Origin: Campylobacteraceae bacterium
Lineage (GTDB): Bacteria; Campylobacterota; Campylobacteria; Campylobacterales; Sulfurovaceae
Reading direction: 5' to 3'
NCBI GenBank assembly: GCA_027038275.1
Contig: JALVXC010000087.1
Location: forward strand, 1 to 42,503
DNA length: 42,503 nt
Shown: positions 1 through 42,503 of the stretch, piece after piece
Layout of the letters: each line of letters begins with the position of its first letter
How positions within the stretch are numbered: position 1 is the stretch's first letter
Notes under the pieces: model-generated
What the model was told of the DNA's origin: nothing
The model's input: the letters and a program-made list of their open reading frames with translations, nothing else
Databases searched by the model: none
Position numbers and translations under genes: made by a program

Positions 1-49
1 TAGTAGCAACTCTTTATTTCTATATTGGATACTTTTTAGTATAATTTGT

Positions 50-88
50 ATGATTCTTATTTGTATGTGCATACATTATAAGAATCAT
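50..88. terminator. AT-rich hairpin, possible terminator
   Basis: An 11-bp perfect inverted repeat (50-60 against 78-88) encloses a smaller one (62-67 against 70-75). The right arm runs into a T-rich stretch at 89-115. This could end transcription of a gene lying before the window. The stem is almost entirely A/T apart from two G/C pairs, so the call is weak, and a binding site or repeat end is equally possible. Confidence 0.35.
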
Positions 89-140
89 CTTTTTCTTTAA
101 ATCTTTCTTTTTTGTCTAAAGTGTAGTCTATATTATAAAT

Positions 141-848
141 ATGAAAAATAATCAAATTCAAAAAATATCTAATAGTGGTACAGAATTTGAATCTATGAAA
201 AATATAAAACTTTTAAGTAATAAAAATTTGGGGGTTGTAAATAATCGAGATTATATTGATTATTTAGATATATATGATTTTGGAGGAAATAAAATTAAAT
301 CAATCAAATTAGATAATATATTTGGTTCTATGTTTATCTCACATAGTAAACTTGTGACTACATCTATGCATAATCCGTCGGAAATTATAGATATTGAAAC
401 AAATAAAATCAAAAAATTTGATATTGGATATTTGTTTGGAGAAGATGATGATACTATGCTTTTTGATAACGAAAAATATTGTATTAGAATAACTATTACT
501 GCTAGTGGGGAGATTAGTTATGAGATGGATTGTTGGGATTTATCAATATTAGATAAAAATAATCGTGCAAAAAAAATATGGCAAATTGAAGACCCTGGTT
601 TAGAAACATTTATTCCGTTAGGTTATTGTAAACTAGACAAATATTTTTATATTGTTGATAAAAATTCAGGAGAGATGCTCTCTATAGATATAAATAATGG
701 AGACATAATTAATAACTATCAATTGCAAAGAGGTATAAAAGAGATTAAAATGTCAAATTCTGGTGATTATATAGCTTGGAGATTAGCAACTGGAGAATTT
801 TCTTATATCTCTTATCCTTTTAAGTCTTGTGAGGTATCAGATGCGTAA
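141..848 (+). CDS. Hypothetical protein, beta-propeller-like
   Basis: I do not recognise a family for this 235-residue protein. It has no signal peptide or membrane segment. Its sequence alternates short hydrophobic strands with turn residues (for example IDYLDIYDFGGNKIKSI and IIDIETNKIKKFDI), the texture of WD40- or PQQ-like propeller blades, so a partial beta-propeller or scaffold is a reasonable guess. There is no clear Shine-Dalgarno sequence before ATG 141. A TATAAA-like stretch lies almost at the start, so the message may be very short-leadered or the true start may be downstream. It is the first visible gene of an operon: its stop overlaps the start of the HExxH gene by 8 bp. The codons are extremely AT-rich compared with the housekeeping genes later in the window, in keeping with accessory DNA. 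Confidence 0.6.
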   Translation: MKNNQIQKISNSGTEFESMKNIKLLSNKNLGVVNNRDYIDYLDIYDFGGNKIKSIKLDNIFGSMFISHSKLVTTSMHNPSEIIDIETNKIKKFDIGYLFGEDDDTMLFDNEKYCIRITITASGEISYEMDCWDLSILDKNNRAKKIWQIEDPGLETFIPLGYCKLDKYFYIVDKNSGEMLSIDINNGDIINNYQLQRGIKEIKMSNSGDYIAWRLATGEFSYISYPFKSCEVSDA

Positions 849-2250
849 AGTATGGCGAAGACAAACAGTTAATAATAGTAAAAATGAAGAAATTTTAAAA
901 GGAGAGAGGAATGTTGCAGAATTATGGTGGTATGCATTTAATTTAATAGATAAAACTAGCTTCCACTCTTCAGAATTCGATGGTAATCAATTAAATCCAT
1001 TTGACTATGCATTAACTATTCCTAATAAATCAAATTTAGAATCTTATGATGAGTCACAAGCAATTCTTTCATTATTAGGTAGGGGAAATAATATTGATTT
1101 TGAAAATGATACAAATAAAAAAATTGCTACTATATATCATGAGTTATTTCATGTTTTTCAATCAACTACAACTAAAAGAGTTTTAAACTACTTTTATCTA
1201 ATTGATGATATACAAAGAACGAGAACGGAACTATTAGAGTATTTGGGTTATTGTAACTTTTATCAATGGGCAGAAGAAGCTGAAAAGGATATGGGAAAAA
1301 CAATTTTTCATAGTGTTGAAGAGTATTATAAATTAACAGAAGAAGTAAAAGATTTTAGTCATTTAAAGCATTTATTCAAACAAGCAAAAGATATAAAAGA
1401 GTATAGTGATTTAAGTTGTAGAAATATAGAAGAGGTAATAGATGTTTTTAAATTTGCTAAAGATATAAATCTTCATATATTTCATCTTATAGAAGGTAGT
1501 GCTCAAATTTTTGGTTGGTGTTGTGCAGGGTACAATATCGAGGAGAGATTAAAGTTTTCAAAAAAAGTAAAACAAGATAAAAATGTTGTTCAATCTGATA
1601 CTTATGAAAAAGCCTATGAGCTATTTAGAGAACATGGAGGGAAGACACCTTTACTTTTTGTTATTATTACGCTTTTTTCATTATTGATGAGGGAATCAAT
1701 AGATGTATATAAATGGTCTTTAAATAAAGTAAAAAACTGGGAAGAGGATTTAGAAATTTTACTACAAGATAAAGAGTTAAATAGTAAAGTTTTTAAATTA
1801 AGTGTAATTAGTTTAATTACTCAAATGGAAAACACTTTCAAAGGTGAATTTTATACAAAAAATATGAAATCAATTCATGATAAAGAAGATGAAAATAATA
1901 TTTTTTTACAAAGAATAAATCGTATAAGAAATATTATACCTGAAATTAATAATATGGAATTTTTTATTGATTTAATTTTAAATAAAAACATAGTTTTTGC
2001 TTTAATTGATAGCTTTGAAAATAGTCAAGAAGAGTTTAGAGTAGATATACGAAAAAATGAAGTAATGCGTGATTTTGAACAGTTTTTAAGAAAAGGAAAG
2101 AAAAAATTTATATTTAAATGTTGTTCTAAACATAAAAAACAACCTAGATATAAATTTGAATGGAAAGAGTGTAAAAGTATAGATAGTTTCAATAGTATCT
2201 TACTTGATAGTTTTAGGATTGAGATGCCTAATAAATTACTAAATGAATAA
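841..2250 (+). CDS. HExxH zincin-like metallopeptidase, uncharacterised
   Basis: A 469-residue protein with a zinc-peptidase signature, YHELFHVFQST, whose HELFH lies at residues 100-104. A second acidic motif, LIEGSAQIFGW, follows at about 216-226 (Glu218), which could supply the third zinc ligand as in gluzincins. No signal peptide is visible, so a cytosolic enzyme is likely. The C-terminal third is helical and lysine-rich. I chose ATG 841 because GAGG at 831-834 is well placed before it; a GTG at 829 would add four residues. The start lies inside the end of the upstream gene and the next gene begins 9 bp after the stop, so co-translation is likely. Peptidase activity is inferred from the motif alone; the substrate is unknown and no named family was recognised. 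Confidence 0.65.
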   Translation: MRKVWRRQTVNNSKNEEILKGERNVAELWWYAFNLIDKTSFHSSEFDGNQLNPFDYALTIPNKSNLESYDESQAILSLLGRGNNIDFENDTNKKIATIYHELFHVFQSTTTKRVLNYFYLIDDIQRTRTELLEYLGYCNFYQWAEEAEKDMGKTIFHSVEEYYKLTEEVKDFSHLKHLFKQAKDIKEYSDLSCRNIEEVIDVFKFAKDINLHIFHLIEGSAQIFGWCCAGYNIEERLKFSKKVKQDKNVVQSDTYEKAYELFREHGGKTPLLFVIITLFSLLMRESIDVYKWSLNKVKNWEEDLEILLQDKELNSKVFKLSVISLITQMENTFKGEFYTKNMKSIHDKEDENNIFLQRINRIRNIIPEINNMEFFIDLILNKNIVFALIDSFENSQEEFRVDIRKNEVMRDFEQFLRKGKKKFIFKCCSKHKKQPRYKFEWKECKSIDSFNSILLDSFRIEMPNKLLNE

Positions 2251-2259
2251 GGAAAATTA

Positions 2260-2766
2260 ATGCGACAAAATAATTTAGAAAAGATTTTGATATCTTTTGA
2301 AAGACCAATAAATTCAAATATAACTGGATATGAGTTTTTAAAAAATCCTCCACAATTAGAAGGTGGAGGACTACTTGACCAAATTGTTATGGTAAAAGAA
2401 GAGCTTTCTTTACATGATTTAGTTGAAACATTTATGGAAATATCAGATAATCTTTCAGATATATTGGGAGAAGAGTATTCTTATTTGATTGCGTCAATAT
2501 TAAGTTTGTCTTTAAATTCACTCTCAATAAAATTGTTTCCTGATGAATATAAAGAGATTTTAGATTTAGTGAAAGAGACTGACCAAGAATATAGTTTAAA
2601 TCAAGAAAAACTTAATCAATTAATTAATGAAGACTCTAATACTATAAGAATCTTAGATGCTTTAATAGAAGAAGGTTTTCTTCGTAAAAAAAGAAATGGA
2701 GAATATGAAGTACTAGAAACACTTTTAACAAATATACATTTTTCATTTTTACAAATTGCAGATTAA
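2260..2766 (+). CDS. Hypothetical helical protein, possible winged-helix tail
   Basis: A 168-residue soluble protein that I do not recognise. Residues about 50-115 are strongly helical (DLVETFMEISDNLSDIL and what follows). The last 50 residues (NTIRILDALIEEGFLRKKRNGEYEVL) read like a small winged-helix: helix, turn, basic wing. It could therefore be a DNA-binding or protein-interaction subunit. It begins 9 bp after the HExxH gene with AAGGAAAA as ribosome-binding site, and ends 10 bp before the next gene, so it belongs to the same operon. No catalytic motif is seen. Confidence 0.6.
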   Translation: MRQNNLEKILISFERPINSNITGYEFLKNPPQLEGGGLLDQIVMVKEELSLHDLVETFMEISDNLSDILGEEYSYLIASILSLSLNSLSIKLFPDEYKEILDLVKETDQEYSLNQEKLNQLINEDSNTIRILDALIEEGFLRKKRNGEYEVLETLLTNIHFSFLQIAD

Positions 2767-2776
2767 AGGATAAAAA

Positions 2777-3076
2777 ATGGAAACGATTATAGTTGTTGTA
2801 GGTATTGTTGTTGTATTTTGGATAGCAAAAAAAGTTTTTGGTTCTTCAGACAAAGTTTGGAAAGTGGCTAAAAAATATGGGGTTAAAAAGACAGATTCTA
2901 GTAGAGAAAATTGCAGTAGATGTAGATATGGAAATCATACAATCACAACAGTTGAAGGAAAAGGTTCTACAAATGGGGTTCACTGCTCTAAAAAAGATAT
3001 AGAAGTTACTGAAAATATGGTTTGTAGTGAGTTTAAAGGCTTAGAATCTCCTCAACATAGTTTATTTGGTAGCTAA
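2777..3076 (+). CDS. Membrane-anchored C4 cysteine-module protein
   Basis: A 99-residue protein with one N-terminal membrane helix (residues about 2-20) and then a soluble tail carrying four cysteines as C46-x2-C49-x20-C70-x12-C83-x2-F86. The same spacing pattern recurs in the next two genes, which makes a metal-binding (probably zinc) knuckle plausible. With few positive charges before the helix and a lysine-rich segment after it, the tail is predicted to face the cytoplasm. AAAGGA lies just before the ATG and the spacing to the upstream gene is 10 bp. I know no family name for it. A redox or Fe-S role for the cysteines cannot be excluded. Confidence 0.6.
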   Translation: METIIVVVGIVVVFWIAKKVFGSSDKVWKVAKKYGVKKTDSSRENCSRCRYGNHTITTVEGKGSTNGVHCSKKDIEVTENMVCSEFKGLESPQHSLFGS

Positions 3077-3099
3077 ATTTAATTTATAAAAGGAAAATT

Positions 3100-3678
3100 A
3101 TGAGTGACTTTAAAGATAGATGTGGTGGATGTGAGCATACAACTGGTTATGACCTTCCTTTTAAGGGAGCAAGAACTATTACTCAATGTGCTTTAGGTTA
3201 TAGAGTACCAATTTCAGAGGGGTGTTCAGAGTTTACACCTGATATTACTGCAAGTTGTGATAGATGTTTTTTTTATACAAAAAAGGAATCAGAAGGGAGA
3301 TATAAACCTCATTGTACAGTTCATAATATTACCTCTATAATGTCTAAAAATTTTCCAGGAGGTAGTGGATTTTGTCAAGAATTTTATCAAAGAAATTCTT
3401 ATGAAAATACAAATAAAGAGAAAAAAAGTGGTTGTTTTATAGCAACAGCTGTTTATAACTCTCCTACAGCTCCTAAGGTTATGATTTTAAGAGAGTTTAG
3501 AGACAATATTTTACTACAATCTAAATATGGTAAATCTTTTGTAAATCAATATTATAAATATTCGCCAAATTTTGCAGATTTTTTAAGAGGACATAAAATT
3601 TTAAAAAGTATTGTTCGATATATATTTATTGAACCACTTGTTTTTATAGTGAAACTATTTCAAAAGAAAAGAGCATAA
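3100..3678 (+). CDS. CFI-box C-terminal protein with two C4 modules
   Basis: A 192-residue protein in two parts. Residues 8-45 and 53-95 each hold the cysteine pattern also found in the flanking genes: C8-x2-C11-x18-C30-x11-C42-x2-F45, then C53-x2-C56-x15-C72-x19-C92-x2-F95. From residue 112 follows CFIATAVYNSPTAPKVMILR, the CFI-box C-terminal domain signature. That domain is typically found at the ends of otherwise unrelated bacterial proteins, with a conserved Cys and a following LRxFRD segment, and it is here followed by a hydrophobic helix (about 160-187). The function of the CFI-box is not established; a membrane-associated or processed tail is an inference. A good AAAGGAAAA ribosome-binding site precedes ATG 3100. 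Confidence 0.7.
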   Translation: MSDFKDRCGGCEHTTGYDLPFKGARTITQCALGYRVPISEGCSEFTPDITASCDRCFFYTKKESEGRYKPHCTVHNITSIMSKNFPGGSGFCQEFYQRNSYENTNKEKKSGCFIATAVYNSPTAPKVMILREFRDNILLQSKYGKSFVNQYYKYSPNFADFLRGHKILKSIVRYIFIEPLVFIVKLFQKKRA

Positions 3679-3730
3679 AAAGAGAGTTTTACTATTTACT
3701 AGAAAAATACTTTGTTTGAAAAGGGAATTT

Positions 3731-3907
3731 ATGAAATTCAAATTAAATAAAAATGAACTAGAGAATCACAATACGGATATATTATGTTTCACTTGCATAC
3801 ATCGAATGGCTCAATATACATCAGGAGAATTTGATTGTAGTCTCTATGGTCGTGTTAAAAATACGAAAATATGTGGTACTTATATTAAAAATAAAATTGC
3901 TTCATAA
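3731..3907 (+). CDS. Small C4 cysteine-module protein
   Basis: A 58-residue protein consisting almost only of the C4 module seen in the two preceding genes: C19-x2-C22-x13-C36-x11-C48-x2-Y51. I chose ATG 3731 because AAGGGA sits just upstream; a TTG at 3716 would lengthen it by five residues and overlap the ribosome-binding site. It lies 52 bp after the CFI-box gene and is the last gene before the transposase locus. Recognising the module is what makes this a credible gene despite its length. No function is known. Confidence 0.5.
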   Translation: MKFKLNKNELENHNTDILCFTCIHRMAQYTSGEFDCSLYGRVKNTKICGTYIKNKIAS

Positions 3908-3988
3908 TATTAACATGTGGTGTAAGAGCTTTAAATAATTCAGTATAGCAATAATTTTGAAGAAATTTTATAAATTTTTTCCAAAGGC

Positions 3989-4012
3989 AAAGGGGTCAGG
4001 TGAACGTAATCG
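3989..4012 (+). repeat. RAYT 5' terminal repeat (also at 4111-4134 and 4494-4517)
   Basis: The 24 bases AAAGGGGTCAGG plus TGAACGTAATCG occur identically at 3989, 4111 and 4494, each about 40 bases before an ATG with the same AAGGAG ribosome-binding site. The reverse complement closes the complete copy at 5327-5350. It is the presumed recognition end of the transposase. Confidence 0.85.
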
Positions 4013-4051
4013 TAAGTAATTTTCTGCTATACTTTCACCAAAGGAGACCCC

Positions 4052-4108
4052 ATGTCAAGAAAACCAAGAGTAGAAATAGCAGGATATTATCATATAGTCA
4101 ATAGGGGG
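4052..4108 (+). pseudogene. RAYT copy 1, N-terminal fragment
   Basis: Only about 18 codons of the transposase remain (MSRKPRVEIAGYYHIVNR) before the sequence jumps into the 5' end of copy 2. It differs from copies 2 and 3 by Ser for Pro at residue 2 and Val for Ile at residue 7, so it descends from a slightly diverged element. It cannot be functional. Confidence 0.75.
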
Positions 4109-4173
4109 GCAAAGGGGTCAGGTGAACGTAATCGAAAGCAATCTTCTGTTATACTTTCACCAAAGGAGACCCC

Positions 4174-4524
4174 ATGCCAAGAAAACCAAGAATAGAGATA
4201 GCAGGATATTATCATATAGTCAATAGAGGAGTAGAACAAAGAGTAATCTTTAAAGAAGATGAAGATTATAAAAAGTTTGAAGAGCTACTTTGTAGCTATG
4301 CACCAAGTTATGGAGTAACCATTCATAACTACTGTTTGATGAGTAATCACTACCACTTGCTAATAGAGATAGAAGATGGAAATCTCTCAAAATTTATGCG
4401 ACAAATCAATATGAATTATGCTATCTATTTTAACAAAAAATATAAACGTTCAGGACACCTTTGGCAAGGACGATTTAAATCATGGTATGGAGTAAAGGGG
4501 TCAGGTGAACGTAATCGTAAGTAA
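4174..4524 (+). pseudogene. RAYT copy 2, truncated after the HUH half
   Basis: This frame matches copy 3 for about 105 residues, including the HYH motif at 59-61. At 4489-4494 it is replaced by the 5' end of copy 3, and the frame ends in 11 unrelated codons. It keeps the HUH motif but lacks the catalytic tyrosine region and the C-terminal helix-turn-helix, so activity is not expected. It differs from copy 3 only in two short clusters of substitutions, at 4290-4300 and 4330-4360. Confidence 0.8.
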
Positions 4525-4556
4525 TTTTCTGCTATACTTTCACCAAAGGAGACCCC

Positions 4557-5324
4557 ATGCCAAGAAAACCAAGAATAGAGATAGCAGGATATTATCATAT
4601 AGTCAATAGAGGAGTAGAACAAAGAGTAATCTTTAAAGAAGATGAAGATTATAAAAAGTTTGAAGAGCTATTCTGTAGCTATGCACCAAGTTATGGAGTA
4701 ACCATTCATAACTACTGTTTAATGAGTAACCATTATCATCTATTAATAGAGATAGAAGATGGAAATCTCTCAAAATTTATGCGACAAATCAATATGAATT
4801 ATGCTATCTATTTTAACAAAAAATATAAACGTTCAGGACACCTTTGGCAAGGACGATTTAAATCATGGTATGTAACCGATGAAGCGTACCTCTATACACT
4901 TATACCCTACATAGAACAAAACCCACTTAAAGCAAAGATGGTAAAAAGAGTAGAGGAGTACCAATACTCAACAGCACACTACTTTTTAAGTGAAGAGAAA
5001 ATACCAACTTGTTTAAAAGACTCCTATATGGCACAAAATTATCAAAATGATAAAGAGGCAATAGAAGCATTTTTATATTCAAAAATAGATAGTTCAGTAC
5101 TTCAAAGACTAAAAAGAGGAGCAAGTTTAGTAGAAGCACCAAACATAGATAAAAGACCTAAAGAGGAAGATTTAAAAACTATTTTTGAAAATATTACAGA
5201 TATAAAAGAGAGAAATAGTAAAATAGTTCAAGCATATAAAGATGGTTTCTCTCAACACATGATGGCTAAAGTATTGGGGTTATCACAATCTACTGTTAGT
5301 GGGATTATTAAGAGGTATGGGTAG
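4557..5324 (+). CDS. REP-associated tyrosine transposase (RAYT, Y1/IS200-like)
   Basis: The complete 255-residue transposase of the array. It has the HUH single-strand endonuclease fold features: the N-terminal GYYHIVNRG strand, the metal-binding HYH at residues 59-61 (MSNHYHLLIE), the conserved GHLWQGRF at 94-101, and the likely nucleophile Tyr118 in YIEQNP. A C-terminal helix-turn-helix (MAKVLGLSQSTVSGIIKRYG) ends the protein. RAYTs nick and join single-stranded DNA at palindromic REP sequences and are usually domesticated. This one is flanked by inverted 24-base ends and intact, so it could still act on the two fragments in front of it. AAGGAG precedes ATG 4557. Confidence 0.9.
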   Translation: MPRKPRIEIAGYYHIVNRGVEQRVIFKEDEDYKKFEELFCSYAPSYGVTIHNYCLMSNHYHLLIEIEDGNLSKFMRQINMNYAIYFNKKYKRSGHLWQGRFKSWYVTDEAYLYTLIPYIEQNPLKAKMVKRVEEYQYSTAHYFLSEEKIPTCLKDSYMAQNYQNDKEAIEAFLYSKIDSSVLQRLKRGASLVEAPNIDKRPKEEDLKTIFENITDIKERNSKIVQAYKDGFSQHMMAKVLGLSQSTVSGIIKRYG

Positions 5325-5326
5325 AT

Positions 5327-5350
5327 GATTACGTTCACCTGACCCCCTTT
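5327..5350 (-). repeat. RAYT 3' terminal inverted repeat
   Basis: This is the reverse complement of the 24-base 5' repeat except for one extra G:C in the G run and the final base. It starts two bases after the transposase stop codon and marks the right end of the element. Confidence 0.85.
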
Positions 5351-5373
5351 TCTCCTTTTCTGCCCTTTTCTCA

Positions 5374-5511
5374 ACCTCCACTTTTACCATTTTTAATAAC
5401 CATAAAAATAGATAATTTAGATAATCTAGAGATTGAACGGCAGGGGTGTAGAGTTTTAAAAATAGATAATTTAGATAATCTAGAGATTGAACGGCAGGGG
5501 TGTAGAGTTTT
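5374..5511. repeat. Intergenic repeat block with exact 54-bp tandem duplication
   Basis: The 352-base gap between the transposase and the Rpn gene holds no open frame of note but several repeats. A 54-base unit is present twice without mismatch (5404-5457 and 5458-5511). Each unit contains GAGATTGAACGGCAGGGGTG, a motif whose complement recurs at 5570, 5637 and 6638. Bases 5374-5419 are also repeated with few changes at 5584-5631. Perfect identity of the tandem copies points to a recent duplication. Confidence 0.85.
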
Positions 5512-5569
5512 ATACTTTTTTAGCTAAAATTCCTAGAAAGGAACTCCCATCGAACCAAAAGAGAACCAC

Positions 5570-5659
5570 ACACCCCTGCCGTTTAATCTCCACTTTTACC
5601 ATTTTTAATAACTATAAAAATAGATAATTTAAAATTACACCCCTGAGGTCGAATCTCCA
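5570..5659. repeat. Two further copies of the intergenic repeat, opposite strand
   Basis: ACACCCCTGCCGTTTAATCT starts at 5570 and a diverged copy, ACACCCCTGAGGTCGAATCT, at 5637. Both are complements of the motif in the tandem block just upstream. The 5483-5504 and 5570-5591 copies form a long inverted repeat of about 22 bases with a loop of about 65. Confidence 0.75.
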
Positions 5660-5676
5660 CTTTTTAACTTACAAGA

Positions 5677-6570
5677 CTATAAATCCCTTAACTCCTCTAT
5701 CTCCTCAACACTAAGTCCTGTCGTTTTAGAAATAAACTCTATATCCATATTTGCCAATAGCAGATTTTTAGCAATCTCAATCTCTCTCTCTTTTTTACCT
5801 TTTTCTACTCCTCTTTTTTCTCCTTCTTCTATTCCTTTAAGTTTGGCTGTATATAAAAGAGAATTTTTATACATCTTATTCTCCTCTTTTCTCTTATAGA
5901 TAGCTCTTGCTTTATCATCTAGTTTCATAATGTCTAGCGTCTCTTTAGCTTCATTTAGTCCTTTTGCCTTAAAGTCGCTTTTTATCTCTTCATTTTTTAG
6001 AAAATATATCCACTCATCAAGGCTGTTTTTAGCAATATCATTAAACTGATTTACTCTTAAAATATAATATTCAGGATATATATCTGAAATAGTATCAATA
6101 CCAAAATCCTCTTGCTGTCTCTTTGATGGTCTTAAAATATCATCTTTTTTATGTAGTCCTCTAAACTCTGTCTTTCCATAATATACATAATCTTCACCTT
6201 GACCCAACGCAAAATAGACAATATTAACTGAATATACCTTTTTAATATTTTTATAACCACTATCGCCTTTTGAGATATATTCGGTAATTAGTTTAGATGA
6301 ACCATAAAGCATTCTTTGAAAATAGTCAATCTCACTACTATATTGAACTTCAATTAAAATAAGTTGCCCACTCTCGTTTTTAGCCAACAAATCAACTCTA
6401 TTAAATTTATCATCTTCATTTTCTTGATTTGCCTCACTCTCTAAAACCTCTTCTATCTTTACATCAAATTTTAGAAGTTCGGTTAAAAAGCCCTCTAAAA
6501 TAACAAAATTTGCTTTTTGTCTTAAAATTTTTTTCATAGCCCAATCAAAGCTTACTAATTTTCGTGACAT
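5677..6570 (-). CDS. Rpn family PD-(D/E)XK nuclease (putative transposase)
   Basis: A 297-residue member of the Rpn/PD-(D/E)XK nuclease-transposase family, which includes recombination-promoting nucleases related to transposase_31. The N-terminus (LVSFDWAMKKILRQKANFVI) is the family hallmark. The catalytic core is RVDLLAKN followed by LILIEVQ, giving the D...ExQ active site. The C-terminus has a charged helix and a short helical tail (EEIEELRDL). I chose the ATG at 6570 because it starts exactly at the conserved MSRKLVSFD and has AAAGAG upstream; the longer frame to 6618 adds 16 unrelated residues. Copies of one intergenic repeat in the same orientation lie on both sides (5637 and 6638), which suggests it arrived or moved as a unit. 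Confidence 0.85.
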   Translation of the reverse strand: MSRKLVSFDWAMKKILRQKANFVILEGFLTELLKFDVKIEEVLESEANQENEDDKFNRVDLLAKNESGQLILIEVQYSSEIDYFQRMLYGSSKLITEYISKGDSGYKNIKKVYSVNIVYFALGQGEDYVYYGKTEFRGLHKKDDILRPSKRQQEDFGIDTISDIYPEYYILRVNQFNDIAKNSLDEWIYFLKNEEIKSDFKAKGLNEAKETLDIMKLDDKARAIYKRKEENKMYKNSLLYTAKLKGIEEGEKRGVEKGKKEREIEIAKNLLLANMDIEFISKTTGLSVEEIEELRDL

Positions 6571-6637
6571 TTTAAACTCTTTTTTTGAGTCGATTATAAC
6601 ACAAACTATATTATCCACGGATAACTAAACTAAAGAT

Positions 6638-6740
6638 ACACCCCTGCCGTTCAATCTCCACTTTAAAAGGTCAGGTGTCAGACCCCAAATAGATAACTAA
6701 TCTTAAGCTAAGGGGTCAGACACTAAATAGATAACTAAAC
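6638..6740. repeat. Intergenic repeat copy plus REP-like remnants
   Basis: The roughly 315 bases between the Rpn gene and the toxin remnant hold no convincing gene. At 6638 is another copy of ACACCCCTGCCGTTCAATCT. It is followed by two REP-like pieces, AGGTCAGGTGTCAGACCCC (from about 6668) and AGGGGTCAGACAC (from about 6711), each followed by AAATAGATAACTAA. They resemble the ends of a RAYT family but differ from the 24-base ends at 3989-5350. The stretch 6745-6865 shows nothing I can identify. Confidence 0.6.
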
Positions 6741-6871
6741 TTAATTTATGCTTTATCCAAGAAAATAATAGACTTCTATTTCACTAAGAAAAAGGAGTCC
6801 ATCATACCAATAGGCATTCCACAACTGAACAACTAGAGTTATAGAATAAGATAATTTAGGTTTTGCTATGA

Positions 6872-6877
6872 TATAAT
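6872..6877 (+). promoter_or_regulatory. -10 box of the decayed toxin-antitoxin operon
   Basis: TATAAT stands 8 bases before the first codon of the toxin remnant. A surviving promoter would explain continued expression of the antitoxin. No good -35 was seen, which is normal for this phylum. Confidence 0.4.
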
Positions 6878-6885
6878 AAACACAA

Positions 6886-7001
6886 ATGAATACAATTAAA
6901 AGCAACTTTTGGAATATATCTATAGACTTCATGCTATTGAGCGAATGTTTCAAAGAGACATTAGCGAAAAACAAGAAGAAGTAATTGAAAATGGTGTCTA
7001 A
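6886..7001 (+). pseudogene. DUF4258 toxin remnant
   Basis: Read from 6902 onward, the frame gives QLLEYIYRLHAIERMFQRDI followed by SEKQEEVIENGV and a stop. This matches the start of DUF4258 (RelE-like) toxins, with their HAxERMxxRxI motif and xxVIENG helix. The ATG at 6886 is out of frame with it by one base; one more A in the run at 6898-6901 would join MNTIK to this frame. Everything after ENG, that is the catalytic half, is missing, and the stop sits directly before the antitoxin. The pairing with a YgiT-type antitoxin next door is the usual arrangement for this toxin family. Confidence 0.65.
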
Positions 7002-7002
7002 A

Positions 7003-7236
7003 ATGAAATGTACAATTTGTAAACATGGTGAAACCATTGATGGCTTTACAACCATTACTTTAGAGAAAAATGGGGCAACCATTGTTTTTCAACATGTTCC
7101 TGCATTGGTTTGTGATAATTGTGGTGAAAAATATGTTAAAGGAGAGGTTACTTCTGCTATTTTGCAAAAAGGTCGAGAGATTGTAGCAAATGGTGTTAAA
7201 GTAGATATTCGTGATTATCAGTTGAATGTGGCTTAG
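7003..7236 (+). CDS. YgiT-type zinc finger antitoxin-like protein
   Basis: A 77-residue protein with the MqsA N-terminal/YgiT zinc finger: MKCTICKHG near the start and a second CDNCGEKYV pair at about residues 37-45, together forming a C4 zinc site. The tail (SAILQKGREI) is the linker seen in short YgiT-type proteins without the helix-turn-helix of full MqsA. I chose ATG 7003 because the family begins MKCxxC; ATG 6991 would overlap the toxin remnant and add four residues. The expected partner is a DUF4258 toxin, here decayed just upstream, so this is a solitary antitoxin, perhaps kept for regulation or protection, or simply on its way to loss. Confidence 0.85.
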   Translation: MKCTICKHGETIDGFTTITLEKNGATIVFQHVPALVCDNCGEKYVKGEVTSAILQKGREIVANGVKVDIRDYQLNVA

Positions 7237-7333
7237 AAAGTCAGGTTATAATGTACCCCTTTGTCAAGACCACTTAACCCAACACTCTTATTTTCATAAA
7301 TTACGATACTATCTGTAACACTTGATTTTGAAA

Positions 7334-7694
7334 TTACAAATTATTAATATAATTGAAATAAACCTCATTAGGTGTTTTATTGTCAATGGCTGAGTGTAAT
7401 CTCCTAGAGTTGTACTTATCAATATAATTTTTGATAGAGTATCTTAGCTCACTCATACTTTTATAGTCATTGAGATATATCTCTTCATACTTAATCGTTC
7501 TCCAAAATCTTTCAATACAGATATTATCAATAGTTTTGCCTACAGCTATGCTAAAGCATATAGCTTTCAGTTCCGAACCTAAGAAAGCAAAGCAGTTTGC
7601 TTTCTTTTTACGGTTCTCATATTTGCCATCCATAGAGATTTTAATGTCATGCTCCTTAGCTGTGTATTGACTCCCTTGGTCAGAGTTAAATATC
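7334..7694 (-). pseudogene. IS3-family transposase OrfB, C-terminal fragment with insert
   Basis: Reading on the minus strand from about 7694 gives FNSDQGSQYT, the second catalytic Asp region of the DDE integrase fold. IERFWRTIKYEEIYLNDYKS and the C-terminal YNSRRLHSAIDNKTPNEVYF follow, typical of rve_3. The catalytic fragment is in frame throughout, but the N-terminal two thirds are missing. Between SMDGK and TIDNI lie about 28 extra codons encoded by two hairpins (see the repeat at 7541-7616). It cannot be an active transposase. Confidence 0.85.
7541..7616. repeat. Palindromic insert inside the IS3 transposase frame
   Basis: AGAAAGCAAA (7582-7591) and TTTGCTTTCT (7596-7605) form a perfect 10-bp stem with a 4-base loop. 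It is flanked by GAACC (7575-7579) and GGTTC (7612-7616) as an outer arm. A second imperfect hairpin lies at about 7544-7564. The insert is about 84 bases, a multiple of three, and keeps the transposase frame open. Confidence 0.7.
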
Positions 7695-7713
7695 TATGGT
7701 TTAGGGTAAAGCA

Positions 7714-8787
7714 TTAGTGCCTCTTTGCTAAAGAAAAAAACTTAGAAGCAAAGTAAAAAAGCCCTAAAAATACTATTCCATATAGTATAGAGTTTGGAAT
7801 ATTTTTTAGCAGATAGTTAAAAAGTGAGTTAAGATTGCCTTTGTAGGTTGTCTTGCTTAAGTTAGCATAAAACCCAACACGCTTCATAAACTTTGCCTCT
7901 CCTAACTTTTTTAATCCCTTTAAGCCATCTTCTCCATAGGTTGAAGCATGAATAAAACTTTTAGTTGATACATTGGGCATAGCAGTAGCATAGTGTAAGG
8001 CTCTGTTATTGGTAGCTAGTAGCAGAACAGGACTCTTTTTTCCAAAACGTGAAGAGAAGTTTGCTAAGGCTTTAAGCTCTTTACTATTTTTACTTATTTT
8101 TAAAAGATTTAGTGTTTGATTTAGACCAACTTTATTATAGAGTTTAGAGATAGGTTGAAGTAGGGTATTTACCTTATCTAATGATTTTGTCTCTTTAGCT
8201 ACCTTGGCATACCTTATAATCTTCTCTTGTAACCAAAGAGGTATTTTGTTTACCTTTTTACCATACTTTAAAACAGAGATAGAGGTTTTAACAGGGGCTG
8301 TTGCTCCTGCACTATATACCGTTGTTGCTGTAGCCAAAAGTCCTAAGGAAGAGAGAGCAACAATGAGATTGTCTACCTCTTTTCCGTTGGCATAGTTTGC
8401 TCCTTGAATTGAAAGGTCACGAATATCACCAATAACTAAGAAGTCAGAAGCAATAGCAGAGATACGTCCAATATCTTCATCGCTCTCTCCCTTTACAATA
8501 CCCTCTATAAACTTTTCAGTCTTATATTCAGAGGAGTCACGTTTCTTTTGAATAAGCTTTAGTAGTAGTTGTGCCTTTGGGTTCTCTTTAACATAAGGCT
8601 CATTCATAAAGAAAGAGAGATACTCCTCTGCTTCGGCATACCTCTCCTCTACAACAAGCTTTTCTGTATGGGGAATAGGGTCAATATGGACTAGAGTGCT
8701 ATAGTCAAACACTTTTCGCTCTTGGAGTATAAGTAGCGAACCTATAGTTAAGAGCAGTATAAAAACAGGCGTAAATAGTTTAAGCAT
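7714..8787 (-). CDS. Hypothetical membrane protein with two terminal helices
   Basis: A 357-residue protein that I do not assign to a family. Residues about 5-21 are a signal-anchor helix (LFTPVFILLLTIGSLLIL). The middle is soluble and alpha-helical with TPR-like segments (VEERYAEAEEYLSFFM), an alanine/glycine-rich weakly hydrophobic stretch at about 135-165, and a basic helical part. A second membrane helix (ILYGIVFLGLFYFASKFFSL) is at the very end. A strong AGGAGG site precedes its ATG at 8787, 28 bp after the ftsY stop, so it is co-transcribed with ftsY. The IS3 remnant begins about 20 bases after its stop. As I remember Campylobacter, radA follows ftsY; here this gene takes that position. 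Confidence 0.7.
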   Translation of the reverse strand: MLKLFTPVFILLLTIGSLLILQERKVFDYSTLVHIDPIPHTEKLVVEERYAEAEEYLSFFMNEPYVKENPKAQLLLKLIQKKRDSSEYKTEKFIEGIVKGESDEDIGRISAIASDFLVIGDIRDLSIQGANYANGKEVDNLIVALSSLGLLATATTVYSAGATAPVKTSISVLKYGKKVNKIPLWLQEKIIRYAKVAKETKSLDKVNTLLQPISKLYNKVGLNQTLNLLKISKNSKELKALANFSSRFGKKSPVLLLATNNRALHYATAMPNVSTKSFIHASTYGEDGLKGLKKLGEAKFMKRVGFYANLSKTTYKGNLNSLFNYLLKNIPNSILYGIVFLGLFYFASKFFSLAKRH

Positions 8788-8815
8788 TTAAGCCTCCTAA
8801 AAAAGAGAAAATGGT

Positions 8816-9685
8816 TTAGATGAAAATCTCATCTAAAATTGTATTGACATAATCATTAGCCTTAAATCTTATGAGGTCATCAGGCTGTTCACCTGTTCCT
8901 ATAAAATAGATAGGCATTTTAAGCTCATGTGCAATAGATAAAACAGAACCACCTTTTGCTGTTCCGTCTAACTTAGTAATTATTATACCATCTATTCCTA
9001 TCATTTCGTTAAAGATTTTAGCTTGATTGATGCTAGAGCTACCTTGAGTACCGTCTAAAATGAGCATTTTTCGGTGTGGAGCTTCGGGCATTGCTTTATT
9101 TGCAATGCGAACCATCTTTTTAAGCTCTTCTGCTAGATTGGTCTGTGTGTGTAGTCTTCCTGCTGTATCTATAAGTACATGGTCAATATTTTTTGCTTTT
9201 GCAGAGGCAATGGTATCGAAAACAACAGCAGAGGGGTCATGACCTTGTCTAGTTGAGACAATAGGAACATCTAGTCTGTTTGCCCAACGTGTTAGTTGTT
9301 CTATTGCAGCTGCACGGAATGTATCGGCTGCACCTAAGAGTACTGTTTTGTCCTCTTTTTGAAGATGACGAGCTAATTTTGCAATAGTCGTTGTTTTTCC
9401 TGCACCATTTACACCAATAATCATCTCAACAAAAGGAGAGACTTTTAAATCATCTTTCCAATCTACTTTATATTGAAAGACAGATATTAGTGAATTGTAT
9501 GCTTCACCTCTAGTAATTTTTTTTGGTAAATATTGCAATAACTCTTCAATGAGTTCATAGTTTACATCAGCTTCTAAAAGAATCTCTTCAAACTCATCTT
9601 GAGTAATCTTTTTTTTCTTTTCAACAGCCACCTCTTTAATGGCATCATTGGTTTTTGTAAAAACTTTTTTTAATAAATTAAACAT
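8816..9685 (-). CDS. ftsY: Signal recognition particle receptor FtsY
   Basis: The SRP-receptor GTPase, which docks SRP-ribosome complexes at the inner membrane for co-translational insertion. It has 289 residues, the short form without a long acidic A domain. A helical N domain covers about 1-75. The NG GTPase domain has G1 GVNGAGKTTT at 91-100, the DTFRAAA motif at 121-127, G3 DTAGR at 173-177 and G4 TKLDGTAKGG at about 237-246. The LDGTQGSSS segment stands where most homologues have LDATTGQN; this looks like normal family variation. It is the middle gene of a minus-strand operon, 13 bp after the TlpA-like gene and 28 bp before the 357-residue membrane protein. Confidence 0.97.
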   Translation of the reverse strand: MFNLLKKVFTKTNDAIKEVAVEKKKKITQDEFEEILLEADVNYELIEELLQYLPKKITRGEAYNSLISVFQYKVDWKDDLKVSPFVEMIIGVNGAGKTTTIAKLARHLQKEDKTVLLGAADTFRAAAIEQLTRWANRLDVPIVSTRQGHDPSAVVFDTIASAKAKNIDHVLIDTAGRLHTQTNLAEELKKMVRIANKAMPEAPHRKMLILDGTQGSSSINQAKIFNEMIGIDGIIITKLDGTAKGGSVLSIAHELKMPIYFIGTGEQPDDLIRFKANDYVNTILDEIFI

Positions 9686-9698
9686 CTGTTTACCTTAG

Positions 9699-10322
9699 TT
9701 ATTTATTTTCTTGAAGAACTTGTTTAATGTCACTCTCTATCATCTCTTCAGGCATTAAACCTTCGTAGTGTGTAAAATATTTTCCATTAACAAAAAGAAT
9801 CATTAATGGCATAGGAAACTCTTTTGTAAGATTCAATTTAGGTGTAATAAAGTCTGCAAACTTAAGATTCTCTTTTTGCCTATTAGCAATAAAAAATCTT
9901 GCTTTTTGAGAAATTATAAATTTTTTTAACTTATCATCAGAGCAATCATCATGAACTAAAGCAGAGATAATAAAAAGGTTCTTTTTAAATTTTTTTTGCA
10001 AACTACTTAAATGAGGAATCTCTCCTCTGCAAGGTGGACACCATGTTGAAAAAAAAGCTATCATTACAATAGGTTGTCTTATATTAGAAAAGTGGTAAAT
10101 ATCATCTTTTATATGTAGTGTTGTTGAGTGATTTTCTAAGTCTTGAAAAGTAAATTTATACTCTTTAGAGATAATCTTTTTAGAAGTATCTACTTTTGGA
10201 GCTACTTTTTTAGAGATATTCTGTTCTGATAAATTACTATCTTTTTGAGTCGGTTTCATCTCTTCATTATTACAAGATATAAAGAGAGAAGTGATTAATA
10301 TTAAATATAATGTTTTTTTCAT
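9699..10322 (-). CDS. TlpA/ResA-like thioredoxin-fold lipoprotein
   Basis: A 207-residue periplasmic thiol-disulfide protein. The N-terminus is a lipoprotein signal with lipobox FISC (Cys17), followed by a Ser/Lys-rich linker to about residue 55. The thioredoxin-fold domain carries the active-site motif STWCPPCRGEIPHL with Cys95 and Cys98. Members of this group reduce apocytochrome c or other periplasmic thiols; the exact client is not shown here. It is the first gene of the minus-strand operon with ftsY and is divergent from the folate gene, with only about 65 bp between the two starts for both promoters. Campylobacter has, as I recall, the same lipoprotein between ftsY and the 5-FTHF cyclo-ligase. 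Confidence 0.88.
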   Translation of the reverse strand: MKKTLYLILITSLFISCNNEEMKPTQKDSNLSEQNISKKVAPKVDTSKKIISKEYKFTFQDLENHSTTLHIKDDIYHFSNIRQPIVMIAFFSTWCPPCRGEIPHLSSLQKKFKKNLFIISALVHDDCSDDKLKKFIISQKARFFIANRQKENLKFADFITPKLNLTKEFPMPLMILFVNGKYFTHYEGLMPEEMIESDIKQVLQENK

Positions 10323-10387
10323 TCTAATATATATTCTTTTATAAGTAAATTTTGGTGATTATATCAAAAAAATATAAAGCAGATGAT

Positions 10388-10951
10388 ATGGATAAAACAA
10401 CTTTTAGAAAAAAATGTATAGAAAGAGTAAAACGTAAAAAAAATATTAATACCTATAAACAAGACAAGATAATAGTTAGAAGACTCTATATGTATATTAA
10501 AAAGATAAAAGCAGATACTATAATGCTTTATGTGCCATTAAAGACAGAAGTTAATATAATAAGTTTAATTAATAGCTTAAGAAAAGAGAAAAAAGTTGTT
10601 TTAGTGCCATTTATGGAAGGTAAAAGCTTTAGATTGGTAAAATATAGATTGCCTTTAAAGAAAAAACAATTTGGTGTAAAAGAACCCAATAATTCAAACA
10701 AATATAAGAAAAAAATAGATTTAGCAATAGTTCCTATAATTGGAACAGATAGAACTTTACGAAGAGTGGGATTTGGTAAAGGTTTCTATGATAGGTTTTT
10801 TGAAAAAAATCATAAAAATATTAGTGAAATTTTATTTGTAAGTCGAGAGTATTGTGTCTCGTCTGAAGTTATTACAGATGACCATGATGTTAAGGGGGAT
10901 TTTTATATAACACCGAAAAATAGTGTTTTTAAAAGAAAATCAAGGATTTAA
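10388..10951 (+). CDS. 5-formyltetrahydrofolate cyclo-ligase
   Basis: An enzyme of 187 residues that converts 5-formyl-THF to 5,10-methenyl-THF with ATP, returning the storage folate to the one-carbon pool. Diagnostic stretches are DKTTFRKKCIERVKR at the N-terminus, VPLKTEVNIISLI, the pairing of VPFMEGKSFRLVKY, and the signature GFGKGFYDRFF. I prefer ATG 10388 because the family starts at this helix; a GTG at 10352 would give 12 extra residues reaching into the divergent promoter region. It is upstream of rny, 21 bp apart. The sequence is lysine- and isoleucine-rich, with fewer internal acidic residues than most homologues. Confidence 0.88.
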   Translation: MDKTTFRKKCIERVKRKKNINTYKQDKIIVRRLYMYIKKIKADTIMLYVPLKTEVNIISLINSLRKEKKVVLVPFMEGKSFRLVKYRLPLKKKQFGVKEPNNSNKYKKKIDLAIVPIIGTDRTLRRVGFGKGFYDRFFEKNHKNISEILFVSREYCVSSEVITDDHDVKGDFYITPKNSVFKRKSRI

Positions 10952-10972
10952 GGCTCCTTAGAAGGAGGAAAA

Positions 10973-12496
10973 ATGACCGAACATATATTACTATTTGTAC
11001 TTGCTGCTCTTTTTGGAGTAGGTATTACTTACCTTTTTATGAAGAGTGTTAATAAAAAGCAGTTTAAGCATTTAGAGAGTGAAGCAAAAGCAAAAGCATC
11101 AGCTATTGAGTATGAGGCAGAACACCTACTACATGAAGCAGGTATTAAGATAAAAGAGCAAGAGGTTTCTTTAGATAAAAAGTTTCAGGATAAAGAGCTA
11201 GATTTAGTTAAACAGAAGACTGAACTAGATTTAGAGCGAAAATCTTTACGAAAAAAAGAAAAAGAGCTTTTTAAAATTCGTAAAAATTTAGAGAAAAAAG
11301 AGAAGGTTTTAGAGTCACTAGAGGAGCAAAAACGCTCTGAAATTGAAAAAACAATTCGTCTTTTAGAGAAGAGTGCTTCAATGACCAAAGATGAAGCAAA
11401 AAAATATCTTTTAAATGAACTTCGAGATGAATCTAAGTTAGAGTTAGCCTTAACTATGAAACGTTATGAGAAAGAGGCTCATGCAGAAGCTAAGAGAAGA
11501 GCAGACTATATCTTAGCACAAGCTGTTACTCGTTATGCTGGAGAGTTTGCAGGGGAGCGTCTTATAAATATTATCAATCTTCCAAGTGATGACCATAAGG
11601 GTCGTATTATTGGTAAAGAGGGTCGTAATATTAAGAGCTTAGAGCAACTTTTGGGTGTAGATATTATTATTGATGAGACCCCTGGTGTTATTATTGTTAG
11701 TAACTTTAATCTATATAGACGAGCAATTGCTACAAAGACTATTGAGCTTTTAGTTGCTGATGGTCGTATTCACCCTGGGCGAATTGAAGAGGTTCATTCT
11801 AAAGTTGAGGCTACATTTGAGCAGAAAATCTTAGAAGATGGAGAAAACATTGTAGTTGAGTTAGGTCTCCTTCCTATGAGTGAAGAGTTAATGAGGCTTA
11901 TTGGTCGTATGCGTTATCGTGCAAGTTATGGTCAAAATGCATTAGCACACTCTTTAGAGGTTGCAAAACTAGCAGCTATTATGGCAGCTGAGATGGATGG
12001 AGATGAGAAGTTAGCATTAAGAGCAGGGCTTCTTCATGATATTGGTAAAGCTCTTACACAAGAGGTTGGTGGAAATCATGTAGATTTAGGTGTAGAGGTA
12101 TGTCGTAGAAACAATGAACACCCAACTGTTATAAATGCTATATATGCTCACCATGGACATGAAGAACCAGATGGAGTTGAATCGGCTGCTGTTTGCGCGG
12201 CAGATGTTCTTAGTGCAACACGACCAGGAGCAAGAAGAGAGGTTCTTGAAAATTTTGTTAAACGTGTAAAAGATATAGAGCAGATAGCACTTTCAAAAAA
12301 AGGTGTTATAGATGCTTATGCTATTAATGCTGGTCGCGAGATACGAGTTTTTGTCGATGCAGGTAAAATAGATGATGCTAATGTCTATATTTTGTCAAAA
12401 GAGATTGCAAAAGAGATAGAAAATAGGGTACAATATCCTGGCGAAATTAAGGTAAATGTTATTCGCGAAAAAAGGGAAATTCAATATGCAAGGTAA
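10973..12496 (+). CDS. rny: Ribonuclease Y
   Basis: A membrane-anchored endoribonuclease that starts mRNA decay. The 507 residues follow the standard layout: an N-terminal membrane helix (about 4-22), a long charged coiled coil (about 30-160, with EAKAKASAIEYEAEHLL and repeated KEKELFKIRKNLEKKEKVL heptads), a KH domain (GRIIGKEGRNIKSLEQLLG near 213-231) and an HD domain with LLHDIGKALTQE, whose His-Asp pair is at 355-356. AGGAGG eight bases before the ATG is a strong initiation site. It lies directly after the folate gene, as in Campylobacter. Confidence 0.97.
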   Translation: MTEHILLFVLAALFGVGITYLFMKSVNKKQFKHLESEAKAKASAIEYEAEHLLHEAGIKIKEQEVSLDKKFQDKELDLVKQKTELDLERKSLRKKEKELFKIRKNLEKKEKVLESLEEQKRSEIEKTIRLLEKSASMTKDEAKKYLLNELRDESKLELALTMKRYEKEAHAEAKRRADYILAQAVTRYAGEFAGERLINIINLPSDDHKGRIIGKEGRNIKSLEQLLGVDIIIDETPGVIIVSNFNLYRRAIATKTIELLVADGRIHPGRIEEVHSKVEATFEQKILEDGENIVVELGLLPMSEELMRLIGRMRYRASYGQNALAHSLEVAKLAAIMAAEMDGDEKLALRAGLLHDIGKALTQEVGGNHVDLGVEVCRRNNEHPTVINAIYAHHGHEEPDGVESAAVCAADVLSATRPGARREVLENFVKRVKDIEQIALSKKGVIDAYAINAGREIRVFVDAGKIDDANVYILSKEIAKEIENRVQYPGEIKVNVIREKREIQYAR

Positions 12497-12502
12497 AATT
12501 TA

Positions 12503-12802
12503 ATGGTAATGGATAATTCTAACAAAATAGAAGCACATATGGTAATGGAAGAGCGTTATGAAGCACTTAGTTTAGTATTTAAAAATGATGAAGAGATAAC
12601 TAATAAGATATTTTTAGCAATTGATAAAGTAAAAGAAAATACAGATATCACCCCTCTTATTTGCGAAAGAGTTTTTAAAGATAAAGAAAATTTTCATACT
12701 GTTGCAGTGGAATTTCATGATGATGTTCATCGAGTAGGTGGAGTTTTTTTTACAGAACTTCTTAAAGAGTTAAAGATAGATAGATGTGAGAGTGATATAT
12801 GA
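12503..12802 (+). CDS. Hypothetical small protein after rny
   Basis: A 99-residue acidic soluble protein that I do not recognise. It has a helical start (EERYEALSLVFKNDEEITN) and a strand-rich end (HTVAVEFHDDVHRVGGVFFT). Seven bases separate it from the rny stop and its own stop overlaps the start of the cyclophilin gene by 4 bp (ATGA), so it is clearly co-translated. ATG 12509 is an alternative start two codons in. No motif indicates a function. Confidence 0.65.
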   Translation: MVMDNSNKIEAHMVMEERYEALSLVFKNDEEITNKIFLAIDKVKENTDITPLICERVFKDKENFHTVAVEFHDDVHRVGGVFFTELLKELKIDRCESDI

Positions 12803-13413
12803 AAAAAAATCTCTTAATACTATTAACCATTGGTATTTTAGCATTTAGTGGTTGTAACTCTAAAGAGGCAAAAGAGAGTATATCTGCAACAGCTCAAACT
12901 ACAAATAGTGTATCTCAGCCAAATTCAACAGTATCTAATCAAGAAAATAAGATTGTTGTTCTAAAGACAAATCAAGGAGATATTACACTTAAGATGTTTC
13001 CTAAAGTTGCTCCTTTGGCAGTTGAGAACTTTGTAACTCATGCAAAAGAGGGTTACTATGATGGTCTTATTTTTCACCGTGTTATTAAAGGTTTTATGAT
13101 TCAAGGTGGTGACCCAACAGGTACAGGACGAGGTGGTGAGTCTATTTGGCATAAAGAGTTTGTCAATGAGTATGCACCAAATGTAACATTTGACAGACCA
13201 TTTCTCTTAGCAATGGCAAATCATGGACCAAATACAAATGGAAGTCAATTTTTTATTACAACTGTTCCTACAGAGTTTTTAAATGGTGGCTATACTATCT
13301 TTGGTGAAGTGATTTCAGGGCAAGATGTTGTTAAAAAAATTGAAAATACAAAGACAGGTAGTGGTGACAGACCTATTAGTAAACAGACTATTCTAAAGGC
13401 TATTGTTAAATAG
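12799..13413 (+). CDS. Cyclophilin-type peptidyl-prolyl isomerase, lipoprotein
   Basis: A prolyl cis-trans isomerase that assists folding outside the cytoplasm. The N-terminus is a lipoprotein signal with lipobox FSGC (Cys19), followed by a low-complexity Ser/Thr/Gln linker to about residue 50. The cyclophilin domain has the usual core: FVTHAKEGYYDGLIFHRVI, GFMIQGGDPTGTGRGG, LAMANHGPNTNGSQFFIT and GGYTIFGEV. The catalytic Arg of FHRVI and the Gln/Phe of SQFFIT are present. It overlaps the upstream gene by 4 bp and cmoB starts 2 bp after its stop. Confidence 0.93.
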   Translation: MKKNLLILLTIGILAFSGCNSKEAKESISATAQTTNSVSQPNSTVSNQENKIVVLKTNQGDITLKMFPKVAPLAVENFVTHAKEGYYDGLIFHRVIKGFMIQGGDPTGTGRGGESIWHKEFVNEYAPNVTFDRPFLLAMANHGPNTNGSQFFITTVPTEFLNGGYTIFGEVISGQDVVKKIENTKTGSGDRPISKQTILKAIVK

Positions 13414-13415
13414 TA

Positions 13416-14333
13416 ATGCAAAAAGTCGATTTAGATAAGTTACGTCAAGAGCGACTGCGTTGCCTTGAGTGGAAAAATATTAAACCTCTTTGGGAGGCAA
13501 TAGTCTCTCTTCCTACTTTAAACCATACTAAAGTTATACTTGGTGACACAGTAGAGATACTTCCTGACAATTTAACAGAGAAGGATGAAGAGTTTATCTA
13601 CAATACAGCCAAAGCTCTACATCCATGGAGAAAAGGACCTTTTCAACTCTCTAAAACTTTTATAGATAGTGAATGGAGAAGTTATATAAAGTATGACTTA
13701 CTTCGTCCTCACTTTAATCTCAAAGATAAAATTGTAGGTGATATTGGTTGTAACAACGGCTACTATCTCTTTAGAATGATGGAAGAGAACCCTAAACGGC
13801 TTGTTGGATTTGACCCTGCTGCCATAACCTATTGTCAATTTCATTTTTTAAACCATTTTATACAGAGTAATATAAAATATGAGCTGTTGGGTGTTGAGCA
13901 TGTTGAGTATTATGAACATAAGTTTGATGTTCTGTTTTGTTTAGGAGTACTCTACCATAGAGCAGACCCTATAGGGACACTAAAGTCACTCTTTAAAGGG
14001 TTAAATGTAGGAGGAGAGCTTATTTTAGATACCTTTATGATAGATGGTGAAGAGGAGGTCTGTTTAACTCCTCGAAATAGGTATTCAAAAATGGCAAATA
14101 TATATTTTATTCCTACTATTAATGCCTTAAAAAATTGGTGCTATAGAGCAGGTTTTGAGGAGTTAGAGGTTTTAAGTATTGTCAAAACAGAGACTAAAGA
14201 GCAGAGAAAAACAGAGTGGATTAATACACAATCGTTAGATGATTTTTTAGATAAAGAGAATCCAAATAGAACAGTTGAGGGGTATCCCGCACCTAAAAGG
14301 GTCTATTTAAAGGCAAAAAGATTAAAAAAATAG
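13416..14333 (+). CDS. cmoB: tRNA U34 carboxymethyltransferase CmoB
   Basis: This enzyme transfers the carboxymethyl group of carboxy-SAM to 5-hydroxyuridine at the wobble position of tRNA, giving cmo5U. The 305-residue length fits CmoB. Diagnostic are the N-terminal LEWKNIKPLWEAI, the HPWRKGPF segment, the Rossmann motif GDIGCNNGYYLFRM, and LFCLGVLYHRADPI. The C-terminal KENPNRTVEGYPAPKRVYLK is also typical. CmoA, which makes carboxy-SAM, is not in the window. The gene ends the rny operon. Confidence 0.95.
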   Translation: MQKVDLDKLRQERLRCLEWKNIKPLWEAIVSLPTLNHTKVILGDTVEILPDNLTEKDEEFIYNTAKALHPWRKGPFQLSKTFIDSEWRSYIKYDLLRPHFNLKDKIVGDIGCNNGYYLFRMMEENPKRLVGFDPAAITYCQFHFLNHFIQSNIKYELLGVEHVEYYEHKFDVLFCLGVLYHRADPIGTLKSLFKGLNVGGELILDTFMIDGEEEVCLTPRNRYSKMANIYFIPTINALKNWCYRAGFEELEVLSIVKTETKEQRKTEWINTQSLDDFLDKENPNRTVEGYPAPKRVYLKAKRLKK

Positions 14334-14374
14334 ACTAAAATTGAAAAAAAATATCAAAAGCTTTAAAAATAAGG

Positions 14375-14380
14375 TATAAT
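14375..14380 (+). promoter_or_regulatory. -10 box upstream of the hsrA-like gene
   Basis: TATAAT preceded by AAGG, 138 bases before the start codon; a second TATAAC at about 14480 is nearer. The 184-base gap between cmoB and the regulator holds only very AT-rich sequence with these two candidates and no hairpin terminator that I can see. Confidence 0.4.
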
Positions 14381-14517
14381 TAAACAAATATAAGTCTTTT
14401 AGATAGATATTTAAAACTTACAAAATAATATTATTATATTGTTAAAAAAATATTTTATTTTCAAATGAGTTTAATTTGATATAACTATTTTTTAATAAAA
14501 AAAGATATAGGATAAAG

Positions 14518-15198
14518 ATGAGAATATTAACCATTGGGTTCGATGATGACTTTATTAAAGAGTTAGAGTTTGAACTGGAAAAATATTTTATCTGTATTGT
14601 TGACTCAGCAAGGGATTTGTATGATGCAACCAACTTTACAGACTTTCGACATTATGAGTTAATCATCATTGTTGATGAGGGAGAAAAATATACCTTAGAG
14701 AAGTACAGTAATGAAGTTAAGAAGAAAAAGAGGGAAACTAAAATTATTGTTGTAACTCCTAATGAAAAAAATCAAGTAGAGCTTTTCTCTTTAGGTGTAG
14801 ATGATGTTATTGTTAACTTTATTGACTCTCCAGAGGTAATTGCTGTTCGAGTTTTATCAAATATGAGAAAACTTTTTGGAACACAGATAGATATTGGAAA
14901 ATTAGTTATTGATATTGCCAATAAAAAGATTGAGTATGATGATAAGATAGTCTCTTTAAATGGGAAAACTTTTGATATTTTAGCCTACTTAGCACTTCGT
15001 GAAGATAGGGTTTTCTCTAAAGATGAAATTATTAACGCTCTTTGGGAAGAGCCAGAGTATGTGAGTGACAATACAGTTGAAGTAGCAATTAATCAAATTA
15101 GAAAAAGATTAAAGAGTATTTTGGGGTTTCAAGTTATTCATACTGTTCGACGTAGAGGGTATAAATTCTCTTATGAAAAGACAACAAATAACTCTTAA
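14518..15198 (+). CDS. hsrA: Orphan OmpR-type response regulator, HsrA-like
   Basis: A 226-residue transcription factor resembling HP1043/HsrA of Helicobacter and Campylobacter, an essential orphan regulator. The receiver half (1-115) is atypical: the position of the phosphorylated Asp is Val52 (YELIIIVDEGE) and the usual Lys near 105 is replaced in VIVNFID. Control by phosphorylation is therefore not expected, as in HsrA. The C-terminal winged helix (125-222) is strongly conserved: LWEEPEYVSDNTVEVAINQI and TVRRRGYKFSY. No histidine kinase is adjacent. AGGATAAAG precedes the ATG. The stop lies in a palindrome shared with the stop of the convergent hydrolase gene. Confidence 0.85.
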   Translation: MRILTIGFDDDFIKELEFELEKYFICIVDSARDLYDATNFTDFRHYELIIIVDEGEKYTLEKYSNEVKKKKRETKIIVVTPNEKNQVELFSLGVDDVIVNFIDSPEVIAVRVLSNMRKLFGTQIDIGKLVIDIANKKIEYDDKIVSLNGKTFDILAYLALREDRVFSKDEIINALWEEPEYVSDNTVEVAINQIRKRLKSILGFQVIHTVRRRGYKFSYEKTTNNS

Positions 15199-15207
15199 GA
15201 GTTATTT
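15186..15207. terminator. Palindrome containing both convergent stop codons
   Basis: A perfect 22-base palindrome centred on TCTTAAGA, with both stop codons (15196-15198 on plus, 15195-15197 on minus) at its centre and a T-rich tail on the plus side. As RNA it can form a 9-bp stem with a 4-base loop in either direction, so it is a candidate two-way terminator. It is low in G/C. Confidence 0.5.
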
Positions 15208-15800
15208 TTAATATAGTCTATCCATAGTGGTAATCTATTTTGCTCTTTTTTTAGAGTTGTAGAGATGCCATGACCTGGGTATAGAGTGAAGTCTTTATCT
15301 ATTTTCATGGCTTTTTCTAAACTTTTTACCATTGCTTCTCCAGAAGAGAATGGAAAGTCCCATCTACCGATAGAGCCTTCAAAGATGAAGTCTCCTGAAA
15401 ACCAAACATCTTCTATCTCAATAATTGAATTTCCAGGAGTATGCCCTGGGAAGTGTCTATATTGGATTTGAATATTCTCTATATTTAGCTTTTCGTCTCC
15501 ATTGACTAAATAGTCAGCTTTACTAGGAGGAGTATTTTGAGCGAGTAGAGGTTTTGTTAACATAAACTCATCATCTTTTTGAATATAGATAGGAACTTTT
15601 AAGCTCTTTTTTAACTCTGCATTTGACCAAACATGGTCGTAGTGACCATGTGTATTTAAAATAGCAATAGGATTTTTTGCATTTTTAACTACCCACTGGG
15701 TTGCACCCATTCCAGGGTCAATAATTAAATCTTTGTTATCTATAGTAACAATATAGCAGTTAGTTTGGGTTGCCCCCATTGGTTGAATTTTTATCTCCAT
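15195..15800 (-). CDS. MBL-fold metallohydrolase, glyoxalase II-like
   Basis: A 201-residue beta-lactamase-fold hydrolase with two-metal-site motifs: THGHYDHVW (the HxHxDH box, about residues 49-57), FPGHTPG, WFSGDFIFEGSIGRWDFP and the late LYPGHG. This arrangement matches short GloB-like or YcbL-type hydrolases that act on thioesters; the substrate is not determined by sequence. Campylobacter has, as I recall, a homologue close to lpxK as well. AAGGAG is placed nine bases before the start at 15800. Its last 4 bases overlap the hsrA-like gene tail to tail. Confidence 0.88.
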   Translation of the reverse strand: MEIKIQPMGATQTNCYIVTIDNKDLIIDPGMGATQWVVKNAKNPIAILNTHGHYDHVWSNAELKKSLKVPIYIQKDDEFMLTKPLLAQNTPPSKADYLVNGDEKLNIENIQIQYRHFPGHTPGNSIIEIEDVWFSGDFIFEGSIGRWDFPFSSGEAMVKSLEKAMKIDKDFTLYPGHGISTTLKKEQNRLPLWIDYIKNNS

Positions 15801-16005
15801 TTGGTGACTCCTTTGGTATAATTTCTCGGAGTATTGTAGCTAAATAGAATTAGTAACACAATATGAGATAAAGTTATTATGGAGAATAGATACTAAAGAG
15901 TAATTTTTCTTTAAAAAATATAATTTTTTTAAGATAATTATTGAAAAACAGTAAAAAACATGATAAAATATATTATGTTTAACATTATATTTAATATAAA
16001 TTGAG

Positions 16006-16011
16006 TATAAT
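16006..16011 (+). promoter_or_regulatory. -10 box for the DegT-like/lpxK/argB operon
   Basis: TATAAT at 16006, 39 bases before the start codon, in a 244-base very AT-rich gap between divergent genes. There is no second open frame and no hairpin of note in this gap. Confidence 0.45.
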
Positions 16012-16044
16012 TGATAGAATAAAACTAACAAAAAGTGAATAAAA

Positions 16045-17181
16045 ATGCAAAATACAGTAGAATTTTTTAAACCATCAATCCAAGAAAATACAAAAAAATA
16101 TATAGATGATGTTTTGACTTTTTCTGACAATAGAAAAGTAGAAAAGCTGGAGAGCTCTTTTAAAAACTTTATTGGGTGTGAAAATGCCCTTGCTACAACT
16201 AGTGGAACATCGGCTTTACATTTAGCTATGTGTGCTTTAGATTTTAAAAGAGGAGATAAAGTTATCTGTAGTATTAATGTTTTCCCTTCAGTTCCAGAGA
16301 CAGTACGACATTTTGATGCTGAACCTATCTTTGTAGATATTGAAGGTAAAAATTACAATATTGAGATAGTTAAGCTAGAAGAGGCATTAAAAAAGAACAA
16401 AAGTAAAAAACTCAAGGCTGTAATTATTAACCATATGGCGGGTCATATTATGGATTTAGAGGCTGTCTATGCTTTAGCCAAAGAGTATAATGTAAAGGTT
16501 ATTGAAGATGCTTCTAATGCTATGGGTGCAAAGTATAAAGGAAACTATATTGGAAATACAGGAGCTGATATAACCGTATTCTCCTTTGCTCCACACCTAT
16601 GTAACTCTACAGTCAATGGGGGTATCTTAGTCTGTAAAGATAGAGCAGTTGATGAGAGAGCAAGACTTTTAGGTTTCCATGGAATGTATAATAGACATTG
16701 TGATGTATTTGGTTCTGTAAATTATATCTATGATGTTATAGATATTGGATGGAAATATGACCTTAGTCAACTAGAAGCCGCTTACTGTTTAGCAGAGTTT
16801 GAGGCACTAGAGAGTAGTATTAAGAGACGACAAGAGATTGCTAAAGTATACAACAGAGAACTTGCTGGGGTTGACCATGTAACTCTACCTAATTTAAGTG
16901 AAAATGATGTAGTAACTCAATATATAGTAGAGATAGATAAAAACCGTGACCACTTTGTAAATGAGCTAAAAAAAGAGGGAGTTAATATCTCTGTTCACTA
17001 TATGCCACTGCATTTAACAGAGTACTATAAACAGAAATACTCTATGAAAGTTTTTGACTACTCTGTTGCCCTTGGTGCATTTCAACGTGTTATGTCTCTT
17101 CCTATCTATCCATCTATGACAGATGCAGAGGTTATGCAGGTTTGTGAAGCAGTTAAAAAAGTTGCAGATGCACATATTTAA
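16045..17181 (+). CDS. DegT/DnrJ/EryC1 family protein lacking the PLP lysine
   Basis: A 378-residue fold-type I PLP protein of the sugar-aminotransferase (DegT) group. It keeps TTSGTSALHLAM (phosphate binding), the IEDASNAMGAKYKG Asp that pairs with the pyridine nitrogen, and DLSQLEAAYCLAEFE. However, where the family has FSFHxxK...GEGG this protein reads FSFAPHLCNSTVNGG. The Schiff-base lysine position is Leu185, with His184 next to it. A normal transaminase mechanism is therefore not possible. Family members with His in place of Lys (ColD, E1) are dehydratases using PMP; here the His is one residue off in an ungapped alignment. Its stop overlaps the lpxK start by one base. A role in envelope sugar metabolism is inferred from that neighbour only. 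Confidence 0.85.
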   Translation: MQNTVEFFKPSIQENTKKYIDDVLTFSDNRKVEKLESSFKNFIGCENALATTSGTSALHLAMCALDFKRGDKVICSINVFPSVPETVRHFDAEPIFVDIEGKNYNIEIVKLEEALKKNKSKKLKAVIINHMAGHIMDLEAVYALAKEYNVKVIEDASNAMGAKYKGNYIGNTGADITVFSFAPHLCNSTVNGGILVCKDRAVDERARLLGFHGMYNRHCDVFGSVNYIYDVIDIGWKYDLSQLEAAYCLAEFEALESSIKRRQEIAKVYNRELAGVDHVTLPNLSENDVVTQYIVEIDKNRDHFVNELKKEGVNISVHYMPLHLTEYYKQKYSMKVFDYSVALGAFQRVMSLPIYPSMTDAEVMQVCEAVKKVADAHI

Positions 17182-18104
17182 TGTTTAGTTTTAATTTGGT
17201 CTCTTTTTTTGAGAGACTCTTTTTTAAGCCTAATCTTATTGATTGGGTGATTATTTTTCTTCTTACTCCATTCTCTCTATTTTATGCTACCTTAATGCTT
17301 TTTAGACGACTTTTCACTCCTAAAAAGCACTATAGTGTTCCTATTGTAAGTGTAGGTAATTTAACCGTTGGAGGAAGTGGAAAGACACCATTTGTTATAG
17401 CTGTGGCTAAGAGATACAGAGATGTTTTTGTTGTCTCAAGAGGGTATGGTCGAGAGAGTAGAGGTCTAGTTGAGGTAAGTAGAAGAGGGGAGATTTTAAC
17501 TGATGTTAAGAGTTCAGGAGATGAGCCAATGTTAATGGCAAAATCTATAAAGAGTGCTTCGGTTATTGTCTCTGAAAATCGCCATATTGCCATTGAAAGA
17601 GCAGTAGAGCAGGGTGCAAAGGTTATCTTTTTAGATGATGGTTTCAATAGGGTAGATATAAAAAAGTATGAAATTTTACTTTTTCCTAAAACCATTAAAA
17701 ATTATATGCCTCTTCCTGCTGGTCCTTTTCGTGAATTTTTTTTTATGAAAAGGTTTGCTAATTTATCTCTATATGAAGATATAGATTTTAAAAGAGTAGT
17801 TAATGTAAAAAATGCCACAAACAAAATGCTTTTAGCCACTGCCATCTCAAATCCTAATCGTCTAAAACCCTTTTTACCTAAAGGTGTAGTAGCCGAGTAC
17901 TATCTTGAAGACCATGCTTTTTTTAATGAGAATGAGATAAAAAAGAAGATGTCAGAAGTAGGTGCTACCTCTCTTTTAGTTACTCAAAAAGATGAAGTTA
18001 AAATGCAAGAGTTTAAGTTACCTCTTTCAGTCATGCAGTTAGAATTAGAGATTCAAAATGAAATTTTAGAAAAGATAGATAGGTACATAGAGAATGAAAA
18101 GTAA
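17181..18104 (+). CDS. lpxK: Tetraacyldisaccharide 4'-kinase LpxK
   Basis: An inner-membrane-associated kinase that phosphorylates the lipid A disaccharide precursor at the 4' position. It has 307 residues. An N-terminal hydrophobic helix (LIDWVIIFLLTPFSLFYATL) is followed by the Walker A region SVGNLTVGGSGKTPFVIAV, then VVSRGYGRES, DEPMLMAKS and LDDGFNRVDI, which is the family's DDGxQ-like motif with Asn in place of Gln. It overlaps the DegT-like gene by one base and argB by 11 bases, so it is translationally coupled to both. Confidence 0.94.
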   Translation: MFSFNLVSFFERLFFKPNLIDWVIIFLLTPFSLFYATLMLFRRLFTPKKHYSVPIVSVGNLTVGGSGKTPFVIAVAKRYRDVFVVSRGYGRESRGLVEVSRRGEILTDVKSSGDEPMLMAKSIKSASVIVSENRHIAIERAVEQGAKVIFLDDGFNRVDIKKYEILLFPKTIKNYMPLPAGPFREFFFMKRFANLSLYEDIDFKRVVNVKNATNKMLLATAISNPNRLKPFLPKGVVAEYYLEDHAFFNENEIKKKMSEVGATSLLVTQKDEVKMQEFKLPLSVMQLELEIQNEILEKIDRYIENEK

Positions 18105-18945
18105 AATAGAGGTTGTAAAAACCCTTTTAGATGCATTACCATACATTAAAAAGTTTAGAAATGAAAAGATAGTTATAAAATATGGTGGTTCTGCTCAGAC
18201 ATCTGATGAGTTAAAGATTCAATTTGCACAAGATATAGTTCTGCTCCATACTGTTGGAATGAAACCTATTATTGTTCATGGTGGTGGTAAGAGTATTACT
18301 AATTTATTAAACGATTTGGGTGTTGAGACAAAGTTTGTAGATGGTCAAAGAGTAACAACCAAAGAGGTTATGCGAATTGCCGAGATGGTACTTAGTGGAG
18401 AGATAAACAAAGAGATTGTCTCACTTCTTAACAATCAAGGTGGCTCTGCCATTGGAATCTCTGGTAAAGATGCCAACTTTTTAGAGGCGATTCCTAAAGA
18501 TTTTGAAAATTTTGGTTACACTGGAAATATTCAAAATGTTAACCCTGAGATAGTAGATAAGATGTTAATAGAGGGTTTTGTACCTGTAATAGCTCCTATT
18601 GCCTCTGCTTCAACCTTGGGTCACCCTGGGTTTAATATTAATGCAGACTTGGCTGCAAGTCAAGTTGCCATTGCACTAAAAGCTAGAAAGATACTCTTTT
18701 TAACAGATACTCCTGGGGTTTTAGATAAAGAGATGAATCTTATCTCAACTATGGATATTGCAAAGACAGAAGCACTTAAAGCTGATGGAACTATAAATGG
18801 TGGAATGGTTCCAAAAGTCGATGCTTGTATAGAGGCGTTGCGTGGAGGTGTAAAGAAAGCACACATTATAGATGGTCGTGTTGAGCACTCTATATTGTTA
18901 GAGGTTTTAACATCTTCGGGTATAGGCACTTGTATAGAGTTGTAA
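18094..18945 (+). CDS. argB: Acetylglutamate kinase
   Basis: The second step of arginine synthesis: phosphorylation of N-acetylglutamate. The 283 residues show the amino-acid kinase fold: KYGGSAQT near the N-terminus (Gly-rich loop), IIVHGGGKSITNLL, GQRVTTKEVMRIAEMVL, the N-terminal arm and the C-terminal NGGMVPKVDACIEALRGGV with HIIDGRVEHSILLEV. The N-terminal helix before KYGGSA (KSKIEVVKTLLDALPYI) is the form linked to arginine feedback in hexameric enzymes. It overlaps lpxK by 11 bp. Confidence 0.96.
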   Translation: MKSKIEVVKTLLDALPYIKKFRNEKIVIKYGGSAQTSDELKIQFAQDIVLLHTVGMKPIIVHGGGKSITNLLNDLGVETKFVDGQRVTTKEVMRIAEMVLSGEINKEIVSLLNNQGGSAIGISGKDANFLEAIPKDFENFGYTGNIQNVNPEIVDKMLIEGFVPVIAPIASASTLGHPGFNINADLAASQVAIALKARKILFLTDTPGVLDKEMNLISTMDIAKTEALKADGTINGGMVPKVDACIEALRGGVKKAHIIDGRVEHSILLEVLTSSGIGTCIEL

Positions 18946-18947
18946 TT

Positions 18948-19244
18948 CTAGTTATTACGTAATGCTTCAAGTTCGGCATGTATCTCTTCGATATTTTGTC
19001 GTTCTATTTCTACTCTCTTTCTCTCTTCATATAACTTTTTTTCAGTAAAGTAGTTTGTAACAGCAAAGATAAGAACAGAGAGAGCAGAAGTAATCATAGA
19101 GATTAGTTGAATATAGATAATGCTTGAGTTATCTTTACATATTGGTTCACACAGATAAAGTATTAAGTTAGAGTTGTATGATGAGAGAAAAAAAATTGTA
19201 TTAGATATTATAAAAATAAAAAAGAAAAAAGTTCTAATATACAT
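18948..19244 (-). CDS. Hypothetical two-helix membrane protein
   Basis: A 98-residue protein with two membrane helices (about 5-26 and 43-64) and a charged, probably coiled-coil tail (ERKRVEIERQNIEEIHAELE). ATG 19244 is preferred over a TTG at 19256, which would add four residues; neither has a good ribosome-binding site. It converges on argB with two bases between the stops. I do not recognise a family, and the small size makes the call moderate. Confidence 0.5.
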   Translation of the reverse strand: MYIRTFFFFIFIISNTIFFLSSYNSNLILYLCEPICKDNSSIIYIQLISMITSALSVLIFAVTNYFTEKKLYEERKRVEIERQNIEEIHAELEALRNN

Positions 19245-19378
19245 AGAAAGCCCCAAATATAATTATTAACTAGCATATTATAACAAAAAAAACCAAATAA
19301 ACCATCTCTTTTTAATCTTTTATTTAGAATTGGTTTACTATTATTCCAAAATTTTAATTATTTCGAGGGAAAAGTAAA

Positions 19379-20005
19379 TTGAAAAAGATACTGTTGTTAC
19401 TAATGTTGATATTTTTAACAGGTGAGGTTCAAGCTAAAAATATGAGCAATAAGCAAATAGATAGAGTCTATAGAAAGGTCTCTAAGAAGCTAAATATAAA
19501 TAAAAAAGCGTTAAAGAATGCCTTTTGGTACTACAAGAAGAACTACAAAAAGAAGGGACTCTCTAAAAACTATTTGGCAATTGCTGACTATACTAAGTCA
19601 GCAAAACAGAAACGTCTATATGTTATTAATCTAAAAAATGGATATACTTATCGATATAAAATAGCTCATGGTAAGTACTCTGGTAAAATTGGAGGAAAAG
19701 TTAGAAAATCAAGTAATAGACGAAACTCCAAGATGACCCCTTATGGCTTTTTTAAAGTAGGCTCTTGGGTAGGGAAAACAAAAAAGAAGCACTATAGATA
19801 TTTAACAGTTAAAGGTCTACAGTGGTCAAATCGAAAAGTTGGGCTTCCTGCTAGAAAAGGTGGGCGTGATGTGATAATTCACCCTGCTAAGTATGTAGCA
19901 AGGGGTGGTAGAAGTCATGGCTGTTTCTCTATCTGTCCACAAGATACATGGAGAGTATTTAAAAAGCTTAAAAAAGCACTTTTTTATAGCTATACAGGGC
20001 GTTAA
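19379..20005 (+). CDS. L,D-transpeptidase-like (YkuD_2) secreted protein
   Basis: A 208-residue exported protein of the murein L,D-transpeptidase catalytic-like family. A TTG start is chosen because the signal peptide (MKKILLLLMLIFLTGEVQA) begins exactly there and CGAGGGAAAAG lies upstream. The mature part is very basic. Motifs include LYVINLKNGYTYRYKIAHGK, SKMTPYGFFKVGSW, DVIIHPAKY and GRSHGCFSI with the nucleophile at Cys182. It probably cross-links or trims peptidoglycan in the periplasm; which bond it makes is not decided by the sequence. It stands alone between argB and fabD with its own short upstream gap (19245-19378). Confidence 0.85.
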   Translation: MKKILLLLMLIFLTGEVQAKNMSNKQIDRVYRKVSKKLNINKKALKNAFWYYKKNYKKKGLSKNYLAIADYTKSAKQKRLYVINLKNGYTYRYKIAHGKYSGKIGGKVRKSSNRRNSKMTPYGFFKVGSWVGKTKKKHYRYLTVKGLQWSNRKVGLPARKGGRDVIIHPAKYVARGGRSHGCFSICPQDTWRVFKKLKKALFYSYTGR

Positions 20006-20064
20006 TAATTATAGCATAACCACCATTTCGCTAAAATACCAAAATTTTAATTTAAGGGTTTATT

Positions 20065-21006
20065 ATGTCAGTTAAGTGTGCATTTTTATTTGCAGGTCAA
20101 GGTTCTCAAGCAGTGGGAATGGGAAAAGATTTTTTTGAGAACTTAGATGTTGCTAGAGAGATGGTAGCAAAAGCAAGTGAACGTACAGGGATTAATTTTG
20201 AAAAGCTTCTTTTTGAAGAGAATGATGAACTTGGACAGACAGAGTTTACTCAACCTGCTATTCTTTTGGTGGCTGTTATTGCCCATAGACTATTTAGCGA
20301 TGCAACAGGGATTAAGCCTACATTGACTATGGGGCACTCTTTGGGTGAGTTTTCTGCCTTGGTAGCAAGTGGAGCATTAGATGCTATAGATGCTGTTGAG
20401 CTAGTTAACCTTAGAGGTAAACTTATGGCAGAGGCTTGTTCAAAACAAGAGGTAGGAATGTTGGTCTCTTTGGGGCTTTCAGATGAGGTTGTAGAGAGAA
20501 TTTGTCAAGAGCAAAGAGATGCAGGGCTTCAAGTTTGGGCAGTTAACTACAATGCCGACGGGCAGATTGTAATTGCAGGGATTAAAAAAGATTTGGAAGT
20601 TTTAGCTCCTATTTTAAAAGAGGTAAAAGCAAAAAGAGCGATGTTACTTAATATGTCAGTTGCTTCTCACTGTCCATTGTTAGAAAGTGCTTTAGAGCCA
20701 TTGGCTGAGAAACTTCAAGAGATGATTAAAGATGAGTTTATTGCTCCTGTTATCTCTAATGTTACAGCTAAGCCTTACAGTACAAAAGCAGAGGCATTAG
20801 AGCTTTTACCTCAACAGCTTGTACTACCTGTAAAATATAAACAATCAATATCAAATATAGATAGTGAGGTTGATTGCTATATTGAGTTTGGACATGGAAA
20901 TGTCTTAAAAGGTTTAAATCGAAAAGCAACTAAAAAACCTCATTTTAATGTAAGTGATATGACCTCTCTTGAAGCAACAATAGAAGCCATAAATGAACTA
21001 AAGTAG
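20065..21006 (+). CDS. fabD: Malonyl-CoA:ACP transacylase FabD
   Basis: The enzyme that loads malonyl groups onto acyl carrier protein for fatty-acid synthesis. It has 313 residues with FLFAGQGSQAVGMG at the N-terminus, the nucleophile elbow GHSLGEFSALVASG (Ser near 92), the Arg of LRGKLM, VASHCPLLES with the catalytic His, and GHGNVLKGLNRK near the end. No other fab genes are next to it. The stop is directly followed by the stop of a small minus-strand lipoprotein gene. Confidence 0.96.
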   Translation: MSVKCAFLFAGQGSQAVGMGKDFFENLDVAREMVAKASERTGINFEKLLFEENDELGQTEFTQPAILLVAVIAHRLFSDATGIKPTLTMGHSLGEFSALVASGALDAIDAVELVNLRGKLMAEACSKQEVGMLVSLGLSDEVVERICQEQRDAGLQVWAVNYNADGQIVIAGIKKDLEVLAPILKEVKAKRAMLLNMSVASHCPLLESALEPLAEKLQEMIKDEFIAPVISNVTAKPYSTKAEALELLPQQLVLPVKYKQSISNIDSEVDCYIEFGHGNVLKGLNRKATKKPHFNVSDMTSLEATIEAINELK

Positions 21007-21156
21007 CTATTTTTTAGTAGAGTTATTGTCTACTTTAGCTTGCATTGTTGTACCTTTAATATTTTCTAAAGGTGCTTCATCAACAACCTTTACAGTTCCA
21101 ACACAACCACTCATAACTAACAGAACCATAGCAATAGTAAAAAACTTCCTTAACAT
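21007..21156 (-). CDS. Small lipoprotein, 49 residues
   Basis: Reading the minus strand from ATG 21156 gives a 49-residue protein. Its signal sequence and lipobox are MLRKFFTIAMVLLVMSGC (Cys18 as the lipidated residue), followed by a short polar mature part (VGTVKVVDEAPLENIKG and about 14 more residues). AAAAGGGA lies just upstream of the start as ribosome-binding site. The lipobox, ribosome-binding site and exact fit against the fabD stop (21006/21007) make this a real gene rather than chance. The function is unknown; it may be an outer-membrane peptide like other very small lipoproteins. Confidence 0.75.
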   Translation of the reverse strand: MLRKFFTIAMVLLVMSGCVGTVKVVDEAPLENIKGTTMQAKVDNNSTKK

Positions 21157-21293
21157 GCTTATCCCTTTTATAATATTTCTCATAAGAGTAAGTTATTATA
21201 AGGTTATTTAAAGAGTAGTAGCAAGATAAGTATTATGTAAATATAGTTTAGATATAAAATGTTACTAAAAGATACTTAAAACTTTAATTTTTC

Positions 21294-23189
21294 TTAAAAT
21301 GTGTATCTATTTTTCACTTTTAATGGAATTGAAATGTTGCAAAGTGTGCCACTATTGGAGCTAATAATCTCTACTTTTCCTTTCATTCTATGTTCAATAA
21401 TCATCTTTAAAATATATAAACCTAAGCCTGTTCCTTTTGATTTATGTTTGGTTGTAAAGTATGGGTCATAAATTTTATCTAAAATTTCTTTATTTATTCC
21501 ACACCCATTGTCTTGAATAGAGATAGTTAATGTATGTCTATTTTTATTTGTTTTTATAGTAATGTTTGGTTGTTTATCTGTTAAAAGAGTAGCATCTATA
21601 GCATTATTTAGAACAATTAATAGAGCTTGAATTAGTTCAGATTTATACCCTTCAAAAATAACTTTTTCACTATTTTTATAATTAATATTAATCTTATGAC
21701 TACTTTTTATAGAAAGAAGATTTAATGCTGTATTAATAACATTTGAAATATCTAGTTCTTCTAAGGATTTGTTGTGTTTAAAAAAGTCCATAAAATCATT
21801 AATTGTATTTGACATATAAGCAGTCGTATTTTCTATATTATCAAGATAGTTATTAAATTTTGTACCAGAGAGTTGCTCTTTTCTATAGTCTATATCCATA
21901 GATATAACAATACCATTAATTTCAGAGAGTGGTTGTCTCCATTGGTGAGCAATCATTGAAATCATCTCTCCCATTGATGCTAATCTGTTTTGTTGTACTA
22001 AGAGTCTCTCTTGCTCTTTCTTCTCTTGTTCTATGAGTTTAATCTTATAGGCAAGTATAAAAGAGAAACATAGAATTTCTACAAGAATTATAAACTGAAC
22101 AATATAGTCAGATGGTATAGAAAATGTTACTATATTTAAATACTCTAAAGGTAAAAGAGAACCAATTAGAGCAATAAATGTCCATATAATTGAGTAAAAT
22201 TGTGCAATTTTATCTTTTTTAAAATAGGCTAAGTAGTATGTTAGAGCAATAATAATGGCAACAAAAACAGGAACTACTATAAAAAATATATTAAAGAGTA
22301 GTTGAGCGTAAAAAAAATTTTTCTCTTCAAGTGCATAGATATTAACAATAGTAGCAATAACAAAATAGAAGTTAAAAATATTGAGTAGAGAGTAAATCTT
22401 TGGTAGTTTCTCTTTTAGATTAAGAATAGACTGAACAAAGAGTGTTAAAGAGATAAAAAAAGCACCCGAAGAGAGATGAAAGATAAGAGAGTAATCTTCA
22501 AAATAGCGTTGTGAAAATCCAAAAAGACCAATAAAATATATAGTTAACCAAAATACATAAGAGACATAGTAGAGGTAAAATTTAAATTTTAGAAGAAAAT
22601 ATAGAAATAGATTGTAGAGTAACATAAGAAGCATTCCTCCAAAAAAGATACCCTCTACAATATTATAGGTTTGGTAGTAGTCAATAAGATAGGACTCATC
22701 TACCAATGAGAAGTTTAAATCTATCTTATTGTAGTTTCTTATTTTAAAATAGGCTGTTGCTTTCTCTTGAGATTTAAGTGTAAGAGGAAAAATCATATGA
22801 TTTACATTAAAAGCTCTATCTCTATTTTTAGATATAACCCCATCTTGAATATGTTTTACTACTATATTATCTTTTACTAAATAGTAGTTAATATGATATG
22901 TAAATTGATTTTCTGCTTTCAAATAGTATGTTTTTGTTTGGTTAGATATATTCTTTAGCTCTATCTTAACCCAGTAGGGTTTAGTTCTATTTTGAGGGGT
23001 ATTGAAAGTCTCTTTATTTTTAGACCAAACTTTAGTCTTTTTAAAAGGAGGTTTTTCATTAAGACAATCTGCTAATGAGTAGCTTATATAGTTTTTAGTC
23101 TCATATATGGGTTCAGAGTCGATTTCTAATATTTTTGAATATCCAAAATAGTTCAAAAACAGAAAAAAGAGTAAAAATATTTTATGCAT
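21294..23189 (-). CDS. 7TMR-DISM sensor histidine kinase
   Basis: A 631-residue membrane kinase. A signal peptide (about 1-18) leads into a periplasmic 7TMR-DISM extracellular domain (about 25-165, with NRTKPYWVKIELKN), then seven membrane helices (about 180-385) and a short coiled linker. The HisKA box is MISMIAHQWRQPLSEINGI, the AHQWRQPL form common in Campylobacterota. The HATPase domain has LIVLNNAIDA (N box), DNGCGINKEI (G1) and GTGLGLYILKMII (G2). The periplasmic domain probably binds a small ligand, perhaps a carbohydrate. No response regulator is adjacent, so its partner is elsewhere. Confidence 0.92.
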   Translation of the reverse strand: MHKIFLLFFLFLNYFGYSKILEIDSEPIYETKNYISYSLADCLNEKPPFKKTKVWSKNKETFNTPQNRTKPYWVKIELKNISNQTKTYYLKAENQFTYHINYYLVKDNIVVKHIQDGVISKNRDRAFNVNHMIFPLTLKSQEKATAYFKIRNYNKIDLNFSLVDESYLIDYYQTYNIVEGIFFGGMLLMLLYNLFLYFLLKFKFYLYYVSYVFWLTIYFIGLFGFSQRYFEDYSLIFHLSSGAFFISLTLFVQSILNLKEKLPKIYSLLNIFNFYFVIATIVNIYALEEKNFFYAQLLFNIFFIVVPVFVAIIIALTYYLAYFKKDKIAQFYSIIWTFIALIGSLLPLEYLNIVTFSIPSDYIVQFIILVEILCFSFILAYKIKLIEQEKKEQERLLVQQNRLASMGEMISMIAHQWRQPLSEINGIVISMDIDYRKEQLSGTKFNNYLDNIENTTAYMSNTINDFMDFFKHNKSLEELDISNVINTALNLLSIKSSHKININYKNSEKVIFEGYKSELIQALLIVLNNAIDATLLTDKQPNITIKTNKNRHTLTISIQDNGCGINKEILDKIYDPYFTTKHKSKGTGLGLYILKMIIEHRMKGKVEIISSNSGTLCNISIPLKVKNRYTF

Positions 23190-23245
23190 TTTTCCCTATC
23201 TTTAATTATTTAGAATTATTATATAGTTTTTTTTTGTGATTTAGC

Positions 23246-23251
23246 TATAAT
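23246..23251 (+). promoter_or_regulatory. -10 box upstream of the nucleosidase gene
   Basis: TATAAT 29 bases before ATG 23280, in the 90-base divergent gap with the histidine kinase. TTAGGAAAA is the ribosome-binding site. Confidence 0.45.
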
Positions 23252-23279
23252 TTCACAAAAATTAATTAGGAAAATATAT

Positions 23280-23969
23280 ATGAGTAAAATTGCCATTATG
23301 GGTGCTATGCCTGAAGAGATTGCCCCTCTTTTAGAGAGAGTTGAAGATGTAAAAAAAGTAGATTATGCTAAAAATAGTTACTATGAAGCTACCTATAAGG
23401 GAAAAGAGTTGGTTATTGCTTACTCCAAGATAGGTAAAGTATTCTCCTCTTTAACTGCCTCTACACTTATAGAGAAGTTTAGTTGTTCAACACTACTTTT
23501 CTCTGGTGTAGCAGGGGCAATTAATCCTAAACTCAATATTGGTGATTTGATTATTGCTGATAAGTTGTGTCAACATGACCTAGATATCTCTATTTTTGGG
23601 CATGACTTTGGGTATGTACCAGAGGGTGCTAAGTTTGTAGAGTCAGATGAGAAGTTAAGAGAGATAGCAAAAGAGGTTGCCTCTAAAAATAACCTCTCTG
23701 TCATTGAGGGAACTATTGCAACAGGTGACCAATTTGTAGCTTCAACTGAGCGTAAAGAGTTTATATCTAAAAATTTTCAAGCTGATGCTTTAGAGATGGA
23801 GGGTGCAAGTGTTGCTGTGGTTTGTGATGCACTAGATGTTCCCTTCTTTATCTTAAGAGCTATCTCAGATACGGCAAATGATGATGCAGGGGTTGATTTT
23901 GATGAGTTTATGGTTAGCTCTGCAAAAATATCTGCAAATTTTATTTTAGATATAGTTGAGAGTATATAG
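23280..23969 (+). CDS. mtnN: 5'-methylthioadenosine/S-adenosylhomocysteine nucleosidase
   Basis: This enzyme hydrolyses the N-glycosidic bond of MTA and SAH. In Campylobacterota the same enzyme also cleaves 6-amino-6-deoxyfutalosine for menaquinone synthesis. The 229 residues include IAIMGAMPEEIAPLL at the start, LLFSGVAGAINPKLNIGDLI, IATGDQFVAS, LEMEGASVAVVC (catalytic Glu) and LRAISDTANDDAGVDFDEF with the catalytic Asp. MTA is also the by-product of aminopropyl transfer, which fits the polyamine-type genes 1.6 kb downstream. The TtcA-family gene follows after 9 bp. Confidence 0.94.
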   Translation: MSKIAIMGAMPEEIAPLLERVEDVKKVDYAKNSYYEATYKGKELVIAYSKIGKVFSSLTASTLIEKFSCSTLLFSGVAGAINPKLNIGDLIIADKLCQHDLDISIFGHDFGYVPEGAKFVESDEKLREIAKEVASKNNLSVIEGTIATGDQFVASTERKEFISKNFQADALEMEGASVAVVCDALDVPFFILRAISDTANDDAGVDFDEFMVSSAKISANFILDIVESI

Positions 23970-23978
23970 GAAGTAAGA

Positions 23979-24776
23979 TTGAATAGAGCAGTAGAACCCC
24001 AATTAAACATCTCAAAAAAACTCCTACGTGTTGCAGGAAAGACCAATGTCAACTTTAAGTTAATAGGAGAGGGCGACAAGGTCTTAGTAGGGCTAAGTGG
24101 AGGAAAAGACTCTCTAGCACTTATTCATATATTAAAATATATGCAACGCCATGCACCATTTAAGTTTGAGTTTGAAGCTTGTACCATTAACTATGGTATG
24201 CCAGAGGAGAACTATGCTCATTTGGTTGAGCATTGCAAAAAATATAATATAAGACATACTGTTTACAATACAAATATTTATGAAATCTCAAATGAGACAA
24301 TTCGAGAAAACTCCTCTTTTTGTTCCTACTTTTCAAGAATGAGAAGAGGGGCTTTGTATACCTTTGCCCAAGAGAATGGCTTTACCAAAGTAGCACTAGG
24401 ACACCACTTTGATGATGCTGTAGAGAGCTTCTTTATGAATATATTCTATAATGGAACTATGAGAGCTATGTCACCTATCTACAAAACAGAGAGAGGGTTT
24501 CATCTTATTCGTCCACTTATAGAGGCAAGAGAGAAGCAACTTAGAGCCTTTGCTAGAGAGAACAATCTTCAAACCATTGGAGATGAGGCTTGTCCTGCTA
24601 TGTTAAAAGATGTAAAGATGCCCCATGCAAGAGCCTCTACAAAGTTGTGGTTGGAGGGATTAGAGAGAGATAACCCTAGGGTCTTTAAGATGATAAGAGC
24701 ATCGTTTAAACATATTCACGATGACACCTTTTTAGACCCTAAGCGTTGGATTAGAGATGATTATATAAGTACCTGA
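23979..24776 (+). CDS. TtcA-family tRNA thiolation PP-loop ATPase, one Cys ligand replaced
   Basis: A 265-residue PP-loop protein of the TtcA family, which in its classic form thiolates C32 of tRNA using a [4Fe-4S] cluster. The PP-loop LSGGKDSLALIHIL is intact. ALGHHFDDAVESFFMNIFYN and RPLIEAREKQLRAFA match the family. Where TtcA has a CxxC pair (Cys122 and Cys125 in E. coli) this protein has Cys115 but Phe118 (FCSYFSRMRRG); the third ligand may be Cys205 (DEACPAM). Either the cluster is bound differently or the subfamily acts differently. TTG 23979 is the start, with AGGAAG just before it, 9 bp after mtnN. Confidence 0.82.
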   Translation: MNRAVEPQLNISKKLLRVAGKTNVNFKLIGEGDKVLVGLSGGKDSLALIHILKYMQRHAPFKFEFEACTINYGMPEENYAHLVEHCKKYNIRHTVYNTNIYEISNETIRENSSFCSYFSRMRRGALYTFAQENGFTKVALGHHFDDAVESFFMNIFYNGTMRAMSPIYKTERGFHLIRPLIEAREKQLRAFARENNLQTIGDEACPAMLKDVKMPHARASTKLWLEGLERDNPRVFKMIRASFKHIHDDTFLDPKRWIRDDYIST

Positions 24777-24846
24777 CCAATATTATATTCATTTGGAATC
24801 GGAGACTTTTCCAAAATTTTTGAAATTAATTTTGGGTAGGTACTTA
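24766..24846. other. Nested and alternative hairpins between the TtcA-family gene and the DUF350 gene
   Basis: The outer arms TAAGTACCT (24766-24774) and AGGTACTTA (24838-24846) pair perfectly. Inside, CCAAAATT (24811-24818) can pair with AATTTTGG (24828-24835), or, in a competing form, TTTGGAA (24792-24798) with TTCCAAA (24809-24815). The element overlaps the stop codon of the upstream gene and ends 40 bases before the next -10 box. It could be a 3'-end structure, an operator or a switch; no T-run follows. Confidence 0.4.
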
Positions 24847-24886
24847 GTTTAGTTGCTAACCAAGCCCTCCTAAATAAAATTAAAAG

Positions 24887-24892
24887 TATAAT
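24887..24892 (+). promoter_or_regulatory. -10 box of the DUF350-polyamine-DUF4178 operon
   Basis: TATAAT preceded by AAAG, 24 bases before ATG 24917, where AAGGAT is the ribosome-binding site. No further promoter was noticed until after 29892, so the six genes probably share it. Confidence 0.5.
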
Positions 24893-24916
24893 CCTGCAAA
24901 AATTTAAGGATTTTTT

Positions 24917-25129
24917 ATGGAAAAGTTTGATTTATCTGAAATGTTCTCAACACTTATATATGCAGGAGTTGGCATAGCTATTTTCTTTTTTGTCTTGGTG
25001 TTAATTGAGATATTAACAAAATACTCAGTCAACAAAAAGATTGCACAAGAGGGCAATGTAGCTTTGGCGATTGTTTTAGCTTCTATTATTATCGCTTTGG
25101 GTCTTATTATTTCAGCTTCAATACACTAG
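24917..25129 (+). CDS. DUF350 family membrane protein
   Basis: A 70-residue protein with two membrane helices (about 12-33 and 46-67) joined by a short loop, TKYSVNKKIAQEGNVALAIV. The loop motif, with its NxAxAI, and the following helix are characteristic of DUF350. It is a single-unit form; many homologues have two such units. It opens the operon. The next gene's ATG follows its stop codon without a gap, so expression is coupled. DUF350 proteins are known from stress-linked neighbourhoods such as that of YjfL, but their biochemical role is not established. Confidence 0.82.
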   Translation: MEKFDLSEMFSTLIYAGVGIAIFFFVLVLIEILTKYSVNKKIAQEGNVALAIVLASIIIALGLIISASIH

Positions 25130-26650
25130 ATGGAAGGTAAAACTACTCAAGCAAAAGAGATTGCTCTTCTTTTTGGAACATTTATTATTGCTATTTGTGG
25201 GCTGGTCTATGAGCTTTTAGAGGGGACGCTCTCCTCTTATCTTTTGGGGGATTCGGTCTATCACTTCTCTTTGGTGATTGGACTTTTTATGTCCTCTATG
25301 GGAATTGGCTCATGGCTCTCTAGGTTTTTTGAAGAGAATCTTGAAAAAGCATTTATTAGACTACAACTTATTATCGCTTTAGTGGGTGGATTTTCGGCAT
25401 TTATTCTCTTCTTTGCTTTTGCTTTTATAGAAAACTACAATGCCTTTTTGTATCTAATCACCATTTTACTTGGAAGCCTATTGGGGATTGAGATTCCACT
25501 AATAATCCGTATTTTAAAAGAGAGTTTCTCTTTAAAAAGCAATATCTCAAATGTCTTTACTTTAGACTATATTGGTGCGTTGTTTGCATCTTTGCTTTTT
25601 CCTATGGTCTTAGTGCCACAACTAGGACTTATGCAGACCTCATTTCTTTTTGGACTCTTAAATCTGTTTGTTGCCTCAATGAGTTGGTATATCTTTAGAG
25701 ATACTATCTCTAAGCGATATTTGCTCTATATCTCTTTGGTTTTTGTAGTTTTAATATCTGGTTTTTCCTACTCAGCCAAACTTACGACTATTATAGAGAA
25801 CAAACTCTATCGAAATAAGATTATCTACTCTGTGCAGACCCCATACCAAAAGATTGTTGTAACAGGCAATAGCCATAGAACTCAATTTTATATTAATGGA
25901 GCAATTCAGTTTGATACTATTGATGAATACCGATACCATGAATCTTTGGTTCACCCTGCTATGTTGGCTACACCTAGACATGAAAATATTTTGATTATAG
26001 GTGGTGGTGATGGAATGGCTTTAAGAGAGGTGTTAAGGTATGATGATGTAGAGCATGTAACTTTGGTTGACCTTGATAAAGCAATTACAACTCTCTTTAC
26101 AACACACCCTCTGTTGAGTAGATTAAATCATCACTCATATAGCGATAGAAGAGTAAAAGTAGTCAATCAAGATGCTTGGAAATATATTGAGAGTACTAAG
26201 AGTCTATATGATGTAATTATTGTTGATTTGCCTGACCCAAATAACATCTCACTAAGTCGTCTCTATTCACAGAGTTTTTATGAGTTGCTAAAGTCGCATC
26301 TCTCTAAAATGGGGGCTATGGTGACACAAGCTAGTTCACCTCTTTATACTCGTAAAGCCTATTGGTGTATTAAAAAGAGTATGGAGCATACGGGGCTTTA
26401 CATAAAACCCTATCATACTTATGTTCCAAGTTTTGGTGAGTGGGGGTTTGTTTTGGCTTCTCATTTTCCTGTTGATTTAAGCAGATTAAAACCAATGCAT
26501 AAGATGAAATATCTAAACCATGCAAGTTTAACTAGAATGCAACTCTTTGATGTCGATATGAGTGAAGTAGAGGTAAAAGCTAACAAGTTAAGTCAACATG
26601 CACTTATTGACTACTACGATAAAGGTTGGGTAGAGTGGTATGGAAAATAG
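25130..26650 (+). CDS. Membrane-embedded spermidine synthase-like aminopropyltransferase
   Basis: A 506-residue fusion of about seven membrane helices (10-215) to a cytosolic spermidine-synthase-type Rossmann domain (about 225-450). In the soluble part YRYHESLVHPAML, ILIIGGGDGMALREVLRYD, VTLVDLDKAI and IIVDLPDPNNISLSRLYS follow the SpeE order, including the GGGDG nucleotide loop and the DLPDP segment common in membrane-type members. The enzyme is expected to transfer an aminopropyl group from decarboxylated SAM, or a related group, to an amine near the membrane. No SpeD is present in the window. It starts right at the DUF350 stop and overlaps the decarboxylase gene by 11 bp. Confidence 0.88.
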   Translation: MEGKTTQAKEIALLFGTFIIAICGLVYELLEGTLSSYLLGDSVYHFSLVIGLFMSSMGIGSWLSRFFEENLEKAFIRLQLIIALVGGFSAFILFFAFAFIENYNAFLYLITILLGSLLGIEIPLIIRILKESFSLKSNISNVFTLDYIGALFASLLFPMVLVPQLGLMQTSFLFGLLNLFVASMSWYIFRDTISKRYLLYISLVFVVLISGFSYSAKLTTIIENKLYRNKIIYSVQTPYQKIVVTGNSHRTQFYINGAIQFDTIDEYRYHESLVHPAMLATPRHENILIIGGGDGMALREVLRYDDVEHVTLVDLDKAITTLFTTHPLLSRLNHHSYSDRRVKVVNQDAWKYIESTKSLYDVIIVDLPDPNNISLSRLYSQSFYELLKSHLSKMGAMVTQASSPLYTRKAYWCIKKSMEHTGLYIKPYHTYVPSFGEWGFVLASHFPVDLSRLKPMHKMKYLNHASLTRMQLFDVDMSEVEVKANKLSQHALIDYYDKGWVEWYGK

Positions 26651-27695
26651 AACTCCCTATTTTGAACTCAATCTTCAAGCTTTTAAGGGCAATCTTAAAC
26701 GTTTGGAGTATCTGCAACAAGAGGCAAAGGTTAAAATCTTACATACCCTAAAGAGTTTCAATGAACCAAAAGTGTTGCCTTTAATAGGTGAGCAACTCTT
26801 GGGTATGAGTGTTAGTAGTTTAAAGGAGTTAGAGTTAGCCAAAGAGGCAGAGGCAAAGCATATTCATCTCTATTCTCCTGCTTTTAAAGCAGATGAACTC
26901 TCTTTTATGCAAGAGCAGGTAGATACTATCTCATTTAACTCTCTTTCTCAATGGAGAAGATTCTCCTTTGTAACTAAAAGCTCTTTGGGGCTTAGAGTCA
27001 ATCCTAAACTCAATCTGCCCATTCCTAACTACTGTAATCCAAATGTAGAGTACTCTCGTTTGGGGGTTGATTATGTGGAGTTTTTAGAGCAATACAAAAA
27101 GAGTCCTAAAGAGTTTTTAGCTTTAGAGGGGTTGCATTTTCATGCTCTTTTTCAAAGCTCATTTCAAGGATTGTGGCTACTTTTAGAGCATATAGAGAGT
27201 AACTATCAAGAGCTTTTACCTCGACTAAAATGGTTAAACTTAGGAGGAGGACATAACTTTACAGATGACTCTTATGAGGTTAAAGAGTTTGTTAAGAGAG
27301 TTCAAGAGTTTCATAGCCGTTATGAGCATATTGAGCTTATCTTTGAACCTGGGGAGTCGGTTGTTAGCTCTTGTGGTGATTTTGTGACAACAGTTTTAGA
27401 TATTGTTGAGGTTGCAGGTGAAAAGATGGTTATTTTAGATACCTCAACAGAGACCCATCTGCTTGATGTTGCCATTGTCAATAAAAGACTCAAAGTTGAG
27501 GGTACAAGCACAGAGGCTACAGCTTATTTTTACACCTTAACAGGAAACTCTTGTCTGCAAGGAGACTGTATTGGAGAGTATTTCTTTCTTGAACCTTTAA
27601 AAGTTGGCTCTAGGGTTAGATTTAAAGATATGATTGGTTACACTATGGTTAAGATGACTGAGTTTAATGGAATGGAGAAGGCGAAGTTAATATGA
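26640..27695 (+). CDS. NspC-like PLP fold-type III decarboxylase
   Basis: A 351-residue alanine-racemase-fold decarboxylase closest, by motifs, to carboxynorspermidine/carboxyspermidine decarboxylase (NspC). The PLP lysine is Lys38 in ILHTLKSF. The phosphate-binding loop is LNLGGGHNFT, followed by LIFEPGESV and GNSCLQGDCIGEYFF with the conserved Cys and Asp. FHALFQSSFQGLWLLLEHIE fits the His that stacks on PLP. The expected reaction is removal of a carboxyl from a carboxylated polyamine. The usual NspC partner, carboxynorspermidine dehydrogenase, is not seen; instead it is coupled to the aminopropyltransferase by an 11-bp overlap. Its own stop overlaps the first DUF4178 gene (ATGA). Confidence 0.82.
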   Translation: MENRTPYFELNLQAFKGNLKRLEYLQQEAKVKILHTLKSFNEPKVLPLIGEQLLGMSVSSLKELELAKEAEAKHIHLYSPAFKADELSFMQEQVDTISFNSLSQWRRFSFVTKSSLGLRVNPKLNLPIPNYCNPNVEYSRLGVDYVEFLEQYKKSPKEFLALEGLHFHALFQSSFQGLWLLLEHIESNYQELLPRLKWLNLGGGHNFTDDSYEVKEFVKRVQEFHSRYEHIELIFEPGESVVSSCGDFVTTVLDIVEVAGEKMVILDTSTETHLLDVAIVNKRLKVEGTSTEATAYFYTLTGNSCLQGDCIGEYFFLEPLKVGSRVRFKDMIGYTMVKMTEFNGMEKAKLI

Positions 27696-28312
27696 ACAGA
27701 TTAAATTGTCCACAGTGTGGTGATGTTTTAAATATGAACATAAAGTATAGTAAACTAACACGTTGTAACTCTTGTAAAAGTACCATTTTTTTAGAAGATG
27801 ATGCACTAAAAAATTTAGGAAAGATGAACCTCTTAAGTGATGAACCCTCACCTCTAAAGCTACATCAGAAGTTTCGTTATGGTAAGCAGGAGTATCTACC
27901 CATAGGAAAGATTCGTTACGCTTATGAGCTTGGTTTTTGGGAGGAGTGGTTTGTTCTTGATGAAAAACAGAAGCCATATTGGATAAGTGTCGATGAGGGA
28001 AATCTGATTTTAGAGAAGAGCTTTGAGCTACCAAAAAGTGAAATTCAACGACTTATAAAAGAGAGCAGACTTAGTCGTACAGTGACTATTCAAGGTAAAA
28101 GATACCGTGTAACAGAGAGAGATGAGGGAGTCTGCCAAGGGTTTGATGGAGAGCTTCCACGAGCCATTAGGGTTGGTACAAAACTAAACTATCTTCATCT
28201 TTCGTCATTAGAGGAGAACTTACATATTACTCTTGAAGAGGAAGATGGGGAGTATATGGCTTATATTGGTAGTTGGTTAGACATCTATGAGATGGAGTTA
28301 AACAATGGCTAG
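27692..28312 (+). CDS. Zinc-ribbon DUF4178 protein, short form
   Basis: A 206-residue soluble protein. A zinc ribbon lies at the N-terminus (C6-P-Q-C9 and C25-N-S-C28). The DUF4178 domain follows (about 50-200), with YGKQEYLPIGKIRYAY, WEEWFVLDEKQKPYWISVD and a repeated second unit around GKRYRVTERDEGVCQGFDGE. DUF4178 is a beta-rich domain that often sits near SpeE-like and DUF350 genes; its role is unknown, and binding of a ligand or membrane partner is an inference. It overlaps its neighbours by 4 and 8 bp. Confidence 0.8.
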   Translation: MNRLNCPQCGDVLNMNIKYSKLTRCNSCKSTIFLEDDALKNLGKMNLLSDEPSPLKLHQKFRYGKQEYLPIGKIRYAYELGFWEEWFVLDEKQKPYWISVDEGNLILEKSFELPKSEIQRLIKESRLSRTVTIQGKRYRVTERDEGVCQGFDGELPRAIRVGTKLNYLHLSSLEENLHITLEEEDGEYMAYIGSWLDIYEMELNNG

Positions 28313-29711
28313 TCTAAAATCTATTCGGTGTAAATACTGCTCTGCACCAATGCACTTTTACCATGAGAGTCGGCAGATTGAGACGATTACCTGTGAATAT
28401 TGTAACCAAACTCACTCTGTTAAAGAGAACTTTAAAACTCTCTATCGTTATCAAAAAAGTATGAATGGTGTTCGGCGTATTCTTCTTGGAACGGTAGGAA
28501 AGATTAAAAATATAGAGTTTACAATTATTGGTTATGTCATCTATACTAATGGTAAAGCAGAGAGTTTAAATGGGTTAAACTCAAGTGAGTGGTGGATAGA
28601 GTATCAGCTCTACTCTAAAACACATGGTTATGCCTATTTAACCTATGAAGATGGAAGTTACTACTTCTATCATCGTGTTTATGACTTACCTAAACCTCTA
28701 ATGAATCATGCTAAAGAGTTAGACACTATCTATTTTAGAGATAACTCCTTTACTGTAGAGGAGTCTTACAATGCTTATGCCTATTTTGTTGCAGGTACAC
28801 TAACATGGAAAGCAAAAGTAGCAGATAGCTCTTATTGTGTTGATGCCAAGAGTAGTTCAGGTTGGTTTAGTCGAACTAACAATATTCTCTCTTATGAGAG
28901 AAGCAAAACAGAAGAGGAGTATTTTTTAGGTGAACCTATTGAGTCTCTTGATGAGTCATTTCTTAATGGTATAACTACTCTTAAACAACAAAAAAAGAGT
29001 ACAAAAGGTACAAATAGAGTTAAAAAAGAGTCTATGAGTAGAGACTCTAAAAGGCAGTACCTCCTATCTCTTATTAGTCTAATTGCTTTTTTGGTCTCAT
29101 TTGTTGCATTAATACTACTTTTTCAAACAGAAGAGTATAAGATTTTTCAGCAAGATTTTAAGACAACTAAAAAAGAGAGTAATGCAACATTTGAGCTTAA
29201 CAATCTTAATGTAAAACATACTATTCAACTAAAAGCAAATATACTTCTTGGAGAAAAGGTTCATAAAGAGTTAACTATTAGAGAGGCGAACTCTAGCTAT
29301 AACACCTTAGAAAAAGATATTGATATGAGTTCTAAAAATCCTACTAAAACTATCTCTTTTGAGCCTTCAATATGGGGAAAAAAATATCTCTTAACTCTAA
29401 AAGATAAAAATAGTACAGCCAATACAACACTAAAGCTTACCATGACTCAACCTCTGCTTAAACGATATTTTGTTGTGTTGTTAATTGTCAGTATAATAGG
29501 AATTTTCTTAGGTTATCTATTAAAAGATGGAAAAGAGGCTTGGATTACTCTATTGATTGCAACTATACTTGTCTATATTGTTGCTATGTATCCTTCATCA
29601 TTCCTCTTTTTAGGTTTAGTGATGATAGGATATTTTGCTTCAAAATTAGGAGAAAATGGTCTTGTTGGTGCATTCTTTTTCTATGTTTTGATAATTAATA
29701 TACTACTATAA
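28305..29711 (+). CDS. Zinc-ribbon DUF4178 membrane protein, long form
   Basis: A 468-residue protein that begins like its neighbour: a zinc ribbon (C9-K-Y-C12 and C30-E-Y-C33) and a DUF4178 region (about 55-215, with NSSEWWIEYQLYSKTHGYAY and YFVAGTLTWKAKVADSSY). It then has a membrane helix at about 252-272, a region predicted to lie outside the cytoplasm and rich in beta strands (about 275-382), and further membrane helices (388-465). It thus connects the DUF4178 domain to the membrane. It starts 8 bp inside the previous gene and is followed after 10 bp by a small gene. Confidence 0.8.
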   Translation: MASLKSIRCKYCSAPMHFYHESRQIETITCEYCNQTHSVKENFKTLYRYQKSMNGVRRILLGTVGKIKNIEFTIIGYVIYTNGKAESLNGLNSSEWWIEYQLYSKTHGYAYLTYEDGSYYFYHRVYDLPKPLMNHAKELDTIYFRDNSFTVEESYNAYAYFVAGTLTWKAKVADSSYCVDAKSSSGWFSRTNNILSYERSKTEEEYFLGEPIESLDESFLNGITTLKQQKKSTKGTNRVKKESMSRDSKRQYLLSLISLIAFLVSFVALILLFQTEEYKIFQQDFKTTKKESNATFELNNLNVKHTIQLKANILLGEKVHKELTIREANSSYNTLEKDIDMSSKNPTKTISFEPSIWGKKYLLTLKDKNSTANTTLKLTMTQPLLKRYFVVLLIVSIIGIFLGYLLKDGKEAWITLLIATILVYIVAMYPSSFLFLGLVMIGYFASKLGENGLVGAFFFYVLIINILL

Positions 29712-29721
29712 AAGGAAAGAA

Positions 29722-29892
29722 ATGGCACGGTTTTATATAATTTTCTTTACACTTTTGACACTCTTTTCTCTATATGCTACTCTCTATGGCTCTTTTCTTG
29801 ATAAGGTCTCTTATGGAAAGATGCATCATAGTAGTAGAAGTAGTAGTAGCTCTCACTCTTATGGTAATGGTGGGTATAGTTTTGGAAAATAA
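29722..29892 (+). CDS. 56-residue membrane peptide with Ser/His/Gly-rich tail
   Basis: A short gene with AAAGGAAAG just before ATG 29722, 10 bp after the long DUF4178 gene. Residues 2-22 form one hydrophobic helix (or signal peptide) and residues about 35-56 are almost all Ser, His, Gly and Tyr (HHSSRSSSSSHSYGNGGYSF). The ribosome-binding site, operon spacing and strong compositional bias support it as real. The His-rich tail could bind metal ions or polyanions; that is inference. It closes the operon. Confidence 0.65.
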   Translation: MARFYIIFFTLLTLFSLYATLYGSFLDKVSYGKMHHSSRSSSSSHSYGNGGYSFGK

Positions 29893-29929
29893 TAGTGTAT
29901 AATTCATCTATAATTTAAAAAGGAAAAGA

Positions 29930-30229
29930 ATGTCAAATAAAGAAGAACCAAAATTAAAAAAGATTGTCAACGCTGCTGATGGGTTGAGTTTAGGTATCTC
30001 TATGGTAGTTGCTGTACTACTTGGGGTAGGGCTTGGTATACTTATGAAAAACCTATTTAATATACCTTGGCTCTTTTGGCTAGGAGTCTTTTGGGGTGTT
30101 GCAGGTGCTATTTTAAATGTCTATAAAGCTTATGCAAAACAGAAAAAGTCTTTAGATGAGTTAGCAAATGACCCACGTTATCGTTATAAGAAATATAATG
30201 ATTCAAATGATGAGGATGACAAATATTAA
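29930..30229 (+). CDS. AtpZ/AtpI-family membrane protein
   Basis: A 99-residue protein with two membrane helices (about 17-40 and 45-66) and a charged tail ending DSNDEDDKY. The pattern LGISMVVAVLLGVGLGILM followed by PWLFWLGVFWGVAGAILNVY matches AtpZ/AtpI-type proteins, which assist assembly or ion supply of F-type ATPases. No ATPase genes are in the window. AAAAAGGAAAAG precedes ATG 29930, and the stop overlaps the next gene's start (TAATG). Confidence 0.75.
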   Translation: MSNKEEPKLKKIVNAADGLSLGISMVVAVLLGVGLGILMKNLFNIPWLFWLGVFWGVAGAILNVYKAYAKQKKSLDELANDPRYRYKKYNDSNDEDDKY

Positions 30230-30759
30230 TGAAAGAGACAATAGTTGTTTTAGTTATCGTTGATTTGATTATTGCACTGTTAATCTATTTTCTTGGAGCA
30301 GAGCATTGGTTAATTAACTCACAAGTTGCTTTTATCTCTTCTTCTCTTGTTATGTTAGGCTCTATGAAATCTTATAAAAATATGGTCAAACAGCGTCTTG
30401 CAGGGGTTACCTCTGTCTCTACCTATAATGAACGTGATACAATAGATAAGCTTGAAGACCCTTATGACCTATTTGATGATGAACCTAAAAAAGAGGAAGA
30501 AGAGGAGAAAACACTACAAGAGATTGTAAAAGAGGAGAGAGCAAATCTAAAGAAAAACCGTCGCTCTATACTTCAAGCTACAAAAGATGCAAAAGCCTCT
30601 TTTTCTTTTTATCGTTTAGGGGCTTATGCTCTATTAGTTTTTGGATTTTTTTATCTAAATAGCAATCATTTTTTAAAGCTTATGCCATATTTATTTTTTT
30701 TAACTCTTCCTATGTTTGTCATTGTAGTTATCTTAATGAAGCAATCTGATGAAAATTAG
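30229..30759 (+). CDS. Hypothetical membrane protein, partner of the AtpZ-like gene
   Basis: A 176-residue protein with two N-terminal helices (about 4-20 and 27-45), a cytoplasmic charged middle (about 50-120, with the acidic run DDEPKKEEEEEKTLQEIV) and two C-terminal helices (about 130-170). I do not recognise a family name; it is coupled to the AtpZ-like gene by a one-base overlap. The cbpA promoter starts 6 bases after its stop. Confidence 0.65.
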   Translation: MKETIVVLVIVDLIIALLIYFLGAEHWLINSQVAFISSSLVMLGSMKSYKNMVKQRLAGVTSVSTYNERDTIDKLEDPYDLFDDEPKKEEEEEKTLQEIVKEERANLKKNRRSILQATKDAKASFSFYRLGAYALLVFGFFYLNSNHFLKLMPYLFFLTLPMFVIVVILMKQSDEN

Positions 30760-30764
30760 CCAAC

Positions 30765-30799
30765 CTTGATTGACATAGACTAAAAGTTTTTGATATACT
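30765..30799 (+). promoter_or_regulatory. cbpA-hspR promoter with HAIR-like HspR operator
   Basis: TTGACA (30770-30775), 18 bases, TATACT (30794-30799) is a near-consensus promoter, unusual here because most promoters in this window lack a -35. Overlapping it is CTTGATT (30765-30771), seven bases, ACTAAAA (30779-30785), which matches the HspR operator HAIR (CTTGAGT-N7-ACTCAAG) at 11 of 14 positions. HspR bound there would block the -35 box, giving autorepression of the cbpA-hspR operon. Confidence 0.65.
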
Positions 30800-30831
30800 T
30801 TCATTAATATTTCTATTGACAAGGAAAGAGA

Positions 30832-31707
30832 ATGGCAAAAAGTTTATATGAAACTTTAGGTGTAAGTGAAAAAGCAAGTGCAGATGAGATTAAAAAAGCA
30901 TATAGAAAATTAGCTCGTAAGTATCATCCAGATGTAAACAAAGATGAAGAGGCTGTAGAGAAATTTAAAGAGATTAATGCTGCGTATGAGGTTCTTTCTG
31001 ATAAGAAAAAGAAAGATGAGTATGATATGTATGGTGACCAAATTTTTGGTGGACAGAACTTCCATGACTTTGCTCAAAATCAGGCTGGTAATGTCGATTT
31101 AGATGAACTGCTTAGAAATATCTTTGGAGGTGGTGCAGGATTTGGTGGTGGTTTTGGTGGAGCAGGTCACAGTAGAGGAGCTGTAGACCTTGATCAAAGA
31201 ACAACCATCACTATTCCATTTGCTGTTTCAGTAATGGGTGGTAAACATCATATATCTATAAATAACGAAGATTTTGACATTAAAATTCCAGCAGGTATTA
31301 AGAGTGGTGAGACATTAAGAGTTCGAGGTAAAGGTAACTCTAGTATGGGTCAACGAGGAGATTTGCTTATTAAAGTAGAGGTAGCCCCTTCACCTACATT
31401 TGAGAGAAAAGGAGATGACCTTTATGCTACTATAGATGTACCATTAAAAGAGGCACTTTTTGGAGGAAAAGTAACTTTTGAAAGTACTATTCATGGTGCA
31501 ATTACTATTAAAGTTCCTCAAAATACTAAAAATGGACAAAAGTTTAGAGTTAGAGGAAAAGGTGTTATTAACCGAAAAACAGCACTTCATGGAAATCTCT
31601 ACTTAACAGCTAATATAATATTGCCTAAAGTAGAAGATTTAGATGAAGAGTTAGTAGAGATGTTAAAAGCAAAACTCCCATCTGGAGAGACTAGTTCAAA
31701 GGAGTAG
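30832..31707 (+). CDS. cbpA: DnaJ-family co-chaperone CbpA
   Basis: A 291-residue Hsp40 co-chaperone of DnaK. The J domain is at 1-68, with the HPD motif in KYHPDVNKD and QIFGGQ after it. A Gly/Phe-rich linker (about 98-112) and two C-terminal beta domains follow ([20 protein letters not shown] and [20 protein letters not shown]). The cysteine zinc finger of DnaJ is absent, so it is a class II, CbpA-type protein. It is followed by hspR after 3 bases, the same pair as in Campylobacter and Helicobacter. Confidence 0.94.
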
Positions 31708-31710
31708 ATA

Positions 31711-32082
31711 ATGCATAGTTATGATGAACCTGTTTATCTTATATCGGTAGTATCTAGTATGTTAGACATACATCCACAGACTCTAAGACAGTATGAAAAA
31801 GAGGGGCTAATAGAGCCTTCAAGAACGCAAGGGCGTATGAGGCTCTACTCTCAACGAGATATTGACAAGATTAAGTTTGTACTACAGTTAACTCGTAAAA
31901 TGGGTATAAATCTTGCAGGTGTAGATGTTATTTTAAAGCTAAAAGAGCAGATGGATATTATGAGTAATGAGATTAAAGAGCTTCGTGAAGAGTTAACTAA
32001 AGTCAATAGAAATGGTTCAGTGCCAACACATAAAGCTGTTGTTACAACAGGAAGTTACGACATTGTAATTTTTAAAGATTAA
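31711..32082 (+). CDS. hspR: MerR-family heat-shock repressor HspR
   Basis: A 123-residue repressor of heat-shock genes. The MerR-type winged helix is at the N-terminus (YLISVVSSMLDIHPQTLRQY, then EKEGLIEPSRTQGRMRLYS). A dimerisation helix (about 60-105) follows. The segments HPQTLRQYEKEGLI and NLAGVDVIL are characteristic of HspR. It binds HAIR sites with help from DnaK in other bacteria. A HAIR-like site lies in front of cbpA. Its stop codon is inside a hairpin shared with htrA. Confidence 0.94.
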   Translation: MHSYDEPVYLISVVSSMLDIHPQTLRQYEKEGLIEPSRTQGRMRLYSQRDIDKIKFVLQLTRKMGINLAGVDVILKLKEQMDIMSNEIKELREELTKVNRNGSVPTHKAVVTTGSYDIVIFKD

Positions 32083-32110
32083 ATAGGGTCTGTTTGTCGA
32101 CCACTATTTA
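32080..32110. terminator. Hairpin between convergent hspR and htrA
   Basis: TAAATAGGGTC (32080-32090) pairs with GACCACTATTTA (32099-32110) with one bulged A and an 8-base loop. The hairpin contains the hspR stop on one strand and the htrA stop on the other. With T-rich sequence beyond either arm it is a candidate two-way terminator. Confidence 0.5.
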
Positions 32111-33510
32111 GTTACAAGAAGCAAAATAAACCCTCCTCTGTTAACATATACACGTTTTGTTTTTCCTTTATAGAGGTCAAATGCCTCTTGTGCATCTTTA
32201 AGGTTTTCTATCTTTTTATCTTCAATTTGAATGAGTATATCTCCAGCCATAAAACCACTCATATCAGCCTGACTACGCTCTAAGACACCCTCTATAAAGA
32301 CCCCTTTTGTATCTTGAGGAATGTTAAACTCTCTTTTAGTTTTGTCTGTTAACTCACTAAGTCTTAGTCCATCAGTCTCAATATATTTTCCAGAGAGTGT
32401 TCTTGAACCATCGAGATTATTCAGAGTAAGTGTTTTGGTTAACTCTTTTTTATCTCTTTCTATGCCAACAGTAATAATATCATTAGGGTTTAATGAAGTA
32501 ATAAGACGTTGTAGTTCACTTGGGTTTTTAACAGCTTTACCATTAACTGAATAGATTAAGTCACCACGTTGTAGTTTAGCTTTTTGTGCAGGAGAGCCTT
32601 CTTGAACATCGGTAACAATGGCACCATTTTGTCTTACATATAGTTTTTTAAGAGGTTCTGTTATTTTAGAGATATTAACCCCCATGTACCCACGGTTAAC
32701 TCTTCCATCTTTAATTAGTTTTGAGACAACATTTCTAACCATATCTATAGGAATACTAAATCCAATTCCATGGTTACCTCCTGTTTCAGAGATAATAGCA
32801 GCATTAATGCCTATTAAAGCTCCACGAGAGTCAATTAATGCACCACCCGAGTTTCCAGGGTTAATAGATGCATCAGTTTGAATAAAGTGCTCATATCTAT
32901 TGATACCTACATGGTCTTTGTTGAGTGCAGATATAATCCCTTGTGTTACAGTCTCTCCAACACCAAAAGGGTTTCCAATAGCAAAGACAACATCACCTAG
33001 CTCTAAATCTTCAATATGTCCTAGTTTAATAGGCTCTAAATTTTTTGCATCAATCTTAATGACAGCTAAATCACTATCTTTATCAGTTCCAATTACTTTT
33101 GCTTTATAGATTTTATCTGAACCATTAATGGTTACTGAAATCTCATCAGCTTCAGCAATAACATGATTATTTGTAACAATATACCCATCTTTAGAGACAA
33201 TTACGCCTGAACCAAGAGCATTATCACGCTTTTGTGGTGTTTGTTGAGGAAGGTTTCTATGTCCAAAAAACTCTTGAAAGAATGGGTCGTTATATAGACT
33301 ATTGTTTTGTTGACTAGATACAATAGTTTGAGTTGCAATATTAACAACTGATTTCATTGAGTCTTTAATTGTACTATTAAAAGATAAAATCTCATTTTGT
33401 CCATTTGGTAGTCGATGTTTAGGGTGTTTAGGAGCATTTTCAAATGAAATATTGTTTGCCAAAAGAGAAGCTGAAAGCAGAGTAGAAAGTAAAAGAGTTT
33501 TATGCATCAT
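32104..33510 (-). CDS. htrA: Periplasmic serine protease/chaperone HtrA (DegP)
   Basis: A 468-residue periplasmic quality-control protease. A signal peptide (MMHKTLLLSTLLSASLLA) leads to a trypsin-like domain with the catalytic triad in VTNNHVIAEADE, DSDLAVIKI and NPGNSGGALIDSRG. Two PDZ domains follow (VRQNGAIVTDVQEGSPAQKA and FIEGVLERSQADMSGFMAGD). A Gln-rich loop (SSQQNNSLYNDPFFQEFFGH) at about 60-85 corresponds to the LA loop. Convergent placement with cbpA-hspR matches Campylobacter. Either of the two first ATGs (33510 or 33507) may be used. Confidence 0.95.
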   Translation of the reverse strand: MMHKTLLLSTLLSASLLANNISFENAPKHPKHRLPNGQNEILSFNSTIKDSMKSVVNIATQTIVSSQQNNSLYNDPFFQEFFGHRNLPQQTPQKRDNALGSGVIVSKDGYIVTNNHVIAEADEISVTINGSDKIYKAKVIGTDKDSDLAVIKIDAKNLEPIKLGHIEDLELGDVVFAIGNPFGVGETVTQGIISALNKDHVGINRYEHFIQTDASINPGNSGGALIDSRGALIGINAAIISETGGNHGIGFSIPIDMVRNVVSKLIKDGRVNRGYMGVNISKITEPLKKLYVRQNGAIVTDVQEGSPAQKAKLQRGDLIYSVNGKAVKNPSELQRLITSLNPNDIITVGIERDKKELTKTLTLNNLDGSRTLSGKYIETDGLRLSELTDKTKREFNIPQDTKGVFIEGVLERSQADMSGFMAGDILIQIEDKKIENLKDAQEAFDLYKGKTKRVYVNRGGFILLLVTK

Positions 33511-33528
33511 AGTAACCTTTTTTATGAT

Positions 33529-33534
33529 ATTATA
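33529..33534 (-). promoter_or_regulatory. -10 box of htrA
   Basis: TATAAT on the minus strand, 18 bases before the htrA start. The 217-base gap to kdsB also has a 9-bp inverted repeat, GGTCATTAA (33542-33550) and TTAATGACC (33600-33608), and the direct repeat AAAGGAGG. These may be regulator sites, but no HAIR-like sequence was found here. Confidence 0.45.
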
Positions 33535-33697
33535 TTGAAAGGGTCATTAATAAGTCTAATAAAGTAAAAGGAGGTAGGGAAAAGGACTAAAAAAACTCTT
33601 TAATGACCATGGTATCTAAGACTAAAGGAGGAAAAATCTTTTTAATACCATCTTTCATAAGATTATTATAAGACAATTAGATAAACAAATAGACAAC

Positions 33698-33713
33698 AAA
33701 AGGTTAACCTTTT
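33698..33713 (-). terminator. Palindrome after kdsB, possible terminator
   Basis: AAAAGGTTAACCTTTT is a perfect 16-base palindrome 14 bases after the kdsB stop. On the minus strand it forms a 6-bp stem with a TTAA loop and is followed by GTTGTCTATTTG, a weakly T-rich tail. It probably separates kdsB from htrA. Confidence 0.45.
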
Positions 33714-33727
33714 ATTAATAGAGTAGT

Positions 33728-34453
33728 TTAATTTTCTATATTATGGAGTTTAAGAGCCTTCTCTAAATCTTCAACTGTATCAATTCCAAAGCTTTTTGTC
33801 TCAACTTTAACCATTGCAATTTTATAGTCATGGTATAAAGCACGTAACTGCTCTAACTTCTCAATATCTTCAAGAGGAGCAGGTTTTAGTTTGCAAAAGG
33901 TCTCTAGCGATTTTTTAGTAAAACCGTATATACCTAAGTGTCCTTTATAGTCATTGAAGTGGTGGTCACGAGGGTGAGGGATTTTAGAGCGTGAGAAGTA
34001 GAGGGCTAACTCATTGCTACTTGTTACCACCTTAACAATATTTGGGTCATCAGCTTCTGGATTACTCATTATCTTATAACAAGAGTTCATCATAATAGAT
34101 TCATTGTCTCTATTCTTAACTGTTAAATCAAAAACAGCTTTGACTACCTCTTCCTCTATAAAGGGTTCATCTCCTTGAACATTTACTATAACTTCACTAT
34201 CAGGTAGTCCAAGCTTTTGAGATGCTTCAAAGACTCTATCTGTTCCAGAGTTGTGAGTCGATGAGGTCATAATGGCTTCTATGTTGTATCTTTTTGCTAT
34301 CTCTACTACATCTTGTGAATCAGTAGCAATAGCAACTCTATCTATCTTGCTAACAGCTTGAGCTGTTCTTACAACCATAGGTACTCCACCAACATCTGCT
34401 AAGACTTTATTTGGAAAACGAGAAGAGCCAATACGTGCAGGAATAATAATCAT
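33728..34453 (-). CDS. kdsB: 3-deoxy-manno-octulosonate cytidylyltransferase KdsB
   Basis: This enzyme activates Kdo as CMP-Kdo for attachment to lipid A. The 241 residues open with IIIPARIGSSRFPNKVLADV (nucleotide loop, R and K contacts). They continue with VAIATDSQDV, MTSSTHNSGTDRVFEA, NVQGDEPFIEEEVV and the later LYFSRSKIPHPRD and HLGIYGFTKKSLE. All usual motifs are present. It complements lpxK in this window for lipid A/core assembly. Confidence 0.96.
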   Translation of the reverse strand: MIIIPARIGSSRFPNKVLADVGGVPMVVRTAQAVSKIDRVAIATDSQDVVEIAKRYNIEAIMTSSTHNSGTDRVFEASQKLGLPDSEVIVNVQGDEPFIEEEVVKAVFDLTVKNRDNESIMMNSCYKIMSNPEADDPNIVKVVTSSNELALYFSRSKIPHPRDHHFNDYKGHLGIYGFTKKSLETFCKLKPAPLEDIEKLEQLRALYHDYKIAMVKVETKSFGIDTVEDLEKALKLHNIEN

Positions 34454-34534
34454 CTATATACTCACTTTTAAACTTTTGGGTTATTTTAGCATATATCATG
34501 TTATAATCTTCTCTTTATTTTAGGAGTTCTTTAT

Positions 34535-35275
34535 ATGGAAATAATATTAGTTTTAGTTGGTACTTTAGTTGGAACACTCTCAGGTTTTTTTGGTATTGGT
34601 GGGGGAATGATTTTAGTTCCAATACTTCTGTTATTAGGAATTGATATTAAAACAGCTATTGGTATCTCTATTGTTCAGATGGTATTCTCTTCATTCTATG
34701 GCTCTTATCTTAACCATAAAAAAGGTTCGCTAATTCTTGGTGAGGGAGTGTGGGTAGGTATTGGTGGTTTTATTGGTGGAGCTATAGGTGCTTATGTCTC
34801 TCATCTACTACCAGAGAAGATTTTACAATTTCTCTTTTTAGGACTACTCTTTTTTGCTCTATATCGTCTCTTCTCTGCTAAAGTTTCAGATAGTGGAGAG
34901 GTAAAGAGATTAAGTTCCATTGTTCTATTTGTTGTGGGTCTTATTATTGGTATCTTTGCTATCTCACTTGGGGTTGGTGGCTCAATTTTGTTAACACCTA
35001 TCTTAGCAGGGTTTCTTCACTACCCTATTAAAAAAGCAGTATCAGCAGGACTCTTTTTTGTTGCCTTCTCATCAGTTGCAGGTCTTATTACAAAACTCTC
35101 AACAGGGACTATAGATTTAGGAAAAGGCATCTATGTAGCTGTAGCTTCACTTCTAGGGGTTTACATTGGAATATGGTTAAAAGACTATGTTCATGATACA
35201 CACCATAAACTCTATCTGCTTATTATGTATTTAGTAGCAACCTTAATTTTAATTAAAAAAATGTTTATAGGATAG
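34535..35275 (+). CDS. TSUP (TauE/SafE) family transporter
   Basis: A 246-residue polytopic membrane protein with about eight helices in two related halves. The family motifs GTLSGFFGIGGGMILVPILL near residue 15 and IGIFAISLGVGGSILLTPIL near residue 145 are the duplicated half-signature of the TauE/SafE (TSUP) exporters. Members move sulfite, sulfoacetate or other organosulfur anions; the substrate is not decided by sequence. It lies 9 bases before uvrA, which may be accidental. Confidence 0.88.
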   Translation: MEIILVLVGTLVGTLSGFFGIGGGMILVPILLLLGIDIKTAIGISIVQMVFSSFYGSYLNHKKGSLILGEGVWVGIGGFIGGAIGAYVSHLLPEKILQFLFLGLLFFALYRLFSAKVSDSGEVKRLSSIVLFVVGLIIGIFAISLGVGGSILLTPILAGFLHYPIKKAVSAGLFFVAFSSVAGLITKLSTGTIDLGKGIYVAVASLLGVYIGIWLKDYVHDTHHKLYLLIMYLVATLILIKKMFIG

Positions 35276-35284
35276 ATAATATAT

Positions 35285-38104
35285 ATGAAAAATCAAAAAA
35301 TAAAAGTTTTTGGGGCTAAAGAGAATAATTTAAAAAATATAAATTTAACCATTCCCAAAAATCAACTTGTAGTCATTACAGGTATCTCAGGTAGTGGAAA
35401 GTCAACTTTAGCCTTTTCGACACTCTATGCAGAGGGTCAACGACGCTATATTGAGTCACTCTCCTCTTATGCACGTCAATTTTTAGGGCGTATAGGAAAA
35501 CCAGATGTAGACAAAATAGAGGGGCTAACACCTGCTATTGCCATTGACCAAAAGACAACATCTAAAAACCCTCGCTCAACAGTTGGAACAATTACAGAGA
35601 TTTATGACTACCTACGACTACTCTTTGCTAGAGTTGGAAAACAGCACTGTCACAAGTGTGGTAAGCCTATCTCCTCTATGTCAGCTTCAGATATTATTGA
35701 AGAGGTTCTAAAGCTTCCAAATGGAGCAAAACTTATTATTTTAGCCCCTTTAGTCAAAGAGAAAAAGGGAACATTTGCAGATATGATTGAGTCTCTTCGC
35801 CACAAGGGGTATGTTCGAGCCATGATAGATGGTGTAATGGTACGGCTTGATGAGGAGATTGAACTAAGTAAGACCAAAAAGCACACTATTAAGGTGGTTA
35901 TAGACCGTGTAGTAGTAAAAGAGGAGAGTAGAGATAGAATAGCTCAAGATGTTGAAAAGGCTCTAAAAGAGTCCTATGGAGAGGTTGAGATTGAGGTGCT
36001 AAACTATAAGGAGTTTCCCGAACTTGATAGACAACATATCCATTTTTCTGAACACTTAGCCTGTTTTGACTGTAAACTCTCTTTTGAGCCTTTAGAGCCT
36101 GTAAGCTTCTCTTTTAACTCACCAAAAGGAGCTTGTCCTGCTTGTGATGGTTTAGGGATTCGTTATGTAATCGATTTAACCAAAGTGATTGACTCAGCAC
36201 TAAGCATTGAAAAGGGTGCTGTTAAGATTATGTATGGGTTTAACAAGAGCTACTACACTAAGTTTCTAAACGCCTACTGTGAACAAAATGAGATTCCTAT
36301 TGATGTGCCTTATGAGGAGCTTAAAGATTATCAGAAAAACTCCATTTTATATGGTGGTGGGGCTAAAGTTGAGTTTACATGGAAACGACATAGACTTAGC
36401 AGAGAGTGGCCAGGGGTTGTAAAGTTTGCCCATGAGATGTTCTCTGACGAGAAAGATATGTCGGAGTATATGACAGAAAAGGCGTGTGATGAGTGTAATG
36501 GTCACCGTCTACGCCCTCGCTCTTTGGCTGTAAAGATAGAGGGTAAAAATATTGCAGATATTATAGATATGCCCATAGAGAGTAGCTATGAGTACTTTGC
36601 CAATGAGGAGAACTTTTCACACCTAACCCCACAGCAAGAACTTGTTGCAGAGCCTATACTAAAAGAGATAAAAGAGCGTCTCTTCTTTTTGTATGATGTT
36701 GGCTTAACCTACTTAACTCTAAGCCGTGATGCACGAACTATCTCTGGTGGAGAGGCTCAACGTATTCGTATCGCTTCACAGATTGGCTCTGGACTTACAG
36801 GGGTTATGTATGTGTTAGATGAGCCAAGTATTGGACTGCATGAGAGAGACACAATGAAGCTCATAAGAACTCTGCGTTCACTACAAGAGAAGGGCAATAC
36901 AGTCATTGTTGTAGAGCATGACAAAGAGACTATTATGTCTGCTGATTATATTGTAGACATTGGTCCTGGGGCAGGGAAGTATGGTGGTAAAGTTGTCTTT
37001 GCAGGGTCATATAAAAAGATGAAAAGAGCAAAAACTCTAACAGCAAAGTATCTCTTTGGAGAAAAAAAGATAGTCTACCCTCACAACAGACCTCAAGAGG
37101 AGTGGATAGAGATTAAAAATGTAACTCTTAATAACATCTCAAATATCTCTGCAAAGATTCCTCTAAGAAACTTTGTCTGTGTTACAGGAGTAAGTGGTAG
37201 TGGTAAGAGTTCGCTTATTTTACAGACACTTCTGCCTGTCGCAAAAGAGGTGCTAAACCATGCGCGAAAAGTTAACAAAGTAGATGGTGTAGAGATATTG
37301 GGCTTAGATAAAGTAGACAAGGTTATCTCTTTAGACCAAAGCCCTATTGGAAGAACTCCTCGCTCTAACCCTGCTACCTATACAGGTATTATGGACGAGA
37401 TTAGAAAACTCTTTGCAAAAACCAAAGAGGCAGAGCTTAGAGGCTACAAGATGGGGCGTTTCTCTTTCAATGTCAAAGGTGGACGTTGTGAAAACTGTTC
37501 AGGTGATGGACAGATAAAGATAGAGATGCACTTTTTGCCTGATGTTTTAGTTGAGTGTGACACCTGCCACGGAACACGCTACAATGCTCAAACTTTAGAG
37601 ATTCTCTACAGGGGTAAATCAATAGCTGATGTATTAGCTATGTCTGTTGCAGAAGCGATGGAGTTCTTTAAGGCTGTTCCTGCCATTGCTGTTAAGCTTA
37701 AAACCTTAATGGACGTTGGACTAGACTACATCACCCTTGGACAAAACGCAACAACTCTCTCTGGTGGAGAGGCACAACGTATTAAACTAAGCAAAGAGTT
37801 AAGCCGTAAAGATACAGGAAAGACACTCTACATTTTAGATGAACCAACCACAGGACTTCACTTTGCTGATGTCGATAGACTTACAGGTGTACTACACCAC
37901 TTAGTAGAGCTAGGAAACTCTGTTGTTGTCATTGAGCATAACTTAGATATGATTAAAAATGCAGACTATATTATAGATATGGGTCCAGAGGGAGGTAACA
38001 AAGGGGGGCAGATTATTGCTACAGGTACTCCTGAAGAGTTGGCTTCTACTTATGAGAAGACAGGCTCTTATACGGGGGAGTATTTGGTTGATGAGGTGAA
38101 TTAA
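35285..38104 (+). CDS. uvrA: Excinuclease ABC subunit A
   Basis: The damage-recognition ATPase of nucleotide excision repair, 939 residues. Two ABC ATPase cassettes have Walker A motifs GISGSGKSTLAF (about 34) and GVSGSGKSSLIL (about 636). Signature motifs are TISGGEAQRIRIASQIGSGL and TLSGGEAQRIKLSKELS, and Walker B motifs are VMYVLDEPSIGLH and LYILDEPTTGLHF. Zinc-finger cysteines are visible in CHKCGK, CFDC...CPAC and CENC...CDTC. Full length; no break seen. Confidence 0.97.
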   Translation: MKNQKIKVFGAKENNLKNINLTIPKNQLVVITGISGSGKSTLAFSTLYAEGQRRYIESLSSYARQFLGRIGKPDVDKIEGLTPAIAIDQKTTSKNPRSTVGTITEIYDYLRLLFARVGKQHCHKCGKPISSMSASDIIEEVLKLPNGAKLIILAPLVKEKKGTFADMIESLRHKGYVRAMIDGVMVRLDEEIELSKTKKHTIKVVIDRVVVKEESRDRIAQDVEKALKESYGEVEIEVLNYKEFPELDRQHIHFSEHLACFDCKLSFEPLEPVSFSFNSPKGACPACDGLGIRYVIDLTKVIDSALSIEKGAVKIMYGFNKSYYTKFLNAYCEQNEIPIDVPYEELKDYQKNSILYGGGAKVEFTWKRHRLSREWPGVVKFAHEMFSDEKDMSEYMTEKACDECNGHRLRPRSLAVKIEGKNIADIIDMPIESSYEYFANEENFSHLTPQQELVAEPILKEIKERLFFLYDVGLTYLTLSRDARTISGGEAQRIRIASQIGSGLTGVMYVLDEPSIGLHERDTMKLIRTLRSLQEKGNTVIVVEHDKETIMSADYIVDIGPGAGKYGGKVVFAGSYKKMKRAKTLTAKYLFGEKKIVYPHNRPQEEWIEIKNVTLNNISNISAKIPLRNFVCVTGVSGSGKSSLILQTLLPVAKEVLNHARKVNKVDGVEILGLDKVDKVISLDQSPIGRTPRSNPATYTGIMDEIRKLFAKTKEAELRGYKMGRFSFNVKGGRCENCSGDGQIKIEMHFLPDVLVECDTCHGTRYNAQTLEILYRGKSIADVLAMSVAEAMEFFKAVPAIAVKLKTLMDVGLDYITLGQNATTLSGGEAQRIKLSKELSRKDTGKTLYILDEPTTGLHFADVDRLTGVLHHLVELGNSVVVIEHNLDMIKNADYIIDMGPEGGNKGGQIIATGTPEELASTYEKTGSYTGEYLVDEVN

Positions 38105-38233
38105 GGAAACATAAATATAATAGGATTAACAGTTCAGGTTCTAGTTTAGAACAAACGCAATGCCATATACAATCTCGACTTTCAGAATGTACGTATTGTA
38201 TGTTAATTTATCTAATAGGCAAGTCACTAGTTT

Positions 38234-38262
38234 TACTTGATTTAAGCCCAAATTAGTATAAT
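38234..38262 (+). promoter_or_regulatory. Promoter of the 80-residue gene, apparently leaderless
   Basis: TTACTT (38234-38239), 18 bases, TATAAT (38257-38262). The start codon at 38269 is only seven bases after the -10 box, which is where transcription itself should begin. No ribosome-binding site can be seen. The remaining bases of the 164-base gap after uvrA show no gene and no terminator. Confidence 0.5.
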
Positions 38263-38268
38263 CACAAT

Positions 38269-38511
38269 ATGAAACCACAAATCAAAGAAGAAAACGGCGT
38301 AACCACAGGAATGATACTTATTACCATCTCATTAACAGCATTGGTACTACTTTTAACCATTCCAAATATATACTTAGATAACCATATATACTACGAGAGT
38401 CGTAAGTTGGCTCACCTAAATAAGATAAAAATAACACTAGAAGAGGAGCAAAGGCTCATAAAAAATAGACTAGAGCTTATTAATATTCGTGAAAACCTTG
38501 AGAATCAATAG
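38269..38511 (+). CDS. Small bitopic coiled-coil membrane protein
   Basis: An 80-residue protein with a short cytoplasmic N-terminus, one membrane helix (about 14-33) and a charged coiled-coil tail (about 40-80, with HLNKIKITLEEEQRLIKNRL). Its layout resembles FtsL/DivIC-type division proteins, but no sequence signature confirms that. It precedes the RND pump by 5 bases and probably shares its mRNA. It may start directly at the 5' end of the message (see the promoter). Confidence 0.6.
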   Translation: MKPQIKEENGVTTGMILITISLTALVLLLTIPNIYLDNHIYYESRKLAHLNKIKITLEEEQRLIKNRLELINIRENLENQ

Positions 38512-38516
38512 TTTAG

Positions 38517-41500
38517 ATGATTAGAAAATTTCTTGAGTTTGCTATTGACCGTCCTGTTTTAAACCACTTGGTTATGGTCTTAATGATTGTTATGTCATTT
38601 TTTGCCTATAAGAGCATTCCAAAAGAGATTTTTCCACCCTCTCAACTAGATGAGATAGTCATCTCAGGAGCTTATGTTGGGGCAAGTGGTGATGTGCTTG
38701 ACAAGATGGTGGTCAAAAGCATTGAAGATGGGCTTAAGACAATTTCAGAGATAGATGAGGTTGACACTACTATTCAAAATGGACTCTTTACCATAAAAGC
38801 CTCTATCTTGCCACATAGTGACAATCAACGAGTTTTAGGAGATGTAAAAGATATTATCTCTAAGAGCAAACGCGATTTACCTGCTGATATGGACGAACCA
38901 ATAGCACGGATTATGGTACATGACTACCCTCTGCTTTTAGTAGCTGTAGCAGGTGGCAAGAGTAGGAAAGATTTGCTTGATGGGGCAGATGCTCTAAAAG
39001 ACCGTTTAAGTACTATTGCAGGTTTGGCTAGTATTGATATACGTGGAGAGTCAGATGAAGAGGTTTTAATAACCCTTGACCAGAAGAAGATAGATGCTTT
39101 TGGCATCTCTAAATCGGCTGTATATTCGGCTATTGGCTCTCTCTCGTCTATCTTTCCTGTAGGAACTATAAAAGCCAAAGGCGAACACCTCTACATCTCA
39201 ACGATTAATGGAGAGAAGAGTAAAAAAAAGCTAGAAGAGACACTTTTAAACATAAATGGAAAACGTCTATATCTACATGACATTGCATCTGTAAGGGTTG
39301 GCTTGGCTGAACCTGTGCAACTTTCACACTTTAACTCAAAACCAAATATCTCTTTAAATATTACAAAAACAAAAGATGGCAATGCCATTGAGCTAACCAA
39401 AAAGGTTAGAGAGGTACTTAAAGAGTTTAACAAAAAGTATGAGGGAAAACTTACATTTGAAGCCTATACAGACACCTCAATTTGGATTAAAAATCGTCTA
39501 AATTTGGTCTCTTCAAATATTCTCTTTGGGCTTATTATGGTCTTTTTGGCACTGCTTTTAACTCTAAATGTTCGCATTGCTCTTGTGGTTGGTTTGGGTA
39601 TTCCTACATCGTTTATGATAGCTCTAATCTCAGCAGAGATGATGGGAGAGAGTATCAATATGCTCTCTCTTTTAGGGGCATTGATAGCTCTTGGAATGTT
39701 GGTAGATGAAGCCATTGTTGTAGCAGAAAATATCTACCGACATATAGAGATGGGAAAGTCGCCAAGAGAGGCTTCTATTGATGGGGCAGTAGAGATGTTT
39801 CCTGCTGTGCTTACTGCTACTATGACAACGGTGTTTGCCTTTTTGCCTCTGCTTATTATGTCAGGTGAGATTGGAATGTTTATTAGAATTTTGCCTATTA
39901 TGATTACAATTTTGCTTTTGAGTTCTCTCTTTGAGGCATTCTACTTTTTACCACTTCATGCAAAAGAGTTCTTCTCTATGGGTAAGATAGAGAAGATACA
40001 GCAAAAATCAAGTATATTTTGGAAGACTCTTATTTCTATTTATCATTTTATCTTAAAGGGGCTATTGAAGTTTAAGAGAACCTCTCTATTTGTTTTAGTA
40101 ACGTTGATTTTAGTTGCTACAGGGGCAATGTTTAAAGCAAGTAAGTTTCAGTTTATGCCAGAGTTTGATGTGCAACAGATTCACCTTAACGGTAAAGTCA
40201 ACATCAACAACTCTCTAACCGATACAGAGAGGTATGTAACCAACATCGAAAAGGAGCTACTAAAGAGTTTAGACAAAAAAGAGGTTGACTCAGTTACCTC
40301 TGTTATTGGTTTCAAGATGAATGCAGACCAAACCTTTGATACAGGAGATAACCTCTTTCACATATTTATTAACCTTCATGAGAGAGCTCCTGAAAACTTT
40401 TTTGACAAATATATCAACCCACACTTTTCACTAGAGTATGATGACTCAGACATGATACGAACAGAGTCAGCTCAAACCATAACAAAAGAGATTCAAAAAG
40501 CTATCTTAGAGAAGATGAGAAAGCTAAAAGACAAAGAGGGTAGAGCTATTTTTGAAGAGATTAACATATATGCTCAACAGACAGGTATGGTAGGGCATGA
40601 CATAGAGATAGGCTTTTCAGATGAAAATCAAAGTAGAGTCTTAGCAACTTTAGCTAAAGTAGAAAAAGAATTAGCAACCATAAAAGGGGTACATAGCATC
40701 TCAGATAATGCTACAGAGGGAGAGCGTGAGTTAAAGCTTAGAGTCAATGAGTATGGGCAGTCGTTAGGGCTTAATGAGAGCTATATTAGCAATGTACTTC
40801 GTGGCTCTTTCTTTAAGGCAGAGTATAGCAAAATGTTTAACAAAGATGGTCTACTTAGAGTTAAGTTAGAGGACAAATATAAAGACCAAAGAGACTCTCT
40901 AATCAACTTTAGAGTTACCACTCCTGATGGGCAAGTAGTAGCTCTTAAAGAGGTGTGTGATTTTCTCTACCAAAAGAGTTTTGTACGCATATTTAAAGAG
41001 AATGGAGTCAAGGTCTACTCACTCTATGCCTCTGTAGAGAAGAGTGTAGTTGTTCCACAAGAGGTAATGAAAAAGCTAAAACCACTACTTGATGAGGTAC
41101 GAAAAGAGGGAATTAAGGTAATAGTAAAGGGGGAAAAGAAAGCAAATGACCAGATTATATTAGAGATGACACAAGCAGGGTTGATTGCTGCGTTTCTTAT
41201 CTTTATTACTTTGGTTTGGATGTTTAACTCATTTACTCAACCTCTTATTATTTTATCTATTATTCCTCTTTCTATGTTAGGGGTTCTAGTAGGAACAAAA
41301 CTTATGGGTTTAAACTTAACCATGACAGGGGCAATGGGTGTTGTTGGACTTGCAGGGGTTGTAGTTAACGATGGGCTTATTATGCTAGAGTTTATAAGAA
41401 AAGCCAATACAACTAAAGAGATTTTAGAGTATGCCCAACAACGCTTTAGACCTATTATTTTAACCTCTGTTACCACTATTTTAGGTTTGGCTTCACTTAT

Positions 41501-41717
41501 CTTCTTTGCCTCTGGTCAAGCTCTCATTTTGCAACCAATGGCAATTAGTCTTGGGTTTGGGATTGCTTGGGCTACTGTTTTAAACTTATATTTTGTTCCG
41601 TTGATGTATGCTGTTTTGTATAGGGTAGATGAGAGAGGGAAGCGTGGGTTGTTTTTGCGTTCTTTGTTTTTGATATTACGATATAATAAATCTAAAAAAA
41701 CTAAAGAGAAATTATGA
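38517..41717 (+). CDS. RND-family efflux permease
   Basis: A 1066-residue inner-membrane proton antiporter of the AcrB/MexB/CusA superfamily. The layout is the usual duplication: helix 1 at about 14-32, a large periplasmic loop, helices 2-6 (about 335-480), helix 7 (about 530), a second loop and helices 8-12 (about 885-1045). The TM4 motif is GMLVDEAIVVAENIYRHIEM with a single Asp, and the TM6-adjacent motif is TATMTTVFAFLPLLIMSG. No periplasmic adaptor or outer-membrane factor is adjacent, which is unusual for a drug-type pump. Its substrate class cannot be stated. The stop overlaps the next gene by 4 bp (ATGA). Confidence 0.92.
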   Translation: MIRKFLEFAIDRPVLNHLVMVLMIVMSFFAYKSIPKEIFPPSQLDEIVISGAYVGASGDVLDKMVVKSIEDGLKTISEIDEVDTTIQNGLFTIKASILPHSDNQRVLGDVKDIISKSKRDLPADMDEPIARIMVHDYPLLLVAVAGGKSRKDLLDGADALKDRLSTIAGLASIDIRGESDEEVLITLDQKKIDAFGISKSAVYSAIGSLSSIFPVGTIKAKGEHLYISTINGEKSKKKLEETLLNINGKRLYLHDIASVRVGLAEPVQLSHFNSKPNISLNITKTKDGNAIELTKKVREVLKEFNKKYEGKLTFEAYTDTSIWIKNRLNLVSSNILFGLIMVFLALLLTLNVRIALVVGLGIPTSFMIALISAEMMGESINMLSLLGALIALGMLVDEAIVVAENIYRHIEMGKSPREASIDGAVEMFPAVLTATMTTVFAFLPLLIMSGEIGMFIRILPIMITILLLSSLFEAFYFLPLHAKEFFSMGKIEKIQQKSSIFWKTLISIYHFILKGLLKFKRTSLFVLVTLILVATGAMFKASKFQFMPEFDVQQIHLNGKVNINNSLTDTERYVTNIEKELLKSLDKKEVDSVTSVIGFKMNADQTFDTGDNLFHIFINLHERAPENFFDKYINPHFSLEYDDSDMIRTESAQTITKEIQKAILEKMRKLKDKEGRAIFEEINIYAQQTGMVGHDIEIGFSDENQSRVLATLAKVEKELATIKGVHSISDNATEGERELKLRVNEYGQSLGLNESYISNVLRGSFFKAEYSKMFNKDGLLRVKLEDKYKDQRDSLINFRVTTPDGQVVALKEVCDFLYQKSFVRIFKENGVKVYSLYASVEKSVVVPQEVMKKLKPLLDEVRKEGIKVIVKGEKKANDQIILEMTQAGLIAAFLIFITLVWMFNSFTQPLIILSIIPLSMLGVLVGTKLMGLNLTMTGAMGVVGLAGVVVNDGLIMLEFIRKANTTKEILEYAQQRFRPIILTSVTTILGLASLIFFASGQALILQPMAISLGFGIAWATVLNLYFVPLMYAVLYRVDERGKRGLFLRSLFLILRYNKSKKTKEKL

Positions 41718-42503
41718 AAAAGATACCTTATGGAATAAGTGATTTTAAAAGATTAAAAACAGAAAATTTCTATTTTATCGATAAAACGCACTATATAGAG
41801 AAGCTAGAAAACTTTCCCTCTAGTTTTATGATGTTTTTACGCCCAAGAAGATTTGGCAAATCTCTTTTTGTAGCCATATTAGAAGCCTATTATGACATCT
41901 ATTTCAAAGATGAGTTTGAAGCAATTTTTAAAGATACCTATATTTTAAACCACAAAACCAAAGAGGCAAGTAGCTATATGGTTTTACGGTTTGATTTTAG
42001 TGCTATTGATATTTATAATGTAGAAGAGAGTTTTAGATACTCACTAAAGCTAATACTTCAAAGTTTTAAAGAGAGATATAATTTAGAGATAAACTTTGGA
42101 AACGATAATCCTATCTCTATGTTTGAAGATATATTTAAGTATATTAAAAAACATCAATTAAATCTCTATATAATGATAGACGAATACGACAACTTCGCAA
42201 ACAGACTCTTTTTAAATAGCCAAGAGGATTACTTAAATATAGTTACAAAAAAAACAGCCCCATTTAAACAGTTTTTTACAACTCTAAAAGCAGGGACATC
42301 AGGAAACAATGCCCCAATTAAACGAATGTTTATAACAGGGGTAACACCAATGACAATGTATGATGTGACAAGTGGATTTAATATTGGAGATAATATCTCA
42401 TTGCACCATACATTTCACAATATGGTAGGTTTTACGCAAAATGAGCTAGAGAGAATTTTAGAAGATTATAAAATAAAAGATAAAGTCTCTATCGAAATGT
42501 TAC
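41714..42503 (+). CDS. AAA-ATPase-like / PD-(D/E)XK nuclease family protein, partial
   Basis: The first 263 codons of a protein cut off by the window end. The start MKKIPYGISDFKRLKTENFY, the Walker A-like RPRRFGKSLFVA and the Walker B LYIMIDEYDNFANRL identify the AAA-ATPase-like family (PF09820), whose members usually end in a PD-(D/E)XK nuclease domain, which would lie outside the window. These genes are often multi-copy and mobile in bacteria; the function is unclear. It overlaps the RND gene stop by 4 bp (ATGA), so it may be translated from the same message although functionally unrelated. Confidence 0.85.
   Translation, partial: MKKIPYGISDFKRLKTENFYFIDKTHYIEKLENFPSSFMMFLRPRRFGKSLFVAILEAYYDIYFKDEFEAIFKDTYILNHKTKEASSYMVLRFDFSAIDIYNVEESFRYSLKLILQSFKERYNLEINFGNDNPISMFEDIFKYIKKHQLNLYIMIDEYDNFANRLFLNSQEDYLNIVTKKTAPFKQFFTTLKAGTSGNNAPIKRMFITGVTPMTMYDVTSGFNIGDNISLHHTFHNMVGFTQNELERILEDYKIKDKVSIEML

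Follow-up and report, generated by a model that had tools for sequence, protein, structure and literature searches.

The window is a stretch of 42,503 nucleotides that makes up the whole of its contig, in a genome of 2.54 Mb (97% complete) whose closest relatives are Sulfurovum-type Campylobacterota, a sulfur-oxidizing group. Six genes are packed tightly on its forward strand (Table 1): the DUF350 gene abuts mSpeE with a 0-bp gap, mSpeE overlaps NspC2 by 11 bp, NspC2 overlaps DUF4178a by 4 bp, DUF4178a overlaps DUF4178b by 8 bp, and a 10-bp gap separates DUF4178b from the gene for a 56-aa peptide. All of the open reading frames and their families were recovered, which bears out the six-gene operon proposed in the first-pass annotation. 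The accompanying idea of one shared promoter fits this spacing, but the best sigma-70-like site upstream of DUF350 (24853-24880, a 9/12 consensus match) does not stand above chance, with 26 such sites found in the region against 19.1 ± 4.7 expected. A Shine-Dalgarno-like AAGGA precedes the DUF350 start.

Table 1. Genes and upstream region of the mSpeE operon, in window coordinates
Feature	Position	Strand	Basis
DUF350 small membrane protein, 70 aa	24917..25129	+	PF03994 45.4 bits, cut-off 26
mSpeE, membrane domain + spermidine-synthase-fold domain	25130..26650	+	PF01564/NF002956 642.6 bits
NspC2, NspC-like PLP decarboxylase	26640..27695	+	PF02784+PF00278/TIGR01047 307.5 bits
DUF4178a, CxxC...CxxC zinc ribbon + beta-rich DUF4178 domain	27692..28312	+	PF13785 64.1 bits
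DUF4178b, zinc ribbon + DUF4178 domain + C-terminal membrane region	28305..29711	+	PF13785 43.5 bits; sequence
Small membrane/Ser-Gly-rich peptide, 56 aa	29722..29892	+	translation; weak homologues
Upstream intergenic region, presumed promoter	24777..24916	+	consensus match only

Gene products of the operon

mSpeE joins an N-terminal membrane domain of about 9 predicted helices (residues 2-226) to a synthase-fold domain (residues about 227-506), and its match to the curated NF002956 (PRK03612) model is full length (residues 5-503) and exceeds the cut-off of 472 bits. The AlphaFold model is of moderate quality (pLDDT 73, pTM 0.53); the top-scoring PDB matches, which cover the synthase domain only, are all aminopropyltransferases. 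The catalytic residues GGGDG and D366-x-x-D369 are invariant in our alignment, and family, fold and these residues together predict that mSpeE is an aminopropyltransferase. Related membrane-spermidine synthase fusions reportedly do not make spermidine (Li et al. 2019, Biochem J 476:2579).

NspC2 falls below the equivalog cut-off of TIGR01047 (307.5 versus 409.05 bits), and the same genome encodes, on another contig, a canonical NspC that scores 540 bits against this model and is 40% identical to NspC2. In the tree, NspC2 lies outside the canonical NspC as a single clade opposite it (branch support 98/93, 97% of bootstraps), within which L105 and L106 branch deep, nearest canonical NspC. The active-site residues are intact: Lys38, which binds PLP, His168, GGG202-204, Glu236, Asp276, Cys305, Asp309 and Tyr334 are all retained. 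In the alignment, Asp276 falls on D308 of the 3n29 chain; assuming a tag offset of 36, this would be D272 of C. jejuni CASDC, a residue reported as carboxyspermidine-binding (PMC7857480). Other positions have changed; in C. jejuni numbering, Tyr136 is Cys and His341 is Gly, Ala, Ser or Pro in 21/21 NspC2 rows, and the NspC2 rows displayed have lost the Glu of the CE[Q/E] loop, which is Asp in one of them. We read this pattern of residues as a proximal-cation binding site that has been kept beside a tail pocket that has been altered. NspC2 is thus like canonical NspC (C. jejuni 3N29; PMC7857480, PMC11999265) in fold family, PLP lysine, Cys loop and specificity-helix Asp, and unlike it in its separate clade, its score under the equivalog cut-off, its altered conserved residues and its linkage to mSpeE.

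Purifying selection acts on the three core genes, with dN/dS values against the nearest relatives of 0.16-0.18 for DUF350, about 0.11 for mSpeE and 0.15-0.18 for NspC2. The four zinc-ribbon cysteines of DUF4178a are invariant across 20 homologues, and its predicted model is confident and beta-rich (pLDDT 89.9). A search with this model against the PDB returned no match with E<0.001, and the predicted fold is possibly an undescribed one. The sixth product, previously called a His-rich peptide, has only three His among its 56 residues and is rich in Ser and Gly instead; it has weak but recurrent homologues (21-28 bits) at other mSpeE loci, where they lie between DUF4178b and DUF350. Upstream of the operon, two genes away, is an MTA/SAH-nucleosidase-like gene (PF01048) at 23280-23969. 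Aminopropyl transfer yields MTA as its by-product, but this gene is absent beside mSpeE in relatives' loci, and we regard its position here as coincidence.

The combination of mSpeE, DUF350 and DUF4178 is already known from a PSP-linked operon consisting of CesT/Tir, PspA, 7TM-SpeE, DUF350 and DUF4178 (PMC11237479). That operon shares 7TM-SpeE, DUF350 and DUF4178 with the one described here but has PspA and no described decarboxylase, whereas the host operon has NspC2 and no PspA. PspA (PF04012) is absent from the entire host genome in a search whose positive controls were detected, and the earlier suggestion of a stress or PSP link finds no support there. Clusters of a membrane (MFS/7TM)-spermidine synthase fusion with DUF350 and SpeD were reportedly described by Li et al. 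2019. They and the host operon both pair DUF350 with a membrane SpeE of one type, whose acceptor would be something other than putrescine, but they have SpeD where the host has an NspC-superfamily PLP enzyme.

Distribution of SpeD and NspC2 among mSpeE genomes

The first-pass annotation had raised the prospect of a SpeD encoded elsewhere in the genome, but a genome-wide search (PF02675) found it neither in the host nor in any of 33 genus relatives, with positive controls detected in both cases. The class 2 SAM decarboxylase family PF01536 also gave no matches, in a search without a working positive control. The host does encode one CASDH candidate (Sacchrp_dh_C family) along with two NspCs, and one CASDH candidate with two NspCs is the general pattern across genomes. 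Since a canonical NspC and a CASDH are present, ordinary aspartate-semialdehyde-based spermidine synthesis has genes of its own, and with that NspC separate and the CASDH single, a role for NspC2 solely in this normal route, which had been the other reservation about the PLP enzyme, is unlikely.

Outside Campylobacterota, mSpeE loci occur in Thiotrichaceae, other gammaproteobacteria, Rhodobacteraceae and a few other phyla. Their gene order is mostly DUF4178a-DUF4178b-(small peptide)-DUF350-mSpeE, in some cases with SpeD adjoining mSpeE. A genome-level Pfam search (PF02675) detected SpeD in 34/36 tested mSpeE genomes outside Campylobacterota, the exceptions being G468 and G473, versus 1/14 of those tested inside (G445; Fisher 4e-9, with genomes counted without phylogenetic correction). 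An iterated SpeD profile was dropped from this tally after producing shadow-frame matches at L128, L132 and L133. In the outside genomes, matches to the NspC family are either canonical NspC or as weak as those that related decarboxylases typically give.

Inside the phylum, where we counted distinct genomes with duplicates removed, 32 carry mSpeE. NspC2 shares the locus in 22 of these, 8 are without it, and 2 are undecidable (L104, with an NspC2 remnant, and L123, at a contig end), so that NspC2 is found at the mSpeE locus in 22/30 decidable genomes, usually overlapping mSpeE. In a panel of 60 relatives, NspC2 is present in 14/17 genomes with mSpeE versus 0/43 without (Fisher 4e-11, related genomes counted separately); like the other survey statistics, this one counts kindred genomes, many of which are incomplete MAGs. 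SpeD and NspC2 are therefore complementary at the level of whole genomes, as expected if, in line with the first-pass annotation, the PLP enzyme occupies SpeD's place. The eight genomes without NspC2 (G002, G006, G017, G060, G177, L100, L102 and L107) are also without SpeD where this was tested, which indicates that NspC2 is not always needed.

mSpeE and NspC2 form the steadiest pair across Campylobacterota loci, and their overlap is conserved in several genera. Some loci have no DUF350 (L079, L080), and the two DUF4178 genes, downstream in the host operon, usually lie upstream in those of its relatives. Inserted genes part mSpeE from NspC2 in two genomes, with both reading frames still open: a DNA methyltransferase gene with one other gene, apparently a restriction-modification pair, at L042 in G025 (3567-5746), and a putative DNA-binding protein of the AlbA/Schlafen type at L035 in G013 (2833-4287). 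A caspase-like peptidase gene follows mSpeE in NspC2's usual place at L044 in G017 (5806-6648), and at L104 mSpeE is followed by a degenerate stretch (9518-9817) that weakly resembles NspC2 (27 bits), suggesting decay of NspC2 there. Among Campylobacterota with mSpeE, a Desulfurellales MAG (L101 in G445) alone has SpeD as well as NspC2, a co-occurrence that may be genuine or may stem from faulty binning.

Campylobacterota mSpeE sequences form one clade (98/93) whose neighbors are Thiotrichaceae mSpeE from SpeD-bearing genomes, and L105 and L106 branch deep in this tree as they do in that of NspC2. The simplest history would have NspC2 gained once, when mSpeE came into a phylum without SpeD, and lost a few times since.

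A probable decarboxylase partner for mSpeE and the possible orders of steps

Gene association alone is no proof, and this limits how firmly a shared pathway can be claimed. We infer nonetheless that mSpeE and NspC2 act in one pathway, and its donor, order of steps and acceptor are proposed on the same footing. NspC2 is probably a dedicated decarboxylase partner of mSpeE-dependent aminopropylation, performing for mSpeE the decarboxylation that pyruvoyl-dependent SpeD performs in other mSpeE bacteria. Together, the two enzymes would place a SAM-derived aminopropyl group on an amine acceptor, probably a membrane-associated one, and methylthioadenosine would be released upon transfer. The carboxyl removed by NspC2 would belong to a 2-amino-4-X-butyrate in which X is cationic, where X would be the sulfonium of SAM if decarboxylation comes first and yields dcSAM, or the amine of a carboxyaminopropylated acceptor if transfer comes first. 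We lean, if only just, toward the further proposition that an NspC-superfamily PLP enzyme has displaced SpeD in membrane aminopropylation, either as a SAM decarboxylase or as a decarboxylase of a carboxyaminopropyl adduct that mSpeE makes directly from SAM. To our knowledge, neither a PLP-dependent SAM decarboxylase in the NspC superfamily nor carboxyaminopropyl transfer from SAM in the spermidine-synthase family is an established activity, and a limited literature search turned up no account in which a relative of NspC replaces SpeD.

The nearest worked example, by analogy, is MccD/MccE, a SAM alkyltransferase and a PLP decarboxylase that make the aminopropyl group of microcin C, with transfer preceding decarboxylation in vitro, although that order is not beyond doubt (PMC10491745). 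The logic would be the same for mSpeE and NspC2, a pairing seen in the genomes: an alkyltransferase and a PLP decarboxylase of the alanine-racemase fold that operate without SpeD. MccE groups with DAP decarboxylases and not with NspC (PMC7857480), MccD is not a membrane SpeE, and the MccD/MccE acceptor is a phosphate.

The donor pocket of mSpeE bears on the order of steps. We aligned 18 NspC2-linked sequences with 8 unlinked ones from Campylobacterota and 55 from outside the phylum; H270, D294, D366, D369 and Y379 are invariant, disregarding gaps in the unlinked set, and A297 is nearly so. H270, D294 and D366 are the same in all three groups, just four columns of the alignment separate the groups and none of these is a pocket residue, and the NspC2-linked pocket has gained no basic residue relative to the outside sequences. 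H270, D294 and D366 are the equivalents of residues that bind the amine of dcSAM and of an Asp whose presumed role is to repel the carboxylate of SAM, D294 corresponding to the latter (PMC3725402). Because the pocket is invariant between SpeD-linked and NspC2-linked mSpeE, an unchanged donor is favored, but spermidine synthase of T. cruzi has been crystallised with SAM (3bwc), so this argument is not decisive.

The two orders share between them the confidence that we place in a decarboxylase partnership, and we slightly prefer decarboxylation first, if tentatively. NspC2 would then be a PLP-dependent SAM decarboxylase supplying dcSAM to an mSpeE that is an unchanged aminopropyltransferase, as the constant donor pocket would suggest. 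The absence of SpeD, and of PF01536 matches in the search that had no working control, is consistent with this, as is the replacement of canonical residues in NspC2, and the reverse of the in vitro order is possible even for MccE (PMC10491745). On the other hand, our limited literature search found no PLP-dependent SAM decarboxylase, and if NspC2 were the source of dcSAM, then mSpeE in genomes with neither SpeD nor NspC2 would have no donor.

Those same genomes would be explained if mSpeE instead moved the 3-amino-3-carboxypropyl group of SAM to the acceptor and NspC2 then decarboxylated the adduct, since a canonical NspC could complete the reaction where NspC2 is missing. The end group of such an adduct is that of carboxyspermidine, which NspC enzymes already recognize, and NspC2 retains the carboxyspermidine-binding Asp while other canonical residues differ. 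The direct transfer from SAM that the first-pass annotation envisaged also gains plausibility from the in vitro order of MccD/MccE (PMC10491745) and from the SAM-bound structure (3bwc), but it fits poorly with an mSpeE pocket that matches the SpeD-linked group at H270, D294, D366 and, nearly, A297, that keeps the presumed carboxylate-repelling Asp (PMC3725402) and that has acquired no basic residue, and we consider this order possible but rather doubtful. If either order holds, there would be another way of making aminopropyl groups besides SpeD and the pathway from aspartate semialdehyde. The mSpeE/DUF350/DUF4178 cluster is widespread, and a SpeD-less lineage that has it amounts to a natural experiment on whether decarboxylation can precede transfer; the pocket of NspC2 may in turn report on the acceptor of mSpeE.

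NspC2 could also act on the acceptor or polyamine side. It would convert a carboxy-polyamine derived from aspartate semialdehyde into a (nor)spermidine-type amine, which mSpeE would then modify or export, with the aminopropyl donor coming from elsewhere. Its membership in the NspC superfamily and its retained catalytic set would suit such a role, and the CASDH of the genome could provide the substrate. A canonical NspC is already there, however, with only one CASDH candidate, NspC2 differs at several residues conserved among canonical NspC, and mSpeE would be left without a donor, all of which make this role unlikely. Finally, that NspC2 is an unrelated duplicate carried passively in the operon, as the lineages without it and the degenerate copy beside mSpeE in L104 might suggest, is highly improbable and already disfavored by the phyletic pattern, given an overlap conserved over several genera, a single clade, 0/43 occurrences in genomes without mSpeE, and purifying selection.
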